Origin: Bacteroidales bacterium
GTDB lineage: Bacteria; Bacteroidota; Bacteroidia; Bacteroidales; F082
Assembly (NCBI GenBank): GCA_024400305.1
Contig: JAKSMX010000003.1
Span: 95,999 to 159,998, forward strand
Length of the DNA: 64,000 nt
Direction of reading: 5' to 3'
The notes under the pieces were generated by a model, which searched no databases, had not been told where the DNA came from, and worked only from the letters and a program-made list of their open reading frames with translations. A program made the translations under genes and the position numbers. This document shows, piece after piece, positions 1-64,000 of the stretch (position 1 is its first letter; the number at the start of each line of letters is the position of its first letter).

Positions 1-9
1 TTTCACCAA

Positions 10-903
10 ATGAAAAAATATTTTTTAGCAACACGCCCATGGTCACTGCCGGCATCGATAATGCCCGCATTGGTCACAATTTCTTTTATCTTTTTCAACA
101 AAGCAATTTTATCACAATCCATTGAAATTGATTGGGTTGCCGCAATAATCGCCTTGTTCGGTGCAGCGATTTTTCATCTTTCAGGAAACCTTATCAGCGA
201 CTATTTCGACTTCAAGCACGGTGTCGATTCGCACGAAAACATCGGGCAGACCAACCTCACAATCGTTGACGGAATCATTCCGGCGAAGACAATTCTGCGT
301 TTCGGTATCATCATGATGGCCATCGGGTCGGCAATTGGGTTGTATCTTGTCGCAAGATGCGGAATGCCAGTGCTTTACATCGGCATCGCAGGAATGTTGC
401 TCACGATTTTCTACTTTTTTTTAAAAGCCAACGCGCTCGGCGACCTCTGTATTCTGATAAACTTCGGCATCCTGATTCCGCTCGGAACGTATTTCTGCGC
501 GACAGGAGTTTTCTTCCCGCCGATTCTTTATGTCACCATCCCGACAGGTTTTTTGGTCGTCTGTATCCTCCACGCCAACAACATGCGCGACCGTGTGAAC
601 GACACAAAAGCCGGTGTCACTTCGTTCGCGAAAGTCATAGGCACAAAAGGCTCTAAAGTCTATTATATCGGAATGGTAATCATCGCCTATCTCGTTGTGT
701 TTGTGAATGTTATATTCAACAATCTCCCGATTGTCTCCTTGATAATACTTCTCTCCTGCCCCATCGCTTTCGCGAACATGAAAAAGATGGTCAAATGCGT
801 GGAGATGACCGACATCGCAAGTCTCGACGGCGAGTCAGCCAAACTCGTGATGATTTTCTCGCTGCTTCTTTCAATCGGCAATTTCATCGCCCCAATAATT
901 TAA
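10..903 (+). CDS. menA: MenA-like UbiA-family prenyltransferase
   Basis: Integral membrane prenyltransferase of the UbiA superfamily, probably 1,4-dihydroxy-2-naphthoate polyprenyltransferase, which joins the polyprenyl tail to the naphthoate ring in menaquinone synthesis. Seen in the sequence: 297 residues, about eight hydrophobic segments, and the two aspartate-rich motifs of the family, NLISDYFDFKHGVD near residue 60 and NNMRDRVNDTKAG near residue 190, which bind the prenyl diphosphate through magnesium. Length is normal for MenA. It starts 9 bases into the window, so its upstream partners and promoter are not visible. A CPBP protease and PnuC follow on the same strand with gaps of 16 and 24 bases. 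Other UbiA substrates cannot be excluded from sequence alone. Confidence 0.85.
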   Translation: MKKYFLATRPWSLPASIMPALVTISFIFFNKAILSQSIEIDWVAAIIALFGAAIFHLSGNLISDYFDFKHGVDSHENIGQTNLTIVDGIIPAKTILRFGIIMMAIGSAIGLYLVARCGMPVLYIGIAGMLLTIFYFFLKANALGDLCILINFGILIPLGTYFCATGVFFPPILYVTIPTGFLVVCILHANNMRDRVNDTKAGVTSFAKVIGTKGSKVYYIGMVIIAYLVVFVNVIFNNLPIVSLIILLSCPIAFANMKKMVKCVEMTDIASLDGESAKLVMIFSLLLSIGNFIAPII

Positions 904-919
904 CACTCAACGACTTACA

Positions 920-1564
920 ATGAAAAAACTGATAATTTCAACGTTGATTGTCACCATCCTCTGGTTCGTGATGTTCTCACCGTGGACCGCTCCGCACCTT
1001 AATTTCTGGGTCGCGATGTCAGTTTCAGGACTGATTCTGATGACGATTTCGTTTTTTATCGGCGGCACGAAAATCAACAGAAACGAGTTCACATTCTCGA
1101 ATATATTAATAGGTGTCGTGACCGCAGCGGCTTTGTGGGGCGTTTTCTGGCTCGGAAACTACCTTTCGACACGCTGGTTCGGTTTCGCACAAGGCCAGAT
1201 AAACAGCATCTACGACATGAAAAACGGCAATGATGTCTTGATTGTCGGGGCGTTGCTGCTTTTCGTGATAGGTCCGGCGGAAGAGATTTTCTGGCGCGGA
1301 TATTTTCAGAGAAACATCACCGAAAATTTCGGGAAGTCGTTGAAAATCAAATCAGCGACGTGGCGTCGGCTCGCTCCGGTTCTTGTCACCGCTTTCGTTT
1401 ATGCCGCCGTTCACGTCTTCTCGTTCAACTTCATGCTCATCATGGCAGCGTTGGTATGCGGACTCTTCTGGGGTTTCATGTTCAGATTCACAAAAAGCAT
1501 CGTGCCTCTCATCGTCTGCCACGCACTGTGGGACGTGTGCATCTTCATCATTTTCCCGATTTAA
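920..1564 (+). CDS. CPBP-family intramembrane metalloprotease
   Basis: Membrane protein of the CPBP (CAAX protease/bacteriocin-processing, ABI) family. Seen: 214 residues, about seven hydrophobic segments, and the family motifs in order: AEEIFWRGYFQR (EExxxR, near residue 118), a histidine in a membrane helix (AAVHVFSF, near 160) and HALWD near the C-terminus. Together these form the glutamyl/histidine metal-binding site of the family. Known members process prenylated proteins or take part in bacteriocin immunity; the substrate here is unknown. It sits between the menA-like gene and pnuC and is probably co-transcribed with both. Confidence 0.85.
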   Translation: MKKLIISTLIVTILWFVMFSPWTAPHLNFWVAMSVSGLILMTISFFIGGTKINRNEFTFSNILIGVVTAAALWGVFWLGNYLSTRWFGFAQGQINSIYDMKNGNDVLIVGALLLFVIGPAEEIFWRGYFQRNITENFGKSLKIKSATWRRLAPVLVTAFVYAAVHVFSFNFMLIMAALVCGLFWGFMFRFTKSIVPLIVCHALWDVCIFIIFPI

Positions 1565-1588
1565 ACTATAACCAAATATAATTTCAAA

Positions 1589-2305
1589 ATGGAAAACAAC
1601 AGCTCATCAAAATTCAAGACATTCATTTCCAACGAATTGACAGGTTGGAAAACATCAGAGGTCATCTGGCTCGCCATCGCATTTTCAGTCGTGTTGGTCG
1701 GCAGCATCATCAAAGGAACAACAACTGTCTCACTCATTGCGGGTTTGGTCGGCGTGACCTGCGTGGTCCTTTCCGGAAAAGGGAAACTGTCGAACTTCGT
1801 CTTCGGCTTTGTGCAATGTTTCCTAATGGGCATAGTCGCGCTGAAAAGCAGCCTTTACATGAACGGTCTGATGTATCTCATCTATTTCGTCCCGATGGAG
1901 GTGGTCGGTTTCATCACCTGGAAAAAGCACATCAACGCAGAGTCGCAAGAAGTCATAAAAAGAAAAATGACGTGGGGGACGCGTTTCCTGTGGATCGCCG
2001 TCATCGCAGCAGCAACGGCGGCTTTCAGCTACATCATGAACCTCACCAACAACCAACAGCCGATTCTCGACTCATTCTCCGCAGTCTGCAACATCGTCGC
2101 GATGATTGTCGCAATCAAACGTTACGCCGAGCAATGGTGGATCTGGCTGATTGTCAATGTTCTGCATGTCATACTATGGTTCAATGACTTCAACGCCAAC
2201 GGTGTCAACATCGCAATCCTGCTGATGTCGTGTGTCTATCTCATCAACTCAATAATAATGTTGATAAAATGGACCAAAGAGGCAAAAGAAAACGAAAACA
2301 AGTGA
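1589..2305 (+). CDS. pnuC: PnuC-family nicotinamide riboside (or related vitamin) transporter
   Basis: Inner-membrane facilitator of the PnuC family, which imports nicotinamide riboside for NAD salvage; close relatives carry thiamine or riboflavin. Seen: 238 residues, about seven hydrophobic segments, the motif FVPMEVVGFITWKKH near residue 105 and the tryptophan-rich stretch WWIWLIVNVLHVILWF near 185, which line the substrate path in this family. There is a soluble N-terminal segment of about 20 residues. No TPP or FMN riboswitch is visible upstream; the gene follows the CPBP protease by 24 bases, which weakly favours the nicotinamide riboside assignment. It is the last gene of the three-gene run. 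Confidence 0.8.
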   Translation: MENNSSSKFKTFISNELTGWKTSEVIWLAIAFSVVLVGSIIKGTTTVSLIAGLVGVTCVVLSGKGKLSNFVFGFVQCFLMGIVALKSSLYMNGLMYLIYFVPMEVVGFITWKKHINAESQEVIKRKMTWGTRFLWIAVIAAATAAFSYIMNLTNNQQPILDSFSAVCNIVAMIVAIKRYAEQWWIWLIVNVLHVILWFNDFNANGVNIAILLMSCVYLINSIIMLIKWTKEAKENENK

Positions 2306-2414
2306 AATTCAGTTTTTTATTTTCTTAAAGATTTGAATTTCAATATTTTGAGTTCTTTTTCAAAAATGTTGATAACTTTTGCAAAATAAATTACACGGCA
2401 ACAAATCATATCAG

Positions 2415-2423
2415 TAATTTTGC
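2415..2423 (+). promoter_or_regulatory. Orphan Bacteroidota -7 promoter box
   Basis: TAATTTTGC matches the phylum's TAnnTTTG(C) -7 box. It lies between the converging ends of pnuC and the T9SS protein gene, so it serves no annotated CDS. A terminator hairpin follows about 45 bases downstream. No good TTTG -33 box at the usual spacing was found. Confidence 0.45.
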
Positions 2424-2429
2424 AGCCTG

Positions 2430-2501
2430 AAGCAATATAAAGATTATGATTTTTTATCGTGACAAAAAAATGCAGGCATCCTTAAAATGCCTGCATTTTT
2501 G
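2430..2501 (+). ncRNA. Candidate small RNA between convergent genes
   Basis: A possible transcript of about 70 nt, inferred from the orphan -7 box at 2415 and the strong hairpin with U-run ending near 2501. It contains a 20-codon reading frame beginning MIFYRDKKM at 2447 that runs through the hairpin, so a tiny peptide is an alternative, although no clear ribosome-binding site is seen. No known RNA family was recognised. Confidence 0.3.
2464..2501. terminator. Bidirectional intrinsic terminator
   Basis: Perfect 10-bp stem ATGCAGGCAT / ATGCCTGCAT (2470-2479 and 2487-2496) with a 7-nt loop. It is flanked by seven A on the left and TTTTTGTTTTT on the right, so it can end transcription from pnuC or the candidate small RNA on the plus strand and from the T9SS protein gene on the minus strand. 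Confidence 0.85.
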
Positions 2502-2534
2502 TTTTTAAATGTATGCCGGATTTCTTCCCGGCCT

Positions 2535-3665
2535 TTATTCAACAACGACTTTTCTTGTGACGGTGCCGTTCTCGTTGTTCATCCTGATGAAATAGATTCC
2601 CTTTTCCATCTGGCTCATGTCAATGTTTAAGACACCGTCAACCGGTTGTTCCATGACGCATTTTCCGGCAAGGTCATAAACTGCAACATTCTGATATTCA
2701 GACGCTTCGACTGTAAGAATGTCTTTCACAGGATTCGGATAGACGTTCACGTTTCCGGCAAGATTTTCTTCAACGGCATCGTCTTCGATTTCCTTATAAT
2801 AATAATAATAGTCGCAGATGTAAGTGAGAGTGCCGCTGTCGTTCATGGTCCAGAATTTGTCTTTATTTCTTGCGTTCACAGTTCTTTCCGGATTCGGAGA
2901 TTCACCTTCAGGGTTCACGAAAGGTGCGACATCGTCAAAAAGAATATTCATATCGTATTCATATTCATGACGTTCGAGGACGGAACCGTATTGGTCGAGG
3001 TTATCCTCGACAGTGATGTTGTTGTTTTCATCACGGGTATAAGCGACATGCGTGCTTAAAATCCATCCGTTATAATAATAGTAGCTTTTCTTGTCAACGA
3101 GGAATCCATCATCATTATAACTATATTCAATCATGTTTGACGGTTCAAATTCACCGCTGAAGCCTTCCGAATAACTGATCAGGAGCGTGCAGTTGTTATT
3201 CTCGTCATAAGTGTAGTCGGCGGTTTCAAAAAGCCCCCAAGTGCCGAAATACATATCATGGTGAACCAAGTTTCCGTTCTCGTCATATTGATAATTATAA
3301 GTACCGCCATGCTCGAAGCTGCCGCCGAAATTGTTGTAGTTATCTCTCGTAAGGCGTTGATTCAGTTCGTTGTACGTATATTCAACATAGTTTGCGTAAA
3401 TCCAATTTCCATTCAAAAGCTGATGACATGACAGTTTTGTGACGTTGCCGTTGGCATCATACTCGAGACTGTCGCGGACAGTGATTGGCTCCCCGACATT
3501 GTCAATCCAATAATCAGCGACGAGTTTGTAGCTTTCATCATAATAAAACTCCTTCGATTCCATCAGGTCGTCGGAATACCATGAATTAAGATAATGAGTG
3601 TAATTCTGTGAAAATGAAGTTGTTGCTGTTAAAATTACAACAATGGCAAATAAAAATCTTTTCAT
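2535..3665 (-). CDS. Secreted protein with YD-like repeats and T9SS type A sorting domain
   Basis: Predicted to be exported by Sec (signal peptide in residues 1-19, ending SFS-QN) and then sorted to the surface by the type IX secretion system. Seen: 376 residues; repeated tyrosine/asparagine motifs such as YDENGN and YSYNDDG over residues 50-240, like the YD/RHS-type repeats of beta-rich surface proteins; a linker; and a C-terminal sorting domain from about residue 305 with YPNPVKD, VYDLAGK and MEKGIYFIRM, ending in basic KVVVE. The function of the passenger is unknown. It has its own promoter at 3698-3706 and a terminator at 2464-2501, so it is probably monocistronic. PorQ, encoded at 9584-10651, belongs to the machinery that would export it. 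Confidence 0.8.
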   Translation of the reverse strand: MKRFLFAIVVILTATTSFSQNYTHYLNSWYSDDLMESKEFYYDESYKLVADYWIDNVGEPITVRDSLEYDANGNVTKLSCHQLLNGNWIYANYVEYTYNELNQRLTRDNYNNFGGSFEHGGTYNYQYDENGNLVHHDMYFGTWGLFETADYTYDENNNCTLLISYSEGFSGEFEPSNMIEYSYNDDGFLVDKKSYYYYNGWILSTHVAYTRDENNNITVEDNLDQYGSVLERHEYEYDMNILFDDVAPFVNPEGESPNPERTVNARNKDKFWTMNDSGTLTYICDYYYYYKEIEDDAVEENLAGNVNVYPNPVKDILTVEASEYQNVAVYDLAGKCVMEQPVDGVLNIDMSQMEKGIYFIRMNNENGTVTRKVVVE

Positions 3666-3697
3666 ATAATTTTAATTTAGTTTATAATATTTTTCTC

Positions 3698-3706
3698 GCA
3701 AAAATA
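3698..3706 (-). promoter_or_regulatory. -7 promoter box of the T9SS protein gene
   Basis: TATTTTTGC on the minus strand, 32 bases before the start codon at 3665, matches the TAnnTTTG(C) box of Bacteroidota. Confidence 0.6.
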
Positions 3707-3825
3707 AATGTTTTTTTGATACAGACAACAAAAAATATTGCGCATCCATTTCTTCAGACCACATTGTTGCCAAGTTAAGGTGAAAAATCCCCGCTGGTCT
3801 TACGCTGCGAATATATGAATTTGAA

Positions 3826-3840
3826 ATCTTAAGTTAAGAT
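3826..3840. repeat. Short palindrome upstream of parE
   Basis: A perfect 7+1+7 palindrome (ATCTTAA-G-TTAAGAT), 75 bases before the parE -7 box. It could be an operator or chance in AT-rich sequence. Confidence 0.3.
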
Positions 3841-3914
3841 AATGAATATCAGCCACATTGAGACACCGTCCTTGATTTTTTTTATTAACCGGCCTAAAAA
3901 TCCAAAATTTTTAT

Positions 3915-3923
3915 GTAAGTTTG
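3915..3923 (+). promoter_or_regulatory. parE promoter -7 box; decides the start
   Basis: TAAGTTTGC matches the TAnnTTTG(C) box. The TTG at 3921 that could open the frame is part of this box, so transcription must begin after it and the ATG at 3942 is the real start. The predicted leader is only about 12 nt. Confidence 0.7.
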
Positions 3924-3941
3924 CACAAATTTTTTGAGATA

Positions 3942-5867
3942 ATGGCAGACGAACGTTTTGAAGACAACAATTTGGACAACAACGAATTAGACTTTTCAGC
4001 ACCGGTTGCGACTGATTACAACGACGATTCCATCCAGCATCTTTCGTGGAACGAGCACATCAGGCTGCGCCTCGGCATGTACATCGGCAAGGCGGGCGAC
4101 GGCTCGGCTCACGACGATGGCATTTATATCCTGTTGAAAGAAATCGTTGACAACTGCATCGACGAGTTCGTGATGGGTTTCGGAAAGTCAATCGAGATTG
4201 ACATCAACGACGGCAAGGTTCACGTGCGCGACTACGGACGCGGCATCCCGTTGGCATCGTTGAAAGACTGCATGGGACAGATCAACACCGGCGGCAAATA
4301 CGACGGCGGCGCGTTCAAGAAGTCGGTCGGACTCAACGGTGTCGGCGCTAAAGCCACCAACGCCGCGTCATCGTACTTCAGGGCACAGTCGTTCCGCGAC
4401 GGGAAGACCAAAATCGTCGAATTCTCAAAAGGCGAACTTCTGAACGAATCGGGGTTTGAAGACACCGACCAAAGAAACGGCACCGACATCACCTTTGTGC
4501 CAGACACCGAGCTGTTCGGCAACTACCACTACCTCATGGAATACGTCGATGAGATGGTGTGGAACTACGCCTTCCTCAACAGTGGCTTGTCGCTGATCCT
4601 CAACGGCCAGAAATATCAGGCAAAGAACGGACTCCATGACCTTCTCGAACGCAAAATCGGGAAGACCGACACCTGCGTCTATCCGATAATCCATATCAAA
4701 GAAGGATTCTTCGAATGCGCTTTCACCCATTCCAACCTCACCTCGAATGAAGAATATTTCTCGTTTGCCAACGGACAGTACAACCCGCTCGGTGGCACTC
4801 ACCTGAATGTTTTCCGTGAAGCTATCGCACGCACAATCAAGGACTTCTACAACAAAGAATACGAAACGTCCGACATCAGAAGCTCTTTCATAGCAGCCAT
4901 TTCAATTAAGGTTGACAACCCTGAATTTGAAGGCCAGACGAAGACCAAGTTCTCATCGAATTACATGGACAAGGACAACGAGACGACCATCAGGGCATAC
5001 ATCACCGACATCATCAAGCGGCATTTCGACAAGTTCCTTCATATAAACGGCGACGTGGCGGAGGCGTTGATGCGTAAGATCATACAGAACGAGAAGGAGC
5101 GCAAAGGCATGGCGAACATCAAGAAACTCGCCCGCGAGAGCGCGAAGAAAGTAAGCCTCAACAACCGCAAGCTGCGCGACTGCCGGGTGCATTACAACAC
5201 CAACTCCGAAAACCGTTTGGAATCGACGCTGTTCATCACGGAGGGCGACTCCGCGTCGGGAAGCATCACCAAGAGCCGCGACGCACAGACACAGGCCGTG
5301 TTCTCATTGCGCGGGAAACCGCTCAACAGCTACGGACTAACAAAGAAAATCGTTTACGAAAACGAGGAGTTCAACCTGCTGCAAGCCGCATTGAACATTG
5401 ATGAAAGCATTGAAAACCTTAGATATAACAACATCGTCATCGCAACCGATGCCGATGTCGATGGAATGCACATCCGCCTGCTGCTGCTCACCTTCTTCCT
5501 GCAGTTCTACCCCGACGTGGTGCGCAGCGGGCACGTTTACATCTTGCAGACACCATTGTTCCGCGTCCGCAACAAGAAACAGACCGTTTACTGCTATTCC
5601 GACGAGGAACGCATCGACGCCATTAAATCTCTTGGCGCACACCCCGAAATCACACGATTCAAAGGTCTCGGCGAAATCTCACCCGACGAGTTCAGCTATT
5701 TCATCGGGCCGAACATGCGCCTCGAGCCTATAATCCTGCGTCACGACATGACGATTCCGGAACTGCTGAAGTACTATATGGGCAAGAATACCGACCAGCG
5801 CCAAAAGTTCATCATCGACAACCTCAGAATTGAAGACGACACTAACATCGACAAGGTGGAACCTTAA
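3942..5867 (+). CDS. parE: DNA topoisomerase IV subunit B
   Basis: ATPase subunit of the type IIA topoisomerase that decatenates daughter chromosomes; it works with ParC, which is not in this window. Seen: 641 residues from the chosen ATG; GHKL ATPase motifs ([17 protein letters not shown] near residues 80-105, [12 protein letters not shown] near 135); transducer domain; TOPRIM motifs TEGDSASG and [10 protein letters not shown] near 430-510; and the C-terminal RFKGLGEI. The usual RPGMYIG at the start of the ATPase domain reads RLGMYIG. It stands alone on the plus strand with its own promoter and converges with the DUF1232 gene. ParE is preferred over GyrB because of the short length and the phylum-typical N-terminus [13 protein letters not shown]. 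Confidence 0.9.
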
Positions 5868-5962
5868 CAGAGAACTTTCCGAATCATTTAACGGACCAAA
5901 CCTTTAAGGGTTCATGCCGCCAACATCATCAGCGTTTAAACGCCATTGGCAGGTTTCACGAA

Positions 5963-6370
5963 TCACGCCACATCGACCATTCCCCAGTCGAAGAGTTGGT
6001 TTTCGGCCTTGCTGTTGGCGTTGCGGATCATTTCGGGCGTGATGATTTTCTTCAGGCGTTTGTATTCAAGAGCGGCGAATGCGGTGTCATCAACGAGTCC
6101 GAAAATGCCAAGTGCATCGTTTATCAGGTCGCCTTTCTTGAAGATGTATAGAATCACGCCTACAACGAGAATCTTGTCGGCCACCGACACTTCGGGGCTT
6201 CTCACTATTTCAAGGAGCAGGAAGAGTCCTTGCAGAACCTTGCGTGTCACGGTAACTCCCACTTTCTTCGCACCGTCTTTGAGCCTGTTGAGGAATGACT
6301 TGATTTTGTCGTCGGGAATGCTTGTGTTCCCGAACGGGTTGTTGTCTTTTCCGAAAATGTTTTCTAACAT
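5963..6370 (-). CDS. DUF1232 (YkvA-like) small protein
   Basis: A 135-residue protein with a DUF1232/YkvA domain over about residues 55-105, recognised by ADKILVVGVILYIFKKGDLIND followed by GLVDDTAFAALEYKRL; the family consensus here is PxDLIPDxxPxxGxxDD. The domain has one or two hydrophobic hairpins and is usually membrane-associated; its biochemical role is not established. It is transcribed alone on the minus strand, converging with parE. Confidence 0.75.
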   Translation of the reverse strand: MLENIFGKDNNPFGNTSIPDDKIKSFLNRLKDGAKKVGVTVTRKVLQGLFLLLEIVRSPEVSVADKILVVGVILYIFKKGDLINDALGIFGLVDDTAFAALEYKRLKKIITPEMIRNANSKAENQLFDWGMVDVA

Positions 6371-6523
6371 AGTCTTGATGTTTTTAATTAGCGTGCGGGT
6401 GACTGCAAATATCGTGCCGGGAATCTACAGGATATATAACCAAACTGCGTCACTGCATGGAAAATAAAAGTTGAACAAAAAGGTTACACAGAAAATAAGC
6501 AAGAATGTTTGAGATGAAGTTTT

Positions 6524-6560
6524 AAAAAAACCGAGACACCACGACGTGACATCTCGGTTT
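6524..6560 (-). terminator. Intrinsic terminator of the efp-lpxD operon
   Basis: Stem AAACCGAGA / TCTCGGTTT (6528-6536 and 6552-6560) with an inner CAC/GTG pair. On the minus strand it is followed by seven U. It lies 19 bases after the lpxD-like stop codon. Confidence 0.8.
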
Positions 6561-6578
6561 CTATTTTAGTCATTAAAA

Positions 6579-7514
6579 CTATTTCATTTTCTTAAGTGCT
6601 TCAGGCAGCATCCTGACACATGCCATCTCCTTCCATTTCTTGCGGGCTTCATCGGCCGGGATGCCGAAATAAGTCGTGTTCTCAACGGTGTCTTTGTCAA
6701 CAGCCGAGTACGCGAGAACAGTCGTGCCTTCAGCGATGACAAGGTCTTTGTTGACGGCAGCCATCGACCAGACGGAGACGTTGTCCTTCAGTCTTGACAC
6801 GCCACCGATGGCGCAATGGGCGCCGAGGAAGCAATATTTGCCGATTTTCGCGTCATGTCCGATCTGCACGTGGTTATCCGTCTTGGTACCCTTGCCAACG
6901 ATTGTATCGCTTGTGACTCCGATGTCAACGGCGCACAAGGCTCCGAGTTCGACATCATCTTCTATGACGACACGGCCGCACGACTCGAACTTCACGAAAC
7001 CGTCCTTGCGACGCTGGAAGTAACACGCATCACCACCGATGACACTTCCACTCTGAATAATCACATTGTCGCCAATCACGACATGATTGTAAATCGTGAC
7101 ATTAGGGTGAATGATGCAATTCCTGCCGATTTTGACATGCTCCGCGACAAATGCGCCCGGCTCGATAATCGTACCTTCGCCGATTTCAGCTTTCGGGCTT
7201 ACCATCGCCGTCGCTGGTTCGAACCTGCGGTACGACTTGATGAGTTTGTTGAAAGCGTCAAACGGGCAGTCATGCACGAGAAGCGCCTTGCCTTCAGGAC
7301 ATTCCACCTGATCGGTGTTGATGATTATTGTCGTCGCCGCCGAATTAAGCGCCTTGTTGTAATATTTTGGATGATCGACGAAAGTGATGTCACCAGCCTC
7401 CACTTCGTGAATCTCGTTAAGCCCGGAGATTACGAAATTGGGGTCACCAATCATCTTGGTCGCCCCGATGAAATCGGCAACACACTTAAGCGTCGTGTTC
7501 GGCTCTATTCTCAT
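6579..7514 (-). CDS. lpxD: LpxD-like UDP-3-O-acylglucosamine N-acyltransferase
   Basis: Left-handed beta-helix acyltransferase that adds a second hydroxyacyl chain to the glucosamine precursor of lipid A. Seen: 311 residues; an N-terminal uridine-binding domain (LNEIHEVEAGDITFVDHPKY, residues 29-50); many hexapeptide repeats (AEIGEGTIIEPGAFVAEHV, IGRNCIIHPNVTI, IIQSGSVIGGDACYF) over residues 105-270; and the conserved HVQIGHDAKIG with the catalytic-type histidine near residue 225. It is somewhat shorter than typical LpxD (about 340), so a paralogue with another acceptor is possible. Three bases separate it from efp upstream, and a terminator follows. Confidence 0.75.
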   Translation of the reverse strand: MRIEPNTTLKCVADFIGATKMIGDPNFVISGLNEIHEVEAGDITFVDHPKYYNKALNSAATTIIINTDQVECPEGKALLVHDCPFDAFNKLIKSYRRFEPATAMVSPKAEIGEGTIIEPGAFVAEHVKIGRNCIIHPNVTIYNHVVIGDNVIIQSGSVIGGDACYFQRRKDGFVKFESCGRVVIEDDVELGALCAVDIGVTSDTIVGKGTKTDNHVQIGHDAKIGKYCFLGAHCAIGGVSRLKDNVSVWSMAAVNKDLVIAEGTTVLAYSAVDKDTVENTTYFGIPADEARKKWKEMACVRMLPEALKKMK

Positions 7515-7517
7515 TTT

Positions 7518-8093
7518 TTACTCTTTTGCTTTTTCAACTCTTTCGCAATAGTCACCGGTGCGTGTGTCAACTCTCACCTTGTCGCCCGTGTTGATGAACA
7601 ACGGCACTCTGATCTCGGCGCCGGTCTCAACGATAGCGTCTTTCATTGCATTTGTAGCTGTATTGCCTTTTTCCCCGGGTTCTGTATGTGTGACTTCAAG
7701 AACCGTCTTCGGCGGAAGCTCGGCATAAAGGACATTATTCTCTGATGTATCAAAAACGACATCGCAGATGTCACTTTCCTTCAAGAAATCAACACCTGTG
7801 ATAAGGTCTTTGATAAGTGGAATCTGCTCGTAATCTTCCTGATTCATGAAAATGTAATCTTCACCTTCCTTGTAAAGAAATTGATACTGACGGTGTTCGA
7901 CGCGCACGTCTTCAAGTTTTTCACCGATGTCAAAACGACGTTCCAAAGTGCGGCCGTCAACAATGCTCTTCAGTTTTATACGCATGATGGTGTTACCTTT
8001 GCCAGGTTTCACATGTTGGAAATCAATGCAAAAATAAAGCTTGCCATCCATTCTAATGCAGCTCCCGATCTTAATGTCTTGTGAATTAATCAT
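7518..8093 (-). CDS. efp: Elongation factor P
   Basis: Translation factor that binds between the P and E sites of the ribosome and relieves stalling at polyproline stretches. Seen: 191 residues, three beta-barrel domains; the loop HVKPGKGNTIMRIKLK at residues 29-44, which carries the basic residue at the tip that is modified in many species; GVDFLKESD; and the C-terminal GAEIRVPLFINTGDKVRVDTRTGDY, which is diagnostic. It is the first gene of an efp-lpxD pair and has its own promoter (box at 8171-8179) followed at once by a 5'-UTR hairpin. Confidence 0.95.
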   Translation of the reverse strand: MINSQDIKIGSCIRMDGKLYFCIDFQHVKPGKGNTIMRIKLKSIVDGRTLERRFDIGEKLEDVRVEHRQYQFLYKEGEDYIFMNQEDYEQIPLIKDLITGVDFLKESDICDVVFDTSENNVLYAELPPKTVLEVTHTEPGEKGNTATNAMKDAIVETGAEIRVPLFINTGDKVRVDTRTGDYCERVEKAKE

Positions 8094-8144
8094 ATATCTA
8101 AAATTTATATAAGTTATTGAATTTCTTCATCTTAAATTAAAAAT

Positions 8145-8179
8145 CACCTGATTTTCAGCTGAAATCAGGTGCAAAGATA
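8145..8179 (-). promoter_or_regulatory. efp promoter with hairpin at the transcript start
   Basis: On the minus strand TATCTTTGC (8179-8171) is a -7 box, and a near-perfect palindrome (CACCTGATTT... / ...AAATCAGGTG, 8171-8145, one bulged base) begins directly behind it and is followed by AUUUUUAAUUU. It can act as terminator of the recF-dciA transcript and as a 5' stem-loop on the efp mRNA. Confidence 0.5.
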
Positions 8180-8191
8180 AGAAAATTTTCT

Positions 8192-8482
8192 TTACCTTAT
8201 AATAATATCTTTTAAAATTTCTGTTCCAACACAATTATTCAATTTTTCAAAAATAACAGATTTCGAAAAAACAAGCTCGTTCCGCAACGAATCTGCATCA
8301 ACCTTAACGTACAAAACGCCGTTTGAAATGCTCGTTTTCAACGTATGCGACGCGATGAAATCGCCGACTACGTTCTTCCACGAATCGAGAATCTTCTGTT
8401 CGGCCAATGCGTTGTCGCGGTTGTTTTCATGATAAAACGCCTTTATCAGGTCGCCGACCATGCTCAAATTAGGATCACTCAT
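8192..8482 (-). CDS. DUF721 / DciA-like protein
   Basis: A 96-residue protein of the DUF721 family, whose characterised members (DciA) help load the replicative helicase DnaB. Seen: the family pattern EQKILDSWKNVVGDFIASHT at residues 28-47, then NGVLYVKVDADSLRNEL near 60 and KSVIFEKLN. The start codon overlaps the recF stop by 8 bases, so the two are translationally coupled. The recF-dciA neighbourhood fits a role in replication. The gene symbol is left blank because this short form is distant from the characterised protein. Confidence 0.8.
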   Translation of the reverse strand: MSDPNLSMVGDLIKAFYHENNRDNALAEQKILDSWKNVVGDFIASHTLKTSISNGVLYVKVDADSLRNELVFSKSVIFEKLNNCVGTEILKDIIIR

Positions 8483-9584
8483 CGTTTTTCACCCTCCCAT
8501 GCTCCATTTCAAAAATCTTATGATTTCCGTCGATGTTATCTAACAGATATTGTATTCTATATCGTTGAGTATCAGTAATGAAAACCTGTCCGAAATAGTC
8601 ATCGGCAACGAGTTTCACAAGCTGCGCCACCCTGTTGTCATCAAGTTTGTCAAAGATGTCGTCAAGAAGAAGAATCGGCTTGTAACCGACTTTCTTGTAG
8701 TTATAATCGAATTGCGCCAACTTGACTGCTACCACAAACGATTTCTGCTGCCCTTGCGAGCCGAATTTCTTAACAGGGTGATTGTCAATGACAAAAGTCA
8801 GGTCATCTTTATGAATTCCGACATTTGTATAAGACGAATATTTGTCTTTTTCGAGGCTTTCAGCCAAAAGCTGCCCGAATGGTTTTTCCGCCAGCAAGCT
8901 TTCGTAAACAATGTCAACTTTCTCGGAAGTGCCGGAAACGATGTCATAATATTTCTGGAAAATCGGCATGAAGCCTTCGAGGAATTCCTTTCTCTTCTCA
9001 AAAATCGGTGCCGCATAACGCACAAGCTGGTCGTTCCACAACGAGAGAAGCCCCATGTCGAAATAACGGTTCTCACAGAACGATTTCAACTGCGTGTTAC
9101 GCTGAAGCAACGCCTTGTTATATTGCAGTAAATCATTTAGATACGAAGTGTCGAACTGTGAAATGACACCGTCGATAAACTTACGCCGGAGCTCGCTGCC
9201 GCCGTTTATCAAGTCGCGGTCGTAAGGCGAGATCATCACGAGCGGTATTTTTCCGATATGGTCGGCCAAACGCTCGTATTCTTTCTTGTTACACTTAAAC
9301 GACTTCTTTGCATCTCCTTTCTGCACGCATGATATTGTCTGAAGTTCTTCAGTATCTGTCTGAAAATCACCGTGAATGGCGAAGAAATCCTCACCGTGGC
9401 GGATGTTCTGCCTGTCGGTGTTCACAAAATAGCTTTTGCAGAACGCAAGATAATAGATGGAGTCGAGGATGTTCGTCTTCCCGGCTCCGTTAAGCCCCAC
9501 GAAACAGTTTATCTTGTCCGAAAACCTGATGTCAGCGGATTCGATGTTTTTAAAATTCGAGAGCTTGAGTTCCTGGAGAAACAT
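8475..9584 (-). CDS. recF: DNA replication/repair protein RecF
   Basis: SMC/ABC-type ATPase that helps RecO and RecR load RecA onto single-stranded gaps. Seen: 369 residues; N-terminal LKLSNFKNIESADIRF; Walker A GLNGAGKTNILD near residue 30; YYLAFCKSYF; MISPYDRDLINGGSELRRKF near 117; signature GSQGQQKSFVVAVKLAQF near 276; and Walker B PILLLDDIFDKLD near 300, followed by QVFITDT. Length is normal. Its start overlaps the porQ stop by one base (TAATG), and dciA overlaps its end, so porQ-recF-dciA form one transcription unit. Confidence 0.95.
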   Translation of the reverse strand: MFLQELKLSNFKNIESADIRFSDKINCFVGLNGAGKTNILDSIYYLAFCKSYFVNTDRQNIRHGEDFFAIHGDFQTDTEELQTISCVQKGDAKKSFKCNKKEYERLADHIGKIPLVMISPYDRDLINGGSELRRKFIDGVISQFDTSYLNDLLQYNKALLQRNTQLKSFCENRYFDMGLLSLWNDQLVRYAAPIFEKRKEFLEGFMPIFQKYYDIVSGTSEKVDIVYESLLAEKPFGQLLAESLEKDKYSSYTNVGIHKDDLTFVIDNHPVKKFGSQGQQKSFVVAVKLAQFDYNYKKVGYKPILLLDDIFDKLDDNRVAQLVKLVADDYFGQVFITDTQRYRIQYLLDNIDGNHKIFEMEHGRVKNDE

Positions 9585-10651
9585 TATTTAACCCCCTTGA
9601 TAAAACGGTCGAGATTTGTTGTTATCGTTATATAATTCGGGGATCCGTAGATGTGCATTTCCGAGCGTGAATAGTTGATTGTGAACTTCCAGATATTGAC
9701 GCCGAAACCGTAGGAGAAGCCGCACATCCCTTTCTTTGTCGGGGTCTTGAGATCCTGACGGCTGCCGTAGTTGAAGCCGAGACGCAGCACGACATGCCTT
9801 CCGACATAGATTTCGCCGCCGAACACGATATGCCTCATAAAGTTGTCGGCAAATTTCCCGACACCTTTCTTTTCTTTGTATTCACCAGTCATCGGGTCGT
9901 AGTTTCCGTCGAGGTCAAGCGGGTCGTCGTATGTCAGATCCCATTTCTGGATATTGTCGTAAGTTATTGAGAACAAGAATGGTACGTGTTCCAATCTTTT
10001 TGCGGCTCCGAGCGACAGATGGAACGGAAGTTTGTTTTTGTCGCCGGGCAGATTGTTATACGCCTCGACGCCGATGTTCCTTGCGCCGAGTGTGAACATC
10101 CAGCCGTTGTCAGTCCTGTAATGGCCGGCGACATCGACAGCCACGACAAAAGTATGGTAGCTTTCATATTGGATGCCGCCGAATTTCAGATTGGCGCCGA
10201 TGCTCCAGTGCGGTGTCAGACAGCGTCCCCAGCCGAATGTGAACAGATAGTCAGATGCCGAGAACGTCCCGCCGGTGAGGCTCCCGCTTTCATCGGCGTA
10301 ATCCATCTTGCCGAAGCTGTTGAATTGCACGGTGCCGACGAAAGTGCCGGCTTTTTCAAAGCTCCTCGCATACTGCGCGGTCGCGAAATTCGATCCGGCA
10401 TAATAATTCACATACGACAGAGCCAAGGCGTTGTGCATACCTTCATTGATGACGGACGGATTGTAAATCGCCAGCTGCACGTCAGTCGAATCATAAATCG
10501 GAAGTATCGTGCCACCGAGAGCAGCGACTCTCGCCGAGTTCGTGGCATCCATGAAACCATAAGCTCCATTTGTCGTTTGTCCTTGAATATCAGCGACAAG
10601 GAGCAAAAACAGGGATATAATCAGAAGTAATCTCTTGTTCACAAGCAACAT
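9584..10651 (-). CDS. porQ: Type IX secretion system protein PorQ
   Basis: Outer-membrane beta-barrel of the PorV/PorQ (FadL-like) family, a component of the T9SS that delivers and attaches CTD-bearing proteins to the surface. Seen: 355 residues; a signal peptide ending near IQGQ-TT at residue 25; the family N-terminus NGAYGFMDATNSARVAALGG; alternating beta-strand pattern throughout; and a C-terminal strand rich in aromatic residues. Length fits PorQ. The secreted protein at 2535-3665 carries the matching sorting signal. It lies directly upstream of recF and overlaps it by one base. Confidence 0.85.
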   Translation of the reverse strand: MLLVNKRLLLIISLFLLLVADIQGQTTNGAYGFMDATNSARVAALGGTILPIYDSTDVQLAIYNPSVINEGMHNALALSYVNYYAGSNFATAQYARSFEKAGTFVGTVQFNSFGKMDYADESGSLTGGTFSASDYLFTFGWGRCLTPHWSIGANLKFGGIQYESYHTFVVAVDVAGHYRTDNGWMFTLGARNIGVEAYNNLPGDKNKLPFHLSLGAAKRLEHVPFLFSITYDNIQKWDLTYDDPLDLDGNYDPMTGEYKEKKGVGKFADNFMRHIVFGGEIYVGRHVVLRLGFNYGSRQDLKTPTKKGMCGFSYGFGVNIWKFTINYSRSEMHIYGSPNYITITTNLDRFIKGVK

Positions 10652-10683
10652 TTTTTTAAGACAACGACAATTTTTTTAATTTA

Positions 10684-11646
10684 TTATTTATCAAGCAGTC
10701 CGAGGCCTTTTTTCTCAATCTTTCCTTCTTCCGTCATCTTCTTGAGAAGTCGGTCGAGAAGTCCGTTGATGAAATTCTTGCTCTTAGGAGTGCTGAAATA
10801 TTTTGAAATCTCAATGTATTCGTTCATGGTGACTTTCACCGGAACCTCAGAGAAACAGACCAATTCCGTAATCGCCATCTTCATGATAATCATATCCATG
10901 ACGCAGATACGTTCCTTCTCCCAGTTGTTCGTGTTTTCCGCAATCAGCTGGCCGAATTCATCGCCATGCCTCAAGGTCTCGCGGAAAAGCTTCTTCACAA
11001 ATTCCTCGTCACCATTGACTTCATCGTTTTCTGTTTTGTATATTGTCGGAAGTTTCGTATCGACATCCAATTTCTTCAACTCGCCAAAATACTTCAGAAG
11101 CAATGATGAGACAAGATGATAATCATCGCAGAAATAAATGCTCTTATCTTCATAGAAATCCTGAAGCACCTCTAAATCAGCGTAATACGTCTCAATCATT
11201 GTCGCGAGAAACTTTTTGTCGTGCTCCCAGTTGTCAACGCTGTCAGACATATAAGCCTTGTATTCCTCGCTGTCACGCATGATATTGTAGTAGTTTTTCA
11301 CTACTTCTCCACCCATTCCGCCCCAGTTGATGCAATATCCGGCTTCCTTCTTCTGGAAATCCTTGTTATTCTCAATGGCATTGATGACACGATTCTCGAC
11401 ATATCTCATATTCGGATGAAGATCCTCGTATGTTGGAATAAATTTATTTCTGTTATCAGTGACCTTGTTGTCGGCAAACCTTTTTGTCTCAACGAGAAAC
11501 GACAGCTGCCATACGAAAAGCTCCTGCAACTTGTCGATACTTTCGAGCAGATTCTTAATTCCGTTCGTGACATTCGTGTCGCCCGATTCAAGATAAGCGT
11601 AAAGAGCTTGTAAAACCTTGATTCTCAAAAACCTTCTGTTTAACAT
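10684..11646 (-). CDS. nusB: Transcription antitermination factor NusB, long Bacteroidota form
   Basis: RNA-binding factor that joins NusE on boxA and supports rRNA transcription. Seen: about 320 residues, roughly twice the enterobacterial length, as is usual in this phylum; N-terminus LNRRFLRIKVLQALYAYLES; C-terminal NusB fold with ERICVMDMIIMKMAITELV, then SEVPVKVTMNEYIEISKYF and KSKNFINGLLDRLLKK. The ATG at 11646 is chosen because the upstream TTG (11670) lies in the -7 box at 11667-11675. It is transcribed alone, 32 bases ahead of porQ. Confidence 0.9.
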   Translation of the reverse strand: MLNRRFLRIKVLQALYAYLESGDTNVTNGIKNLLESIDKLQELFVWQLSFLVETKRFADNKVTDNRNKFIPTYEDLHPNMRYVENRVINAIENNKDFQKKEAGYCINWGGMGGEVVKNYYNIMRDSEEYKAYMSDSVDNWEHDKKFLATMIETYYADLEVLQDFYEDKSIYFCDDYHLVSSLLLKYFGELKKLDVDTKLPTIYKTENDEVNGDEEFVKKLFRETLRHGDEFGQLIAENTNNWEKERICVMDMIIMKMAITELVCFSEVPVKVTMNEYIEISKYFSTPKSKNFINGLLDRLLKKMTEEGKIEKKGLGLLDK

Positions 11647-11666
11647 GATATATATTTTTTCAATTT

Positions 11667-11675
11667 GCAAAATTA
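11667..11675 (-). promoter_or_regulatory. nusB promoter -7 box; decides the start
   Basis: TAATTTTGC on the minus strand, 20 bases upstream of the ATG at 11646, also contains the TTG that would otherwise extend the frame. Confidence 0.65.
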
Positions 11676-11682
11676 CAAAAAA

Positions 11683-13641
11683 TCAGCGTTTCAGCAACGT
11701 TCTCTGCAATATATTAAAATCTTTCGAGACCGTGTAATCGCGGGCATACATGACATTGAGCTGCGCAAGTGCCTCATCGTCAATCTCATCCTTCAAATTT
11801 GAAGCCAAGTCGTAGATTCCTTCTTTTATTTCGGGAAGTTTGAGGCTGTCACGGTTCCCGACCTTGCAATATCCGACCCATGAATATTTTCCGAGCAGGA
11901 CTTTAAAGCAATTCTTCAGAAATCCGGCCGGTTTATTTATGAACCACGCGATGAAAATCCAGAAAATGACACCGAACAACGAGACCATGAAATCAAAAAG
12001 ATGTTTCTTCCTTCTGTTCGGGGCGGTGTTAATTGTACGAATATCAACTGTATATAAATCGCCGCGGGTGTTTATCGAGTTGCTGCCGATGATTGAGAAC
12101 GTGTCTTCCGGCGCGATTTTGTAATCGAGATCAGGCGCATGCCACTGCACCATCTTGTCAATGATATTTTGATGTGTAATGTCTTTAGAACAGAAAATAA
12201 TCTCCGTAATTTTATAAATCTCAATGATGTCCGGCACCTGACAGATGTTTCCGAGATAATTTTCAGGGACATCATAATTCTCGTCAGGAGCAATCAAGCC
12301 GACGAAATCCGGCTTTATCGACGTGCTTTTAAGGAGTTGCTCAACGCGGCGTGCCTCGTCTTCGTCTCCAATCACCAAGAAACGCTTCTTGGCATTCTTA
12401 CCATATTGGAAATCAGCAAGTTTGAGAAAATACCCGATGCTTCTCGTGACGCTGACCGCCACCGCCATCCATATCATTCCGAAAAGGATGAGCGCACGCG
12501 AAAAACGAAGTCCTTCCGGCAGAAGCGCATAGAAGACAAGCACCAAGACGCTTCCGGCCATCACGCCGCCGACAGAATTCGCAATTTTATACGGTTTGTC
12601 GTAACCGCCTGCAAAATAAGACGTTACAAGCCAAATCAACAGATAAATCGGCAAGATTACCGTGAACAGCGGATGTATCGGGTACGATCCGACACCTTCA
12701 TAAACTGTATAATGCCCCCATAGATAGCCGATGGTGGCGAGACCGCCGTACCCGAGCAAGACATCAAACATCGGCATGTAAACCTTGCTCAAAAACTGCG
12801 ACACAAGTGCCAGAAAAGCCCTGAAATAAATGGCGAGATTGATTATAAACGAGAAAAGATGCGCACGCTTCTTCGCAAAATGCTTCTTCGCGAAAATCTC
12901 CATTGCCTTGTAAAACACCAAGACATAGTTCACCGTCGTCTTTTTTGTGCTTTCTCCTTTATAATGAATGATTCGCGTCTCCGGGAAATAATAGTTTTTG
13001 TAGCCTGACAGGGTGATTCTGTACGAAAGGTCAACGTCCTCGCCGTACATGAAAAACGTCTCGTCGAGCAAACCGCACTTGTCCAAAGTCGCGCGGCGCA
13101 TCAGCATGAAGGCACCTGCGAGGATGTCAACGGAATTGATCTCGTCATTGTCAAGATAACCGAGATGATATTGTGAGAAACGGCGCGAATGCGGAAACAG
13201 CTTCGACAATCCGAAAATCTTGTAAAACGCCGTCATCGGGGTGGGAAGTCCGCGCTTCGATTCAGGCAGGAACTGTCCTTTTCCATCGACCATTTTCACG
13301 CCGAGACCGCCCGCATCGGGATGAGAATCCATGAAACCGATGGTTTTTGTAAAAGTGTCGTCCTCAACGACCGTGTCCGGATTCAGAAGCAAAACATACT
13401 CGCCGGACGAAATCCTTATCGCCTGATTGTTGGCCTTGGCAAAACCGACATTGACCTTGTTCGCAATGACTTTCACCTCCGGAAACTTCTCCGAGAGCAT
13501 CTTCAAAGAGCCGTCAACTGAATTGTTATCAACAACATACACTTCACCCTCAACACCTTTCATCGCCCTGCGGACAGAATACAGGCATTGCTCAAGAAAA
13601 TGCTCGACATTATAGTTTACTATGACGACTGACAGCTTCAT
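11683..13641 (-). CDS. GT2 glycosyltransferase fused to a WcaJ-like membrane/Rossmann region
   Basis: A 652-residue two-part protein. Residues 1-250 are a family 2 glycosyltransferase of the rhamnosyltransferase type: VVIVNYNVEHFLEQCLYSV, VDNNSVDGS, NVGFAKANNQAI, LLLNPDTVV (DxD region) and FFMYGEDVDLSYR. Residues 290-400 contain several membrane helices, and residues 425-530 a Rossmann-like region (RFLVIGDEDEARR, VGLIAP) of the kind that precedes the catalytic domain in polyprenyl-phosphate sugar transferases. The catalytic KFRSM/DELPQ part of such transferases is missing; two hydrophobic stretches and a short tail end the protein. It probably adds a sugar to a lipid-linked glycan. It is divergent from the formyltransferase fusion at 13779. 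Confidence 0.75.
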   Translation of the reverse strand: MKLSVVIVNYNVEHFLEQCLYSVRRAMKGVEGEVYVVDNNSVDGSLKMLSEKFPEVKVIANKVNVGFAKANNQAIRISSGEYVLLLNPDTVVEDDTFTKTIGFMDSHPDAGGLGVKMVDGKGQFLPESKRGLPTPMTAFYKIFGLSKLFPHSRRFSQYHLGYLDNDEINSVDILAGAFMLMRRATLDKCGLLDETFFMYGEDVDLSYRITLSGYKNYYFPETRIIHYKGESTKKTTVNYVLVFYKAMEIFAKKHFAKKRAHLFSFIINLAIYFRAFLALVSQFLSKVYMPMFDVLLGYGGLATIGYLWGHYTVYEGVGSYPIHPLFTVILPIYLLIWLVTSYFAGGYDKPYKIANSVGGVMAGSVLVLVFYALLPEGLRFSRALILFGMIWMAVAVSVTRSIGYFLKLADFQYGKNAKKRFLVIGDEDEARRVEQLLKSTSIKPDFVGLIAPDENYDVPENYLGNICQVPDIIEIYKITEIIFCSKDITHQNIIDKMVQWHAPDLDYKIAPEDTFSIIGSNSINTRGDLYTVDIRTINTAPNRRKKHLFDFMVSLFGVIFWIFIAWFINKPAGFLKNCFKVLLGKYSWVGYCKVGNRDSLKLPEIKEGIYDLASNLKDEIDDEALAQLNVMYARDYTVSKDFNILQRTLLKR

Positions 13642-13757
13642 TAAGAACTTTTACATTTTGATAATCAGCAATATAACCAACACAAAACATTTTTTTATAC
13701 TGCCGAAAAACATTTGCAAAAGTAAAAAAAATTTCAAAACGATTGCAATATTTTTCC

Positions 13758-13766
13758 TACTTTTGC
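13758..13766 (+). promoter_or_regulatory. Promoter -7 box of the formyltransferase-flippase pair
   Basis: TACTTTTGC lies 12 bases before the ATG at 13779, giving a very short leader and ruling out the longer in-frame opening at 13743. Confidence 0.6.
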
Positions 13767-13778
13767 ATTTTCAAAAAA

Positions 13779-15455
13779 ATGGAAACATATAACAATAAGA
13801 TACGGTTCGGGGTGATGGTTGACGGTTTTGGCATCCAGCGATGGCAAGCGGAAACCATCAAGTTGTTGGTTGACAACGGTATCGAGCTTTCGCTTGTCAT
13901 CGTGAATGACGACAGCGAGACGGAACGTGTCTCTTTTTTTGAAAAAATCAAGAATTACCCTTATCGGAGAATCATCTTCAGATTCTGGAACAGATTTTTT
14001 TTCAAGCCGGAATGCAAGACCGTCACGAGATTTGAGATACCAAAAGAAACACCCATAATTTATTGTAAACCAATAATGAAAGGTATCTCCACGTATTTTA
14101 CTGAAATTGACATTGATGAAATCGAAAAATACGATTTGGATTTCATTTTGAGATTCGGTTTCGACATCGTCAGAGGCGGCGTGTTGAATTGCGCCAAGCA
14201 CGGAATCTGGTCGTATCACCATGACGATGAACGTGTTGTGCGCGGCGGCCCGCCCGGATTTTGGGAGTTCATGCGCGGCATCCCGGAGAACGGCGTCATA
14301 CTTCAACAACTCACCGACAGCCTCGACAAAGGCCTGATAATCAAACGGATGAAGTTCTGCACCACGATGCATTCCTACAAAGAACATCTCAACAGGCTGT
14401 TTTTCGAGTCGGAAGTGCTTCCATTGCAGGCCTGCAACGAATTGATTGTCAACGGGGAATTACATCCGCAGCCGTCAAGTTCAAAAGCACCGATAATTCA
14501 TCCACCCGTCAACATCCAGATGATGAAATATTTCTGGCTTTGTCTTTGGAGAAGGCTTAAATTCCACGTGAACTTTCTTTTCTGGCAGGAAGACTGGAAT
14601 GTCGGCTACTGCATGATGCCGGTTGAAAACTTCATCAATCACAAGAACAAAGAACTTATTGACATTCAATGGTTTAAGCCAAAGAAATCGGAATATTTCG
14701 CCGATCCATTTGTAATCACGACAAAGAAAGACACATACATTTTCTTTGAATGGTTTTCAAACAAGAACGGAAAGTCAGACCTTGCCGTCGCAAGAAAATC
14801 GGAAAATTTCGAGAAATATCACAAGATCTCAGATTTCCCCGAACACCGCTCCTATCCTTTCGTTTTTGAAAATGAAAATATAATTTATTGTATTCCAGAG
14901 GCTTACAAGACAAACAAGGTCTCATTATACAGGTTCGACGAAGAAGACCTCAAGTTGGAATTTGACTGCGACCTGCTCGAAGACGTTTCTTTTACCGACC
15001 CGACTTTGTATCAGAAAGACGGGAAATGGTTTCTTTTTGTGACACCTCAGGAAAATTCGCACACACACCTATTAATATATACCGCCGACAGTTTCCGCGG
15101 ACCATACAAAGCGCACCCCGGAAATCCAGTAAAGGTTGACTGTTCAGACTCCCGTCCGGCAGGTAAAATATTGAAAATCAACGGAGTTGAGGTAAGACCG
15201 GCACAAAACAGCACCAAACACTACGGACAATCAATCACATTGAACAAGATTACGGAATTGTCTGAAAATCAATTTGATGAGGAAATCATTTCAGAAATTG
15301 CTCCGTTTGCTGACACACGATACGACAAAGGAATCCACACGGTCAACGGAAATGAGACAATCACGGTGATTGACGCGAAACGTTTTGTGTTTACGCTGCG
15401 GGGATTCTTCCATCAACTTAAAATGAAATTAAAAACATCGCAAAGCAATGATTAA
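13779..15455 (+). CDS. Formyltransferase-like domain fused to a GINT1_N-type beta-propeller
   Basis: A 558-residue fusion. Residues 5-240 resemble methionyl-tRNA/sugar formyltransferases: HGIWSYHHDD at 141-150 followed by RGGPPGFWE, with the histidine and the glycine/proline loop of the N10-formyl-tetrahydrofolate enzymes, then NGVILQQLTDSLDKG. Residues 300-530 resemble the five-bladed propeller found at the N-terminus of GIPC glucosaminyltransferase-like proteins (EYFADPFVITTKKDTYIFFE, SFTDPTLY, DSRPAGKI). The likely role is modifying or transferring an amino sugar during glycan synthesis; the substrate is unknown. It overlaps the following flippase gene by 8 bases, which supports a glycan role. 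Confidence 0.7.
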   Translation: METYNNKIRFGVMVDGFGIQRWQAETIKLLVDNGIELSLVIVNDDSETERVSFFEKIKNYPYRRIIFRFWNRFFFKPECKTVTRFEIPKETPIIYCKPIMKGISTYFTEIDIDEIEKYDLDFILRFGFDIVRGGVLNCAKHGIWSYHHDDERVVRGGPPGFWEFMRGIPENGVILQQLTDSLDKGLIIKRMKFCTTMHSYKEHLNRLFFESEVLPLQACNELIVNGELHPQPSSSKAPIIHPPVNIQMMKYFWLCLWRRLKFHVNFLFWQEDWNVGYCMMPVENFINHKNKELIDIQWFKPKKSEYFADPFVITTKKDTYIFFEWFSNKNGKSDLAVARKSENFEKYHKISDFPEHRSYPFVFENENIIYCIPEAYKTNKVSLYRFDEEDLKLEFDCDLLEDVSFTDPTLYQKDGKWFLFVTPQENSHTHLLIYTADSFRGPYKAHPGNPVKVDCSDSRPAGKILKINGVEVRPAQNSTKHYGQSITLNKITELSENQFDEEIISEIAPFADTRYDKGIHTVNGNETITVIDAKRFVFTLRGFFHQLKMKLKTSQSND

Positions 15456-16785
15456 GAAGATTTTCGGCACTTTTGGCACGCGTGTGATGAATGCGATTTG
15501 CGGTTTGGTGACGCTTTGGTTCGCCTCGCATTACCTCGGGGCCGAGGCCTGGGGAATCGGCGGCACCGTGTTGGTTGACGTTTCGTTGCTTCTTGTCGGT
15601 GTCGAGCTGCTGGCAGGAAGCGGGCTGATATATTTCACGCCAAGGAAATCTTACCGCACCCTGATGAAAATTTCATATCTGTGGACAGCTTTAGTCGTCG
15701 CGTTTTACGCCCTGATAATAAAACTCGCGACTTTCATTCCGGAGAGCATGACTTCCATTTTCCTGAAATTCACAGGCGAAGGAACGGAACTGATTCCCCA
15801 AGGATACAAGACGATAACCCTGACTTTGGTGTTCATCTACAGCCTTCACAATTTCAACCTCACCACACTGCTCGGCAAAGAACGCGTCGGCACCAATAAC
15901 ATATTGTTTATCATTCAGTTCATGACGCAGATGTGCTCGATGCTCCTTTACATTTTCGCTTTCGACATCAGGGACGAACGCGCCTTCATCTATTCGCTCC
16001 TCACAGGTTATACCGTCGGCTATCTCTGCGGCTTGACACAGATCTGGCGATATGTTTTTGACAAAAGCCAAAAGCAAAGCCTAAATGAGTTTTGGGAAAC
16101 CATCAAAGACATGTTCCGTTTTGGGAGCATAATCCAGCTTTCGACTTTGGTGACTTTGCTTAACAGACGACTTAGTTTCTTCATTATCAAAGGTTTCTGG
16201 GGGAATGCGCAGGTAGGGGTTTACAACTCGGCGTCGCAGGTCTCGGAAGCCCCGAAACTCATCGGACAAAGCATCGCCATGGTTCAGTTCTCGAAGATCA
16301 GCAATTTGACCGACAACAAATTAGCCGCAAACATCACCGTTCAACTCTTCAAGACGGCTGTCTCTCTCACCGCGTTGTGCATCTTCGTCCTTTGCATAAT
16401 CCCGACGAGCGTTTACGCTTGGCTGTTCACGGAGAATTTCGCAGGCATGAGAAGCGTGATGATTGCGTTGGCGCCGGGCGTGGTTTTCATGTCGGCAAAC
16501 ATGGTCTTCAGCCATTATTTTTCCGGAGTTGACATGCCAAAACACAATCTTTACGGCGCGATTGTCGGATTTGCCGTCACCATTCCGTCGCTTTATCTTC
16601 TCACACCGCCTTTCGGAATGATAGGAGCCGGAATATCAATGTCACTAACTAATTTAGCCACAATACTTTACCAATGGTTTGTCTTTAAAAAAACAAACAA
16701 CATTTCCGCAAAGGAACTTTTAATCACGAAAAGCGACATAATCACATTAAAGAGCAACTTGCTGGAAAACTTTAAAATTTTCTGA
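15448..16785 (+). CDS. Polysaccharide flippase (Wzx/MATE-like, MOP superfamily)
   Basis: A 445-residue polytopic protein with about 12 hydrophobic segments, N-terminus GTRVMNAICGLVTLWFASHY and central NRRLSFFIIKGFWGNAQVGVYNSA, typical of oligosaccharide flippases that move lipid-linked glycan repeats across the inner membrane. It is translationally coupled to the formyltransferase fusion (8-base overlap). No polymerase gene lies next to it, so it may serve a glycan built by genes elsewhere, including the locus at 52-64 kb. Confidence 0.8.
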   Translation: MIKKIFGTFGTRVMNAICGLVTLWFASHYLGAEAWGIGGTVLVDVSLLLVGVELLAGSGLIYFTPRKSYRTLMKISYLWTALVVAFYALIIKLATFIPESMTSIFLKFTGEGTELIPQGYKTITLTLVFIYSLHNFNLTTLLGKERVGTNNILFIIQFMTQMCSMLLYIFAFDIRDERAFIYSLLTGYTVGYLCGLTQIWRYVFDKSQKQSLNEFWETIKDMFRFGSIIQLSTLVTLLNRRLSFFIIKGFWGNAQVGVYNSASQVSEAPKLIGQSIAMVQFSKISNLTDNKLAANITVQLFKTAVSLTALCIFVLCIIPTSVYAWLFTENFAGMRSVMIALAPGVVFMSANMVFSHYFSGVDMPKHNLYGAIVGFAVTIPSLYLLTPPFGMIGAGISMSLTNLATILYQWFVFKKTNNISAKELLITKSDIITLKSNLLENFKIF

Positions 16786-16874
16786 ACTGCAAATCAAGGA
16801 CGTTACATTTCAAAATTAAAACATTGATTATCTGACAATTGAACTTGATTTTTCCAAAAATCATCAAAAAATAA

Positions 16875-16891
16875 TCATCATTTTATGATGA
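16875..16891. promoter_or_regulatory. Operator-like inverted repeat
   Basis: TCATCA-TTTTA-TGATGA lies 15 bases upstream of a -7 box (TATTTTTGC, 16907-16915) that belonged to the decayed ATPase gene. It could be a relic of its control region. Confidence 0.35.
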
Positions 16892-16935
16892 AATCGGAAA
16901 AAATCGTATTTTTGCATTGTGAAATAATTGATTAG

Positions 16936-17396
16936 ATGAGGAACAACCCATTCATAACAAACGGATACACATCTCCTGAATATTTCTGTGACCGGCAACG
17001 CGAGACGGAAGCCATCACCCGGCTTCTGACTAACGGCAACAACATTGCGCTGATCTCACCGCGCCGAATCGGGAAAACAGATTTGCTGCACCATTGCTTC
17101 ACTCAACCATAGACACGGCCATCAGCGATCTGCTTGACTTCTCATCCGACACTTACGAATCGCTGCTTTACCAGATGCCTGAAAAGCAGAAGGAGGTGTT
17201 CATCGCCATCGTCGCAGAAGGCAATGTGAAGAACATTTCAGGCAGCACTTTTGTCAAGAAGCACAAGCTCACCTCGGCGAGTTCTGTCCTTTCCGCCGTC
17301 AAAGGCCTTTTGGAAAAGGATTTCATCACGCAGGAGAGGAACGTTTATTCAGTTTATGACAAGTTTTTCGCCCTTTGGCTGAAACGGGGAATCTGA
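16936..17396 (+). pseudogene. AAA-type ATPase remnant (internal deletion and frameshift)
   Basis: Two ends of one gene without its middle. From the ATG at 16936, 58 codons encode MRNNPFITNGYTSPEYF... and the degenerate P-loop SPRRIGKTDLL, then a stop at 17110-17112. A second frame (about 17094-17396) encodes the C-terminal winged-helix part (LYQMPEKQKEVFIAIVAEG, SASSVLSAVKGLLEKDFI, VYDKFFALWL). In intact members of this AAA ATPase family the two parts are separated by about 200 residues. The promoter box at 16907-16915 survives. It is clearly non-functional as an ATPase. Confidence 0.8.
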
Positions 17397-17416
17397 CATC
17401 CTTGAAATACAAACAG

Positions 17417-17442
17417 TTGAGACGCATTGCAATGCGTCTCAA
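17417..17442. repeat. Perfect 26-bp palindrome
   Basis: Half-site TTGAGACGCATTG is followed directly by its exact reverse complement, with no spacer. GACGC/GCGTC palindromes of this kind are often dispersed repeats in Bacteroidales, but copy number cannot be judged here: only one copy is seen in the window. Confidence 0.7.
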
Positions 17443-17457
17443 ACCGAAAAAAATTTT

Positions 17458-17541
17458 TCCTGCTGCGGCTTGGTTGCCGGACGTCGGCTTGGTAGCCCGC
17501 TCCGCGGGCGCCGACGCCCATGCAACCACTCCGCAGCAGGA
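17458..17541. repeat. Large nested GC-rich hairpin downstream of the FISUMP gene
   Basis: Four nested helices within 84 bases: TCCTGCTGCGG/CCGCAGCAGGA (11 bp), TGGTTGC/GCAACCA (7 bp), CGTCGGC/GCCGACG (7 bp) and GCCCGC/GCGGGC (6 bp) around a TCC loop, separated by small internal loops. Read on the minus strand it lies 44 bases after the FISUMP stop codon and is followed by AAAAAUUUUUUU, so it can act as a terminator. Its size and composition differ from the other terminators in the window; a mobile repeat or a functional structure is possible. Confidence 0.65.
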
Positions 17542-17584
17542 CGAGGCCTCTTCTTCCTTGACAAGGCAGGTTAAATTCTAAGAA

Positions 17585-19723
17585 CTAAAGGGCGGGGCAC
17601 ACCGGGCGCACCGTGCAACCGAGTAGCCGACTGCCGCTGAGATTCACACTCTCATCGCCCAAATAGAAGTTTATGCAGATCGCGATGTAGGGACCCCTCG
17701 AGAGGAGCGAACTCGACCAGTAGCCGCCGAGGGAACCCGCAAGATTGAGGCTCGAGCCAAGGCGGTAGCCGGCAGCCGGAAGGAAAATGCTATTGCCGTT
17801 AGTACCAGTCACGCGGTAGCCGCTCTTCCCGCCCTGGGTCGTCCTCGTCCATGTGCATCTGTAACGCAATTCTCCCCACTCTTCTTCTGTCGGCATACGA
17901 CAGTCACCGCCCCAGTTCACGTGGGCAGCGTCATCTGCCAGTTCAAGAACAGTTTTGTTGTCAACAATACCGTAATCTGAATCCGTGTTGTACTTCGTCA
18001 GGTTGTGGTAGCTGCCACGGCACCACCTATAGGTAGTCCAGTCATAATCACTCTTTGTCGTGGTCTCGCCCCAGGCGTAATAGTTGCCGTATTCCTCTGG
18101 CCTGTTCGCGCCCACGTTGCGTGTAGCCCACAGCAGTCCGCTCGGGAGGCCGAGGTCAACGAAATCGGCAGATGCCGTAAAACAGACCTTATTTGAGAGC
18201 TCTTCGCCGGTTCCCGGGTCAACGACTACGGCTGAGACCCTCTGTGCCTCGCCATCGCCAAGCGTCCACCACGTTCTTGCCTTCTGGTCGGAGCCAACGG
18301 TAACATCAGTTTGACGCAGGCTTCCGCCGCCTTCCTCGACAGCGAAACGCACAGTGAGTTCCGGGTGAATATACCAGCCGCTGTATGTTTTTGTCGTCAC
18401 GAAAACCTCAAGAGGTTGCGGCAGTGTCTCGCCATCTTCGCCTGTCTGTCCGTCACCTCCAGTTATTCTCAATTCATTTTCCGAACATGGTATGACACCT
18501 GTATCAGTGCGGTATTCGAGGCAGAAGTTTATATCCTCAGGGGAGTCCATGAAATAAATTATCCTCCACATTGCGTTGCACGAATTTTTCACCAAATTGT
18601 AAACAAAGGAAAGTTTTGACAAAAGTCCGCCGGCAAATTGCCAATTGGCCATACAGCCATTGTTGGCGTCACTTCGCAGGTAAGCCAGCAGCCCATCATA
18701 GGCACATCCCGCAATCAATGATGGTGTGATGACGCTATTTCCATGTTGAGCATTTGATATGCCCGATGCTACAGCGTCAGCAATAATATTTAATGCAGCA
18801 TTATCGAGGCTCATACCCAACATTCCGGCAACCTGATTTGCAAGATGCAGGCATAAGTCAAATAATGCCTGAGCATTGGTTCTTGACAGACGAAATTCGA
18901 CATAACCGTTAGACTCCAAAAAAGTAACAACCGTTGGTTCACCAAGATGCATGTCATCAACAGTGTGAGTGAACATATCCATGCCACCGTAATCAGCTCT
19001 CGAACGCACCACGAGGTCCATTGTACTTCCGTCATCCATATACACCTTTCCATAATAGCTCGGACACAATCCTGTAGCTCTCAAAATCGCTTTTTTCCCT
19101 TCTGCCGTGACCTTTATAGGATAACTTTCGCAGTAGTCGGTAATATCCTCACGTGTATTCATTCCGGTGGTGTCGCACAATTCTTCGTAAAGATTGTACA
19201 GCGGTGTCATCACCGCAAGATTTGTCGTGTCGTTGACAGGTGTTCCTGCCGCGATTGCTTCTGTCACACCTTGCAGAAGCTCACCATAGTGCGAGTTGCT
19301 CTGTATCATTCCAACAAGTTGGTTGTATTCCGACGGTTCGGTAATAGGTCCCAGCATCGGATGCATTGTTACAAGAGCCAGAACCGTACTGGTGGCATCA
19401 ATTACAACGGGTGCATTTCCGTTCACCCGACCGCGGTAAAGCATATAAACATTTGCATCACTGTCTGTAACGGCCACTATCTGGGGCAGGTCGATGTTAG
19501 TGAGATCGATCGTCGCGGAATTTCCAGACAGGCTGACACCTTCATAAAACGTTTCCAACAGCAAATTGTCAGTGTTTATTTCTTCACCGATATTCACATT
19601 GGCAGGAACAATTTCCACCGTCGGTTCACTGTTGGGTTGTTCAGGATCGTTGTCCTTCTTGCACGATACGCACAGCACCATCGCCATGCACAAAATCACT
19701 AATGTTTTTAACTGTCTTTTCAT
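17585..19723 (-). CDS. Lipoprotein with C-terminal FISUMP domain, possible DGR target
   Basis: A 712-residue outer-membrane lipoprotein: lipobox LCVSC with Cys at residue 21. Residues 40-420 are not recognised; an Ig-like segment follows (TVRFAVEEGGGSLRQTDVTV, near 455-510); residues 520-712 are a FISUMP (Fibrobacter succinogenes major paralogous) domain, recognised by DLGLPSGLLWATRNVGA, YYAWGET, CRMPTEEEWGEL and YWSSSL...VRPV. FISUMP/C-type-lectin-like folds display variable ligand-binding faces. In the last 61 residues, the positions that are Asn-rich in many paralogues are here Leu, Ile, Gly, Ser and Arg, as in retroelement-diversified proteins. Promoter box TATTTTTGC is at 19804-19796. 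It is probably monocistronic. Confidence 0.8.
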   Translation of the reverse strand: MKRQLKTLVILCMAMVLCVSCKKDNDPEQPNSEPTVEIVPANVNIGEEINTDNLLLETFYEGVSLSGNSATIDLTNIDLPQIVAVTDSDANVYMLYRGRVNGNAPVVIDATSTVLALVTMHPMLGPITEPSEYNQLVGMIQSNSHYGELLQGVTEAIAAGTPVNDTTNLAVMTPLYNLYEELCDTTGMNTREDITDYCESYPIKVTAEGKKAILRATGLCPSYYGKVYMDDGSTMDLVVRSRADYGGMDMFTHTVDDMHLGEPTVVTFLESNGYVEFRLSRTNAQALFDLCLHLANQVAGMLGMSLDNAALNIIADAVASGISNAQHGNSVITPSLIAGCAYDGLLAYLRSDANNGCMANWQFAGGLLSKLSFVYNLVKNSCNAMWRIIYFMDSPEDINFCLEYRTDTGVIPCSENELRITGGDGQTGEDGETLPQPLEVFVTTKTYSGWYIHPELTVRFAVEEGGGSLRQTDVTVGSDQKARTWWTLGDGEAQRVSAVVVDPGTGEELSNKVCFTASADFVDLGLPSGLLWATRNVGANRPEEYGNYYAWGETTTKSDYDWTTYRWCRGSYHNLTKYNTDSDYGIVDNKTVLELADDAAHVNWGGDCRMPTEEEWGELRYRCTWTRTTQGGKSGYRVTGTNGNSIFLPAAGYRLGSSLNLAGSLGGYWSSSLLSRGPYIAICINFYLGDESVNLSGSRLLGCTVRPVCPAL

Positions 19724-19795
19724 CTTAAAACCCTTGTTCGTGTCGGGTAACTTCTTGTTTGTTTAACTTGTTTTATCTGTTGTGTTTTTCAAACT

Positions 19796-19804
19796 GCAAA
19801 AATA
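19796..19804 (-). promoter_or_regulatory. -7 promoter box of the FISUMP lipoprotein gene
   Basis: TATTTTTGC on the minus strand, about 70 bases upstream of the start codon. Confidence 0.55.
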
Positions 19805-19969
19805 GAAACTTTTCATCATAAACCACACCAGCACACAAAATTGTTTTGTATAATACATTTATACACTTTTCCCGGAGTTATTCTTCTCTCGAAAATTGCG
19901 CGGATTGACGCCGATACATTACCGTGCGCCAACCACTTTCCAACTTTATGAACTTTCAAACTTTTCAGA

Positions 19970-21178
19970 CTAAAAATCCTCTTCCGTCAGGAATGTCCGC
20001 AGATGGATGTGCGTTATCCCGTCGAAATCGCTTTTCGTGAGAAGCGGATTCATCGAAATCACGTATTTCGGATAGTTGTCCTTTATGAGGCCGAGATTGC
20101 CGAACTCACGCTTGCGGGTCTCGTCCGCCGCAACAAGATACGAGGCCTGGACGTAAATCAGCTTCCCATTCGGCTTTGAACACACAAAATCTATTTCACC
20201 AGACGGCAACTTGCCGACTTTCACATCATAGCCGAGCCTCACAAGCTGCTGAAACACAATATTTTCAACAACTTTCTCAATATCGTTTTCCCGCGTTCCG
20301 CCAGCCAGCGTGTTGCGCAGTCCGTGGTCTTCAAAATAAAATTTGTCGTTGTTTTCAAAAAGACGCTTTCCGTGAATGTCAAATCTGTTCACCTTTTTTA
20401 TCATATACGCCTCGCAAAGATATGAGATGTAATTCATTATCACTGTTGAAGTTACTGATTCTTTCTGCGATTTCATGAATTTCGAGATGCTGTTTGCCGA
20501 CACAAGCTGCCCCGTGTTGTCGGCTAAAAAACGTACCAAATTCTCCAGAAACTGAACGTTTCTGATTTCATGACGCATTATCACATCTTTGAGCAATACA
20601 GTGTTGTAAATATCTGAATGATATTCTCTTACATCATCTTCCTCAAGCCCCATCTTCACAAGTCCCGGAAGTCCGCCGTATTTCATGTATTTTGCAAGTG
20701 AATCATCATCATTCTGAAGGTTGTGAAACTGTAAAAATTCGAGATAACTCAACGACTGAATGTAAATTTCCTTATACCTTCCCCCGATTATTGTGGTCAA
20801 ATCGGAACTCAACATCTTGGCGTTGCTGCCGGTTATAATAATGTCGGTGTTTTTTTCCGTGCGGTAACTTCTGACGCTGCGCTCAAAGCCATCAATGTCT
20901 TGAACCTCATCGATGAGAATGAAATTATGCTTGCTTTTATCGAACCGTTCTTCAATAAAATCGTTTAAATCATTGTAATTCTTTATGTTATCAAATTCAC
21001 GTTTTTCCTTGTCAATGAAGATGACATTATTGCCGCTATCAGACATTTTCTGGTCGCGGACAATCTGCAACATGCAGCTCTTCCCCACCCTGCGCTGCCC
21101 GACAAGGACTATAATTGTCTCTTTACCAATGTATTTTTCAATTTTATCAAGATAAGACTGTCTGATGATTTCATACAT
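19970..21178 (-). CDS. AAA_14/DUF4143 ATPase
   Basis: A 402-residue protein of the widespread AAA_14-DUF4143 family. Seen: Walker A VGQRRVGKSCML at residues 26-37; Walker B FILIDEVQDI near 96; sensor IITGSNAKML near 120; a winged-helix region around residues 215-260; and a C-terminal DUF4143 nuclease-like fold with GEIDFVCSKPNGKLIYVQAS near 335 (D-x(n)-Q in place of the canonical D-E-K). The role of the family is unknown; it is often found as many paralogues in one genome and in mobile or defence contexts. Three and a half tandem AT-rich repeats lie directly in front of it. Confidence 0.8.
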   Translation of the reverse strand: MYEIIRQSYLDKIEKYIGKETIIVLVGQRRVGKSCMLQIVRDQKMSDSGNNVIFIDKEKREFDNIKNYNDLNDFIEERFDKSKHNFILIDEVQDIDGFERSVRSYRTEKNTDIIITGSNAKMLSSDLTTIIGGRYKEIYIQSLSYLEFLQFHNLQNDDDSLAKYMKYGGLPGLVKMGLEEDDVREYHSDIYNTVLLKDVIMRHEIRNVQFLENLVRFLADNTGQLVSANSISKFMKSQKESVTSTVIMNYISYLCEAYMIKKVNRFDIHGKRLFENNDKFYFEDHGLRNTLAGGTRENDIEKVVENIVFQQLVRLGYDVKVGKLPSGEIDFVCSKPNGKLIYVQASYLVAADETRKREFGNLGLIKDNYPKYVISMNPLLTKSDFDGITHIHLRTFLTEEDF

Positions 21179-21308
21179 ATTTCTTTTATACTTTAAATTT
21201 TTGGCAAAAATACAAAATATTTCTTCTATACTTTGAATTTTCTGTAAAATTTCAAAAATTTCTTTTATACTTTAAATTTTTGGTAAAAACTCAAAGATTT
21301 CTTTTATA
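21179..21308 (-). repeat. Tandem ~40-bp repeats in the ATPase promoter
   Basis: Three copies (21179-21218, 21219-21257, 21258-21296) plus a partial one, each carrying the minus-strand core AAAGTATA(A/G)AAGAAAT. The copy next to the gene includes a -7 box, TATTTTTGC (21209-21201). The regular 39-40-bp period suggests operator sites for a protein, perhaps the ATPase itself. Confidence 0.75.
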
Positions 21309-21329
21309 AACGAAATTTTTCAGGTCAAA

Positions 21330-22334
21330 TCACCAGTTCGGATCGTATTCAAATCCAAAGGGATAATCGTCCGTTATTCTTTTCCTCGTGACTTGATTCA
21401 GCTTGTTGAACTGACTTCGTTGGAAACGTGCCGAGAAAAGCCCGACTCCGTTCTTGATATTCGAGTACGCCGGAGGCTGCTGGAACGAAATGTCAGAATT
21501 GTTGGCGGCGATGTATTCATACAGATTCTGCCCCATGCCCGAAATCCTGAACTCGAACTTCTCAACGAAACGCCTCACACCCGCCGGACTGTTGTTCACG
21601 AGATATTCGTCTTTTCCGAATATCTCAAGCAACTTCTCAGGAGAAAAAACGACCTTGTAGTTATGCGTCCGCGAATTGTACATCTCACCCGACTCGCCGC
21701 TTTTCAAATCAAACAGAATCTCCCTTTCGACAGTGTCAGCCGCACCGGGCATCAGCTCCTTGTAATGGAAAATGCCATTCACATTCAGATACGCCGCAAC
21801 ACTTTGATAATTAGTTGATTGATCCGGCACCTCCCATTTCAGCGAATCTCTTTTCTTTGTCCATGAAACAGACTGCTCATGCTCCGGAAAAACAAACAAA
21901 TGCGTATTTATCGTCTTAATCGTTGACTCAACAACCTCCCCGTCGTTTCTGACGATGACGAGTTTGTAATCATTTCCCGGAAGAATCCTGTTCGCAGTGT
22001 AATAATAAACCTGTCGGCGACCGCTGTAAAACAACGAGTTGGCATCGTCTGGAATCCATTTTGAAACCGTGTCCAAATGAATCGAATCATTTGTCTTCAG
22101 CCTCACAAGAATGACGTCAATCTCATCATATTTATAGTTACAAGCGTCGTAATCTTGCGCGAGGACAGAAGCGTCGCCTGTAAATGTCTTCGTTATCTTG
22201 AAAAAATTCGTGTCCGCATCTGTGTCAATTACGGAATAGACAACAGTCTTCGGACCCGAATCGCTGAAAAGGTCAACTTTTGTATTGCACGAAAACAATG
22301 CAAACACGCACAAAATCAAAAACAATCTTCTCAT
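21330..22334 (-). CDS. Lipoprotein, DUF4249-like
   Basis: A 334-residue lipoprotein: signal peptide with lipobox LFSC, Cys at residue 16. The remainder is beta-rich, with a fibronectin-like first half (YSVIDTDADTNFFKITKTF, LPGNDYKLVIV near residues 35-130) and a C-terminal pattern (YSNIKNGVGLFSARFQRS near 290) reminiscent of DUF4249 proteins, which usually accompany SusC-like transporters. No SusC gene lies nearby. Its stop lies close to the repeat block of the ATPase gene. Function unknown. Confidence 0.55.
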   Translation of the reverse strand: MRRLFLILCVFALFSCNTKVDLFSDSGPKTVVYSVIDTDADTNFFKITKTFTGDASVLAQDYDACNYKYDEIDVILVRLKTNDSIHLDTVSKWIPDDANSLFYSGRRQVYYYTANRILPGNDYKLVIVRNDGEVVESTIKTINTHLFVFPEHEQSVSWTKKRDSLKWEVPDQSTNYQSVAAYLNVNGIFHYKELMPGAADTVEREILFDLKSGESGEMYNSRTHNYKVVFSPEKLLEIFGKDEYLVNNSPAGVRRFVEKFEFRISGMGQNLYEYIAANNSDISFQQPPAYSNIKNGVGLFSARFQRSQFNKLNQVTRKRITDDYPFGFEYDPNW

Positions 22335-22340
22335 TTCAGG

Positions 22341-23873
22341 TTAATTTTTACATAATTTTTCAAAATCGGTTAATTTCACGAATGCTTTCCCGACATTTTT
22401 TGAAATGTCGCTCGCTATCAGCGACTCCATCCCGTTTTCGGAGGCCGCGATGTCGCCCGCCAAACCGTGGAGATAGACGCCGAGCAAAGCCGCTTCTTCA
22501 GGTGTATATCGTTGAGCCACAAGCGACAAGATGATTCCGGTCAGGACATCGCCGCTTCCGGCGGTCGCCATTCCCGGATTGCCGGTAGTGTTGAAGAAAC
22601 ACACGCCGGTCGGGAAAGTGACGGCGGTGTTCGCGCCTTTAAGCACGATTATCAAGTTGTACTTGCGCGACATTTCCCGCTGAAACTCAAGACGTTGCAG
22701 CGAGTTTTCCGTTTTCCCGAACAGCCGTTCAAACTCTTTCGGGTGAGGTGTCATTATCGTTCTCTCCGGCAGGAACGCGAGCCACGTCTTGTTTTCCGAG
22801 ATGATGTTCAAGGCGTCGGCGTCAAGCACCAACGGCACTTTTGTCTCCTGAATCAGGCGTTTCAAAGCGTTTGCCGTTTCGGGACGTTTTCCAAGTCCCG
22901 GCCCCGCTGCTATCGCCGTATAGTTAAGCAAATCAGGGAGTTGCGAAAAACAGTCTTCCGATTCATCAACGCTCATCATCGCTTCAGGAAGATAAACCTG
23001 CAACGGAAGCGTCGCCGACTTCGGCAGATGTGCGGTCAGCAGTCCGACGCCGCTTCTCAGGCACGACTCCGCCGCCAGCAACGCGGCTCCGGTCTTTCCC
23101 GTCGAGCCGGCGATGAGCAGCGCGTGACCGTAAGTGCCTTTGTGTGAATGTTTTCCGCGACGGTGAACTATCGGCCTTACGACTTCGTTTTCCGTAAGGA
23201 AATTGACGCTTTCCACTTTTTCCACGTAATCGGGATGAATCTTTATGTCGAGGACTTCCCAGTTTCCCACGAAAGGCTCGTTTTCAGGCAGCAGAAACGC
23301 CAATTTCGGGAACTGGAACGACAAGGTGTAATCCGGTCGAAATGTGTGTTCCGATGTTGCGAAACCGTCGCCGTTCAAGCCAGAAGCGATGTCGATGGCT
23401 ATCCTAACCGCTTGATTGTTATTGAGATGCTCAACCATCTCCGCTGCAAGCCCTTCAAGCGGACGTGTCAGCCCGGAGCCGAACATCGCATCAATGACGA
23501 CATCGGAATCCGATATTTCCGGGAAATCGTCTTTTGAAAAAACGTCATGGATAACCGAAGGATTCAGAGCTTTCAACCTCTCATAATTGACAAGGCAGTC
23601 GTGGCTCATTTTTTCGCCGACATGAACGAGAAACACCTCTACATCATAATGTTTCTGATGAAAAAGTCGTCCCAGCACGAAGCCGTCGCCGCCGTTGTTG
23701 CCCATCCCGCAGAAAATCTTCACATCAGTTTCTGTTTGATGATTCAACTTGTTTTCAATCCATCCGAAAGCCGTAGTTGCGGCGCGTTCCATCAAATCGA
23801 CAGACGTAATCGGTTCATTTTCAATGGTGTAGGCATCCGCAGAGCGGGCGTTGTTTATTGTCGGGATTTTCAT
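22341..23873 (-). CDS. nnrD/nnrE: Bifunctional NAD(P)H-hydrate epimerase / ADP-dependent dehydratase
   Basis: Repairs damaged (hydrated) NADH and NADPH: the N-terminal YjeF_N domain epimerises R to S forms, and the C-terminal domain dehydrates the S form using ADP. Seen: 510 residues from the chosen ATG; epimerase motifs FCGMGNNGGDGFVLGR near 55 and DAMFGSGLTRPLEG near 130; dehydratase motifs HKGTYGHALLIAGSTGKTG near 245, VLDADALN near 350, and NPGMATAGSGDVLTG near 435. Fusion of the two is common. The TTG at 23900 would extend the frame by 9 residues; the ATG at 23873 fits the family N-terminus better. It lies 6 bases after the lipoprotein start on the same strand. Confidence 0.9.
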   Translation of the reverse strand: MKIPTINNARSADAYTIENEPITSVDLMERAATTAFGWIENKLNHQTETDVKIFCGMGNNGGDGFVLGRLFHQKHYDVEVFLVHVGEKMSHDCLVNYERLKALNPSVIHDVFSKDDFPEISDSDVVIDAMFGSGLTRPLEGLAAEMVEHLNNNQAVRIAIDIASGLNGDGFATSEHTFRPDYTLSFQFPKLAFLLPENEPFVGNWEVLDIKIHPDYVEKVESVNFLTENEVVRPIVHRRGKHSHKGTYGHALLIAGSTGKTGAALLAAESCLRSGVGLLTAHLPKSATLPLQVYLPEAMMSVDESEDCFSQLPDLLNYTAIAAGPGLGKRPETANALKRLIQETKVPLVLDADALNIISENKTWLAFLPERTIMTPHPKEFERLFGKTENSLQRLEFQREMSRKYNLIIVLKGANTAVTFPTGVCFFNTTGNPGMATAGSGDVLTGIILSLVAQRYTPEEAALLGVYLHGLAGDIAASENGMESLIASDISKNVGKAFVKLTDFEKLCKN

Positions 23874-23931
23874 AATTAAAATTTCAATACTAAAGTTCAA
23901 ACATTCGGATACTATGCTTTGTCAGTAATTA

Positions 23932-25515
23932 TCATATTTCTTCCAAACCCAATTCTTTTAAAAACACATTGAGCTTTCTGCGTGAATCCTCAATTTTGGC
24001 ATTGCACTCCTTCAATTGTTTGGCGACAGCCTCCAAATTAATCTGTTCCTCCTCTTTCGACAGGTTCACATAACGGGTGATGTTGAGATTATAATCGTTC
24101 TCCTTGATTTCCTGCAACGTGACTTGTCTTGAATAGCGTATTTCTTCCTTGCGGAATTGGTACGTATCCACTATTTTATCCACATCTTCTTCACGAAGCA
24201 GATTCTGGCGCTTGCCCTTTTCAAAATGGCCCTCGCCGCTGGCGTTTATGAAAAGAATCCTTTCATTTTTGCGACATTTCTTCAGCACAAGAACACACAC
24301 CGGAATACCCGTGGAATAGAACAAGTTGGCGGGCAAGCCGATAACGGCATCAATATTGTCATCCTCAAGCAGTTTCTTTCGGATGTCAAATTCTTTTCCG
24401 CCACGGAACAGCACACCATGAGGCAAAATGATAGCCATTGTGCCATTGTCACTCAAGAAGTGAAAACCATGCAACAGAAAGGCGAAATCAGCGGCTGACT
24501 TTGGGGCAACACCATAACGGCTGAAACGGAAATCCTTGGCGGTTTCCTCCGTCGGATCCCAGCGCAGGCTGAAAGGAGGATTGGCAACCACTGCATCGAA
24601 CTGCATCTTCTTGGCAGGATTCTCCTCATTAAGTATATCCCAGTCATTGGCAAGAGAATCGCCGTGATGAATCTCAAACTCCGTATCCTTAACGCCATGC
24701 AGCAACATGTTCATGCGTGCAAGATTATAGGTGGTGATGTTCTTCTCCTGTCCGTAAATCTTGCCGATGGCATAGTCTTTCATCTCGCTGCGCACGTTGA
24801 GCAACAGAGAGCCGGAGCCACAAGCAAAATCCAGCACTTTATCAATGCGTTTCTTTTTGCCCGTAGCAGGGTTTTGGCAATCCAAAGTGACAATGCGCGA
24901 AAGTATGGTGGAGATCATCTGCGGCGTGTAGAATTCTCCCGCCTTCTGCCCCGAACCGGCGGCAAACTGACCAATCAGATATTCGTAGGCATCGCCCAAG
25001 GCATCGGAATCAGAAGGGATTTCGGCGAGGCCGTCGGCGATGGTCATAATGACCTTGCACAAAAGCGCATTGCGCTCGGTATAGTTTTTCCCCAACTTCT
25101 CGGAATTCAGGTTTATTTCAGAAAACAATCCCTTGAACGAACTTTCAAACGATTCATTTTCAATATATTTGAATCCTTCCTGCAAGGTCTGAAGCAGATC
25201 TGAACTTTGTGTTCGGGCAAGTTCGGCAATATTGCTCCAAAGATATTGAGGTTCAATCACATAATGGATTTTGCGACGCATCTGCCTTTCAAACAGCAAA
25301 GTATCGTCAGGATTTTCTTTGTACCATATCTGAAGAGTGGCATAATCCGATCCCAATTCTTTTTGAGCGGATTTTATATAGTTGTCCGACAGATATTTCC
25401 AGAAAAGAAACGACAGCATATAGTCGCGGAAATCGTCCGCCATCATAGCGCCGCGTAGGTTGTTGGCGATGTTCCAAAGGGTCTTGCCTAATTCTTGCTG
25501 ATTATTTTGTGTCAT
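23932..25515 (-). CDS. hsdM: Type I restriction-modification DNA methyltransferase HsdM
   Basis: N6-adenine methyltransferase subunit of a type I R-M system; with HsdS it methylates the host recognition sites. Seen: 527 residues; N-terminal HsdM_N bundle (LGKTLWNIANNLRGAM, MLSFLFWKYLSDNY); GEFYTPQMIS near 195; SAM-binding FACGSGSLLL near 230; catalytic NPPFSLRW near 313; and a C-terminal helical part. It is the last gene of the operon, 2 bases after the PrrC-like gene. In many type I loci hsdM comes first, so the order here is unusual. Confidence 0.95.
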   Translation of the reverse strand: MTQNNQQELGKTLWNIANNLRGAMMADDFRDYMLSFLFWKYLSDNYIKSAQKELGSDYATLQIWYKENPDDTLLFERQMRRKIHYVIEPQYLWSNIAELARTQSSDLLQTLQEGFKYIENESFESSFKGLFSEINLNSEKLGKNYTERNALLCKVIMTIADGLAEIPSDSDALGDAYEYLIGQFAAGSGQKAGEFYTPQMISTILSRIVTLDCQNPATGKKKRIDKVLDFACGSGSLLLNVRSEMKDYAIGKIYGQEKNITTYNLARMNMLLHGVKDTEFEIHHGDSLANDWDILNEENPAKKMQFDAVVANPPFSLRWDPTEETAKDFRFSRYGVAPKSAADFAFLLHGFHFLSDNGTMAIILPHGVLFRGGKEFDIRKKLLEDDNIDAVIGLPANLFYSTGIPVCVLVLKKCRKNERILFINASGEGHFEKGKRQNLLREEDVDKIVDTYQFRKEEIRYSRQVTLQEIKENDYNLNITRYVNLSKEEEQINLEAVAKQLKECNAKIEDSRRKLNVFLKELGLEEI

Positions 25516-25517
25516 AG

Positions 25518-26666
25518 TTATATATTTTCATTAAATGGGAATTGCGTTTTGAAGTCAGAATATATTTTCTTAAAATAGGTCTTGTTCTCTTCATTCATTT
25601 CTGTTGGTTCAAAAAGAGAATAATTCCCATGACTTAAAATATTTATCATTCTTGAAAACAACTGTTCATCCGGATCATCGTCAAATTTCTTGATGCAATC
25701 TCCAAACTTATCGAATCCATGAAATGCTGCAGTTTTTTCCAATAAGTTTCTTAACATATTAAAATGATAAGTATATAACTTCCCTTCTGGACTTACAGCT
25801 TTATTCAATTCTTTTATCAAAGCCACATGATGAAAAAAAGGTGTATCTTTTAAATCTTTGAGTTTCCACACATATTTAATTTGTTTTGTAACATCCTCTT
25901 GTTCAAGTTTTTCTTTAAACAGATAGAATTTTGAAGCATTGTTCAATTCATTATAAATCACATTATAAAACAGTCCATGATGTGTAGAAATGATTGTGTG
26001 AAGATCATTCGTTTTAGTTTTTATCAATGATGCCAAATGATTGGCTACAAGGACTGCGTTATCGTCATCTAATGAAGAAATTGGGTCGTCAATATATATG
26101 TATTTTACCCATTGATATGCTTCCGCCTTATCAATAGCCATTTGTGCAACAGCCAAGAAAAAACACCATTTGAAGATGTTTTCCTCACCACGAGAAATTT
26201 TTATGTCCTTTTTCCATTCCGTAGTCTTTACATCTTCGTCATAATACATTCGTTTGAATGTAATATAATTCACAATAATATCATTACCAACAGAATCCTT
26301 TTTTTCAACATCCAACATGATGGAAAAGTCGAAATCCGAGTACCTACTTAAAACTTTACGAATGCGTGTTTCCATTTCATTCGCATCTAAACCATCGAAG
26401 AAATGTGATTCTCTACGGAACATCAGCACCCTTTCCTCATCATTGTCTAAATCATTATCCCAATAAAATAAATCTTCGGTATAGGCATTGTAATACAATG
26501 TGTCGCCAACACCATTCTTTTTCCCAATGTTTTTGAATGCAACAGAAAGGCTTGTCTTTCCCACCCCATTGTGAGCGAAAATAACAGTATTTTTCTTTTC
26601 ACTACCTCTCAAGTCTTGAGCAAGTTCAATTAAAGTTGAATATGAATCTTTCATTTGATTTGACAT
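25518..26666 (-). CDS. PrrC-like ATPase with candidate anticodon-nuclease triad
   Basis: A 382-residue ABC-type (AAA_13-like) ATPase inside a type I R-M operon. Seen: Walker A AHNGVGKTSL at 31-40; ABC-like signature ISRGEEN at 157-163; Walker B YIYIDDPISSLDDDN at 189-203; H-loop ISTHH at 226-230; and a C-terminal helical domain with R306-x3-E310 and H346 (ILSHGNYS). The E. coli anticodon nuclease PrrC (about 396 residues) has its catalytic triad at R320-x3-E324 and H356 and is encoded beside a type I R-M system that keeps it silent. Architecture, spacing and location all match, so I infer a suicide tRNA nuclease that is released when a phage disables restriction. An ATPase without nuclease activity is the alternative. 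Confidence 0.65.
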   Translation of the reverse strand: MSNQMKDSYSTLIELAQDLRGSEKKNTVIFAHNGVGKTSLSVAFKNIGKKNGVGDTLYYNAYTEDLFYWDNDLDNDEERVLMFRRESHFFDGLDANEMETRIRKVLSRYSDFDFSIMLDVEKKDSVGNDIIVNYITFKRMYYDEDVKTTEWKKDIKISRGEENIFKWCFFLAVAQMAIDKAEAYQWVKYIYIDDPISSLDDDNAVLVANHLASLIKTKTNDLHTIISTHHGLFYNVIYNELNNASKFYLFKEKLEQEDVTKQIKYVWKLKDLKDTPFFHHVALIKELNKAVSPEGKLYTYHFNMLRNLLEKTAAFHGFDKFGDCIKKFDDDPDEQLFSRMINILSHGNYSLFEPTEMNEENKTYFKKIYSDFKTQFPFNENI

Positions 26667-26672
26667 AAAGAA

Positions 26673-27956
26673 TTATTTTGACATTACAAACATCTGTTGC
26701 ATCAATCCGTTTTTATATGTTTTCAATTTCTGTATTTTATCGTCCTGCGCCTGTATCATTTCATCAATGGATGATAGAAATGAGGCGATTTTTTGCTGTT
26801 CGATATAAGAAGGATGTGGAATTTTGATTTCTGAAAATTGTTTGTAACTAACCATTTTCCCGTCTCTAATACCTTCTAAATTTCGATTCAAATCTTGTAT
26901 ATATTGATGTGATTTAAAATAATGACGGTAATATTCATCACAAACATTATCATTTGTTTTTCTCAACACAATATATGCAGGACTGCATAGACCTTTATAA
27001 TGTGAATATTCTATTCCACCTTGAAATGATCTCAAACTAATTATAAAATCGCCAATTTCAACGATTTTGTAATTTTCAATGCTTTTATCACTAACAATCA
27101 CATTGTAATCAATCATTTCTCTTGGAACGGCACCTTGTTCTTGCGTAATGGCCAAAACAGGTAAATCGGAACTATGCTGTTTATTTACTATCGGTTTAAA
27201 TAATTTATCACCATTGGCAAAATTCCATTCTCCGTCATTCTTAAATTCCGGAAATCTCAGTTTAGGTGTTTTTTCGCCGTTGGCGGGGAAAAGCTGTTGC
27301 ATAAGGCCTTTTTTGTGGGCTTTCAGTGCTTCTAATTTTTTCGTGTGGGCGGAAATCTGCTCGTCTAACGAGGTGAGAAACGCGGCTATCTTCTGCTGCT
27401 CGGGAAGAGAGGGAGGATAAACAACGATCGTTTCTTGTAATGAAGATCTTGAAATTGATGTCACTTTTGCCCCTTGCATTAGAGGCAAAAGTTTAGTGTG
27501 ATACGCGTTCGAATTCAAATAATATCCCAAGTAATATGGAGCAAATTCATTTTTGGGACGACACGGAATAGTATGTAATCCAGAAATCACGATTTGTTTA
27601 CCAATGTTTCTAATTTCAGTGCATTTCCCTGCCGTTTCGTCCTCGGCTGTGTCTGCAAAAATAACATCGCCATCTTTCAAATATGAAGATTTATATTTAT
27701 ACAATATTTCATCATCCTTAATGTGCGGAAGATTGTCGGTGTTTAAATCAAGTCTTTCTCCAAATTTTATCAATACATCTCCATAATGAATATTCAAAGC
27801 GATGCCATCTTGCTCACTTAATTCGGCTCTTGAAAGAGTGTTGTTTGATAACATTGTGAAAATGTCCTTGAACTTCACGACTTTCCATCCCCCGTCATTT
27901 TCAAATTCGGGGAAGCGGAGTTTGGGGAGTATTTTGGCTGTGTCAGTCATTGGCAT
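26673..27956 (-). CDS. hsdS: Type I restriction-modification specificity subunit HsdS
   Basis: DNA-recognition subunit that directs both methylation and restriction. Seen: 427 residues in two tandem halves, each beginning with a near-identical line (KLRFPEFENDGGW near 12, KLRFPEFKNDGEW near 232), then a variable target-recognition domain, then a conserved helix (EQQKIAAFLTSLDEQI near 185, EQQKIASFLSSIDEMI near 383). This gives a two-part target sequence. The start overlaps the DUF5131 stop (TAATG); MTDTAK at the third codon could be the true start. It lies 6 bases before the PrrC-like gene. Confidence 0.95.
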   Translation of the reverse strand: MPMTDTAKILPKLRFPEFENDGGWKVVKFKDIFTMLSNNTLSRAELSEQDGIALNIHYGDVLIKFGERLDLNTDNLPHIKDDEILYKYKSSYLKDGDVIFADTAEDETAGKCTEIRNIGKQIVISGLHTIPCRPKNEFAPYYLGYYLNSNAYHTKLLPLMQGAKVTSISRSSLQETIVVYPPSLPEQQKIAAFLTSLDEQISAHTKKLEALKAHKKGLMQQLFPANGEKTPKLRFPEFKNDGEWNFANGDKLFKPIVNKQHSSDLPVLAITQEQGAVPREMIDYNVIVSDKSIENYKIVEIGDFIISLRSFQGGIEYSHYKGLCSPAYIVLRKTNDNVCDEYYRHYFKSHQYIQDLNRNLEGIRDGKMVSYKQFSEIKIPHPSYIEQQKIASFLSSIDEMIQAQDDKIQKLKTYKNGLMQQMFVMSK

Positions 27957-28684
27957 TATTTTTTAGGCATTGTTTGATACACTTGTCCGTCAATCAGTTT
28001 TCCGTTGGCATGCTTGTTGCGTTTTACGCCATCGCTGCCCCAAGTGCCCCATTGTTTGAAAAAGAAAGCAGAGCCTTGTTGCTCGGTTTGCTCTTTAATG
28101 GACATTACCCATTCGGGTTTCATCGGGCGTGCGCTAGGTCCGCTTTCTCCTCCTACAATTACCCAATCAATATTGTCAAGATTCAGATCCCCCAAATCTT
28201 CTAACAATGGTTCGCAAGACAAGAAACGGATGGGTGCATTTAGGGTGCGCAAACAATCAATTCTTTTTTTGGAAGATTGCGCTTCAACAGTAACGCCCAG
28301 CCATGCATTTTGAGGGATTTCGCGAGAGTGGAAATATTCGGCCATCCGTTCTGCCCGTTTGGTAAGAAGCTGATAACGATGCTGTGGCGTGCGTTTGATG
28401 GTATCCACCACCTTATCAATAAACTCAAAGGGGACATCTTTGTGAAACAAATCACTCATCGAACACACAAAAATAGTATGAGGTTTGTTCCATTGCGAAG
28501 GTTCGTTCAAGTTGTCTTCGTGCAATGTAAGTCGAAAGCCATTCTCGTATTTTTTCAGTCCCATAGCCTTCAGTCTCCGTGACATCACTTCAGCGTAACA
28601 GTGTGCGCAGCCCTGTGAAATCTTTTCACAGCCGGTCACGGGGTTCCAAGTCTTATCAGTCCATTCTATTTTACTGTCTGCCAT
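27956..28684 (-). CDS. DUF5131 (phage Gp37/Gp68) three-cysteine protein
   Basis: A 242-residue protein of the DUF5131 (Gp37/Gp68) family. Seen: the defining N-terminus IEWTDKTWNPVTGCEKIS with Cys19, Cys26 and Cys29 (C-x6-C-x2-C, followed by HCYAE), which resembles a radical-SAM-type iron-sulfur site; IFVCSMSDLFH near 75; QLLTKRAERM; WLGVTVE; FLSCEPLLED near 150; and DWVIVGGESGPSARPM near 170. The family almost always sits beside TcmP, as here (1-base gap). Its reaction is not established; phages and mobile elements carry it. It is read between TcmP and hsdS within the R-M operon. Confidence 0.85.
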   Translation of the reverse strand: MADSKIEWTDKTWNPVTGCEKISQGCAHCYAEVMSRRLKAMGLKKYENGFRLTLHEDNLNEPSQWNKPHTIFVCSMSDLFHKDVPFEFIDKVVDTIKRTPQHRYQLLTKRAERMAEYFHSREIPQNAWLGVTVEAQSSKKRIDCLRTLNAPIRFLSCEPLLEDLGDLNLDNIDWVIVGGESGPSARPMKPEWVMSIKEQTEQQGSAFFFKQWGTWGSDGVKRNKHANGKLIDGQVYQTMPKK

Positions 28685-28685
28685 A

Positions 28686-29831
28686 TTATTTGAAGTTTAA
28701 TATGCATTCTTTGATCAAAAGTACAGAAACATTGTGATTTTTGTTGTCTGTAAATTCTGAATTTATTTTCTCTTCGCCGACTAATTGTCTTAATGCTTTT
28801 GTATAATGAGCTCTGCTATACAAACATTGTTGTTGATGTTCCTCAAACAGATTATAGGCGGAAATTTTCCTTCCTTTATATTTTATAAGCAAATTGTCTT
28901 TTAATTGGTCAATGTTGGCATCATTTGTATCAAATAACTCATTTACAGGGTTAGTTATTTTCTTTACATCAAAAGTGTATGTGTTAACTCCATCAAAAAT
29001 TGTTCCCACATTTGCAAAATCGTTGTATATCTGTTTTATTAAATCAAATCCTCTTTGATTCTTTGTTAAATGTAGAATGAAATGGCTTGTGGTATCAATA
29101 TCTTCTTCTTGAAATTTAAAAGCCGTATAGTAAATTTTGCCTCCCAATTGTTTTTGATACTCATTACGCAAATTATCAATGATATATTGTAGCCGCTCCC
29201 TGACTGTTCTTTTGCCTCTGATTTCAATTTTTGCATTGTCATAAGACAAAGGAAATAATGCACGCATTGGTTGTTCAAATTTGTCGTTTTCCAAAGCAGG
29301 ATTTATACGTTTTGAATTGATAAAAATAAACAATTCATTTCCCCAGTAACTAAGAAATTTTGATAATACATCGGTCTCAATTCCTTTGTATCCAAAAGGA
29401 TCAATGAACAAAACAGTCGGACACTCATTTTTCCCATTTTTCATGGTGTTCCTTAAAAGAAATTTGTTGATTTCTTCAGATTCACCAACTGTACTTTTGC
29501 CAAAATGAGGTTTGATATTAAAAGTTCCGTCAGGATATATCTTTAGAAAGTTTTCTTTTAGGTTTTGTGAATATGTGTTGTCATTAAATACCATCCAAAC
29601 TTTTTGCCTTAACATTTCCTCTTCATTACAATGCTTTGCAATTAATAATGGAGTCGAATAATTGCCGTCATTATATATGCCTGGACCAGAAAACAAATCG
29701 AAATAACCAATGCGTTCCGGCATATGTTTTTTTACGATGATTTTGCAATACTTTGGAAAATATTCCGAAACAATGCTTGCTTTTACTTTGGATGATAGCG
29801 TTTGTTTTTCGAAAAAATCTGTTGTTGACAT
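28686..29831 (-). CDS. tcmP: Three-Cys-motif partner protein TcmP
   Basis: A 381-residue protein of the TcmP family, named for its pairing with the three-cysteine DUF5131 protein next door. Seen: YFDLFSGPGIY at residues 43-53, a SAM-binding-like glycine loop; STPLLIAKHC; and LFIDPFGYKG at 141-150, where D-P-F-G sits at the place of the catalytic motif of amino-methyltransferases. It therefore looks like a Rossmann methyltransferase relative, but activity is unproven. A C-terminal winged-helix-like segment follows near 300-360. Codon use looks more AT-rich than in the flanking hsd genes, suggesting separate acquisition of the TcmP-DUF5131 pair. Confidence 0.8.
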   Translation of the reverse strand: MSTTDFFEKQTLSSKVKASIVSEYFPKYCKIIVKKHMPERIGYFDLFSGPGIYNDGNYSTPLLIAKHCNEEEMLRQKVWMVFNDNTYSQNLKENFLKIYPDGTFNIKPHFGKSTVGESEEINKFLLRNTMKNGKNECPTVLFIDPFGYKGIETDVLSKFLSYWGNELFIFINSKRINPALENDKFEQPMRALFPLSYDNAKIEIRGKRTVRERLQYIIDNLRNEYQKQLGGKIYYTAFKFQEEDIDTTSHFILHLTKNQRGFDLIKQIYNDFANVGTIFDGVNTYTFDVKKITNPVNELFDTNDANIDQLKDNLLIKYKGRKISAYNLFEEHQQQCLYSRAHYTKALRQLVGEEKINSEFTDNKNHNVSVLLIKECILNFK

Positions 29832-29891
29832 ATTATTTTGTTATTTGATTGCTATTGGATATAGTTTTTTCTGCTCATAATATGCTTAAAT

Positions 29892-30314
29892 TCATCTTCT
29901 GTCGGCGGCTTCCTTTAAATAGGGATTTCGGGCTTCCTCATTTTCCACACGAATTAATTGCCGATAATGCGACCAACTCAATTCGCCACACAGTGTGTGA
30001 CGAATTGGGAACGTTAGATAAAACTGCCTGAAATACTTCAAGTTAGTTTCTCCAAAACCTTTCCCAAAATCCACAGTAAGCACTTCTGCAAGATTCTTTA
30101 TCAAATACTTGCCGTATTCGGCGCGGTCGTTGCCGTTCTGTTCTTCCTCCACAATGCGCCGTCCTATTTCCCAATAAGTTGCAACCATCACGGTGTTCAC
30201 CGTATGCACAACCTGTTTTCTGGCTTCGTTAATCAAAGTCCGAATGTCGTTGATAAATCCATTGTTTTCCATACTATTTGTCATAGTTCCTTCGATTTCA
30301 TTTTTATTCCTCAT
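29892..30314 (-). CDS. Truncated DUF1016 (YhcG-like) N-terminal domain protein
   Basis: A 140-residue protein holding only the N-terminal helical domain of DUF1016/YhcG proteins: DIRTLINEARKQVVHTVN, YWEIGRRIVEEEQNG, RAEYGKYLIKNLAEVL, NLKYFRQFYLTFP and LSWSHYRQLIRVEN. Full-length relatives (about 350 residues) continue with a PD-(D/E)xK nuclease domain, which is absent: the frame stops after LKEAADRR, and the 60 bases before tcmP contain no continuation. It overlaps the hsdR stop by 11 bases. It may be a regulatory leftover or a free-standing partner; such domains are frequent in type I R-M loci. Confidence 0.8.
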   Translation of the reverse strand: MRNKNEIEGTMTNSMENNGFINDIRTLINEARKQVVHTVNTVMVATYWEIGRRIVEEEQNGNDRAEYGKYLIKNLAEVLTVDFGKGFGETNLKYFRQFYLTFPIRHTLCGELSWSHYRQLIRVENEEARNPYLKEAADRR

Positions 30315-33294
30315 ACGCCTTCAGTCCCGAAATTTCCTGCCCGGAAACCAAGCGTTTCAGCAGCGGCACAAGGTCGTTCATCAGTTCTGTTTCCTTATGG
30401 GTGCGGTCGCGCCAGCCCAGATTCAAAGGCTCCAGCAAACCGTTCAGTCTCTCGCCATCGAATATCTTGCGTTCCACAATGTCGTTTACGAAAGTCTGCA
30501 CCGAAGCCACGCTTAGGCCATGCCTGTCAGCGATGGCCATCAACTCCTTGGCATATTTCTCCGTCTTGAAGACTTCGTAACCGTCCTTGATTTCCTGCTC
30601 CGTACGTCCGTTCACGCCGTCAAGACTGTCAATATAGGCGATAATGTCATCTCGGTCGTCAAGCAAGTTGGCACTCGAACGAATCAAATTGGCCAGTTCC
30701 TCCTTGGTCATCTTCCACTTGACCGGATGCCCCATATAATTGGATATCAGACCCATTATATAGTCATAATCGATGACCGAAGATGCGAACAAGACAAATT
30801 CAAAATCGAGATCTTCGACATCATCCGAAACAGTTGAAGAAGACTTCTCCCGTTTAGTCTTCAAATCACGGGCTATATCAAGGTAAACCCCACGGAATGC
30901 CTGCAAGTCATCATCAGTGAAACCGTATGATGCCTGATCTTCACATGCCACGTCAGTTTTCACCGCATCATCATTTTGAGAGAGGTCAACATATTGGTCA
31001 AGCTGTGTCTTGAGCCGCTGAACTTTCTTGAAACAAACAATAAAGCCGGCTTTGGCGTCATCGCCTTTCAGATTGAAGACCTCCTCCGCCTTGAAATCCA
31101 AGTCATGGAGCCTCATGAAACTGCGCAATTCATTGACAGCCTCATTATATCTCTTTTTTATGACCGGCGCCGGTTCAACGAGCCAAATCTGACGTGCCTT
31201 TTCCTCCTGCTCGCCGGAGAACAATGCAATTGCCTCATCAACAGCCTCCTGCTGGCCTCGGAAGTCCAAAATATTACCGTAAGGCTTGGTGTCGTTCAAG
31301 ATGCGGTTGGTACGCGAGAACGCCTGCACCAAACTATGAAATTTCAGATTTTTGTCAACATACAGCGTATTCAGATATTTGGAATCGAAGCCGGTAAGCA
31401 GCATATCGACTACAATTGTTATGTCAATCTTGTTCTTATGGGCGTAATCCTTGTTGCTGTACTGCTGATTTTTGATGCGTTGCTGAACATCCTGATAATA
31501 AGCATCAAACTCATTCACACTGTGATTCGTGCCGAACTGCTTGTTGTAATTTTCAATAATATGTATCAACGCCGACTTCTTTACATCAGGCTCAGATTCA
31601 TTGTCCAACTGTTCCTGCGGCAAATCCTCCTGAATCTGCATAATGTCGCGGTTTCCCTCCGCAGGCGGCGTGAAAACGCAAGCAACATTCAACGGTTCAT
31701 AATGCTCATCTGCATGGATTTCCCGTGCCTGTACCTCTTCAAACAAATTATAATATTCAACTGCATCATTGATTGAGCCGGTTGCAAACAAAGCGTTGAA
31801 TCGGCATCCGTTTGTCGCCGCACGATGTTTGTCCAAAACGGCTTTCACTATTGCAGACTTCTTCACCGTTTCACCAACCATATCAGATTTTTCGGGCTTG
31901 AAATAATCGACATGGAAACGCAAGACATTCCTGTCTTCAATCGCATTGGTTATGGTATATGCGTGTAATTCTTTTTGGAAAACATCTTTCGTTGTCCTGT
32001 ATTGAGCCTGTTCGCCGGTCACTTGAGTATAAGTGGCATTCTTCTCAAATATCGGTGTTCCTGTAAAGCCAAACAATTGCGCATTTGGGAAAAACTCTTT
32101 AATAGCTTTATGGTAATCACCGAATTGCGAGCGATGGCATTCATCGAAAATGAAAACTATTCTTTTATCTTTTAAAATCTTCAGTCTTTCCTGATAATTG
32201 CGACGGTTCTGAGGGTCGAGGGCGATGCCAAGTTTCTGAATTGTTGTGACAATAATCTTATCGGAATAATCTTCCGATAACATACGGCGCACAAGGGCAT
32301 CAGTGTTGGTGTTTTCCTCAACGCAGCCATCCTGGAACTTGTTGAACTCATCGCGGGTCTGCTTGTCCAAGTCTTTGCGGTCAACGACAAACAAGCATTT
32401 TTCTATATCAGGATTATCTTTCAACAAAGTGGAAGCCTTGAACGACGTCAAAGTCTTTCCACTTCCTGTAGTATGCCAGATATAACCGTTGCCGCGGTTC
32501 TCATTGATACAGTTCACAATAGACTTGACCGCATATATCTGATACGGACGCATCATAAGCACCCTTCTTTCAGATGCCACCAAAACCATGTAGCGACTGA
32601 TCATTTCGCCCAAACGGCATTTTTGCAGAAAAGCATCCGAAAAAGTTTCAAGTCCCGTTATCTTGTTGTTTTTCTCATCAGCCCATTGATAAACCGGAAG
32701 GTATTTCTCCTCAACATTGAAGTTGAAATGCTCTTTGTTATTGTTGGCAAAATAATATGTGTTATGTTGATTGCTGACAATGAACATCTGAACAAAACAA
32801 AGCAAAGAATTGGCATAACCATTACCGGCATCGTTCTTATAATCAACAATTTGCTGCATGGCACGACGCGGACTGACATCCAAAGACTTCAGCTCTATCT
32901 GGACGACAGGCAGACCGTTTATAAGCAGAATGACATCGTAACGCTGAAAACTGTTCCGTGTATTCATGCGCAACTGATGTATGACTTCATAATCATTCTT
33001 GCACCAATCCTTAATGTTCACCAAAGAATATTGAAGCGGCGTGCCATCTTCACGCATAAAAGTATTACGCTCGCGCAGCTTCTTTGATGCATAAAAAACA
33101 TCCGGGTCTGTTATCTCTTCTAACAAACGAACAAATTCATTATCAGTCAGATGCACCCTGTTCAAGGCCTGAAACTTCTCCCTGAAATTCTGTTCCATCG
33201 TAATCCTGTCGTGAATATCGTCACGATAGACATATTTTAAATTCTCACTGAGATAGCGGATGAAATTATTCTCTATTTGCTTTTCGAGTGCCAT
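30304..33294 (-). CDS. hsdR: Type I restriction endonuclease/translocase HsdR
   Basis: Motor-nuclease subunit that cuts unmethylated DNA after ATP-driven translocation. Seen: about 996 residues; N-terminal nuclease with DVILLINGLPVVQIELK near 120-140 (D...E-x-K); helicase motif I HTTGSGKTLTSF near 275; motif II IFDECHRSQFG (DECH) near 382; motif III GFTGTPI; motif VI QAFSRTNRI near 660; and a C-terminal helical domain. The ATG at 33294 is chosen because the TTG at 33336 lies in the -7 box at 33333-33341. It is the first gene of a seven-gene operon running to 23932. Confidence 0.95.
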   Translation of the reverse strand: MALEKQIENNFIRYLSENLKYVYRDDIHDRITMEQNFREKFQALNRVHLTDNEFVRLLEEITDPDVFYASKKLRERNTFMREDGTPLQYSLVNIKDWCKNDYEVIHQLRMNTRNSFQRYDVILLINGLPVVQIELKSLDVSPRRAMQQIVDYKNDAGNGYANSLLCFVQMFIVSNQHNTYYFANNNKEHFNFNVEEKYLPVYQWADEKNNKITGLETFSDAFLQKCRLGEMISRYMVLVASERRVLMMRPYQIYAVKSIVNCINENRGNGYIWHTTGSGKTLTSFKASTLLKDNPDIEKCLFVVDRKDLDKQTRDEFNKFQDGCVEENTNTDALVRRMLSEDYSDKIIVTTIQKLGIALDPQNRRNYQERLKILKDKRIVFIFDECHRSQFGDYHKAIKEFFPNAQLFGFTGTPIFEKNATYTQVTGEQAQYRTTKDVFQKELHAYTITNAIEDRNVLRFHVDYFKPEKSDMVGETVKKSAIVKAVLDKHRAATNGCRFNALFATGSINDAVEYYNLFEEVQAREIHADEHYEPLNVACVFTPPAEGNRDIMQIQEDLPQEQLDNESEPDVKKSALIHIIENYNKQFGTNHSVNEFDAYYQDVQQRIKNQQYSNKDYAHKNKIDITIVVDMLLTGFDSKYLNTLYVDKNLKFHSLVQAFSRTNRILNDTKPYGNILDFRGQQEAVDEAIALFSGEQEEKARQIWLVEPAPVIKKRYNEAVNELRSFMRLHDLDFKAEEVFNLKGDDAKAGFIVCFKKVQRLKTQLDQYVDLSQNDDAVKTDVACEDQASYGFTDDDLQAFRGVYLDIARDLKTKREKSSSTVSDDVEDLDFEFVLFASSVIDYDYIMGLISNYMGHPVKWKMTKEELANLIRSSANLLDDRDDIIAYIDSLDGVNGRTEQEIKDGYEVFKTEKYAKELMAIADRHGLSVASVQTFVNDIVERKIFDGERLNGLLEPLNLGWRDRTHKETELMNDLVPLLKRLVSGQEISGLKAYEE

Positions 33295-33332
33295 TTTCCA
33301 ACTTTTCCAAATATTAAACAAAAAATATTTTT

Positions 33333-33341
33333 GCAAACTTA
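33333..33341 (-). promoter_or_regulatory. Promoter -7 box of the type I R-M operon
   Basis: TAAGTTTGC on the minus strand, 38 bases before the hsdR ATG. All seven genes downstream overlap or are closely spaced (the largest gap is 60 bases), so this is the only clear promoter for the operon. Confidence 0.65.
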
Positions 33342-33415
33342 AACAACTGACAAAAGTACAATTTTTTTCTTTTTTTTCGATGAATTTTTAGAAAAAATAA
33401 TTGCTGAAATTTTCG

Positions 33416-33424
33416 TATTTTTGC
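33416..33424 (+). promoter_or_regulatory. rlmD promoter -7 box
   Basis: TATTTTTGC ends 4 bases before the ATG of rlmD. With the usual distance from box to transcription start, the message would begin at or within a few bases of the start codon. Confidence 0.6.
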
Positions 33425-33428
33425 GCCC

Positions 33429-34868
33429 ATGAAAAAGTTAAAGAAACAACCCGAAATAATTGAAGACGTCACGATTATCGATGCCGGCGCGGAAGGCATG
33501 AGCATCGCTAAACCTGACGAGAAAGTGGTGTTCATCCCATTCGGAGCACCCGGCGACATCGTTGATTTACAAGTGTTTAAAAAGAAATCAAACTGCTTCG
33601 ACGGCAAGATTCTGAATATCAAGAAACCGTCCGACAAACGTGTTGAGCCGGTGTGCCAGCACTTCGGTCTCTGCGGCGGCTGCAAATGGCAACACCTTGA
33701 GTATCAATGGCAGCTGTTCTACAAGCAGAAACAGGTCAAAGACAACTTCGACCGCATCGCCAAAATCGAATATCCTGAAATAAGTCCGATTCTCGGCTGC
33801 GAGAAACAGTTTTTCTACCGCAACAAGCTGGAATACAGCTTCTCGAACCGCAAATGGCTCACCGACGGCGCACCCGCCGGCACCTACACCGAAGAGGACT
33901 GCAAAGGCTTCGGCTATCATCTTCCGAGCCTGTTCGACCGCGTCATCGACATCGAACATTGCTATCTGCAAGCCGACCCGTCGAACGACATCCGCCTGTT
34001 TATCAAGGATTTCACCATGAAACACAAGCTGTCGTACCACAACGTCCGTGCACATGAAGGCACGATGCGCAACGTGGTGATCCGCTGCAACGGCAAGGGC
34101 GAGTTCATGGTCATCATCGTCATCAACGAGGAAAACGGCATCGTCCGCAACGGACTGATACCGGCTTTGTCAGCGAAGTTCCCGCAAATCGTGTCATTGA
34201 TGCTCGTCATCAACTCAAAGTTCAACGACATGATTTCCGACCTGCCGTTCGAGTGTCTGAAAGGCGAGCCGTATCTCATCGAGACGATGCAGTCGCCGCG
34301 GCCGGGCTTTGATGATTTAAAGTTCCGCGTCGGGCCGGTCTCGTTCTTCCAGACCAATGTCTATCAGGCGGAAAGGCTTTACAAGGCGGCCTTCGACCTC
34401 GCCGACGTGAAAGGCGACGAACTGATGTACGACCTCTACACCGGCACCGGCACGATTGCGCTTTATTTCTCGCGTTTCGTCAAGAAAGTCGTTGGCATTG
34501 AATATGTTGAGGAAGCCATCGAAGACGCGAAGATCAACGAGAGCTTCAACAACATCTCCAACGCCGAGTTCCATGCCGGCGACATGGCGAAAGTGCTCAC
34601 CGACGAGTTCATCGCCGAACACGGCAGACCCGACTTCATCGTCACCGACCCGCCACGTGCCGGAATGGCCGACAAAGTCATCGAACAACTGAAAAAGATT
34701 AAGGCAAGAAAAATCGTCTATGTCAGCTGCAACCCCGCCACGCAAGCCAGAGATTTGCAACTTTTGGACGAACTCTATTCCGTCAAGGCAGTGCAGCCCG
34801 TTGACATGTTCCCGCACACGCAACACGTTGAAAATGTGGTGTTGTTAGAGTTGAGGGTGGAGTGTTGA
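33429..34868 (+). CDS. rlmD: 23S rRNA (uracil-5-)-methyltransferase, RlmD/RumA type
   Basis: SAM-dependent enzyme that makes 5-methyluridine in 23S rRNA. Seen: 479 residues; N-terminal TRAM-like beta-barrel; iron-sulfur cysteines CQHFGLCGGC near 76-85 and CEKQFF near 120; SAM-site region GPVSFFQTNVYQAERLY near 303; LYTGTGTIALYFS near 336; VTDPPRAGMADKVI near 404; and catalytic Cys in YVSCNPATQARDL near 435. It is transcribed alone, with a terminator directly behind. RlmC/RlmD-type enzymes of this phylum may modify one or both of the known 23S positions. Confidence 0.9.
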   Translation: MKKLKKQPEIIEDVTIIDAGAEGMSIAKPDEKVVFIPFGAPGDIVDLQVFKKKSNCFDGKILNIKKPSDKRVEPVCQHFGLCGGCKWQHLEYQWQLFYKQKQVKDNFDRIAKIEYPEISPILGCEKQFFYRNKLEYSFSNRKWLTDGAPAGTYTEEDCKGFGYHLPSLFDRVIDIEHCYLQADPSNDIRLFIKDFTMKHKLSYHNVRAHEGTMRNVVIRCNGKGEFMVIIVINEENGIVRNGLIPALSAKFPQIVSLMLVINSKFNDMISDLPFECLKGEPYLIETMQSPRPGFDDLKFRVGPVSFFQTNVYQAERLYKAAFDLADVKGDELMYDLYTGTGTIALYFSRFVKKVVGIEYVEEAIEDAKINESFNNISNAEFHAGDMAKVLTDEFIAEHGRPDFIVTDPPRAGMADKVIEQLKKIKARKIVYVSCNPATQARDLQLLDELYSVKAVQPVDMFPHTQHVENVVLLELRVEC

Positions 34869-34883
34869 GAGTGGAGTTAAAAT

Positions 34884-34919
34884 AAAAAAGACCGCAGGAA
34901 ACATCGTGCGGTCTTTTTT
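34884..34919. terminator. Bidirectional terminator between rlmD and the CsgG cluster
   Basis: 13-bp stem AAAAAAGACCGCA / TGCGGTCTTTTTT (34884-34896 and 34907-34919) with a 10-nt loop; A and T runs on opposite sides let it work in both directions. Confidence 0.9.
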
Positions 34920-34938
34920 TCCTAAAACATTCCGAAAA

Positions 34939-35799
34939 TCAGAACGGGACATCTGTGCAATTCAGCGAGAACTTGATAGGACGCAGATTTCCGACGATGG
35001 CGTCACCGGCGGCCTCGATCGAATAAACATAATCGCTCTTCTTGGTCATCTTGATTGCACCTTTCATCTTATACACGTTTCCATTGCATCTGATCTCTCC
35101 GTAAATGTCAGTGTCCGGAGCGACATTCACCTGCTCCGAAGGGAATTCGACGGTGTTTCCAAACACGACATCAATCCGGTTCGTTCCACCTGTTGTTTGC
35201 AGAGTGAACGCAATCTGATTCTGAACGTCATCAACAACCATATTTGACCTTGTAATGTACAATTCATCATTGCCAAGCACAAAGTTTCCGTACGTCGGGA
35301 AATTAGTGTTTATCGGGCATGACCATACTCCGACGGTATCGCAATAACTTTCAAAGCCATCCGAAATGATTCTGAACCAATAATAGTCGAAAGTTGTCTT
35401 GTCCTGAAGCTTTGACTGCAATTCGGCGGTGTTTATCTTAGCTATCGTCGCCTCCCAATCGGCATGAACCTGAATGTCGGCTATCGAGTCACATATCTCC
35501 TGTGTTTCCTCGGTGATTGTGTAGTCCATCGTTGAAAAAAGCGGTTTTATTCCTTTTTCATCGAAATAAGCATTGATGCTTCTGACATCCGCGCTTGTCG
35601 GGAATAATTTACCCATGGAAAACGCCGACGCAACAAATGATGTTTCGTAGCTGTAATTGCAAGTCACCGTTTCATGCGGAGGATCAACGGGTGGGACGAC
35701 AGGTGAGTCATCATTTTTTTTGTCTTTACATGAGGCTGCAGTCAAAGCGATGGCGAGCGTCATCATCGCACATAGCGAGTTTTTAAAAAGTCTTGTCAT
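34939..35799 (-). CDS. Lipoprotein of unknown function
   Basis: A 286-residue lipoprotein: lipobox TAASC, Cys at residue 24, followed by a charged, proline-rich tether (DKKNDDSPVVPPVDPP). The remainder is not recognised: a mixed region to about residue 190, then a beta-rich C-terminal part (IDVVFGNTVEFPSEQ, YGEIRCNGNVYKMKGAIKM). It lies 35 bases after the GNA1162-like gene on the same strand and ends at a terminator, so it may be the last gene of the CsgG cluster or independently expressed. Confidence 0.7.
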   Translation of the reverse strand: MTRLFKNSLCAMMTLAIALTAASCKDKKNDDSPVVPPVDPPHETVTCNYSYETSFVASAFSMGKLFPTSADVRSINAYFDEKGIKPLFSTMDYTITEETQEICDSIADIQVHADWEATIAKINTAELQSKLQDKTTFDYYWFRIISDGFESYCDTVGVWSCPINTNFPTYGNFVLGNDELYITRSNMVVDDVQNQIAFTLQTTGGTNRIDVVFGNTVEFPSEQVNVAPDTDIYGEIRCNGNVYKMKGAIKMTKKSDYVYSIEAAGDAIVGNLRPIKFSLNCTDVPF

Positions 35800-35834
35800 A
35801 TTATTTTAATTTAATTCATTGTTCATCAGCATTA

Positions 35835-36518
35835 TTATCCTTTGATATTCCTCGAAATCACCTTTGGCTGGGCTTCGTCTTCCATATCCTGCATATACCG
35901 CGGATGGTATTTTCCGACAGGAATATCCTTGAAGATACATTCATTGGCAAGCCGGGCCGCCTCGATATGATCTGTCACAGCTGTCTCTATAGCGGCCACG
36001 GCGACATCGATGAGTGCGCCCAGCAGCCCGCCGGAGGTGCTGTTGCTCGTATAGTCGAGTGTCAGGTTGCAGGTTCTTTCAAAAAGCACCTCATTGGTGG
36101 TGGTCGATTTCACTATGTATGTTATCTTCGTGTTGATGCCTGTCACCACTTTCTTCCACGACTCTATTCTCGAAAACACCACGGCGTCGGCGCCGAAATA
36201 TTCCTTGAACTGTCCCAACGGCGCATCGATGAAAAGCTCTGCGTCGTATGCGCTCTCATTGCGGAAAATCTCCATCGCCATGAGAGGGGAAATGACGTAA
36301 TACCCCGCTTCCGCCAACGGCTCGCTCACCGAAGTGAAAAACAGATCCTTCGCCTCGACATTCGTCGTATTGTTGATCGGAGGCATTATCAATAACGTAA
36401 CAGGCTGTTCCTCGTACAGCTTGGCGTACTGCATCCCCTTTGTATTTCTCGTTGCGCCGCATGATGTCACGACAAGTGTGACAAATACTAACGCTATGAT
36501 ATTCAACGGTTTTCTCAT
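35835..36518 (-). CDS. GNA1162/DUF799 family lipoprotein
   Basis: A 227-residue lipoprotein: lipobox VVTSC, Cys at residue 20. Residues 40-200 match the GNA1162 (DUF799) family: TLLIMPPINNTTNVEAKD, SEPLAEAGYYVISPLMAMEIF, LGQFKEYFGADAVVFSRIESW. The fold resembles the nucleotide-binding-like domain of TolB/CsgG proteins. In other bacteria this gene forms a conserved trio with a CsgG-like and a DUF4810 protein, as it does here; the trio probably builds an outer-membrane complex of unknown role. Confidence 0.8.
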   Translation of the reverse strand: MRKPLNIIALVFVTLVVTSCGATRNTKGMQYAKLYEEQPVTLLIMPPINNTTNVEAKDLFFTSVSEPLAEAGYYVISPLMAMEIFRNESAYDAELFIDAPLGQFKEYFGADAVVFSRIESWKKVVTGINTKITYIVKSTTTNEVLFERTCNLTLDYTSNSTSGGLLGALIDVAVAAIETAVTDHIEAARLANECIFKDIPVGKYHPRYMQDMEDEAQPKVISRNIKG

Positions 36519-36520
36519 GA

Positions 36521-36967
36521 TTAATCCTGATGTTTGATACGTTTGATAATTGGTTCGATGAATTTTCTCGCTTCAGGGTAATACTCAATCTCGCGTTGCA
36601 AAAGCTCGACTCCGTATTCAGCATAGTCTGTCCTGACAATCATCGACTTCTGCCTGTCGGTGGCGGTCTCGGCGAACACCCTGACGGTCTCCGGGTCAAG
36701 GAGCATGTAGCCGTATTCGGCGCAGATTCCGGGTGGCGGCACCATGCGCTCGCCGCCCGGCGTGTTAATCATGCTTTCGTATGTCACGAGAAGACTGCAC
36801 AGCGATTCAGCCGACTGCGTCTTGTAATGTCTGTAGGCGTATTCCTCGTACATTGACGTGCCGTTAGTCCTGCCGCCCCAACTGTACAGTGATTTTGGAG
36901 TATAGACGCAGGAACTCAAAACAAGCACCGGCAAAAACAATGCAGTTACAATGAAAATCCTTCTCAT
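36521..36967 (-). CDS. DUF4810 family lipoprotein
   Basis: A 148-residue lipoprotein: lipobox VLSSC, Cys at residue 20, then YTPKSLYSWGGR, the start of the DUF4810 pattern; PPGICAEYGYMLL near 78 and YYPEARKFIEPIIKR at the C-terminus complete it. Its start overlaps the stop of the preceding gene by 4 bases (ATGA), and the GNA1162-like gene follows after 2 bases. Confidence 0.8.
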   Translation of the reverse strand: MRRIFIVTALFLPVLVLSSCVYTPKSLYSWGGRTNGTSMYEEYAYRHYKTQSAESLCSLLVTYESMINTPGGERMVPPPGICAEYGYMLLDPETVRVFAETATDRQKSMIVRTDYAEYGVELLQREIEYYPEARKFIEPIIKRIKHQD

Positions 36968-37296
36968 AACTCTATTATCTTCGTCTCGTTACCCGAAACA
37001 AATATCGTCTTCGAGAACACCTCGTTTCCGTTCATCACAACTTTCACGTCGTGTTTGCCCGGAGCCACCGTGATTACGTTCTTCGCTGTCTTTTTTATCT
37101 TGCGGTCTCTTTTGTAATTCTTGTATTTCACCGCCTCGACGTTGTAGATCTGATCGTCAACGGTCACTGTGATAGGCGTTTGGCTGGCTGCCACGAACGA
37201 AAGCCCACATTTGTTTTCGACACCCGACGAATATGAATATGTGCCGCACGAGGCCATAATCATTGTGATGAATGCAATTAAAAAAAGTCTTTTCAT
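36964..37296 (-). CDS. Small PEGA-like lipoprotein
   Basis: A 110-residue lipoprotein: lipobox MASC, Cys at residue 17. The rest is one small beta-domain: TPITVTVDDQIYNVEAVKY, then PGKHDVKVVMNGNEVFSK, which resembles a PEGA domain (the PGxHxVxVxxxG turn). PEGA domains often decorate surface-layer or outer-membrane assemblies. It lies between the CsgG-like and DUF4810 genes. Confidence 0.6.
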   Translation of the reverse strand: MKRLFLIAFITMIMASCGTYSYSSGVENKCGLSFVAASQTPITVTVDDQIYNVEAVKYKNYKRDRKIKKTAKNVITVAPGKHDVKVVMNGNEVFSKTIFVSGNETKIIEL

Positions 37297-37300
37297 GTTT

Positions 37301-38242
37301 TTAGTCGTTTAAGATGTAATATTTTTCAAGAAGTTTGTCTTTGTCAAGGGCATCGCCTTTATAGCTACAGAACGAGATTTCGTTCTCCGGCTTTGTGTCA
37401 GGGATCGTCATGACCACTGTCACCTCACCGATTTTCTTGCCTGGGAGTTCGACGTTCATTCCCGACTGCGGGTTTTTCACGACCTTGCCTTTTGAATAGA
37501 CGCTGAATCTGTCGCCTGCCGCCAGGCCCTGTGACTCGCCGCCGGAGATGATGTAGTTGTTATCTTCATCAATGTCAAGGATATAAGAACGCCACGGGCT
37601 GTCGGTGCATTCGTTGATGATGTTTTCGACGAGTTGTGAGAGAGCCGCCGAAATCGCCTTGTCGCTCAACGTGGCATCGTAACCGGCTGTCCCGCCGAAG
37701 CCCAACACTTCCTTCGTCGTCGTCTCCGCCAATCCCTTGGCCTCGCCGGAATAGATGATGAGACCCGACGCCGTCTCCACGATACGGATGCTCACGCCGG
37801 CTTCAACGACCTGTGTCTTCGTTGATGAGAACACTTTTTCCTGTCCTTCGTTTTTCCTCCCGAACTCTGTGATTGAGCCGAGGATGATGTAGTCAGCTCC
37901 GATTTTCTGCATGTCAGCGCCGGCTTCCTGAACCAAGACATCGAGGTCTTCCCTTTCAAGAAGGATGAACTTGCCCGACTGCTGCAGTTTCGCCGACAAG
38001 ATGTCAAGACCTTGTTTTCTCATCGGGTCGTTTTTCTTGTCGTAAAACACGCCCTTGCCATACTGCGTCTCATTGGAGAACCTGCCGATGGCTACTTTCC
38101 TCTTGATTGTCTTTTTCTCCGTGGCTTTCTTTGCGGAAGTCTGCTGTGCTTCAACAGTTTCCGCCGTCGTCACTTTTTTTGATTGCGCAAAAGACGGCAT
38201 TGCAACTAATGCTGCAATTACAAATAGCAATACTTTTTTCAT
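37301..38242 (-). CDS. CsgG/HfaB-family outer-membrane protein
   Basis: A 313-residue protein of the CsgG family, whose founding member forms the curli secretion pore. Seen: VAIGRFSNETQYGKG near residue 50; LQQSGKFILLEREDLD near 90; GADYIILGSITEFGR near 118; and a C-terminal beta-rich region with GGESQGLAAGDRFSVYSKG near 235. Unlike classical CsgG it has an ordinary signal peptide (SFA-QS) without a lipobox cysteine. It heads the cluster csgG-like / PEGA / DUF4810 / GNA1162 and has a promoter at 38270-38278. No curlin genes are near, so the cargo is unknown. Confidence 0.8.
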   Translation of the reverse strand: MKKVLLFVIAALVAMPSFAQSKKVTTAETVEAQQTSAKKATEKKTIKRKVAIGRFSNETQYGKGVFYDKKNDPMRKQGLDILSAKLQQSGKFILLEREDLDVLVQEAGADMQKIGADYIILGSITEFGRKNEGQEKVFSSTKTQVVEAGVSIRIVETASGLIIYSGEAKGLAETTTKEVLGFGGTAGYDATLSDKAISAALSQLVENIINECTDSPWRSYILDIDEDNNYIISGGESQGLAAGDRFSVYSKGKVVKNPQSGMNVELPGKKIGEVTVVMTIPDTKPENEISFCSYKGDALDKDKLLEKYYILND

Positions 38243-38269
38243 ACGTTTAATATTTTAAATTTAAATCGT

Positions 38270-38278
38270 GCAAAGTTA
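38270..38278 (-). promoter_or_regulatory. -7 promoter box of the CsgG cluster
   Basis: TAACTTTGC on the minus strand, 27 bases upstream of the csgG-like start. Confidence 0.6.
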
Positions 38279-38307
38279 GTTATTTTCATAACACACCGGC
38301 AAAAAAA

Positions 38308-38817
38308 TCATTTATTTATCTTTTCTATTATCTCGTCCAGATTCACATTCTCACCCTTGACGGTAAACATCGCCCGCTCGTAATATTGAAGGCGTGAATT
38401 GTAGTGATTTTCAACATATTGCTTCAATTCGTCCTCACTTTTCCCGTTCACCAACGGACGTTTCCGTCTTGCTGTCAGGAGTCTGTTGACAGCCGTCATC
38501 GGGCTTATCCTGACGAATACCGTCACGCCGTTTTCGTTCATCCACTGCATGTTGTCGAAAAAACAAGGCGTGCCGCCGCCCGTCGAGACAACGACATTAT
38601 GCATCTCGGCAGTCTTCTTCAAAATGTCAGACTCGAATTTCCTGAAATACTCCTCCCCGTATTTGTCGAAGAAATCCTGAACCGAAATATGATATTTCTC
38701 CTCAAACATGTCATCGGTGTCGAACGCCTCATAGCCGAGCCTGTTGGCGAGCTTTCGCGACACCGACGACTTGCCGGAACACATATAACCTATTATATAA
38801 ATCCTGTTTGGCATCAT
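38308..38817 (-). CDS. aroK: Shikimate kinase
   Basis: Phosphorylates shikimate with ATP in the pathway to chorismate. Seen: 169 residues; Walker A GYMCSGKSSVSRKLA near residue 9; FDTDDMFE near 33 (shikimate contact); FRKFESDILKK with the shikimate-binding arginine; STGGGTPCF near 80; and the lid-region arginine ARRKRPLVNG near 118. A second ATG one codon later could also be the start. It has its own promoter at 38857-38865. Confidence 0.93.
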   Translation of the reverse strand: MMPNRIYIIGYMCSGKSSVSRKLANRLGYEAFDTDDMFEEKYHISVQDFFDKYGEEYFRKFESDILKKTAEMHNVVVSTGGGTPCFFDNMQWMNENGVTVFVRISPMTAVNRLLTARRKRPLVNGKSEDELKQYVENHYNSRLQYYERAMFTVKGENVNLDEIIEKINK

Positions 38818-38856
38818 AAAAATTATCGTGCGGCAACACTTTTTTTTAAATCCGCT

Positions 38857-38865
38857 GCAAAGATA
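38857..38865 (-). promoter_or_regulatory. aroK promoter -7 box
   Basis: TATCTTTGC on the minus strand, about 40 bases upstream of the aroK start. Confidence 0.6.
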
Positions 38866-38914
38866 AACGTTTTTTTATTCTGACTTACATTTAAATTTGA
38901 AATTTGGCGACATA

Positions 38915-38945
38915 AAAAAACGTCCGCCGAAGTTTTCGGCGGACG
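38915..38945 (-). terminator. Intrinsic terminator of the lipoprotein gene at 38973
   Basis: 11-bp perfect stem CGTCCGCCGAA / TTCGGCGGACG with a 3-nt loop; on the minus strand it is followed by seven U. Confidence 0.9.
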
Positions 38946-38972
38946 CTCTAAATCAAAATTTATTTCAAACAA

Positions 38973-39764
38973 TTATTTCCACTGACCAGTGATTGTGATT
39001 TTCATGCTATTATCTGGTTGTTTTTCAACAGTTCCTTTTTTAACGTTGATGAGATAAAGGTTGTCATTGTACTGAGTCATGATAACAAAGTTGTAGTCTT
39101 TGTTGGCCTCACATGAAACCTCATGGAATTTTTCAGCTGGTGTTGCACTTTCAAATGCATTCTTTTTTCCAACTTCTGTTGTGATGGATGCAAATTCCAC
39201 GCCTTCAAGTATTTTAAGTTCAGCACCTTCGACCGGAACAATCTTAGCTTTTACTTCCTTGACGTTTGATTTCCATTCAAGACCAAACTGTTCAAGGCCT
39301 GTACCAGGTGTGCCACCAACTCTCACCCATGAAAGGTCATTGACTTCGAGTGTGGCATCAAGAACTGTGATGTTGACCTTTGCTGTTGCCGTGTTATTCT
39401 TCTTTGTTTTCACTGTTGCTTCAACTGTCACAAGACCGCCAGGAAGATCCATTGGTTCCGGCTCGGCTGTGAATGTGTAAGTTGTAAGCTTGTCAAGAGT
39501 GATTGTTGTATCACCAAGTACTTCATTATTATAAATCACCTTAAAATAAAGTGATGTGAGAAGGTCGTTTGCATCTGTTGCGATAGCTTTGATCTGGAAG
39601 CCTACCATATCACCTGAATAAACTTCTGTGTTCTGATAGACATAGCCTTCGCCAGCGTTCACGAATTCAATTGTCGGGAGTTTAGGATCGTCATCGTCCT
39701 TTGAGCAGCTTGTCATGAAAAGCACGCCCACCAAGCACATAAGTGCCAAAGTTAATTTCTTCAT
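38973..39764 (-). CDS. Lipoprotein with Ig-like segment, unknown function
   Basis: A 263-residue lipoprotein: lipobox MTSC, Cys at residue 20, then an acidic tether (SKDDDDPK) typical of surface-exposed Bacteroidota lipoproteins. Residues 30-135 look like an immunoglobulin-like beta-sandwich (VTVEATVKTKKNNTATAKVNI). The C-terminal half (LSWVRVGGTPGTGLEQFGLEW, HEVSCEANKDYNFVIMTQY) is not recognised. Monocistronic: -7 box TATCTTTGC at 39816-39808 and a strong terminator at 38915-38945. Confidence 0.7.
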   Translation of the reverse strand: MKKLTLALMCLVGVLFMTSCSKDDDDPKLPTIEFVNAGEGYVYQNTEVYSGDMVGFQIKAIATDANDLLTSLYFKVIYNNEVLGDTTITLDKLTTYTFTAEPEPMDLPGGLVTVEATVKTKKNNTATAKVNITVLDATLEVNDLSWVRVGGTPGTGLEQFGLEWKSNVKEVKAKIVPVEGAELKILEGVEFASITTEVGKKNAFESATPAEKFHEVSCEANKDYNFVIMTQYNDNLYLINVKKGTVEKQPDNSMKITITGQWK

Positions 39765-39807
39765 TTTTTTAATTTTTTAAAGTTAATATTACATTTAAAA
39801 TTTGAAT

Positions 39808-39816
39808 GCAAAGATA
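39808..39816 (-). promoter_or_regulatory. -7 promoter box of the lipoprotein at 38973
   Basis: TATCTTTGC on the minus strand, about 43 bases before the start codon. Confidence 0.6.
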
Positions 39817-39855
39817 GACTTTTTTTTAATTGAACTGTTTTTTTTTCAAATATTT

Positions 39856-41799
39856 TTATTTCTTTCCTTTTTGAAGTTGTGCCTGCTGTTTCTGCATTTC
39901 TTCAAGACGTTTCTGGAAATTCGATTTCTTCACAGGTTTGAGCTTCGCCTTTTCAATCTGCCTGCGGAGTTTCTCATCATCGAGGAACACTTTGAACAAA
40001 TACATCTGCAGGAATGTGATGATGTTCACGAGCATGTAATAGTAGCTCAGACCGGCCGAGTAGCTGTTGAACAGGCCGAGGAACATAATCGGCATGATGT
40101 AGAGCATGAGTTTCATGCCCGGCATCGGCTGTGTCTGCATCGCCGCCGTCTGTTTCTGGTTGATCCACGTGTAAAGTATTGTGGTTACAGTCATTAACAG
40201 CGTGAACAGACTGACGTGGTCGCCGTAGAACGGGATGTTGAACGGCAGGTCGAGGATGCTGTCGTATGTCGAGAGGTCGTCGGCCCACAGGAACGGCTGC
40301 TGACGAAGCTCGATACTCGATGGGAAGAAACGGAAGATGGCCCACAATATCGGGAGCTGCAGCAGCATCGGCAGACATCCGGATGTCGGGCTTGCACCGG
40401 CTTTCTTGTAAAGATCCATCACCGCCTGCTGCTTCTTCATGGCATCTTCCGGCTTCGGGTATTTCTCACTGATAGCGTCAATCTCAGGCTTCAGCACACG
40501 CATCTTCGCCGTTGACTGGTATGACTTGTATGCGAAAGGCATGAGAATCAACTTGATGATGATGGTAAGTACCAATATCACGATACCGTAGTTCCATCCG
40601 TAGCTGCCGAGCCAGTTGAAAACGTTGACGACGAGGTAGCGGTTGATCCAACCCACGAGCTTACCGCCGAGCGGAATCTGCTTGCTCAAGTCAAGACCAT
40701 ACGAATCCATGATTTTCAAGCTGTTAGGTCCGAGATACATCTGCATCTGAACTGTATTGTCGTTTTCAAGTCCGTTGAACGGGATGTCGATGCTTGTGTA
40801 CATCGTCTTGAGATAACGCGGGTTCTTCGCCTTGAAATCCTGTTTCATCCCGATGGAGGCACCGATGAAATCGTCCTTCGCGATGAGCGCGTAGCTGAAG
40901 AAACGCTGTTTGAACGACACCCATTTGAGGTTTGAACGGAGTTCTTTCTCGCCGTCCTTCTCTCCTCCCCTATCGCCGCTCAACGACTCGACATCATCGT
41001 TGGTGAATTTGTAGTAAACATTCGAGCCGTTGTAACGGTCAACCGCCTTCTCCTGCTTCAGCAGTTCCACATACCAATTGATAGTCATGTAGTTGGTGTT
41101 GGCGGCGATCACGTTTCTCATGTTGACGGTCTTGACGTCGAAGTCGAGCATGTATTCATCAGGCTTCATCGTATATACAAATTCAAGGTATTGACCTTCA
41201 TTGAAAATTCCATCAGCGTCGGCTGTCATCGCCCTGAAACTGATTGTCAGAGGCTCATCTCCCAAGACGATGGAATCCGTTCCGTCATAGACGCTGTTAT
41301 TAATATAAGGTGTGAAGCAGAGATTCATCGTATTGATCGGCATATTCGAAGCGAAAAATTCAAGATTGAATTTCGCCGTGTTCTTGTCAAATCCGATAAG
41401 CGGCAGAGAGTCGTAAGTCTGGTAATCTTTGAGCATCACCTCCTTCACGTATGCGCCTTTCGACGAGAACGTGAGTTTGAAGACGTCGTTTTCGACAACA
41501 TAGTCCTTGCCTTCGCCTGATGCGGCGGCGGCGAACAGCCCGAAATTGCGGCGGAGCTCTGCGTTTTCGTCAACGACACCGATTGAAGACATCTTCGACG
41601 CCGCTTCCGCCGCGGCTGCCTGCTGCGCCTGAACGAAACGCAGAGAGTCTTCGGCATAACGTATCCTCTGCTCGCGGAGAATGGAGTCCTGAATGTGCTG
41701 GCGTCTCGCCAATTCCTCTTTGGATGGAGTCATCCACACTGTGTAACCAACGAAAATCCCTATGATAAGGATGATTCCAATGACTGAGTTCTTGTTCAT
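39856..41799 (-). CDS. yidC: Membrane protein insertase YidC
   Basis: Inserts and folds inner-membrane proteins, alone or with SecYEG. Seen: 647 residues; an N-terminal transmembrane anchor (IIGIFVGYTVW); a large periplasmic beta domain to about residue 370; the conserved insertase core from YGWNYGIVILVLTIIIKLILMP to SYYYMLVNIITFLQM with five membrane segments; and a basic cytoplasmic tail rich in Lys and Gln for ribosome contact. Length fits Bacteroidota YidC. It follows pyrG with a 3-base gap, an arrangement common in the phylum. Confidence 0.95.
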   Translation of the reverse strand: MNKNSVIGIILIIGIFVGYTVWMTPSKEELARRQHIQDSILREQRIRYAEDSLRFVQAQQAAAAEAASKMSSIGVVDENAELRRNFGLFAAAASGEGKDYVVENDVFKLTFSSKGAYVKEVMLKDYQTYDSLPLIGFDKNTAKFNLEFFASNMPINTMNLCFTPYINNSVYDGTDSIVLGDEPLTISFRAMTADADGIFNEGQYLEFVYTMKPDEYMLDFDVKTVNMRNVIAANTNYMTINWYVELLKQEKAVDRYNGSNVYYKFTNDDVESLSGDRGGEKDGEKELRSNLKWVSFKQRFFSYALIAKDDFIGASIGMKQDFKAKNPRYLKTMYTSIDIPFNGLENDNTVQMQMYLGPNSLKIMDSYGLDLSKQIPLGGKLVGWINRYLVVNVFNWLGSYGWNYGIVILVLTIIIKLILMPFAYKSYQSTAKMRVLKPEIDAISEKYPKPEDAMKKQQAVMDLYKKAGASPTSGCLPMLLQLPILWAIFRFFPSSIELRQQPFLWADDLSTYDSILDLPFNIPFYGDHVSLFTLLMTVTTILYTWINQKQTAAMQTQPMPGMKLMLYIMPIMFLGLFNSYSAGLSYYYMLVNIITFLQMYLFKVFLDDEKLRRQIEKAKLKPVKKSNFQKRLEEMQKQQAQLQKGKK

Positions 41800-41802
41800 T
41801 TT

Positions 41803-43440
<1,638 letters not shown>

Positions 43441-43461
43441 TTACATTTATTTTGACGGGTT

Positions 43462-43492
43462 GCAAAAATACAAAAAAAAAATATATCTTTGC
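43462..43492. promoter_or_regulatory. Divergent promoters of pyrG and the PPDK-like gene
   Basis: Minus-strand box TATTTTTGC (43470-43462) faces pyrG; plus-strand box TATCTTTGC (43484-43492) faces the PPDK-like gene. The boxes are only 13 bases apart, so the two polymerases would compete. Confidence 0.6.
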
Positions 43493-43533
43493 ACAGTTTT
43501 ACATTTTTTATATAAACTAAAAAAATCGAAACC

Positions 43534-46251
43534 ATGGAATTTAAAATAAGAGCAAGTTACCCCAACTATTATATGATGCAACTGTTTGCAAGTTGCGAAG
43601 GTGACATAAGCGACAACATTTTCGCTGTCGAGAACAAGCCTGTCGGCAACAAGCCCGGCACCGTGATCTACCGTTTTGAGAATGAAAGCGAGAGCCACGA
43701 AATCGCTCCGAGATGGTACGACATCTACTATCTTCTCTCCAGCGACGACAAAAGCCAGAGCGAGCATTTCCTCAACCTTCTGATCAAGGAACGCGACGGC
43801 GACGAATCTGTCAAAGACGAATTGGGAAGCCTCAGGAACCAGCTGCACGACAAAATCAGGAAGTACGTCGAAGAGAATCCACTGCACGATGACATTTATA
43901 TTGTCACCACATTGAGCGACCCCAACCTGCATTCCGAACAGATTGTGAGCAACAAAGGCAAGATGCTTCTCGCGCTGACGAAAGAATGCTACGCCGTGCC
44001 GGACTTCTGCATCCTCACCTCGAAGTCGTTCTGCCGCGAAAACCAGGAGGAGCTTCTCCGCAAAGCCATCAGGAATCTTGAGATAATGACACAAAGCAAG
44101 CTCGGCGACGACACCAACCCCCTCGTCTTCGCGATGAGAAGCGCGATGCCGCAATACATCCCCGGCCTCATGCCCACCCTGCTCAACATCGGAATGAACC
44201 GCACCGCACACAAGGCACTCGTCAGGAAACACGGCCCGAACATGGCCAACCGCATCTATCTCAACAACTTGAACAACATGTTCGACATGCTCGGCATAAC
44301 CGAAAAATCAGCCGTTGACGAGAACAAGCTCACCTGCGACGAACAAAACGCCCGTATCGAATGGATGGAGGCGAAAATCATCGAACATGAAAACGGCGAC
44401 TCACGCCTCCTCGACGACTGTTTCTACCAAGTGCTGAAATTCACGTATTATGTAAGGAGTTTCTATCTGAACAACAAGCAGTTAGTGATGACGTTCATGC
44501 GAGGCAAGAAAGCATATCCGTCGTTGATTCTTCACAAAATGGTTTGGACCATCGGCAACGACAGCTCGTGTCCTGGTGTCCTTTACAGCCGCAACAGCAA
44601 CACCGGAACCGGACGGCAAATCGAGACTTATCCCGACATCTTCGGCGAGGAGATCATGACCGGCAACATCTCGGCGAGAAACTGGAGTTACAGCGACAGA
44701 AAAGACATCAAGGAGATATTCCCGGCAGTGTATCATTTCGACCCGCTCCTCGAAAATCTCGAAAGAAAGTTCAAATCGCCGGTGACAATAGAATTCGGCA
44801 TCGAGACAATACAAGGCAAGGCCAGCCTTTTCGCCGTGCTTCAACTCAACAGATCCGAACTTACCGGACGAGCCGCGTTGATGTCATCAATAGAGATGCT
44901 TCTGAACAAGAAAATCTCGGAGATGACCATCGATGATTACAATTCATTGAAAAACAACGATTTCAACGACAGCAACCATCATCAGATCATTGAGAGGAAA
45001 GACATCATCGAGCTGATCAGGCCTTATCACCTGAGGCAGCTTTTCTCCGACACCATCGACGACAAGGCATTCAGCGAGCTGACATTTTTCGGGAAAGGCG
45101 TCAATGTGCTGCCACGGACAGCCACCACCGCGAAAATATGTTTCTCCTCGGCCGAAGCGACGAAGCTGAAAGGAGACGGATTCCCCGTCTGCATCTGCAA
45201 GCAGAGGTTCACGCCGGAGGACACAATCACCTTGAACGAAGTCGATGCCATCATGAGCATCACCCCCGCGGCAATACACGTCGTGACAGCCTGCCGCGGC
45301 TATGGAATACCGGCATTCCTCAACCTCGGAAACTTCGGCATGAGATTGCAAGACAACAAGTTAATCAACGCCGCCGGCAAGGAACTGAAATACGGTGAAT
45401 GGATCACACTCTCAAGCAAGAGAAGGACAATTTATGAAGGACGCGCCACCTTCAAGCCGGCGCGATTCAGGAAGTTCCTCAACGGCGAGAACATCTCATT
45501 AAACGCAGAAGACACCAAGATTTTCAACGAGTTAAAGCTCGCATACACCATATATCAGGACATAATCAACTCCAGCCATGTCAATTTCATCACCGACATC
45601 GACTCGCTGGCGCGGCTCATCAGCTACGACCTGAACACCAATCCGCAGAAGTCGAAAGACGTCGTGAACACATGGTACAACCTGAATCCGGAACTGTATC
45701 AGAACCAGGTCCTTGAGAGCAAGATGGGTTCGCATCTCGAACAGTCGCGCGTTTTTGAGTTCCTGGACAGCGAGAAAAAAGTCGATTTCTTCAAAAGCAT
45801 CATACACAAATGCAAGAAGATGAATATCAGCGGGTTGGATGCCGGCTCGTTCATGCTCGGCAGATTTATCGCAAAGCCGCTTCCGAAATCATTCTGGGAG
45901 ACGTTCACTCCCGACGAGATCGCCTTCATGCTTAACGAATACGTCCTTTATGAAAAATATCTCGCTGTGCTTCAAGAAGTTGGAGAGACAAAACTCATGA
46001 GGACGCACAAGCAGATCATTTCTCAGAACCTCAAGGAAATCGTTTTGCAGAACATGACATTATACACTTTCGTGCCTCTGATAATGACCGACACGGACTG
46101 GGACGAGGTAGAATGTCAGGTGAACAGACTGAACAACAGCCAGGACAACACATTGTACATAGCGCGGGCATTGTCGAAGCCTCTTGACGAGATTTTCGAC
46201 ATGTCCAAGCCCTGGATCAGAGACAAGGTGACAGAGCTGTCAAAACTTTGA
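43534..46251 (+). CDS. Pyruvate-phosphate-dikinase-like protein lacking the PEP barrel
   Basis: A 905-residue protein related to PPDK/PEP synthase but with an unusual layout. Residues 1-140 are not recognised. Residues 145-460 resemble the ATP-grasp domain (SNKGKMLLALTKECYAVPDFCILT, RSAMPQYIPGLMPTLLNIGMN, GVLYSRNSNTG). Residues 560-625 match the phosphohistidine mobile domain (NEVDAIMSITPAAIHVVTACRGYGIPAFL), where His aligns with the PPDK catalytic His (TSHAAVVARGMGKP). The C-terminal 270 residues do not show the PEP/pyruvate TIM barrel. It probably transfers phosphate from ATP via the histidine to an unknown acceptor. Single gene with its own promoter. Confidence 0.7.
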   Translation: MEFKIRASYPNYYMMQLFASCEGDISDNIFAVENKPVGNKPGTVIYRFENESESHEIAPRWYDIYYLLSSDDKSQSEHFLNLLIKERDGDESVKDELGSLRNQLHDKIRKYVEENPLHDDIYIVTTLSDPNLHSEQIVSNKGKMLLALTKECYAVPDFCILTSKSFCRENQEELLRKAIRNLEIMTQSKLGDDTNPLVFAMRSAMPQYIPGLMPTLLNIGMNRTAHKALVRKHGPNMANRIYLNNLNNMFDMLGITEKSAVDENKLTCDEQNARIEWMEAKIIEHENGDSRLLDDCFYQVLKFTYYVRSFYLNNKQLVMTFMRGKKAYPSLILHKMVWTIGNDSSCPGVLYSRNSNTGTGRQIETYPDIFGEEIMTGNISARNWSYSDRKDIKEIFPAVYHFDPLLENLERKFKSPVTIEFGIETIQGKASLFAVLQLNRSELTGRAALMSSIEMLLNKKISEMTIDDYNSLKNNDFNDSNHHQIIERKDIIELIRPYHLRQLFSDTIDDKAFSELTFFGKGVNVLPRTATTAKICFSSAEATKLKGDGFPVCICKQRFTPEDTITLNEVDAIMSITPAAIHVVTACRGYGIPAFLNLGNFGMRLQDNKLINAAGKELKYGEWITLSSKRRTIYEGRATFKPARFRKFLNGENISLNAEDTKIFNELKLAYTIYQDIINSSHVNFITDIDSLARLISYDLNTNPQKSKDVVNTWYNLNPELYQNQVLESKMGSHLEQSRVFEFLDSEKKVDFFKSIIHKCKKMNISGLDAGSFMLGRFIAKPLPKSFWETFTPDEIAFMLNEYVLYEKYLAVLQEVGETKLMRTHKQIISQNLKEIVLQNMTLYTFVPLIMTDTDWDEVECQVNRLNNSQDNTLYIARALSKPLDEIFDMSKPWIRDKVTELSKL

Positions 46252-46305
46252 CGCGGCATGTCGCATTAATGTTTTCATTACATAACAGCAAATAAATCAT
46301 TAAAA

Positions 46306-47142
46306 ATGAATCGATCAGCTAAAATATTCTGCATGATTGCCGTAATGATTGCCACGGCATCTTGTTCAAAGACAGACGAATTCACCCTGATTTCCTACAA
46401 CATCCGCAACAGCGGGGCGAATGACGGCATCAACAGCTGGGAAAACAGAAAAGATTTGACTGTCAACATGATAGCCCAGGAAAAGCCTGGCTTGATCTGT
46501 ATGCAGGAAGTTTTGAACGACCAGCTGGAATTTCTTTATGAAGAGCTTCCTGACTACGACTTCATTGGCGTCGGGCGGGACGACAGCGTGCGGAAAGGCG
46601 AGGTCATGGCGGTTTTTTACAGAAGCGACATGTACGAATTGCTCGAAAACGGCAATTTCTGGCTCAGCGAGACGCCCGGTATGGTGTCAAGAGGCTGGGA
46701 CGGAGTGTGCCGCCGCATGGTGACATGGGGGCATTTTAAAAATCTGAAATCCGGAAAGACGTTTTTCTGCTTCAACACCCATCTCGATCACAGAGGTGTT
46801 GTGGCACGCGAAGAGTCGATGAAGCTCATCGTCACGAAGATAAATGAGATCACGGATGGCGGCGAACCCGTTTTCCTCACCGGCGACTTCAACGCCACCA
46901 TCGACAACCCCATTTTCACACCTTTAATCAATTACATGCAGCAGGCACGGACAGACGCACCCGTCACCGACAACAAATACACATATAACAATTACGGACT
47001 CGGAAATGAGAATCCGAGCGTCATCGATCACATTTTCTATCTTAATGCCGATCCTGTCTCATTCACCACCCTCGACGGAAGCTACGGCGACGGTTACATC
47101 TCCGACCACTTCCCCGTCAAGGCAATTTTTAAGATTAAATGA
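46306..47142 (+). CDS. Endonuclease/exonuclease/phosphatase family lipoprotein
   Basis: A 278-residue secreted hydrolase of the EEP superfamily: lipobox TASC with Cys at residue 20, then the full motif set FTLISYNIRN, ICMQEVLNDQL (metal-binding Glu), FNTHLDHRGVVA (catalytic His), FLTGDFNATIDNP (Asp/Asn) and SDHFPVKA (His). Such lipoproteins act on phosphodiesters or phosphate monoesters outside the inner membrane; DNA, sphingolipids or inositol phosphates are all possible. It lies 54 bases after the PPDK-like gene on the same strand. Confidence 0.85.
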   Translation: MNRSAKIFCMIAVMIATASCSKTDEFTLISYNIRNSGANDGINSWENRKDLTVNMIAQEKPGLICMQEVLNDQLEFLYEELPDYDFIGVGRDDSVRKGEVMAVFYRSDMYELLENGNFWLSETPGMVSRGWDGVCRRMVTWGHFKNLKSGKTFFCFNTHLDHRGVVAREESMKLIVTKINEITDGGEPVFLTGDFNATIDNPIFTPLINYMQQARTDAPVTDNKYTYNNYGLGNENPSVIDHIFYLNADPVSFTTLDGSYGDGYISDHFPVKAIFKIK

Positions 47143-47180
47143 CAAAAAAAAGGCAGACACTCCATTATGAAGTGTCTGCC
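47143..47180 (-). terminator. Terminator of the split transketolase operon
   Basis: 10-bp perfect stem GGCAGACACT / AGTGTCTGCC (47152-47161 and 47171-47180). On the minus strand it is followed by eight U, so it chiefly serves the transketolase genes; it may also slow plus-strand transcription from the EEP gene. Confidence 0.85.
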
Positions 47181-47248
47181 GAAAAACATTTCACTTTAAA
47201 AATTTAACACAAAATTCACTAGTTTAATTCACAAGTTACACGAGTTTT

Positions 47249-48205
47249 TTATTTCACTTTTCGTGCCACTGCCCTCTTCGCCGCCTCGATAATGTCTTGC
47301 GTGTCAAGATGATAGAATTTCATCAGTTCGTCTGGCGTGCCGCTCTGTCCGAACACGTCGTTGATGGCGACCATCTCCAAAGGTTTCGGGTTGTTGAGTG
47401 CGAGAACCTGCGCGATGCTGTCGCCGAGGCCGCCGTTGCGCATGTGTTCCTCCGCCGTCACCACACAGCCTGTCTTGGCGACAGACTTCATGACCGCTTC
47501 TGCATCCAACGGCTTTATCGTGTGGATGTTAATCAATTCGGCGTTGATGCCCATCTCCTTAAGTATCGGGAGCGCCTGCACCGCCTTCCAAACGAGATGA
47601 CCGCATGCGAAGATGGATACATCGGTGCCTTCCTGAAGCATCTGCGCCTTCCCGATGATGAATTTCTCGTCAGCCGGAGTGAAGTTGGCGACTTTCGGAC
47701 GTCCGAAACGCATATACACCGGGCCTTCGTATTCGGCGCATGCGATCGTAGCGTTCTTCGTCTGGTTGAAGTCGCAAGGTACGATGACCGTCATGTTGGG
47801 CAGCATCTTCATCATGCCGATGTCTTCAAGTGTCTGGTGTGTAGCGCCGTCTTCACCGAGGGTTATGCCCGCGTGCGATGCGCACACCTTCACGTTTTTG
47901 TTTGAATAAGCCACCACCTGACGGATCTGGTCATATACGCGCGCCGTCGAGAAGTTGGCGAACGTTCCCGTGAACGGGATGTAACCACCGATGGCGAGTC
48001 CGGCGGCCGTGCCTATCATGTTGGCTTCCGCAATGCCCATCTGGAAGAATCTTTCCGGAAATGCCTTCTGGAAATCGCCCATCTTCAAGGAACCTGTCAG
48101 GTCGGCGCAGAGGCCGACGACTTTCGGGTTGCGTTTCCCGGCTTCGAGCAGTCCTTCTCCGAAGCCGCTTCTTGTATCTTTATAATTCTGAACTTCTAAA
48201 TTCAT
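47249..48205 (-). CDS. Transketolase, C-terminal subunit
   Basis: C-terminal half of a two-gene transketolase, which shuttles two-carbon units in the pentose-phosphate pathway. Seen: about 318 residues; pyrimidine-binding domain with the ThDP-activating Glu in FFQMGIAEANMIGTAAGLA near 55; ARVYDQIRQVVAYSN; HAGITLGEDGATHQTLEDI near 110; and a C-terminal transketolase domain (VTAEEHMRNGGLGDSIAQVL). The ATG at 48205 is preferred over the TTG 9 bases upstream. The N-terminal subunit gene lies 12 bases upstream. Separate genes are normal for this subfamily, so this is not a broken gene. Confidence 0.9.
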   Translation of the reverse strand: MNLEVQNYKDTRSGFGEGLLEAGKRNPKVVGLCADLTGSLKMGDFQKAFPERFFQMGIAEANMIGTAAGLAIGGYIPFTGTFANFSTARVYDQIRQVVAYSNKNVKVCASHAGITLGEDGATHQTLEDIGMMKMLPNMTVIVPCDFNQTKNATIACAEYEGPVYMRFGRPKVANFTPADEKFIIGKAQMLQEGTDVSIFACGHLVWKAVQALPILKEMGINAELINIHTIKPLDAEAVMKSVAKTGCVVTAEEHMRNGGLGDSIAQVLALNNPKPLEMVAINDVFGQSGTPDELMKFYHLDTQDIIEAAKRAVARKVK

Positions 48206-48217
48206 AATTCTCAAATT

Positions 48218-49060
48218 TTAATAATCACCAAGAGTTTCCTTCAATTGGTTCAGAGCGCAAGCCGCCTGTTCGTCGTTAGGTGCGCTGCCGTGCCATTTGT
48301 GCGTCCCCATCATGAAATCGACACCCATGCCCATCTCCGTATGAGCGAGAAGAAGCTGCGGTTGTCCTTTGTGAGCGTTCCCACGTGCAACATTCAATGT
48401 GTCAACAAGTTGCTGCATGTCGTTGCCGTTGAGTTCATAGACTTTCCAGCCGAAAGCCTCGTATTTTGCCTTCATGTCGCCGAGATTCATCACATCGTCG
48501 GTGCTGCCGTCGATCTGTTTCTTGTTGTAATCGATGATGGCCACGAGATTGTCAACATGCTTTGCCGGAGCGTACATCGCCGCCTCCCATATCTGTCCTT
48601 CCTCCTGTTCGCCGTCACCCATCAGACAGAAGACGAGATGACTGTCACCGTTCAGTTTCTTCGCCTGCGCCGCGCCGCATGACACCGAAAGGCCTTGTCC
48701 CAACGAACCGGAAGCGACTCTGATTCCGGGAAGACCTTCCGCCGTAGTCGGATGTCCTTGCAGACGCGTCCCGAGACGACGGAACGTTGCAAGTTCCGAA
48801 ACAGGAAAGAATCCGCGATGAGCCAGAATGCTGTAGAGCATCGGGCTGATATGGCCGTTTGAGAGGAAAAACATGTCCTCCCCCGCCCCGTCCATGCGGA
48901 AATTCTCCGGGTCAATCTGCATCTGGTCGAAATACAAAGCCGTCACAATGTCCGTCGCTCCGAGCGAACCGCCCGGATGTCCCGACTGACAAGCATGAAC
49001 CATTCTGATAATATCACGTCTGACTTGCGACGCAATATCTTTTAATTCATTGATAGTCAT
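48218..49060 (-). CDS. Transketolase, N-terminal subunit
   Basis: ThDP pyrophosphate-binding half of the split transketolase. Seen: 280 residues; HACQSGHPGGSLGATDIV at 22-39 with the conserved substrate-binding His; FFLSNGHISPMLY near 85; GSLGQGLSVSCGAA near 117; the ThDP motif MGDGEQEEGQIWEAAMYA near 150 followed by DYNKKQIDG. First gene of the pair; -7 box TATTTTTGC on the minus strand at 49107-49099. Confidence 0.92.
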   Translation of the reverse strand: MTINELKDIASQVRRDIIRMVHACQSGHPGGSLGATDIVTALYFDQMQIDPENFRMDGAGEDMFFLSNGHISPMLYSILAHRGFFPVSELATFRRLGTRLQGHPTTAEGLPGIRVASGSLGQGLSVSCGAAQAKKLNGDSHLVFCLMGDGEQEEGQIWEAAMYAPAKHVDNLVAIIDYNKKQIDGSTDDVMNLGDMKAKYEAFGWKVYELNGNDMQQLVDTLNVARGNAHKGQPQLLLAHTEMGMGVDFMMGTHKWHGSAPNDEQAACALNQLKETLGDY

Positions 49061-49098
49061 TATTTTATAAACGTATTATATTTATTCTAATTGCTTTT

Positions 49099-49148
49099 GC
49101 AAAAATAGGCAATTTTATGTTGCAATCAATTATTTTTAGTAATTTTGC
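49099..49148. promoter_or_regulatory. Divergent promoters of transketolase and the RluA-family gene
   Basis: Minus-strand box TATTTTTGC (49107-49099) serves transketolase; plus-strand box TAATTTTGC (49140-49148) serves the pseudouridine synthase and rules out the longer opening at 49117. Confidence 0.6.
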
Positions 49149-49176
49149 GCCGATTATTGTAAAAACATTTCCAAAA

Positions 49177-50055
49177 ATGAACAATCCAAACGAAAAGAAA
49201 TATAACGATTTGGTTTTCAAGGCCATGGAAAACGACGAGCTTCTTCCGTTCCTTATGAAGAAAATGAACGGCATAAGCCGCACGAAGGCGAAAAGCATTC
49301 TTGCAAGCGGCACTGTCAATGTTGACGGCAGGTCAACGACGCAGCACAACTTTCCGATTGAGCCAGGCATGACGGTGACGATAGCCAGGAACGGCGGCAA
49401 CTCATTCAAGAGCCACTGGGTGAAGATCGTCTATGAGGACAAATACATTTTTGTCGTCGAGAAGAGAAACGGAATCCTGTGCAACTCGCCTTATCCGAGC
49501 GACGAGACTGTACAAGGCATTCTGAACAAATATTTGGAAAGCAAGCATCAGCGTTGCCATGCACATACGATTCACCGCCTTGACAGGGACACCTCCGGCC
49601 TGATGCTTTTCGCAAAAGACAAGAAAATCGCATTGAAGTTTGAGGAGAATTGGAAGGAAACCGTATATGACCGGCGTTATGTGGCGCTCGTACACGGCGA
49701 GATGAAGAAGGAAAGCGGAACAATAAGCTCGTGGCTCAAAGACAACAGTCAATTCGTGACTTATTCCTCAAAATACGACAACGGCGGCAAGTACGCCGTC
49801 ACACATTACAAATTATTAAAGGTGTCGAACGGATATTCGTTGGTCGAGCTGCAGCTTGAGACCGGACGCAAGAACCAGATCCGCGTCCATCTGCAAGACA
49901 TAGGTTTCCCTGTTGTCGGCGACCCGAAATACGGTGACGGCGACAACCGCATCGGACGGCTCGGACTCCACGCCTACAAGCTATGCTTCACCCATCCTGT
50001 TACCGGCGAGGACCTGAAGTTCGAGACAACATTCCCCAAAGGTTTCAACCTGTAG
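49177..50055 (+). CDS. RluA-family 23S rRNA pseudouridine synthase
   Basis: Isomerises specific uridines to pseudouridine in rRNA or tRNA. Seen: about 292 residues from the chosen ATG; N-terminal S4 RNA-binding domain (LPFLMKKMNGISRTKAKSI, GTVNVDGRSTTQ); catalytic motif HRLDRDTSGLMLFAK near 125 with the essential Asp; YVALVHGEM; and the C-terminal LETGRKNQIRVHLQDIGFPV with GDPKYG. The S4 domain favours an RluD/RluC-like rRNA target, but which uridine is unknown. Confidence 0.88.
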   Translation: MNNPNEKKYNDLVFKAMENDELLPFLMKKMNGISRTKAKSILASGTVNVDGRSTTQHNFPIEPGMTVTIARNGGNSFKSHWVKIVYEDKYIFVVEKRNGILCNSPYPSDETVQGILNKYLESKHQRCHAHTIHRLDRDTSGLMLFAKDKKIALKFEENWKETVYDRRYVALVHGEMKKESGTISSWLKDNSQFVTYSSKYDNGGKYAVTHYKLLKVSNGYSLVELQLETGRKNQIRVHLQDIGFPVVGDPKYGDGDNRIGRLGLHAYKLCFTHPVTGEDLKFETTFPKGFNL

Positions 50056-50107
50056 ATTACGCACGGCGACGGATCAGAACGATGTACTGCGGTCTGGAAA
50101 AACCATG

Positions 50108-50512
50108 CTATCTGTTTTCAATTGCCAGTATGTCATCCGGTGCGAGCGGCACATATGCTCCCTCCTTGCATTCCAATATCACCGTGCCGCTTTCGAGTGA
50201 TTCGAGGCGGTGCCACTGTCCCATCTCCACGACCATGCCCATGCAGTCGGAGCCGGCGCGCATCTCAACGGAGTCAACCATACGTCCGTCTTCATCGTAA
50301 AGATACTGAATGCAATGCCCGCGCAGCACGGCGACCACTTCCGTGAAGCCACGATGCCGGTGTATGGGAAGCACCGTCCCCGGTTCAAGGGCGTTGAGCA
50401 TTTTCTGTGACTTGTCGTCAACTGAATCGCGCAGGTCGTAGTTCATGCGAAGCCGCGGCGACACTTTGGCTTGTGCCGTAATACCATCAAGGAGTTCTTT
50501 GTCTATGCGCAT
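50108..50512 (-). CDS. WbuC-family cupin metalloprotein (paralogue 1)
   Basis: Small cupin of about 134 residues. Seen: SPRLRMNYDLRDSVDDKSQKML near residue 15 (the WbuC signature), cupin motif 1 PIHRHRGFTEVVAVLRG with metal-binding His, and motif 2 GQWHRLESLESGTVILEC. WbuC proteins occur in O-antigen and capsule loci; their exact role is unproven, sugar-nucleotide modification being suspected. The ATG at 50512 begins the family-type N-terminus (MRIDKELL). It shares strong similarity with the protein at 53604-54209. Confidence 0.8.
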   Translation of the reverse strand: MRIDKELLDGITAQAKVSPRLRMNYDLRDSVDDKSQKMLNALEPGTVLPIHRHRGFTEVVAVLRGHCIQYLYDEDGRMVDSVEMRAGSDCMGMVVEMGQWHRLESLESGTVILECKEGAYVPLAPDDILAIENR

Positions 50513-50580
50513 TTTGTCTCGTTTAAAATTTCGGCAAAGATACGATTTTTTCAAAACAAAATAACATTATGCCAAAAACA

Positions 50581-50808
50581 TCATATCTTCTTTTTCCTCC
50601 CGCCGCAATGCTCCTCCATATCCCGCCTTCCGGCCACCTCCATGAACATTGCCTTCTTCCACGCCTCCAAGGTGCCGTTGTTAATCTTCTTGCGCGTGTA
50701 CTTCACCTTCGACAGAAGATTTGTATGCTTGTTCGGAAAGTGGTGATGCTCAGCGACGTAAACCCTGAGCTCATCAATGAAAGCGTACCATTTCTCTTCG
50801 TTTGTCAT
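50581..50808 (-). CDS. Small helicase-associated-domain-like protein
   Basis: A 75-residue basic protein resembling one helicase-associated (HA) repeat: W-x(4)-DELRVYVAEHHHFPNK, LLSKVKYTRKKINNGTLEAW. HA repeats are usually found in tandem behind helicase domains, but single-repeat small proteins are scattered in Bacteroidales genomes. It follows the decayed hipA on the same strand by 30 bases. Function unknown. Confidence 0.5.
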   Translation of the reverse strand: MTNEEKWYAFIDELRVYVAEHHHFPNKHTNLLSKVKYTRKKINNGTLEAWKKAMFMEVAGRRDMEEHCGGRKKKI

Positions 50809-50838
50809 ATATTGGAAACAAGTAAAAACTTAATTTGT

Positions 50839-51407
50839 TTATAAACCCTTCAGCACATTCAGTCTTTCAGTTATCAATTCCATATAGGCCTCTTGCTTCT
50901 CTATTTTCAGGAAAGAGCCGCGGACCAATTCCTCCCACGCAGGCAACGCCTTTCGCATGCTTCCTATCAGTTGCAGCGTGACTCGCTCCTCAATGCCCAT
51001 CGTGGATGATGCTTTCAGGAAATCCCCAAGGCCAAGTCGAGATCTCTTACCGTTCAATGGGAGTGCAAATTCCTCTTTATCTTTCGGGTTGGCTATGGCC
51101 ACATTCAGCAAATCGCAGGCAGGAGCAAGCTGACAGAGGCGCTTCGGACCGACATACGGTCGAGCACGCTGATGTCGGTATTACGCAAAGCCACATCAAG
51201 CAGCCATCCCTCGGGAATCAAGCCATCGAAAAACGGGAACAGCACAGGGCTTTTGCAAACCTCTTTGTGCAACGGCAAGGTCAGGCTGACCGCCTCTGCG
51301 TCTGATGATGCAAGATACTCCTCATCATAGCGGAACGTGTATTCGCCGCCATCTTCAGTCAGCATGCCGGCGAATCTGTCCTTTCTGAATATGCGTGCCT
51401 GTCTCAT
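50839..51407 (-). pseudogene. hipA: hipA toxin remnant with internal deletion
   Basis: The two ends of a HipA serine/threonine kinase without its catalytic core. Positions 51407-51105 encode the N-terminal domain (FRKDRFAGMLTEDGG, LFPFFDGLIPEGWLLDVALR, VLDRM) and then run out of frame into SVRSASVSLLL. In another frame from about 51150, KRLCQLAPACDLLNVAIANP resumes at the place of the family's SPAYDLLN motif and continues to 50839 (EEFALPLNGKRSRLGLGDF). About 200 residues, including the P-loop and catalytic residues, are missing. It lies 5 bases after an intact hipB-like gene. Confidence 0.8.
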
Positions 51408-51412
51408 GTCGT

Positions 51413-51616
51413 TCAGTATTTAGGCGCAGCCGTGAGCGTGTAATTGAAAAGGTCAAGCACCTGGTTCACCTTGTCCATGCGGAGCGTGGGCTTGCCTTGC
51501 TCCAGATTGCGCACGAAGTTCAGCCCCACGCCCGACTTCATGGCCAGCTCCTCCTGTGTCAGTCCGTATTCCTTCCGGAATCTCTTAACCGTCTGTGATA
51601 GTTGTGTTTTTCCCAT
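51413..51616 (-). CDS. hipB: HipB-like XRE-family antitoxin/repressor
   Basis: A 67-residue helix-turn-helix protein: TVKRFRKEYGLTQEELAMKSGVGLNFVRNLEQGKPTLRMDKVNQVL covers residues 9-54 and is the canonical XRE fold of HipB antitoxins. It normally neutralises HipA and represses the hipBA promoter. Here its HipA partner is deleted, so it may act only as an autorepressor, or protect against other HipA copies. Promoter box TAATTTTGC at 51655-51647, with AT-rich partial palindromes around 51680-51700 that could be operators. Confidence 0.85.
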   Translation of the reverse strand: MGKTQLSQTVKRFRKEYGLTQEELAMKSGVGLNFVRNLEQGKPTLRMDKVNQVLDLFNYTLTAAPKY

Positions 51617-51646
51617 AGAAACAATGTAAATTATATTATTTCGGAT

Positions 51647-51655
51647 GCAAAATTA
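51647..51655 (-). promoter_or_regulatory. hipB promoter -7 box
   Basis: TAATTTTGC on the minus strand, about 30 bases before the hipB start. Confidence 0.6.
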
Positions 51656-51801
51656 CAAAAAAACTCAAACTACATCACTTATGATATAAATTAAATCATT
51701 TTAAAACATTTTATATCCTTTCGAATGCAGTAAGGCGGCTTCACAACTCACAAACTTCTGTAATTCTGTATGCAAAACAACCATTAAACATGTTATTTCA
51801 T

Positions 51802-51852
51802 CAAAAAAAATGTCGGGAAAGAACACCGTCTTTCACGGATTCCCTCCCGACA
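51802..51852 (-). terminator. Terminator at the end of the polysaccharide locus
   Basis: Stem TGTCGGGA / TCCCGACA (51811-51818 and 51845-51852) with an inner CCGT/ACGG helix; on the minus strand eight U follow. It lies 27 bases after the DegT aminotransferase stop. Confidence 0.8.
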
Positions 51853-51879
51853 ATTCAAGACCTCCAGTTTGGGTTAAGG

Positions 51880-53133
51880 CTATAATATCGCTTCTTTGAT
51901 CTTTTCCACAATATATCTCACGTCGTCATCCGTGACGCAGGGGCCGCTCGGCAGACACAAGCCGCATCTGAATAGCGACTCGCTCACGCCGTTGGTGTAG
52001 GCCGGACAGCCTTGGTAAACCGGCTGTTTGTGCATCGGTTTCCACAGCGGGCGGGCCTCCACGCTGGCGGCGTCCATGAACATCCGCAGCGCCTCCACGT
52101 TGTCGTTCGGCTGGCAGTCGGTGGTCAGCGAGGCGGCCTGATGCACCACGCCGGCGGCGCCTCCCACGGCACCGATGACGGCTTTGCCATAGGCTTTCTC
52201 CTGGTCTTTTATCTTCAGTCCCTCGTCGATGGTGAGGGTGCAGAGCCAGTAGTTGCCGTCATATCTCGCGTCGGCCGGCTGTGAGTGCATCCTGATTCCC
52301 GGGACGCCGGCCAGCAGCTCCTCATACATCTTCTGCACGTGTTTGTGATGTGCGATGTGTTCGTCCGCCACCGTCATCTGCCCTCGTCCTATGCCCGCGC
52401 AGATGTTCGACAGTCGGTAGTTGTACCCTATGGCCTCGTGCTGGTAGTAAGGGTACGCCTCGCGCGCCTGCGTCGCGTACCACATGATTTTGTTTTTCGT
52501 CTCGGTGTCGGGGCAGATGAGAGCGCCGCCGCCCGATGTCGTTATCATCTTGTTGCCGTTGAACGACAGCACGCCGAACCTTCCGAAGGTGCCGAGCACC
52601 TTGCCGTCGTAGCGTGAGCCGAAGCCCTCGGCGGCGTCTTCAATCACGGGGATGTCGTATCTTCCGGCTATCTCCATTATCCTGTCAATTCCGTAAGGCA
52701 TTCCGTAGAGTGCCACGGGGATGATCGCCTTCGGCTTCCTGCCTGTCTTGGCGATACGGTCCTTGATCGCCTCTTCGAGAAGATCGGGGTCCATGTTCCA
52801 TGTGTCTTTCTCCGAATCGATGAACACCGGCGTCGCGCCGAGGTATTTTATCGGGTGCGACGAAGCGCAGAAGGTGAAGCTCTGCACGCAGACCTCGTCG
52901 CCCGGCTGCACGCCGCAGGCTATGAGGGCGAGGTGCACCGCAGCGGTACCCGCCGAGAGAGCCACCACCTCTTTGTCCTGTCCCACGAAGTTCCTGAGGT
53001 CCTCCTCGAAGGCGTTCACGTTCGGCCCGAGCGGCACCACCCAGTTGTTGTCGAATGCCTCCTTGATGTATTTCTGTTCAAGACCCGACTCGCTCATGTG
53101 AGCGAGGCAGAGATAAATGCGTTTGTCTGCCAT
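51880..53133 (-). CDS. DegT/DnrJ/EryC1/StrS aminotransferase (PglE-like)
   Basis: PLP-dependent sugar aminotransferase that puts an amino group on a keto-sugar nucleotide. Seen: 417 residues; ALSAGTAAVHLALIACGV near 60; QSFTFCASSHPIKYLGATPVFID; VIEDAAEGFGSRYDGK near 180 (Asp contacting PLP); SFNGNKMITTSGGGAL near 205 with the PLP-linking Lys; and CGLCLPSGPCVTDDD at the C-terminus. It resembles the PglE/PerA group that makes amino sugars such as those of bacillosamine-type glycans. Last gene of the polysaccharide run; a 470-base gap precedes it. Confidence 0.88.
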   Translation of the reverse strand: MADKRIYLCLAHMSESGLEQKYIKEAFDNNWVVPLGPNVNAFEEDLRNFVGQDKEVVALSAGTAAVHLALIACGVQPGDEVCVQSFTFCASSHPIKYLGATPVFIDSEKDTWNMDPDLLEEAIKDRIAKTGRKPKAIIPVALYGMPYGIDRIMEIAGRYDIPVIEDAAEGFGSRYDGKVLGTFGRFGVLSFNGNKMITTSGGGALICPDTETKNKIMWYATQAREAYPYYQHEAIGYNYRLSNICAGIGRGQMTVADEHIAHHKHVQKMYEELLAGVPGIRMHSQPADARYDGNYWLCTLTIDEGLKIKDQEKAYGKAVIGAVGGAAGVVHQAASLTTDCQPNDNVEALRMFMDAASVEARPLWKPMHKQPVYQGCPAYTNGVSESLFRCGLCLPSGPCVTDDDVRYIVEKIKEAIL

Positions 53134-53603
53134 ATTTCAGTTGTTTTGTTTTATGTTGTCAATCATCAATTGTCTTCTTCCAAAAATCAGCGCAAAAATA
53201 CAACATTTTCAATCACGGATTCACGTCTGAACCAATTTTTTCCAAAAATCCAATCACATACGTTCTTGCAGGTGTTTTGCATGTTCAATCGAACGCCGAC
53301 GAGACGAGGTGACACTTCGCCGGAAAACGACAAGAGACGGTGTCTGGCCGTCTCTTGTCATGTTATGATATTCCGCAGGTCGGTTTTTTAGACGAAGCTC
53401 GCCACGGCAACGTCCAGCACAATAGTCTTCAACGCCAAGCCGGTCGCCCCAACTCCCCGCGATGGGCGTGATGCGGTTTTGTTCCAAGGCGGCAATGGGC
53501 GACTCCTCTTGTCCGCCTTCCATGGTGCAGAACTTATGGCAACGGAAAAGACGACCATTTCCCCTCGTGCATGTTTATTTATGAGGAAAAATAACACCCT
53601 CTT
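53134..53603. other. 470-bp gap: hairpin and unassigned GC-rich stretch
   Basis: The longest stretch without a confident gene. 53134-53260 is AT-rich and likely holds the DegT promoter, though no clear -7 box was picked out. 53329-53359 is a perfect 12-bp hairpin. 53380-53600 is more GC-rich, with overlapping open frames on both strands and no recognisable domain. It could be a decayed gene, a dispersed repeat or a structured RNA; nothing decides between these. Confidence 0.5.
53329..53359. terminator. Perfect 12-bp hairpin, terminator-like
   Basis: GACAAGAGACGG / CCGTCTCTTGTC with a 7-nt loop; only a weak U-run (GUUUUCC) follows on the minus strand. It may end transcripts coming from the second WbuC gene. 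Confidence 0.5.
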
Positions 53604-54209
53604 TTATCTCAGCGACAATGTGAAATCGTCGCCATGTTCGCTGATGCGAACCTTGCCTTCGGCGGCCAGTTCATGGGCGGCAACACAAATGCTTTCATAA
53701 GTGACGCCTTCTCCAAGATGGTAGAGCAACATCTGCGAGGAGACCTGTTCATATTGCATGGAACGCGCCTCTGACTCCAGATAATCGAGGATGTCCTGTT
53801 TGACCGGCAGCACGATGTTCTTCAGCAAGTCCTCTTTGCGTTGCGGTTCATATTTGCCGTCTTTGCAGACCAGGATGACGGTGCCGCTCTCAAGGCACTC
53901 GGCGGAATGCCATTGGCCAGCAGGGATGCTGATGCCCGACTGCGGACCTTGAGCCTGCAACAGCACGCTCTCGGTAACCTGTCCCTTGTCGTCGTAATAC
54001 AGCTCACGGAGACTGCCTCTCAGTACCACGAAGGTCTCGGTTGAAGCCGTATGACGGTGTATGGGCAACATGGTGCCTGGTTCCATGGCATTCAGCATGC
54101 GCTGCGAGTTGTCGTTTTCGTTGTTACGCAAGTCGTAATTCATGCGCAGGCGCGGCGAGGCCTTGGCCTTTGCGCTGAGTTGGTCCAGTAATAAATTATC
54201 TATAATCAT
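53604..54209 (-). CDS. WbuC-family cupin with C-terminal winged-helix-like extension (paralogue 2)
   Basis: A 201-residue protein. Residues 1-130 are a WbuC cupin very like the one at 50108-50512 (SPRLRMNYDLRNNENDNSQRML, PIHRHTASTETFVVLRG, GQWHSAECLESGTVILVC). Residues 135-201 are extra: helices (LPVKQDILDYLESEARSMQY) followed by LAAEGKVRISEHGDDFTLSL, which looks like a small winged-helix module. It lies in the polysaccharide locus between two aminotransferase genes. Role in the pathway unproven. Confidence 0.75.
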   Translation of the reverse strand: MIIDNLLLDQLSAKAKASPRLRMNYDLRNNENDNSQRMLNAMEPGTMLPIHRHTASTETFVVLRGSLRELYYDDKGQVTESVLLQAQGPQSGISIPAGQWHSAECLESGTVILVCKDGKYEPQRKEDLLKNIVLPVKQDILDYLESEARSMQYEQVSSQMLLYHLGEGVTYESICVAAHELAAEGKVRISEHGDDFTLSLR

Positions 54210-54263
54210 AAGTATATTATTTATTGTTTATCAATTTAAAAACAACAATCTTCTTCTTTTTTT

Positions 54264-54347
54264 AAGACAATTCATCGTCAATTTCGGTCAATTTCTTTTT
54301 TCCTCACGGACAAGTATAATTGACGTTTAATTGACCCAAATTGTCTT
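54264..54347. repeat. Three-part inverted repeat between WbuC and aminotransferase genes
   Basis: Left arm AAGACAATT-N4-GTCAATT-N3-GTCAATT (54264-54293) pairs with AATTGAC-N4-AATTGAC-N3-AATTGTCTT (54318-54347): 23 paired bases around a 24-nt centre. No U-run follows on either strand, so it is not a standard terminator. The GTCAATT units occur four times, twice in each direction, as in a cooperative operator. Confidence 0.6.
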
Positions 54348-54357
54348 CCAATAAGAA

Positions 54358-55626
54358 TCAATCGTCTTTAAGTATTTCCACCAAATTGTCGATGACATAT
54401 TGAACATCCTCGTCGCTAAGCTTGGTATGCAAAGGCAAAGTAATCTCATTCTCGAAGAGATGGTAGGCCTTGGGGTAATCCTTGATGTCGAAGCCCAAGT
54501 TCTTATATGCTGTCATCATCGGCAAAGGCTTGTAATGCACGTTGCAGGCTATGCCACGTTCTGCCATTTTGGTGATGACGGCATTGGTCTCCTCACGGGT
54601 CTTGCCCAAGATGCGCACGAGGTAGAGGTGGTGCGACGAGCAGTGGTCAGCACCGCTGTGGTTCATGAGGGCCACCTTGCAACCGTTCAGTCCGGCATTG
54701 TAGCGTGCCACAATCTCCTGACGACGTTGCAGCATGGCATCATAGCGTTCGAGCTGTGCCAGTCCGATGCCTGCCATGATGTCGGTCATGTTGCACTTGT
54801 ACCACGGATCGATGACATCGTACTCCCAGGCTCCGAGTTTCGTCTTGGCGAGGGCGTCCTTGTTCTGTCCGTGCAGCGAGAACAGCATGCATTTCCTATA
54901 CAAGAACTCGTTCCAGGTCTCCCCTGCTATGGCGGGCACGGTGGTCTCGGCATCCATCACCACGAGCTCGTTGCCGAAGGGCAGATGCCAGGTGAGTGCG
55001 CCCCCTTCTGCTGTGGTGAGGTTCTTCACCGCATGGAAGGAGAACGAGCTGAAGTCGCCTATCTCACCCGCTTTCTTGCCGTGCCATGTGGCACCGAAGG
55101 CGTGGGCACAGTCGGCTGAGACGACGATGCGTCCGATGCGACGCTGCAAGGCGTTGGAGGGATGGAAGAGGTGACGTTTCTGCTCTATGATGTCGTAGAT
55201 TCTATCGTAGTCGCACACGATGCCAGCCAGGTCGACGGGCACGATGACCTTGGTGTGTTCGGTGATGGCCTCTGCCAGTTTGTCGTAGTCCATCTGCACG
55301 TTGTCGGCTTGGCTATCAACGAGGACCAGCTTGCAGCCCACATGTTGTGTGACGCTGGCGCTGGCGGTGTAGGTATAGGCCGGCACGATGACTTCGTCGT
55401 CGGGACCCACACCGATGAGGCGCAAGGCCAGTTCCATAGCGGCGGTGGCTGAGTTGAGGCAGGCTGTCTTGTCGGTATGCACGTAGGCAGAGATGCGTCT
55501 TTCGAATTCTTTAGTTTTAGGACCAGTAGTGATCCAGCCACTGAGGATGGCTTCGGTAGCCATCTTGGCTTCAGTTTCCGTCATATCAGGCGGAGAGAAT
55601 GGTATATTGCGTAGTTTCATATTCAT
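54358..55626 (-). CDS. DegT-family sugar aminotransferase (WecE/ArnB-like)
   Basis: PLP-dependent aminotransferase of 422 residues. Seen: N-terminus RNIPFSPPDMTETE; LSGWITTGPKTKEFE; NSATAAMELALRLIG near 57; VVSADCAHAFGATWHG near 170; SFSFHAVKNLTTAEGGAL near 192 with the PLP-linking Lys in HAVKN; GIACNVHYKPLPMMTAY near 360. The pattern fits the ArnB/WecE/Per group that acts on UDP-4-keto sugars. Its start overlaps the stop of a glycosyltransferase remnant (ATGA). A start 6 bases downstream is also possible. Confidence 0.88.
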   Translation of the reverse strand: MNMKLRNIPFSPPDMTETEAKMATEAILSGWITTGPKTKEFERRISAYVHTDKTACLNSATAAMELALRLIGVGPDDEVIVPAYTYTASASVTQHVGCKLVLVDSQADNVQMDYDKLAEAITEHTKVIVPVDLAGIVCDYDRIYDIIEQKRHLFHPSNALQRRIGRIVVSADCAHAFGATWHGKKAGEIGDFSSFSFHAVKNLTTAEGGALTWHLPFGNELVVMDAETTVPAIAGETWNEFLYRKCMLFSLHGQNKDALAKTKLGAWEYDVIDPWYKCNMTDIMAGIGLAQLERYDAMLQRRQEIVARYNAGLNGCKVALMNHSGADHCSSHHLYLVRILGKTREETNAVITKMAERGIACNVHYKPLPMMTAYKNLGFDIKDYPKAYHLFENEITLPLHTKLSDEDVQYVIDNLVEILKDD

Positions 55627-55721
55627 ATCTTTTCAAAGCTCTTGATTACATCCACATACTTTTGTGTTCCCACTTCCTTAGTGAGGTTATGCAGGATGAA
55701 CTGTCGTCCATTAACGCCATT
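55623..55721 (-). pseudogene. C-terminal glycosyltransferase remnant
   Basis: In the 97 bases between the sugar transferase and the aminotransferase, the frame starting just after the sugar-transferase stop (TAA TGA) encodes 32 residues, NGVNGRQFILHNLTKEVGTQ..., ending KSFEKI. This matches the usual tail of family 4 glycosyltransferases (NGRxFVxxNLTKE...Y). Its stop overlaps the aminotransferase ATG (ATGA), so a complete glycosyltransferase was once translationally coupled here and has been deleted. Confidence 0.6.
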
Positions 55722-55724
55722 TCA

Positions 55725-56318
55725 TTATTCGGTAATAATCACCTTAAATGTTTGGAAGATTAACTTGACATCACCCCAAAAAGAGTGATTATTGACATAC
55801 TCCAAATAAAGTTTAATCTTCTCTTGCATAACGACCCCGATATAATATTTCTCAGGGTCTTCCGCTTGTCCCAGCAATTCATTTTCGTTTCGGAATTTAA
55901 CAGATGCCGGATCTGTGATACCTGGACGCACATCCAAGACATGCATCTGTTCGGGAGTCCAATAATCCACATAATGACGCACCTCGGGACGAGGTCCAAC
56001 CAAACTCATGTCGCCAATTAAGACATTGATGAGTTGTGGAAATTCATCCAATTTGAATTTTCTGATAAAATAGCCAGAACGCGTGACACGCGGGTCGCGA
56101 CCGCCCACAGTGACCAGACTCCCTTTATCGGAGCCCACCCGCATGGAGCGGAACTTGAAGATACGGAAATCCTTATTGTCCTTCCCCACCCGCACTTGTC
56201 GGTAGAAAACCGGACCTTTCGAATCCAATTTAATCCAAATGGCCAGAACAAGGAAAAGCGGGCTTAGGATGATTAGACCAAAACTTGATGCAATTATATC
56301 GAACAATCTTTTCATCAT
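55725..56318 (-). CDS. Initiating polyprenyl-phosphate sugar transferase (PglC-like)
   Basis: Starts glycan synthesis by moving a phospho-sugar from a UDP-sugar to undecaprenyl phosphate at the inner membrane. Seen: 197 residues; an N-terminal membrane hairpin (FDIIASSFGLIILSPLFLVLA); VFYRQVRVGKDNKDFRIFKFRSM near 35-57; LDEFPQLINVLIGDMSLVGPRP near 92-113, the catalytic Asp-Glu region; and YVNNHSFWGDVKLI at the end. The size is that of the minimal monotopic transferases such as PglC. With two sugar aminotransferases nearby, the first sugar may be an amino sugar. Confidence 0.9.
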   Translation of the reverse strand: MMKRLFDIIASSFGLIILSPLFLVLAIWIKLDSKGPVFYRQVRVGKDNKDFRIFKFRSMRVGSDKGSLVTVGGRDPRVTRSGYFIRKFKLDEFPQLINVLIGDMSLVGPRPEVRHYVDYWTPEQMHVLDVRPGITDPASVKFRNENELLGQAEDPEKYYIGVVMQEKIKLYLEYVNNHSFWGDVKLIFQTFKVIITE

Positions 56319-56492
56319 GAATTACTAAATTACAAATTAATGTAAGGACTGTTATAAATTCATTATTGGCGTTCACACCTCTATTATTTCCAGCCACACA
56401 CAACGACAATTTCAAGCGAACTCTTGTATTGTGCAAAATATAGAGTTTGAAGGATTCCACATTTAAGTTTCAACGTTCTTCGCGAATCGGTC

Positions 56493-57266
56493 TCAGCACT
56501 TCCCCACATAAAAAATCTTTTTATAAGCATTACCCACAATATTCATCAAGGTCCAAAATGTGGCTCTTACAGGATTCATTTCCTCTGCTATACGAAATAG
56601 AGGATAATGTGCCCAAATTCTTTCCCAAAGAGGCTTGGGGGTAATTGACACCTTACGTCTTCTATATCTTGCGAGGTTCTCTTTTAGTAAGTAACAGGGT
56701 GCTTTACATACCACCTTCAGCCACATTGCGGTGTCGTTGTTCTTCTTGATGTCGTTTATCTGTATAAGTCCTATCTTTTCGGCATCGTACATCACAGACA
56801 AGCACCCTGGCCAGCAGCAGGCAAACATATCAAACTTTGATACTCGTTTCTTACCGCTCACATATACGCCAAGATCTTCACCATCTTCGGACATTTCCGT
56901 ATATTCGTGATATGAGAACGCATAATTGTTCTCTTCCATAAAACGTACCTGATGGTCCAACTTATCCGGAAGCCACAAATCATCCGAATCCAAGAATGCA
57001 ATCCAACGCCCCTTTGCAATGCGGAGTGCATTGTTTCTGGTTACAGCTGCTCCACTGTTATGGTCGTTACAAATATACTTTATTCTTGTATCCGATTCCA
57101 GATATAGTTCAATAACCTTGTATGTATTATCAGTAGAACAGTCATCTAAAATGATGAGTTCCCAATCATGGTACGTCTGCGCCAGCACACTTTTTATGGT
57201 CTCGCAAATAAATGGTGCACAATTCCAAGTGGGGGTAATGATAGAAACTAAGCCGTAGTCGTGCAT
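56493..57266 (-). CDS. Family 2 glycosyltransferase
   Basis: A 257-residue GT-A glycosyltransferase: VSIITPTWNCAPFICETIKSV at 7-27, ELIILDDCSTDNTY near 36, GAAVTRNNALRIAKGRWIAFLDSDDLWLPDKL near 72-105 with the metal-binding DSDD, and W-x-K / RRRKVSITPK near the C-terminus. It probably adds one sugar to the growing repeat unit. A 174-base AT-rich gap follows before the sugar transferase. Confidence 0.88.
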   Translation of the reverse strand: MHDYGLVSIITPTWNCAPFICETIKSVLAQTYHDWELIILDDCSTDNTYKVIELYLESDTRIKYICNDHNSGAAVTRNNALRIAKGRWIAFLDSDDLWLPDKLDHQVRFMEENNYAFSYHEYTEMSEDGEDLGVYVSGKKRVSKFDMFACCWPGCLSVMYDAEKIGLIQINDIKKNNDTAMWLKVVCKAPCYLLKENLARYRRRKVSITPKPLWERIWAHYPLFRIAEEMNPVRATFWTLMNIVGNAYKKIFYVGKC

Positions 57267-57299
57267 ATAAGATGTAAATTTACTCCGTTAAAAATATAT

Positions 57300-58028
57300 T
57301 TATAACACAGGACGTATATATACTCTTACCTTGAAATCTTTCTCCAATGCTTCCAGATCTTTCTCAACCCCTCTTGGGTTTCTAATAGTATAATCCGGGT
57401 CATAGACAAAACAATACAGACACTTGCAATTTGGATGTTGCTTATATTTAGCAATGTCAATGATAAGTTGTTCACCCAGTTCTTTGTCTTTCAAACCAGC
57501 CCTTGTCATTTTAACCTCAATGGCAATTTCGTCATCCTTAAGTAAAAAATCCATACGATTAGCTCCTCCTGCATAGGATGGAGTCCATTCTTCTGGTCTT
57601 ACATCCTTGAAATGCAAACAAAATAATGCATTCAACAAATCCTGCACATCGTATTCGTCAGTTATTTTTATTGTTTCGCGACCAGCGTGCCTTCGAAGAA
57701 GCTGCCTGACACATGTTGTGAAATTATTGAATATCGTATCCAATATTCCTTGGTAATCAACTTTAATCTCTTTAGGGTCAATAGCTTTAAACGCCTCTAA
57801 TATTGAAAGAATCGACATGCAATGATAAGAAAAATTATCTTGTGACACATGGGCCTCCATCGTTTTAATTTGGGGGTTATTGGGATAAGCATACTGCACA
57901 AACATCAGGGCCTTCCTTTTCCAAGGTTCATAAATACCATTATCCACATATTCTGTCAAACCCATAGAATCCTGTTTAACAGTTGCCATTACCCGATGGC
58001 CTTCTTCTATCAATTCGTCTATAGTCAT
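57300..58028 (-). CDS. PD-(D/E)xK nuclease, DpnII/MboI-like family
   Basis: A 242-residue protein. Residues 120-240 match the REase_DpnII-MboI-type domain: EYDVQDLLNALFCLHFKDVRPEEW, then Asp160 in NRMDFLL and Glu171-x-Lys173 in IAIEVKMTRAGL, the D...ExK active site, followed by FVYDPDYTIRNPRGVEKDLE. The N-terminal half is helical and not recognised. No methyltransferase is next to it, so it is not a simple type II R-M enzyme; related proteins occur in anti-phage and conflict systems. It lies between a glycosyltransferase gene and an HNH gene inside the polysaccharide locus. Confidence 0.75.
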   Translation of the reverse strand: MTIDELIEEGHRVMATVKQDSMGLTEYVDNGIYEPWKRKALMFVQYAYPNNPQIKTMEAHVSQDNFSYHCMSILSILEAFKAIDPKEIKVDYQGILDTIFNNFTTCVRQLLRRHAGRETIKITDEYDVQDLLNALFCLHFKDVRPEEWTPSYAGGANRMDFLLKDDEIAIEVKMTRAGLKDKELGEQLIIDIAKYKQHPNCKCLYCFVYDPDYTIRNPRGVEKDLEALEKDFKVRVYIRPVL

Positions 58029-58073
58029 AATATTAAGTGTTTACCGACTGCCTTATTTTGATGTGCCAAAAAG

Positions 58074-59213
58074 TTACTTTTTCCATTTCCCCCTTTGTAT
58101 CAACTTCAGAAAAAAAGATACCATATCATCTGATATGCTTTTCACCATTGACTCATCCAAAACACACCCATCCGGAAACTTTGCAAATGCGTTGTTTATC
58201 GCATCGTGAAGTTCCTCCTTGTCTTGTTTTTCTTGCCAAATAGCCATTATTCGATTGGCTCTATTTTCAATGCAAGGTAAGTATTCTTTGCAATATTCTT
58301 CGTGTGGCATATTATGGAAATCCAACAAGTCAGACAATGACAAAGGCATGGAGAAATCGCATTGTATTTCTTTTGACTCTATTGTATCAAAGGCATAGGT
58401 GATATTAATGGGTTCATCCTTTTGATAATTATCGTTGAGGACAACAACGTAAGGATAAACACTAAAATATTCCATATATGCATACAATAATTCTGTATCT
58501 TTACTCCCCTCAATATGAATCATATGAATCACCTGATTCGTGCCAACAGTATAAGGTAAAGTTTTTAATATGTACAAATAAATAGCCCCTTTGGTATCTT
58601 CAATTCCTTTAATGATAGGCACCAAGTGCTTTATTGTATCATAATCGTGAGTCTTATCCATATAAAAATTGACAGCAGACTTTATTATACTTGGGAATGC
58701 TTCTTGACTTACGCATAACCGCTTGGAAAGAGGAGAATTATGTTTTGTTACTTGAGCTTTCGCAACTATTTCATCTGCTTGCTGCTGGTTCAATTTTCTT
58801 TCTTTAACTAACCCGTTTAATAAACCTTTCAGCTCTTCCTTTGTTCTGACAGACAGCATAATCTCCGTCTTATCTCCATCTGTTGTAACTTGCTTATATG
58901 GTTTTCTGAGTCGTAACTTCTTTCCAGCATTTTCCACAATGATTTCGTGTCCATCTTTGTCTGTCATTATTTGATTATGGCCACTCTTTCTATTGCGATT
59001 CACTTGAAGCATATCCGTGAAATATGAAAGATCTTCTGCTAATACTGAATCCGACTTTTCGCCCAATTCACTATTACACTTCTTGCATATTATGGTTCTC
59101 GAATGAAGATGACCTCCTACTGCATTAAGGATAATATGTTCGTCAGTCCTATTTGAATCGTTTATTTCGCTGCCACATAAATAGCAGTAATATTTAGCTT
59201 TGCTATCTTCCAT
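58074..59213 (-). CDS. HNH endonuclease-like protein
   Basis: A 379-residue protein with an N-terminal HNH_5-type zinc-supported fold: Cys10-x2-Cys13, Asp24-Glu25-His26 in TDEHIILNAVGG, and Cys43-x2-Cys46-Asn47. The remaining 320 residues, rich in helices, are not recognised. Its ATG overlaps the acetyltransferase stop by 11 bases, so it is translationally coupled to a glycan gene that carries a poly-G tract. Together with the DpnII-like nuclease it forms a two-gene cargo that looks like defence; the target is unknown. Confidence 0.7.
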   Translation of the reverse strand: MEDSKAKYYCYLCGSEINDSNRTDEHIILNAVGGHLHSRTIICKKCNSELGEKSDSVLAEDLSYFTDMLQVNRNRKSGHNQIMTDKDGHEIIVENAGKKLRLRKPYKQVTTDGDKTEIMLSVRTKEELKGLLNGLVKERKLNQQQADEIVAKAQVTKHNSPLSKRLCVSQEAFPSIIKSAVNFYMDKTHDYDTIKHLVPIIKGIEDTKGAIYLYILKTLPYTVGTNQVIHMIHIEGSKDTELLYAYMEYFSVYPYVVVLNDNYQKDEPINITYAFDTIESKEIQCDFSMPLSLSDLLDFHNMPHEEYCKEYLPCIENRANRIMAIWQEKQDKEELHDAINNAFAKFPDGCVLDESMVKSISDDMVSFFLKLIQRGKWKK

Positions 59214-59750
59214 TTGTTTGTATCATTCGTCTTACTTCAGCAGGATTTCCATACGCCACGGCATTTGCGGGGATATCCTTGTTCACCAATGAGTTTGCGC
59301 CTATCACACTATTCTTTCCTATTACCATTCCATCGTGACGGGCGATGATGGAGCAATGCATCCCGATGTAGGCTCCATCTTCAATCACCAGATGGTTATG
59401 CTCCTGGTTCCGTCCATGGCAGGCGAAATAGACTCCGTACGAGATTATCACGTTGTTGCCAATCTCCATTTTGTCCACACACAGGTCATCAAGGTAGCAT
59501 TTCATCCCGATAAAGGTGTTCTTGCCAATTTTGAAGCCGCAAAGGCGGTAAAGCCCTATTCTCAAGGCTGTGGTCGCACAGTTTGGAGCCCACACCTGAC
59601 AAATCCACTTTCTTATCGTGTGCCATATCTGCTCAAGTATTGAGCGTCTCCACATATATGGAATCTGCTCATCCTTTACTCCGGGATGTCTCAGTTTATA
59701 ATAGAGGAGAAATACCCCCCCCGATTGGTTTTTATTTTATTGATACTCAT
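59203..59750 (-). CDS. WcaF-like hexapeptide acetyltransferase, frame broken at a poly-G tract
   Basis: O-acetyltransferase of the left-handed beta-helix type (colanic-acid WcaF/LacA group). The continuous frame 59655-59203 encodes 150 residues with WRRSILEQIWHTIRKWICQVWAP, IGKNTFIGMKCYLDD and IGANSLVNKDIPANAVAYGNPA. Upstream, a good start at 59750 (MSINKIKTNRG) leads into eight G (minus strand of 59715-59722) and then stops in the present frame. With nine or six G the frame continues through FLLYYKLRHPGVKDEQIPYM into the acetyltransferase, giving about 182 residues, the family's usual length. An internal ATG at 59655 might still yield a shortened enzyme. Confidence 0.75.
59715..59722 (-). 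repeat. Poly-G tract (8) in the acetyltransferase gene
   Basis: Eight C on the plus strand, read as eight G about 10 codons into the coding sequence. The homopolymer is exactly where the frame breaks, as in genes switched by slipped-strand mispairing. Confidence 0.85.
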
Positions 59751-59769
59751 ATAGTTATGTTGATATTTT

Positions 59770-61257
59770 TCATTTCCCTATCATTTTAACTCCCTTGGTC
59801 ACCAGGTTCAACGACTCGGTGGTTTTGATTTTTTGACTGAAGATTTTGTAGTTCACTTTACCGTTGATTTTCAGACCGTTTATTTCGATTCTGCTGATGT
59901 AATCCAGTGACTCTTTATACGCCACCTTACCTGTATTGACAATATACCACTTCTTGACATCATCGGCCAGATTGACTGTACAATTCCTGATTGTGATATT
60001 TGGCAACGCCTTGCGGGAGAGTTCCGGACGGGTATTGTGCGCCTCTTCCAAACCGAACAATGTGATCAGATAGTTCCGGCTTGCCGTAAGATTGAATATG
60101 CAGCTCTTGAACGTCAAGTCAAAAGGAGTATATGCATTATATGACGATTCCATCAGCACCGGAATGGTGTTCGTAAAAGTACACCTCTCGAAATACACAT
60201 CCCCAAACACGGAAGAGAATTGGTTATACATATCCGAGAACCGGCAGCCATAACATCTGACATCCCGTCCATAGCAATGTATATCAAAACGGTTGATATC
60301 GCAATCCCGCAGAACGGCACCATTTACGTTGTTGGAACCAAATACACCCCAGCGGGCACGTGCGTACAGACGCTCCCCAGTAAACATAGCGACATTTTCC
60401 AGATTGATTCCGTATCCGTAATGATGCGTCTGCGAATATGTCCCATTAATACTCACATCGCTCATCTGCACCTTTGCCGAGTTCCTTATCTGGATAGCAG
60501 CATCTCCATATAATTCATTGTCCTGAGGTGTTGTAACGGCAATGTTTGAGATATTGACATCAAAGGCATTGCTGATGGAGAACAGATATGTAATCTTTGT
60601 CGATTTGGCATTCCTATGAAATGTCAGGTTACGGTAAGTTTTCGGCTTGCCGATATGAACGGCTGAAGCCTTTGGCGAAGAGTGGCTATTATTATACGTG
60701 TAGGTCACGCTATTCTTCGCTACGCCATCCTCCACCACCAGTACGTCTCTTCGTACAGCCCCATAACTGTACCCTTTTCGGTCCTCCACCCATGGCTTTT
60801 CATCCTCTATTATCAGCAAATTGCATCCCTTTGAGAGTTCGTTATTACCCTTGAAGTTTCCGCCATCAATTGATGTTTTTGTTACCTGAACGGGTGTTGC
60901 GTCTTTTGTGCTTACAAACAATACAAAATTCTTTTGCGTATTCAGAACATTCAATTGAACTCCCGCAAAGTCAACTTCATCCGGCAGTGGAATTGATGCC
61001 GCATCGGCAGGTATTTCAATGTCCAACGATTTGATACCCCAATATGAGATGTTTGCATTCTTCTTGACTGCATCTTTATGGCAGTTCTCCAATGCCTTAT
61101 ATCTCTCAACTCCAGTTTTTGCCTCCGAAAGGCCGTAATCTAAAGGAGAGATAGGCTTGCTGCAAGCAATGGCTGAAACTGGGAATGGTAAAAGCAACAT
61201 TGTAAACAGCACAATGCCTATACGAAAGTCCATAAAATGCATATGATGAACCCTCAT
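59770..61257 (-). CDS. Exported right-handed beta-helix (pectate-lyase-fold) protein
   Basis: A 495-residue protein with an N-terminal signal sequence (IVLFTMLLLPFPVSA, Cys at residue 33 perhaps lipidated, although the lipobox is poor). After an LDYGLSEAKTGVERYKALENC start, residues 70-470 form repeated beta-strand rungs with Asn and aromatic ladders (LIIEDEKPW, VNISNIAVTTPQDNELYG, LRDCDINRFDIHCYGRDVRCYGCRF, ITIRNCTVNLAD), typical of parallel beta-helix enzymes. Such proteins in polysaccharide loci often cleave or epimerise the cognate polymer. The catalytic residues cannot be assigned. It is 3 bases after the GT4 gene. Confidence 0.7.
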   Translation of the reverse strand: MRVHHMHFMDFRIGIVLFTMLLLPFPVSAIACSKPISPLDYGLSEAKTGVERYKALENCHKDAVKKNANISYWGIKSLDIEIPADAASIPLPDEVDFAGVQLNVLNTQKNFVLFVSTKDATPVQVTKTSIDGGNFKGNNELSKGCNLLIIEDEKPWVEDRKGYSYGAVRRDVLVVEDGVAKNSVTYTYNNSHSSPKASAVHIGKPKTYRNLTFHRNAKSTKITYLFSISNAFDVNISNIAVTTPQDNELYGDAAIQIRNSAKVQMSDVSINGTYSQTHHYGYGINLENVAMFTGERLYARARWGVFGSNNVNGAVLRDCDINRFDIHCYGRDVRCYGCRFSDMYNQFSSVFGDVYFERCTFTNTIPVLMESSYNAYTPFDLTFKSCIFNLTASRNYLITLFGLEEAHNTRPELSRKALPNITIRNCTVNLADDVKKWYIVNTGKVAYKESLDYISRIEINGLKINGKVNYKIFSQKIKTTESLNLVTKGVKMIGK

Positions 61258-61260
61258 TTC

Positions 61261-62370
61261 TTATACATTTTCAAACAATGACATATACCTTTCTGCTATC
61301 ACATCCCAATCAAACGCCATCAGTTCCTCCACGGAAAGCAGCTCATACTCTTCATTATTATTCAGCAACTTACGTAATGCCTCTCTGATGCTTTCCACAG
61401 AATGCGAGTCAACAAACTCGCCAATCTTCTTCTTAAACACACCATCAATGCCTTCACCTTTGGTGCAGAGAGTGCTGAGTCCCTGGCTCATAGCTTCAAC
61501 ATAGACAAGCCCGAAAGTTTCATGGTGTGACGGCATTGCAAAGACAGCATTCTGCTGATAAAGTGATTGAAGTTGGTCTTTATCAAAAATCTTTCCGTGA
61601 TAATTAAGCCATTCCGGATTACCGGCAACTTTCGCAAGGACATCTTCGTGTTGTGCGCCATCCCCACCTACAAGGTTCAACTGCGCATCTGGTATTTCAG
61701 TCCTTAAGGATTGAACAGCTTCTATCAGACGAAGTACATTCTTGTTATTGTCAAACTTGCCGACATAAAAGATAGAATGATTGTCCCGTCTTGTAACATC
61801 CAAATGATTAAGCCAATACGCATTGATACCATTAGGTTGGATAACGGACTTTGCTTCGATTTCCTGCTCCAGACCTCTTAACGAACTATGTGCAATGAAT
61901 TTCTCCTTCATCGCAGGAGTAATGAAAATGATTTTGGAAGCAGCCTTCAAGGTTTTCCTGTGTATCGGCCACCATTGAGGGAACTTCATAAAATCATTCA
62001 AGTCTGTGTTCCTGACAGTTATGACGTATGGAGTTCCATATTTTTTATGAAGGCGATATGCCACTGCTCCATCAGTATAGGAAGTTGTTGCATCAATTAG
62101 GTCAAAATTCCTAACATCGCAACGCCTTTCTACATCCTTTAAAATCCGCCTTGTTTTAGTAAGGAACAATGCACGATGCCATAGGTGCAATATAGGAGAG
62201 CAAATAAACGAAGTGTTTTTAGCTTCAAATATATTTGCTCCTACGGTAGGATTTGATGTTTGAAGAGCGGAATATATAGTTTGTTCGACATCACGCTTAT
62301 CAAGCCTTTCGAACAACTCTTTATGTACCTTGCTGCCGGTATAGTATCCGCAAATGTGAAGGATTCTCAT
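61261..62370 (-). CDS. Family 4 glycosyltransferase
   Basis: A 369-residue GT-B enzyme: N-terminus RILHICGYYTGSKVHKELFERL; VYRL-type acceptor domain with YVITVRNTDLNDFMKF; C-terminal donor-binding domain with IFYVGKFDNNKNVLRLIEAV near 210, AVFAMPSHHETFGLVYVEAMSQGLSTLCTKGEGI near 280-315 including the E-x7-E sugar-nucleotide motif. It builds the surface polysaccharide together with the GT2 enzyme at 56493. It is 9 bases after the hydrolase gene on the same strand. Confidence 0.9.
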   Translation of the reverse strand: MRILHICGYYTGSKVHKELFERLDKRDVEQTIYSALQTSNPTVGANIFEAKNTSFICSPILHLWHRALFLTKTRRILKDVERRCDVRNFDLIDATTSYTDGAVAYRLHKKYGTPYVITVRNTDLNDFMKFPQWWPIHRKTLKAASKIIFITPAMKEKFIAHSSLRGLEQEIEAKSVIQPNGINAYWLNHLDVTRRDNHSIFYVGKFDNNKNVLRLIEAVQSLRTEIPDAQLNLVGGDGAQHEDVLAKVAGNPEWLNYHGKIFDKDQLQSLYQQNAVFAMPSHHETFGLVYVEAMSQGLSTLCTKGEGIDGVFKKKIGEFVDSHSVESIREALRKLLNNNEEYELLSVEELMAFDWDVIAERYMSLFENV

Positions 62371-62379
62371 AAATTCTCT

Positions 62380-63142
62380 CTACAATAACTCTTTCAATGT
62401 ATTATTTAAGAAAGGAGGATAAAGGTTTGCAACACCCCCGTGTTCTTTGTAGTCGGCAATATCTTCATACAGTTCAACTCCTGCAGCCTTCAAATCCGCC
62501 AGCATCCATTTGATGTGTTTTTCGTAGGTGTGCTCTTGGTTGCTGTAATGAAGATATACTTTTTCTGGTTTGATATCACTTGTCAGGATTCTGTTCCTCA
62601 ACCTTACGTTCAATGCCTGTTTCTTTTCTTCTGTAATATCGTCACCCAGAATGTACCTCAGATTTGGGAGGTGACCAGGGTCGCCCAGATAATCCCCAAG
62701 AAAATACTGAGGTGCTCCAATTATAACAGTTACACCAGGTATCAGAAAACTGAAATTCAAAGCGATATAGCCTCCCTTGCTGCTTCCGATAAATATTATC
62801 CTTTTATACCCCCCCAGTTAATTTACTACATAACAGCGACTTGACGCATTTCTCAACCCTATCTTCGACCAAATAGCAACCTTGATGGTTCGTTCCGAAG
62901 TCGTCTAAAAGAAACATCTTATCGCAATTGTAGGCAGATAAAGCCCTAACATAGTTATACCTTGCAGCATTGGGGGCACAAGCAGGGAATGACACTATAA
63001 GCGTGTCACTCCCTGCATTCTTGAAAAACATATACTTCACCCTCACACCGAATTCTGAATGTATCTTCTCGTGAAGGATTGCATTCCAACGTGCATGAAC
63101 ACGATTTTTGAAGTGCTGGTATCTTGTCTTGAGTGGAATCAT
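62380..63142 (-). CDS. Alpha/beta hydrolase (XcbB/CpsF-like), frame broken at a poly-G tract
   Basis: Two open frames belong to one protein. The first (start ATG 63142) encodes VKYMFFKNAGSDTLIVSFPA and MFLLDDFGTNHQGCYLV, then VKSLLCSKLTGGV and a stop at 62804. The second continues after the tract with YKRIIFIGSSKGGYIALNF, the G-x-S-x-G nucleophile elbow, IIGAPQYFLGDYLGD, and ends at 62380 with a YPPFLNNTLKELL tail. Seven G (minus strand of 62809-62815) separate them; six or nine would join them into about 253 residues. In the sequenced state the product lacks the nucleophile. The family occurs in capsule loci and may act as an esterase or transferase on the glycan. Confidence 0.75.
62809..62815 (-). 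repeat. Poly-G tract (7) in the hydrolase gene
   Basis: Seven C on the plus strand, seven G in the message, immediately before the nucleophile-elbow coding region. The reading frame breaks here. The flanks resemble those of the other tract (G-run followed by TAT). Confidence 0.85.
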
Positions 63143-63152
63143 ATTGTCTATT

Positions 63153-63908
63153 TTATATATGTTCTTCCACCCCTCTGAAATGCACATTCAGTTCATGCAA
63201 ATGCTCCAGAAGAGTTCCCAAAGAAGTTCCTTCTGTCATCTTTGCAAAAGCATTCACATCCTTAGGGAAGCACTTGCCGCCATAACCGAACTTGCCGTCA
63301 GGTCCGGGAACGTATGTATGAGTGTCGTTGATGTAACCAGAGAGCAGCATTCCGGTATGTACCTTGCGCCAATCACCACCCATCTTCTCGCAGTACTCAC
63401 GGCAAGCATTGAAGTAAGTCACCTTGTAGGCACCGAAAACATTATGCATATACTTGGTGAGTTCAGCCTCCAAAGGACTCATGACGGTGAATTTCTTGCC
63501 GACGAAAATCTTAGTGAGCAAGTCATGAGCTCCGGTGAAGACCATGGTCTGCTTTTGGAAGTCCTCAATATGCGTACGTTCCGTGAGGAACTCAGGCATA
63601 TAATGCACTTTATGTCCTGTCTCACGAGAGAGCATCTCACTGGTGCCAGGAAGAATGGTAGTGCGGACAAACACCGGCACGTCAGGAAGCTTGCTGATAA
63701 GCTCCTTCATCAATGTCAAATCCTGTGTTCCGTCATCTTCTGTCGGTACGTGAATCTGCAAAAACGCAATGTCAACATTACTCAAGTCATCATTATAACC
63801 CTTATAAGGGTCGCTGATGAAAAGTTTACACTCAGGGTTGTTGTGTTCCAACCAATCCTTCAAGGCTCCGCCTACGAAGCCACATCCGATAATTCCAACG
63901 TTAATCAT
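63153..63908 (-). CDS. UDP-glucose/GDP-mannose dehydrogenase-type protein, short form
   Basis: NAD-dependent sugar-nucleotide dehydrogenase fold, 251 residues. Seen: Rossmann motif VGIIGCGFVGGALKDWL at 4-20; VDIAFLQIHVPTEDDG near 44; RTTILPGTSEML; EFLTERTHIEDF; SPLEAELTKYMHNVFGAYKVTYFNA near 142; and the catalytic-type Cys in FGYGGKCFPKDVNAF near 217. The C-terminal UDP-binding domain of full-length enzymes (about 400 residues) is absent, so activity with the usual substrates is uncertain; shorter members with only the first two domains occur in glycan loci. It overlaps the longer opening of the hydrolase gene, supporting the ATG at 63142 for the latter. Confidence 0.8.
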   Translation of the reverse strand: MINVGIIGCGFVGGALKDWLEHNNPECKLFISDPYKGYNDDLSNVDIAFLQIHVPTEDDGTQDLTLMKELISKLPDVPVFVRTTILPGTSEMLSRETGHKVHYMPEFLTERTHIEDFQKQTMVFTGAHDLLTKIFVGKKFTVMSPLEAELTKYMHNVFGAYKVTYFNACREYCEKMGGDWRKVHTGMLLSGYINDTHTYVPGPDGKFGYGGKCFPKDVNAFAKMTEGTSLGTLLEHLHELNVHFRGVEEHI

Positions 63909-64000
63909 TTTTGTAAAGTTTTTTGTTGTAAAATACTATTTACCCGTTGGCGGAATAAAATCCTCATGCATGTCATTGTTTCCTGAATTTTTCACACAAA

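What the first reader, a model, noticed from the sequence alone, without database searches (positions are those of the whole stretch)
62380..63142. Second poly-G(7) tract splits an alpha/beta hydrolase exactly before its nucleophile elbow
Seven G separate two frames that join perfectly if the tract is six or nine long; the join restores LTGG-YKRIIFIGSSKGG, a textbook nucleophile elbow. The product of the present frame lacks the catalytic serine. Two independent G tracts, both off-frame, in two genes of the same 12-kb locus are unlikely by chance when no other G/C run of this length was seen in the window.
Basis: partly seen in the sequence, partly recalled or inferred. Interest (0 to 1): 0.8.

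Follow-up and report, generated by a model that had tools for sequence, protein, structure and literature searches.

The report
Split sugar-coat acetyltransferase at a G-tract
A gene that probably decorates a bacterium's surface sugars is cut in two by a run of seven Gs, most likely a switched-off copy of an on/off gene in a bacterial group rich in such G-runs, although a plain broken gene is not excluded.

Summary
In detail: seven G on the minus strand (62809-62815) separate two frames of one gene, and the part read now ends before the GxSxG serine. Intact single-ORF relatives exist in three organisms. A profile of these and the two window parts hits the meningococcal capsule O-acetyltransferase SacC/CsaC at E 5.9e-19: best read as a polysaccharide O-acetyltransferase of alpha/beta-hydrolase fold.

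The chance argument needs change. This genome has 19 runs of 7 or more G, 14 of them between genes by my reading. In it and 11 relatives, exact runs of 6/7 number 352/46, but runs of 8/9/10 at least 38/41/11, a second mode; seven lies in the trough. Tracts inside genes of relatives hit acetyltransferases, a glycosyltransferase, BspA-type proteins and HsdS. Of five like-flanked tract pairs between genomes one differs in length. The 59715 tract sits at the start of a second acetyltransferase.

Phase variation is likely for the group and plausible, not shown, for this tract; a fixed frameshift remains open.

The parts
62809..62815 (-). G7 tract (C7 on the + strand) between the two frames
62804..63187 (-). 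upstream part: ORF from ATG 63187 (likely true start ATG 63142) with the N-terminal core of the enzyme, ending in a stop just past the tract
   Evidence: aligned with three intact relatives
62380..62808 (-). downstream part: open frame with GSSKGG nucleophile elbow (Ser 62779-62781), GAPQ, conserved Glu and His; no common start codon before the serine
61261..62370 (-). glycosyltransferase gene (Glycos_transf_1) directly downstream
   Evidence: E 4.1e-27
63153..63908 (-). UDP-glucose/GDP-mannose dehydrogenase family gene directly upstream
   Evidence: UDPG_MGDP_dh E 1.6e-16
59715..59722 (-). first tract, G8, between an upstream ATG and the conserved N-terminus of a hexapeptide acetyltransferase, out of frame as it stands
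   Evidence: homologues L074 and L075/L076/L097/L098 match upstream of ATG 59655
59203..59655 (-). hexapeptide-repeat acetyltransferase ORF from its internal ATG; conserved sequence continues upstream to about 59706
59770..61257 (-). 495-aa protein, signal-like N-terminus by eye, no Pfam or NCBIfam family, in the same gene run
55725..56318 (-). initiating sugar transferase (Bac_transf): surface-polysaccharide context
   Evidence: E 1.6e-62
56493..57266 (-). glycosyltransferase family 2
   Evidence: E 1.6e-36

Best explanation
The gene encodes a surface-polysaccharide O-acetyltransferase related to SacC/CsaC (alpha/beta-hydrolase fold) in an exopolysaccharide or capsule locus, and is caught in an OFF state of slipped-strand phase variation: the length of the G tract sets whether ribosomes reach the half with the catalytic serine. 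Shown: the split, the intact relatives, the kinship to CsaC, the second mode of G-run lengths in the group, and tracts inside surface and restriction-modification genes of relatives. Inferred: that this tract changes length at a useful rate, and that polysaccharide acetylation is what switches. The neighbouring G8 at the start of a hexapeptide acetyltransferase suggests two independently switched decorations of one polymer.
For: Two open halves with no other stop or shift, GC and GC3 like the adjacent genes. All 3 relatives examined are single ORFs with no Gly-Gly at that loop. Profile A1 hits SacC at E 5.9e-19 and an XcbB/CpsF-family protein at 5.3e-07; CsaC Ser114 and Gln138 align to identical residues. 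Same gene company (nucleotide-sugar dehydrogenase, GT4, acyltransferase) in the L. lactis plasmid locus. G-run lengths in G000-G011: exact 6 352 and exact 7 46, then at least 38, 41 and 11 of lengths 8, 9, 10 (plus the window's G8), where the 6-to-7 decay predicts 6.0, 0.79 and 0.10; 93 of 99 same-genus genomes, own included, have a run of 8 or more. Tracts in genes of relatives: hexapeptide acetyltransferases, Acyl_transf_3, GT2, Polysacc_synt_2, AMP-binding, BspA-type LRR, HsdS, Dam. The own genome has another G7, in frame, in an Acyl_transf_3 gene (L045). L145 (G010) and L151 (G011), flanks 80% alike over 60 nt and 100% over 32 nt, have 8 and 9 G.
Against: G7 is shorter than the mode and than the 8 shown to switch in Campylobacter (PMC6321876, passages). 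14 of the 19 own tracts of 7 or more lie between genes by my reading. Of five like-flanked tract pairs between different genomes four have equal lengths. Of 18 tracts that I took as coding in relatives 14 are in frame and 4 split, though my choice favours in-frame ones and three of the 14 (L053 first, L054 second, L056) are at a 3' end. Two tracts within 3.1 kb among 19 in 2.86 Mb is only mildly surprising (my arithmetic: about 0.04 expected). Length variation at this site could not be looked for. The tract lies mid-gene, not near the start as in the clearest cases.
Confidence: 0.55

Rival explanations
1. A recent, fixed frameshift: the gene is a young pseudogene broken at a short homopolymer, a usual place for an indel, with no switching.
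For: G7 belongs to the length class that chance supplies (46 exact G7 beside 352 exact G6 in 12 genomes). No accepted relative in 98 other same-genus genomes, so perhaps recently acquired and dispensable.
Against: No second lesion in about 760 nt. The break is in an all-G tract coding Gly-Gly where the three relatives have none, while GGG is the rarest glycine codon in 12 neighbouring genes (36 of 260).
Confidence: 0.27
2. Assembly or sequencing error: the true tract joins the frames and the gene is whole.
For: Draft genome of 76 contigs; homopolymers are a usual site of such errors (recalled).
Against: Runs of 8-10 G are carried in the same assembly; the sequencing method is not known here, so this is weak.
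Confidence: 0.09
3. Programmed frameshifting or transcriptional slippage on the G tract makes some whole protein from the present sequence.
For: Homopolymer at the junction; both halves otherwise open.
Against: The frame relation is not that of a canonical -1 shift (from the frames); the intact relatives need none.
Confidence: 0.06
4. Two separate proteins.
For: Two ORFs are listed.
Against: All 3 relatives examined are single ORFs; the downstream part has no common start codon before the catalytic serine.
Confidence: 0.02

Closest known systems
CsaC/SacC, capsule O-acetyltransferase of Neisseria meningitidis serogroup A (PDB 6yuo/6yus; PMC7501274, passages read)
   Same: Profile match over 219 positions; GxSxG serine and the unusual Gln138 conserved; polysaccharide-locus enzyme of alpha/beta-hydrolase fold.
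   Different: Asp198 aligns to Glu in all four sequences, His201 to Tyr or Phe; substrate unknown; 'phase variation' does not occur in that paper's main text.
Poly-G contingency genes of Campylobacter (PMC6321876, passages read)
   Same: Tract lengths peak at 9-10 there and 8-9 here; frame-setting tracts inside ORFs.
   Different: Different phylum; there 77% of tracts are in ORFs, here 5 of 19 in the own genome; this tract has only seven G and no shown variation.
Invertible-promoter phase variation of Bacteroides capsules (review PMC11868660, passages read)
   Same: Switches surface polysaccharide in Bacteroides.
   Different: DNA inversion, not tract length.

Membership tests
Slipped-strand (poly-G) phase-variable gene | homopolymer inside the gene that sets the frame | tested here: met
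Slipped-strand (poly-G) phase-variable gene | tract length in the hypermutable range (8 or more shown, 7 or more used as cut-off in Campylobacter) | tested here: inconclusive
   G7: at the cut-off, below the shown length
Slipped-strand (poly-G) phase-variable gene | tract length varies between clones or close relatives | not testable with these tools
   no accepted relative in 98 other same-genus genomes; for other tracts 1 of 5 like-flanked pairs between genomes differs
Slipped-strand (poly-G) phase-variable gene | intact homologues exist | tested here: met
   3 of 3 examined
CsaC/SacC capsule O-acetyltransferase (here called a relative, not a member) | sequence kinship over the catalytic domain | tested here: met
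   profile A1, E 5.9e-19
CsaC/SacC capsule O-acetyltransferase (here called a relative, not a member) | Ser114 in GxSxG and Gln138 | tested here: met
   alignment with residue numbers
CsaC/SacC capsule O-acetyltransferase (here called a relative, not a member) | Asp198 and His201 | tested here: not met
   Glu, and Tyr or Phe, at the aligned places
CsaC/SacC capsule O-acetyltransferase (here called a relative, not a member) | His228 | tested here: inconclusive
   a His present in all four sequences lies one column away in the alignment
CsaC/SacC capsule O-acetyltransferase (here called a relative, not a member) | acetyl transfer to a polysaccharide | not testable with these tools
   needs an enzyme assay

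The most novel reading that the evidence does not exclude
This Bacteroidales-like genus, and perhaps its order (exact G9 runs in 146 of 198 genomes drawn), carries a large, so far undescribed poly-G switch system that acts on surface-sugar acetylation, BspA-type surface proteins and restriction specificity, and has a second, intergenic form: a composite element of G8-10 followed by TA, with a TTGATTATCAA palindrome at set spacing, near promoter-like sites.
Probability: 0.35. Interest if true: 0.75.

Novelty: new member of a known kind. Interest (0 to 1): 0.5.

Why it matters
Bacteroides are known for switching surface sugars by DNA inversion (review PMC11868660, passages). Tract-length switching of polysaccharide acetylation, if real here, would add a second and finer layer of surface variation towards phages and hosts. 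The listings showed no title or abstract start on poly-G phase variation in Prevotella or Bacteroidales; only open-licence PMC papers are held and only the first rows were listed, so this absence is weak.

Tried and rejected
Closeness of the two window tracts as proof: rejected. 19 tracts of 7 or more in 2.86 Mb give by my arithmetic about 0.04 expected neighbours within 3.1 kb of a given one, and two others on contig C1 are 2.7 kb apart.

Relatives of the gene: upstream part 0 of 98 other same-genus genomes; downstream part 1 of 98, 28% over 64 residues, not accepted; phylum draw, own genome only of 395. The Caballeronia match was not examined. Pfam and NCBIfam gave nothing for either part. 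phmmer of the downstream part alone gave SacC only at E 0.04. Pfam on the three whole relatives gave only sub-threshold hits.

Searches were idle waits.

Incomplete counts: six listed tract places were not fetched (five in G002, one in G010); G002's places were listed only in part; G012 onwards was not fetched. One of the 90 tracts (13 G, L125) abuts N and may be an artefact. The window's G8 was added by hand to the 37 runs of 8. The intergenic and coding calls are my reading of ORF lists; many frames that the script flagged look like chance frames, and enrichment of gene classes was not tested.

Organism: not named. Prevotella-like Bacteroidales is inferred from TAnnTTTG promoter-like sites (motif recalled), BspA-type proteins and an order of over 100 families in the draw.

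Full report
What is there. On the minus strand a run of seven G (62809-62815) lies between two open frames. The first, from ATG 63187 or, better by the alignment, ATG 63142, stops at 62804. The second runs from the tract to 62380 and holds GSSKGG and GAPQ. It has no ATG, GTG or TTG before the serine. Only two G/C runs of six or more exist in the window, this one and a G8 at 59715-59722.

What the gene is. The downstream part found a 44.5% match in an exopolysaccharide locus of a Lactococcus lactis plasmid and a 31% match in Caballeronia, and 40% and 33% matches in Listeria fleischmannii and Rummeliibacillus suwonensis. Three were taken further (L004, L005, L006; not Caballeronia): single ORFs of 263, 265 and 327 aa with the elbow in place. 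A profile of these and the two window parts hits SacC of Neisseria meningitidis A at E 5.9e-19 over 219 positions, and an XcbB/CpsF-family protein at 5.3e-07. With CsaC numbering (PMC7501274, passages), Ser114 and Gln138 align to identical residues; Asp198 aligns to Glu, His201 to Tyr or Phe, and a His common to all four sequences lies one column from His228. That paper notes Gln138 in several uncharacterised proteins. The neighbours are a UDP-glucose/GDP-mannose dehydrogenase and a glycosyltransferase, with an initiating sugar transferase and a GT2 further on; the L. lactis locus has like company. The likely role is O-acetylation of a surface polysaccharide; esterase activity is not excluded. 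I call it a relative of CsaC, not a member, as two CsaC residues are not met.

How unusual the tract is. Own genome: 19 runs of 7 or more G, 30 exact G6. In G000-G011 exact 6 and 7 number 352 and 46 (sums over the rows), and runs of 8, 9, 10 at least 38, 41 and 11 (plus the window's G8). The 6-to-7 decay predicts 6.0, 0.79 and 0.10. So there is a second mode at 8-9, as in Campylobacter at 9-10 (PMC6321876, passages), and seven lies between. Against the reading: 14 of the 19 own tracts are between genes by my reading.

Tracts in genes of relatives. I took 18 as coding. In frame, 14: L053 (three: two hexapeptide acetyltransferases and one gene whose downstream part has no Pfam family), L054 (AMP-binding; HpcH_HpaI), L056 (Polysacc_synt_2), L063 and L149 (Methylase_S, HsdS type), L068 (GT2), L111 and L129 (Acyl_transf_3), L113 (BspA-type LRR), L128, L138 (Dam). 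Split, 4: L069, L133, L151 (BspA-type LRR) and L153 (not scanned) (families). L109 (HTH_18) and L119 (ATPase_2) have a tract before an open frame without an upstream ATG and stay unclear. Of 10 tract pairs with like flanks 3 differ in length; two of these are repeat copies within the own genome, and of the 5 pairs between genomes 1 differs (L145 with 8, L151 with 9).

The four exact G7 runs of the own genome: this one; one in frame in Acyl_transf_3 (L045); one near the end of an ORF in a region phage-like by eye (L046); one between genes (L050).

The first tract. The hexapeptide acetyltransferase at 59203-59655 has conserved sequence upstream of its ATG: G071 matches 62% over query residues 2-99, and G058 and G060 match in pieces with stops. 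Read by eye, those homologues begin about where the tract lies. The window's ATG-led frame ends soon after its G8. This is the usual contingency layout and strengthens the case for the locus.

Judgement. The best reading is an OFF state of a tract-switched acetyltransferase (0.55). A fixed frameshift is the main rival (0.27). Length variation at this site is the missing fact. I made no joined form of the gene, because in meningococci a csaC stop mutant lost recognition by capsule antibodies (PMC6086313, passages).

Noticed in passing
own genome L037-L043, L047-L049, L051, L052; relatives L053-L072, L102-L154: 62 of 90 runs of 8 or more G are followed by TA. Of these 62, 19 have a TTGATTATCAA-like palindrome (at most 1 mismatch) within 50 nt against 0.7% with shuffled flanks and 1 of the 28 other tracts; of 20 downstream copies with at most 2 mismatches 15 are at a 7-nt spacing. 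The 62809 tract has none; the 59715 tract has a 2-mismatch copy upstream.
   Followed up: partly
L037, L038 (two), L041, L047, L048: A repeat on the C strand with a TAnnTTTG promoter-like site in most copies, a short ORF whose C tract would code prolines, and a GC hairpin with T run; in L038 and L041 upstream of lipoprotein-like genes (by eye). Looks like a leader with a variable tract (8 to 10).
   Followed up: partly
L043, L049, L051, L052, and L057, L059-L061, L065 in G002: A second repeat family with G8-9 about 50-60 nt upstream of a TAACTTTG promoter-like site; 11 such sites on the C strand of the 62 TA tracts fall in that 10-nt distance bin, background 0.076 per 150 nt.
   Followed up: partly
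G002 contig C5, L053 and L054: Five tracts of 8-10 G within about 31 kb, in or at the end of two hexapeptide acetyltransferases, a gene with a sugar-transferase-like start (by eye), an AMP-binding gene and an HpcH_HpaI gene.
   Followed up: partly
57300-59213: A DpnII/MboI-type restriction endonuclease and an HNH_5 protein sit inside the polysaccharide gene run.
   Followed up: no
L075, L076, L097, L098 (G060, G058): The homologue of the hexapeptide acetyltransferase is itself broken by stops in two relatives.
   Followed up: no
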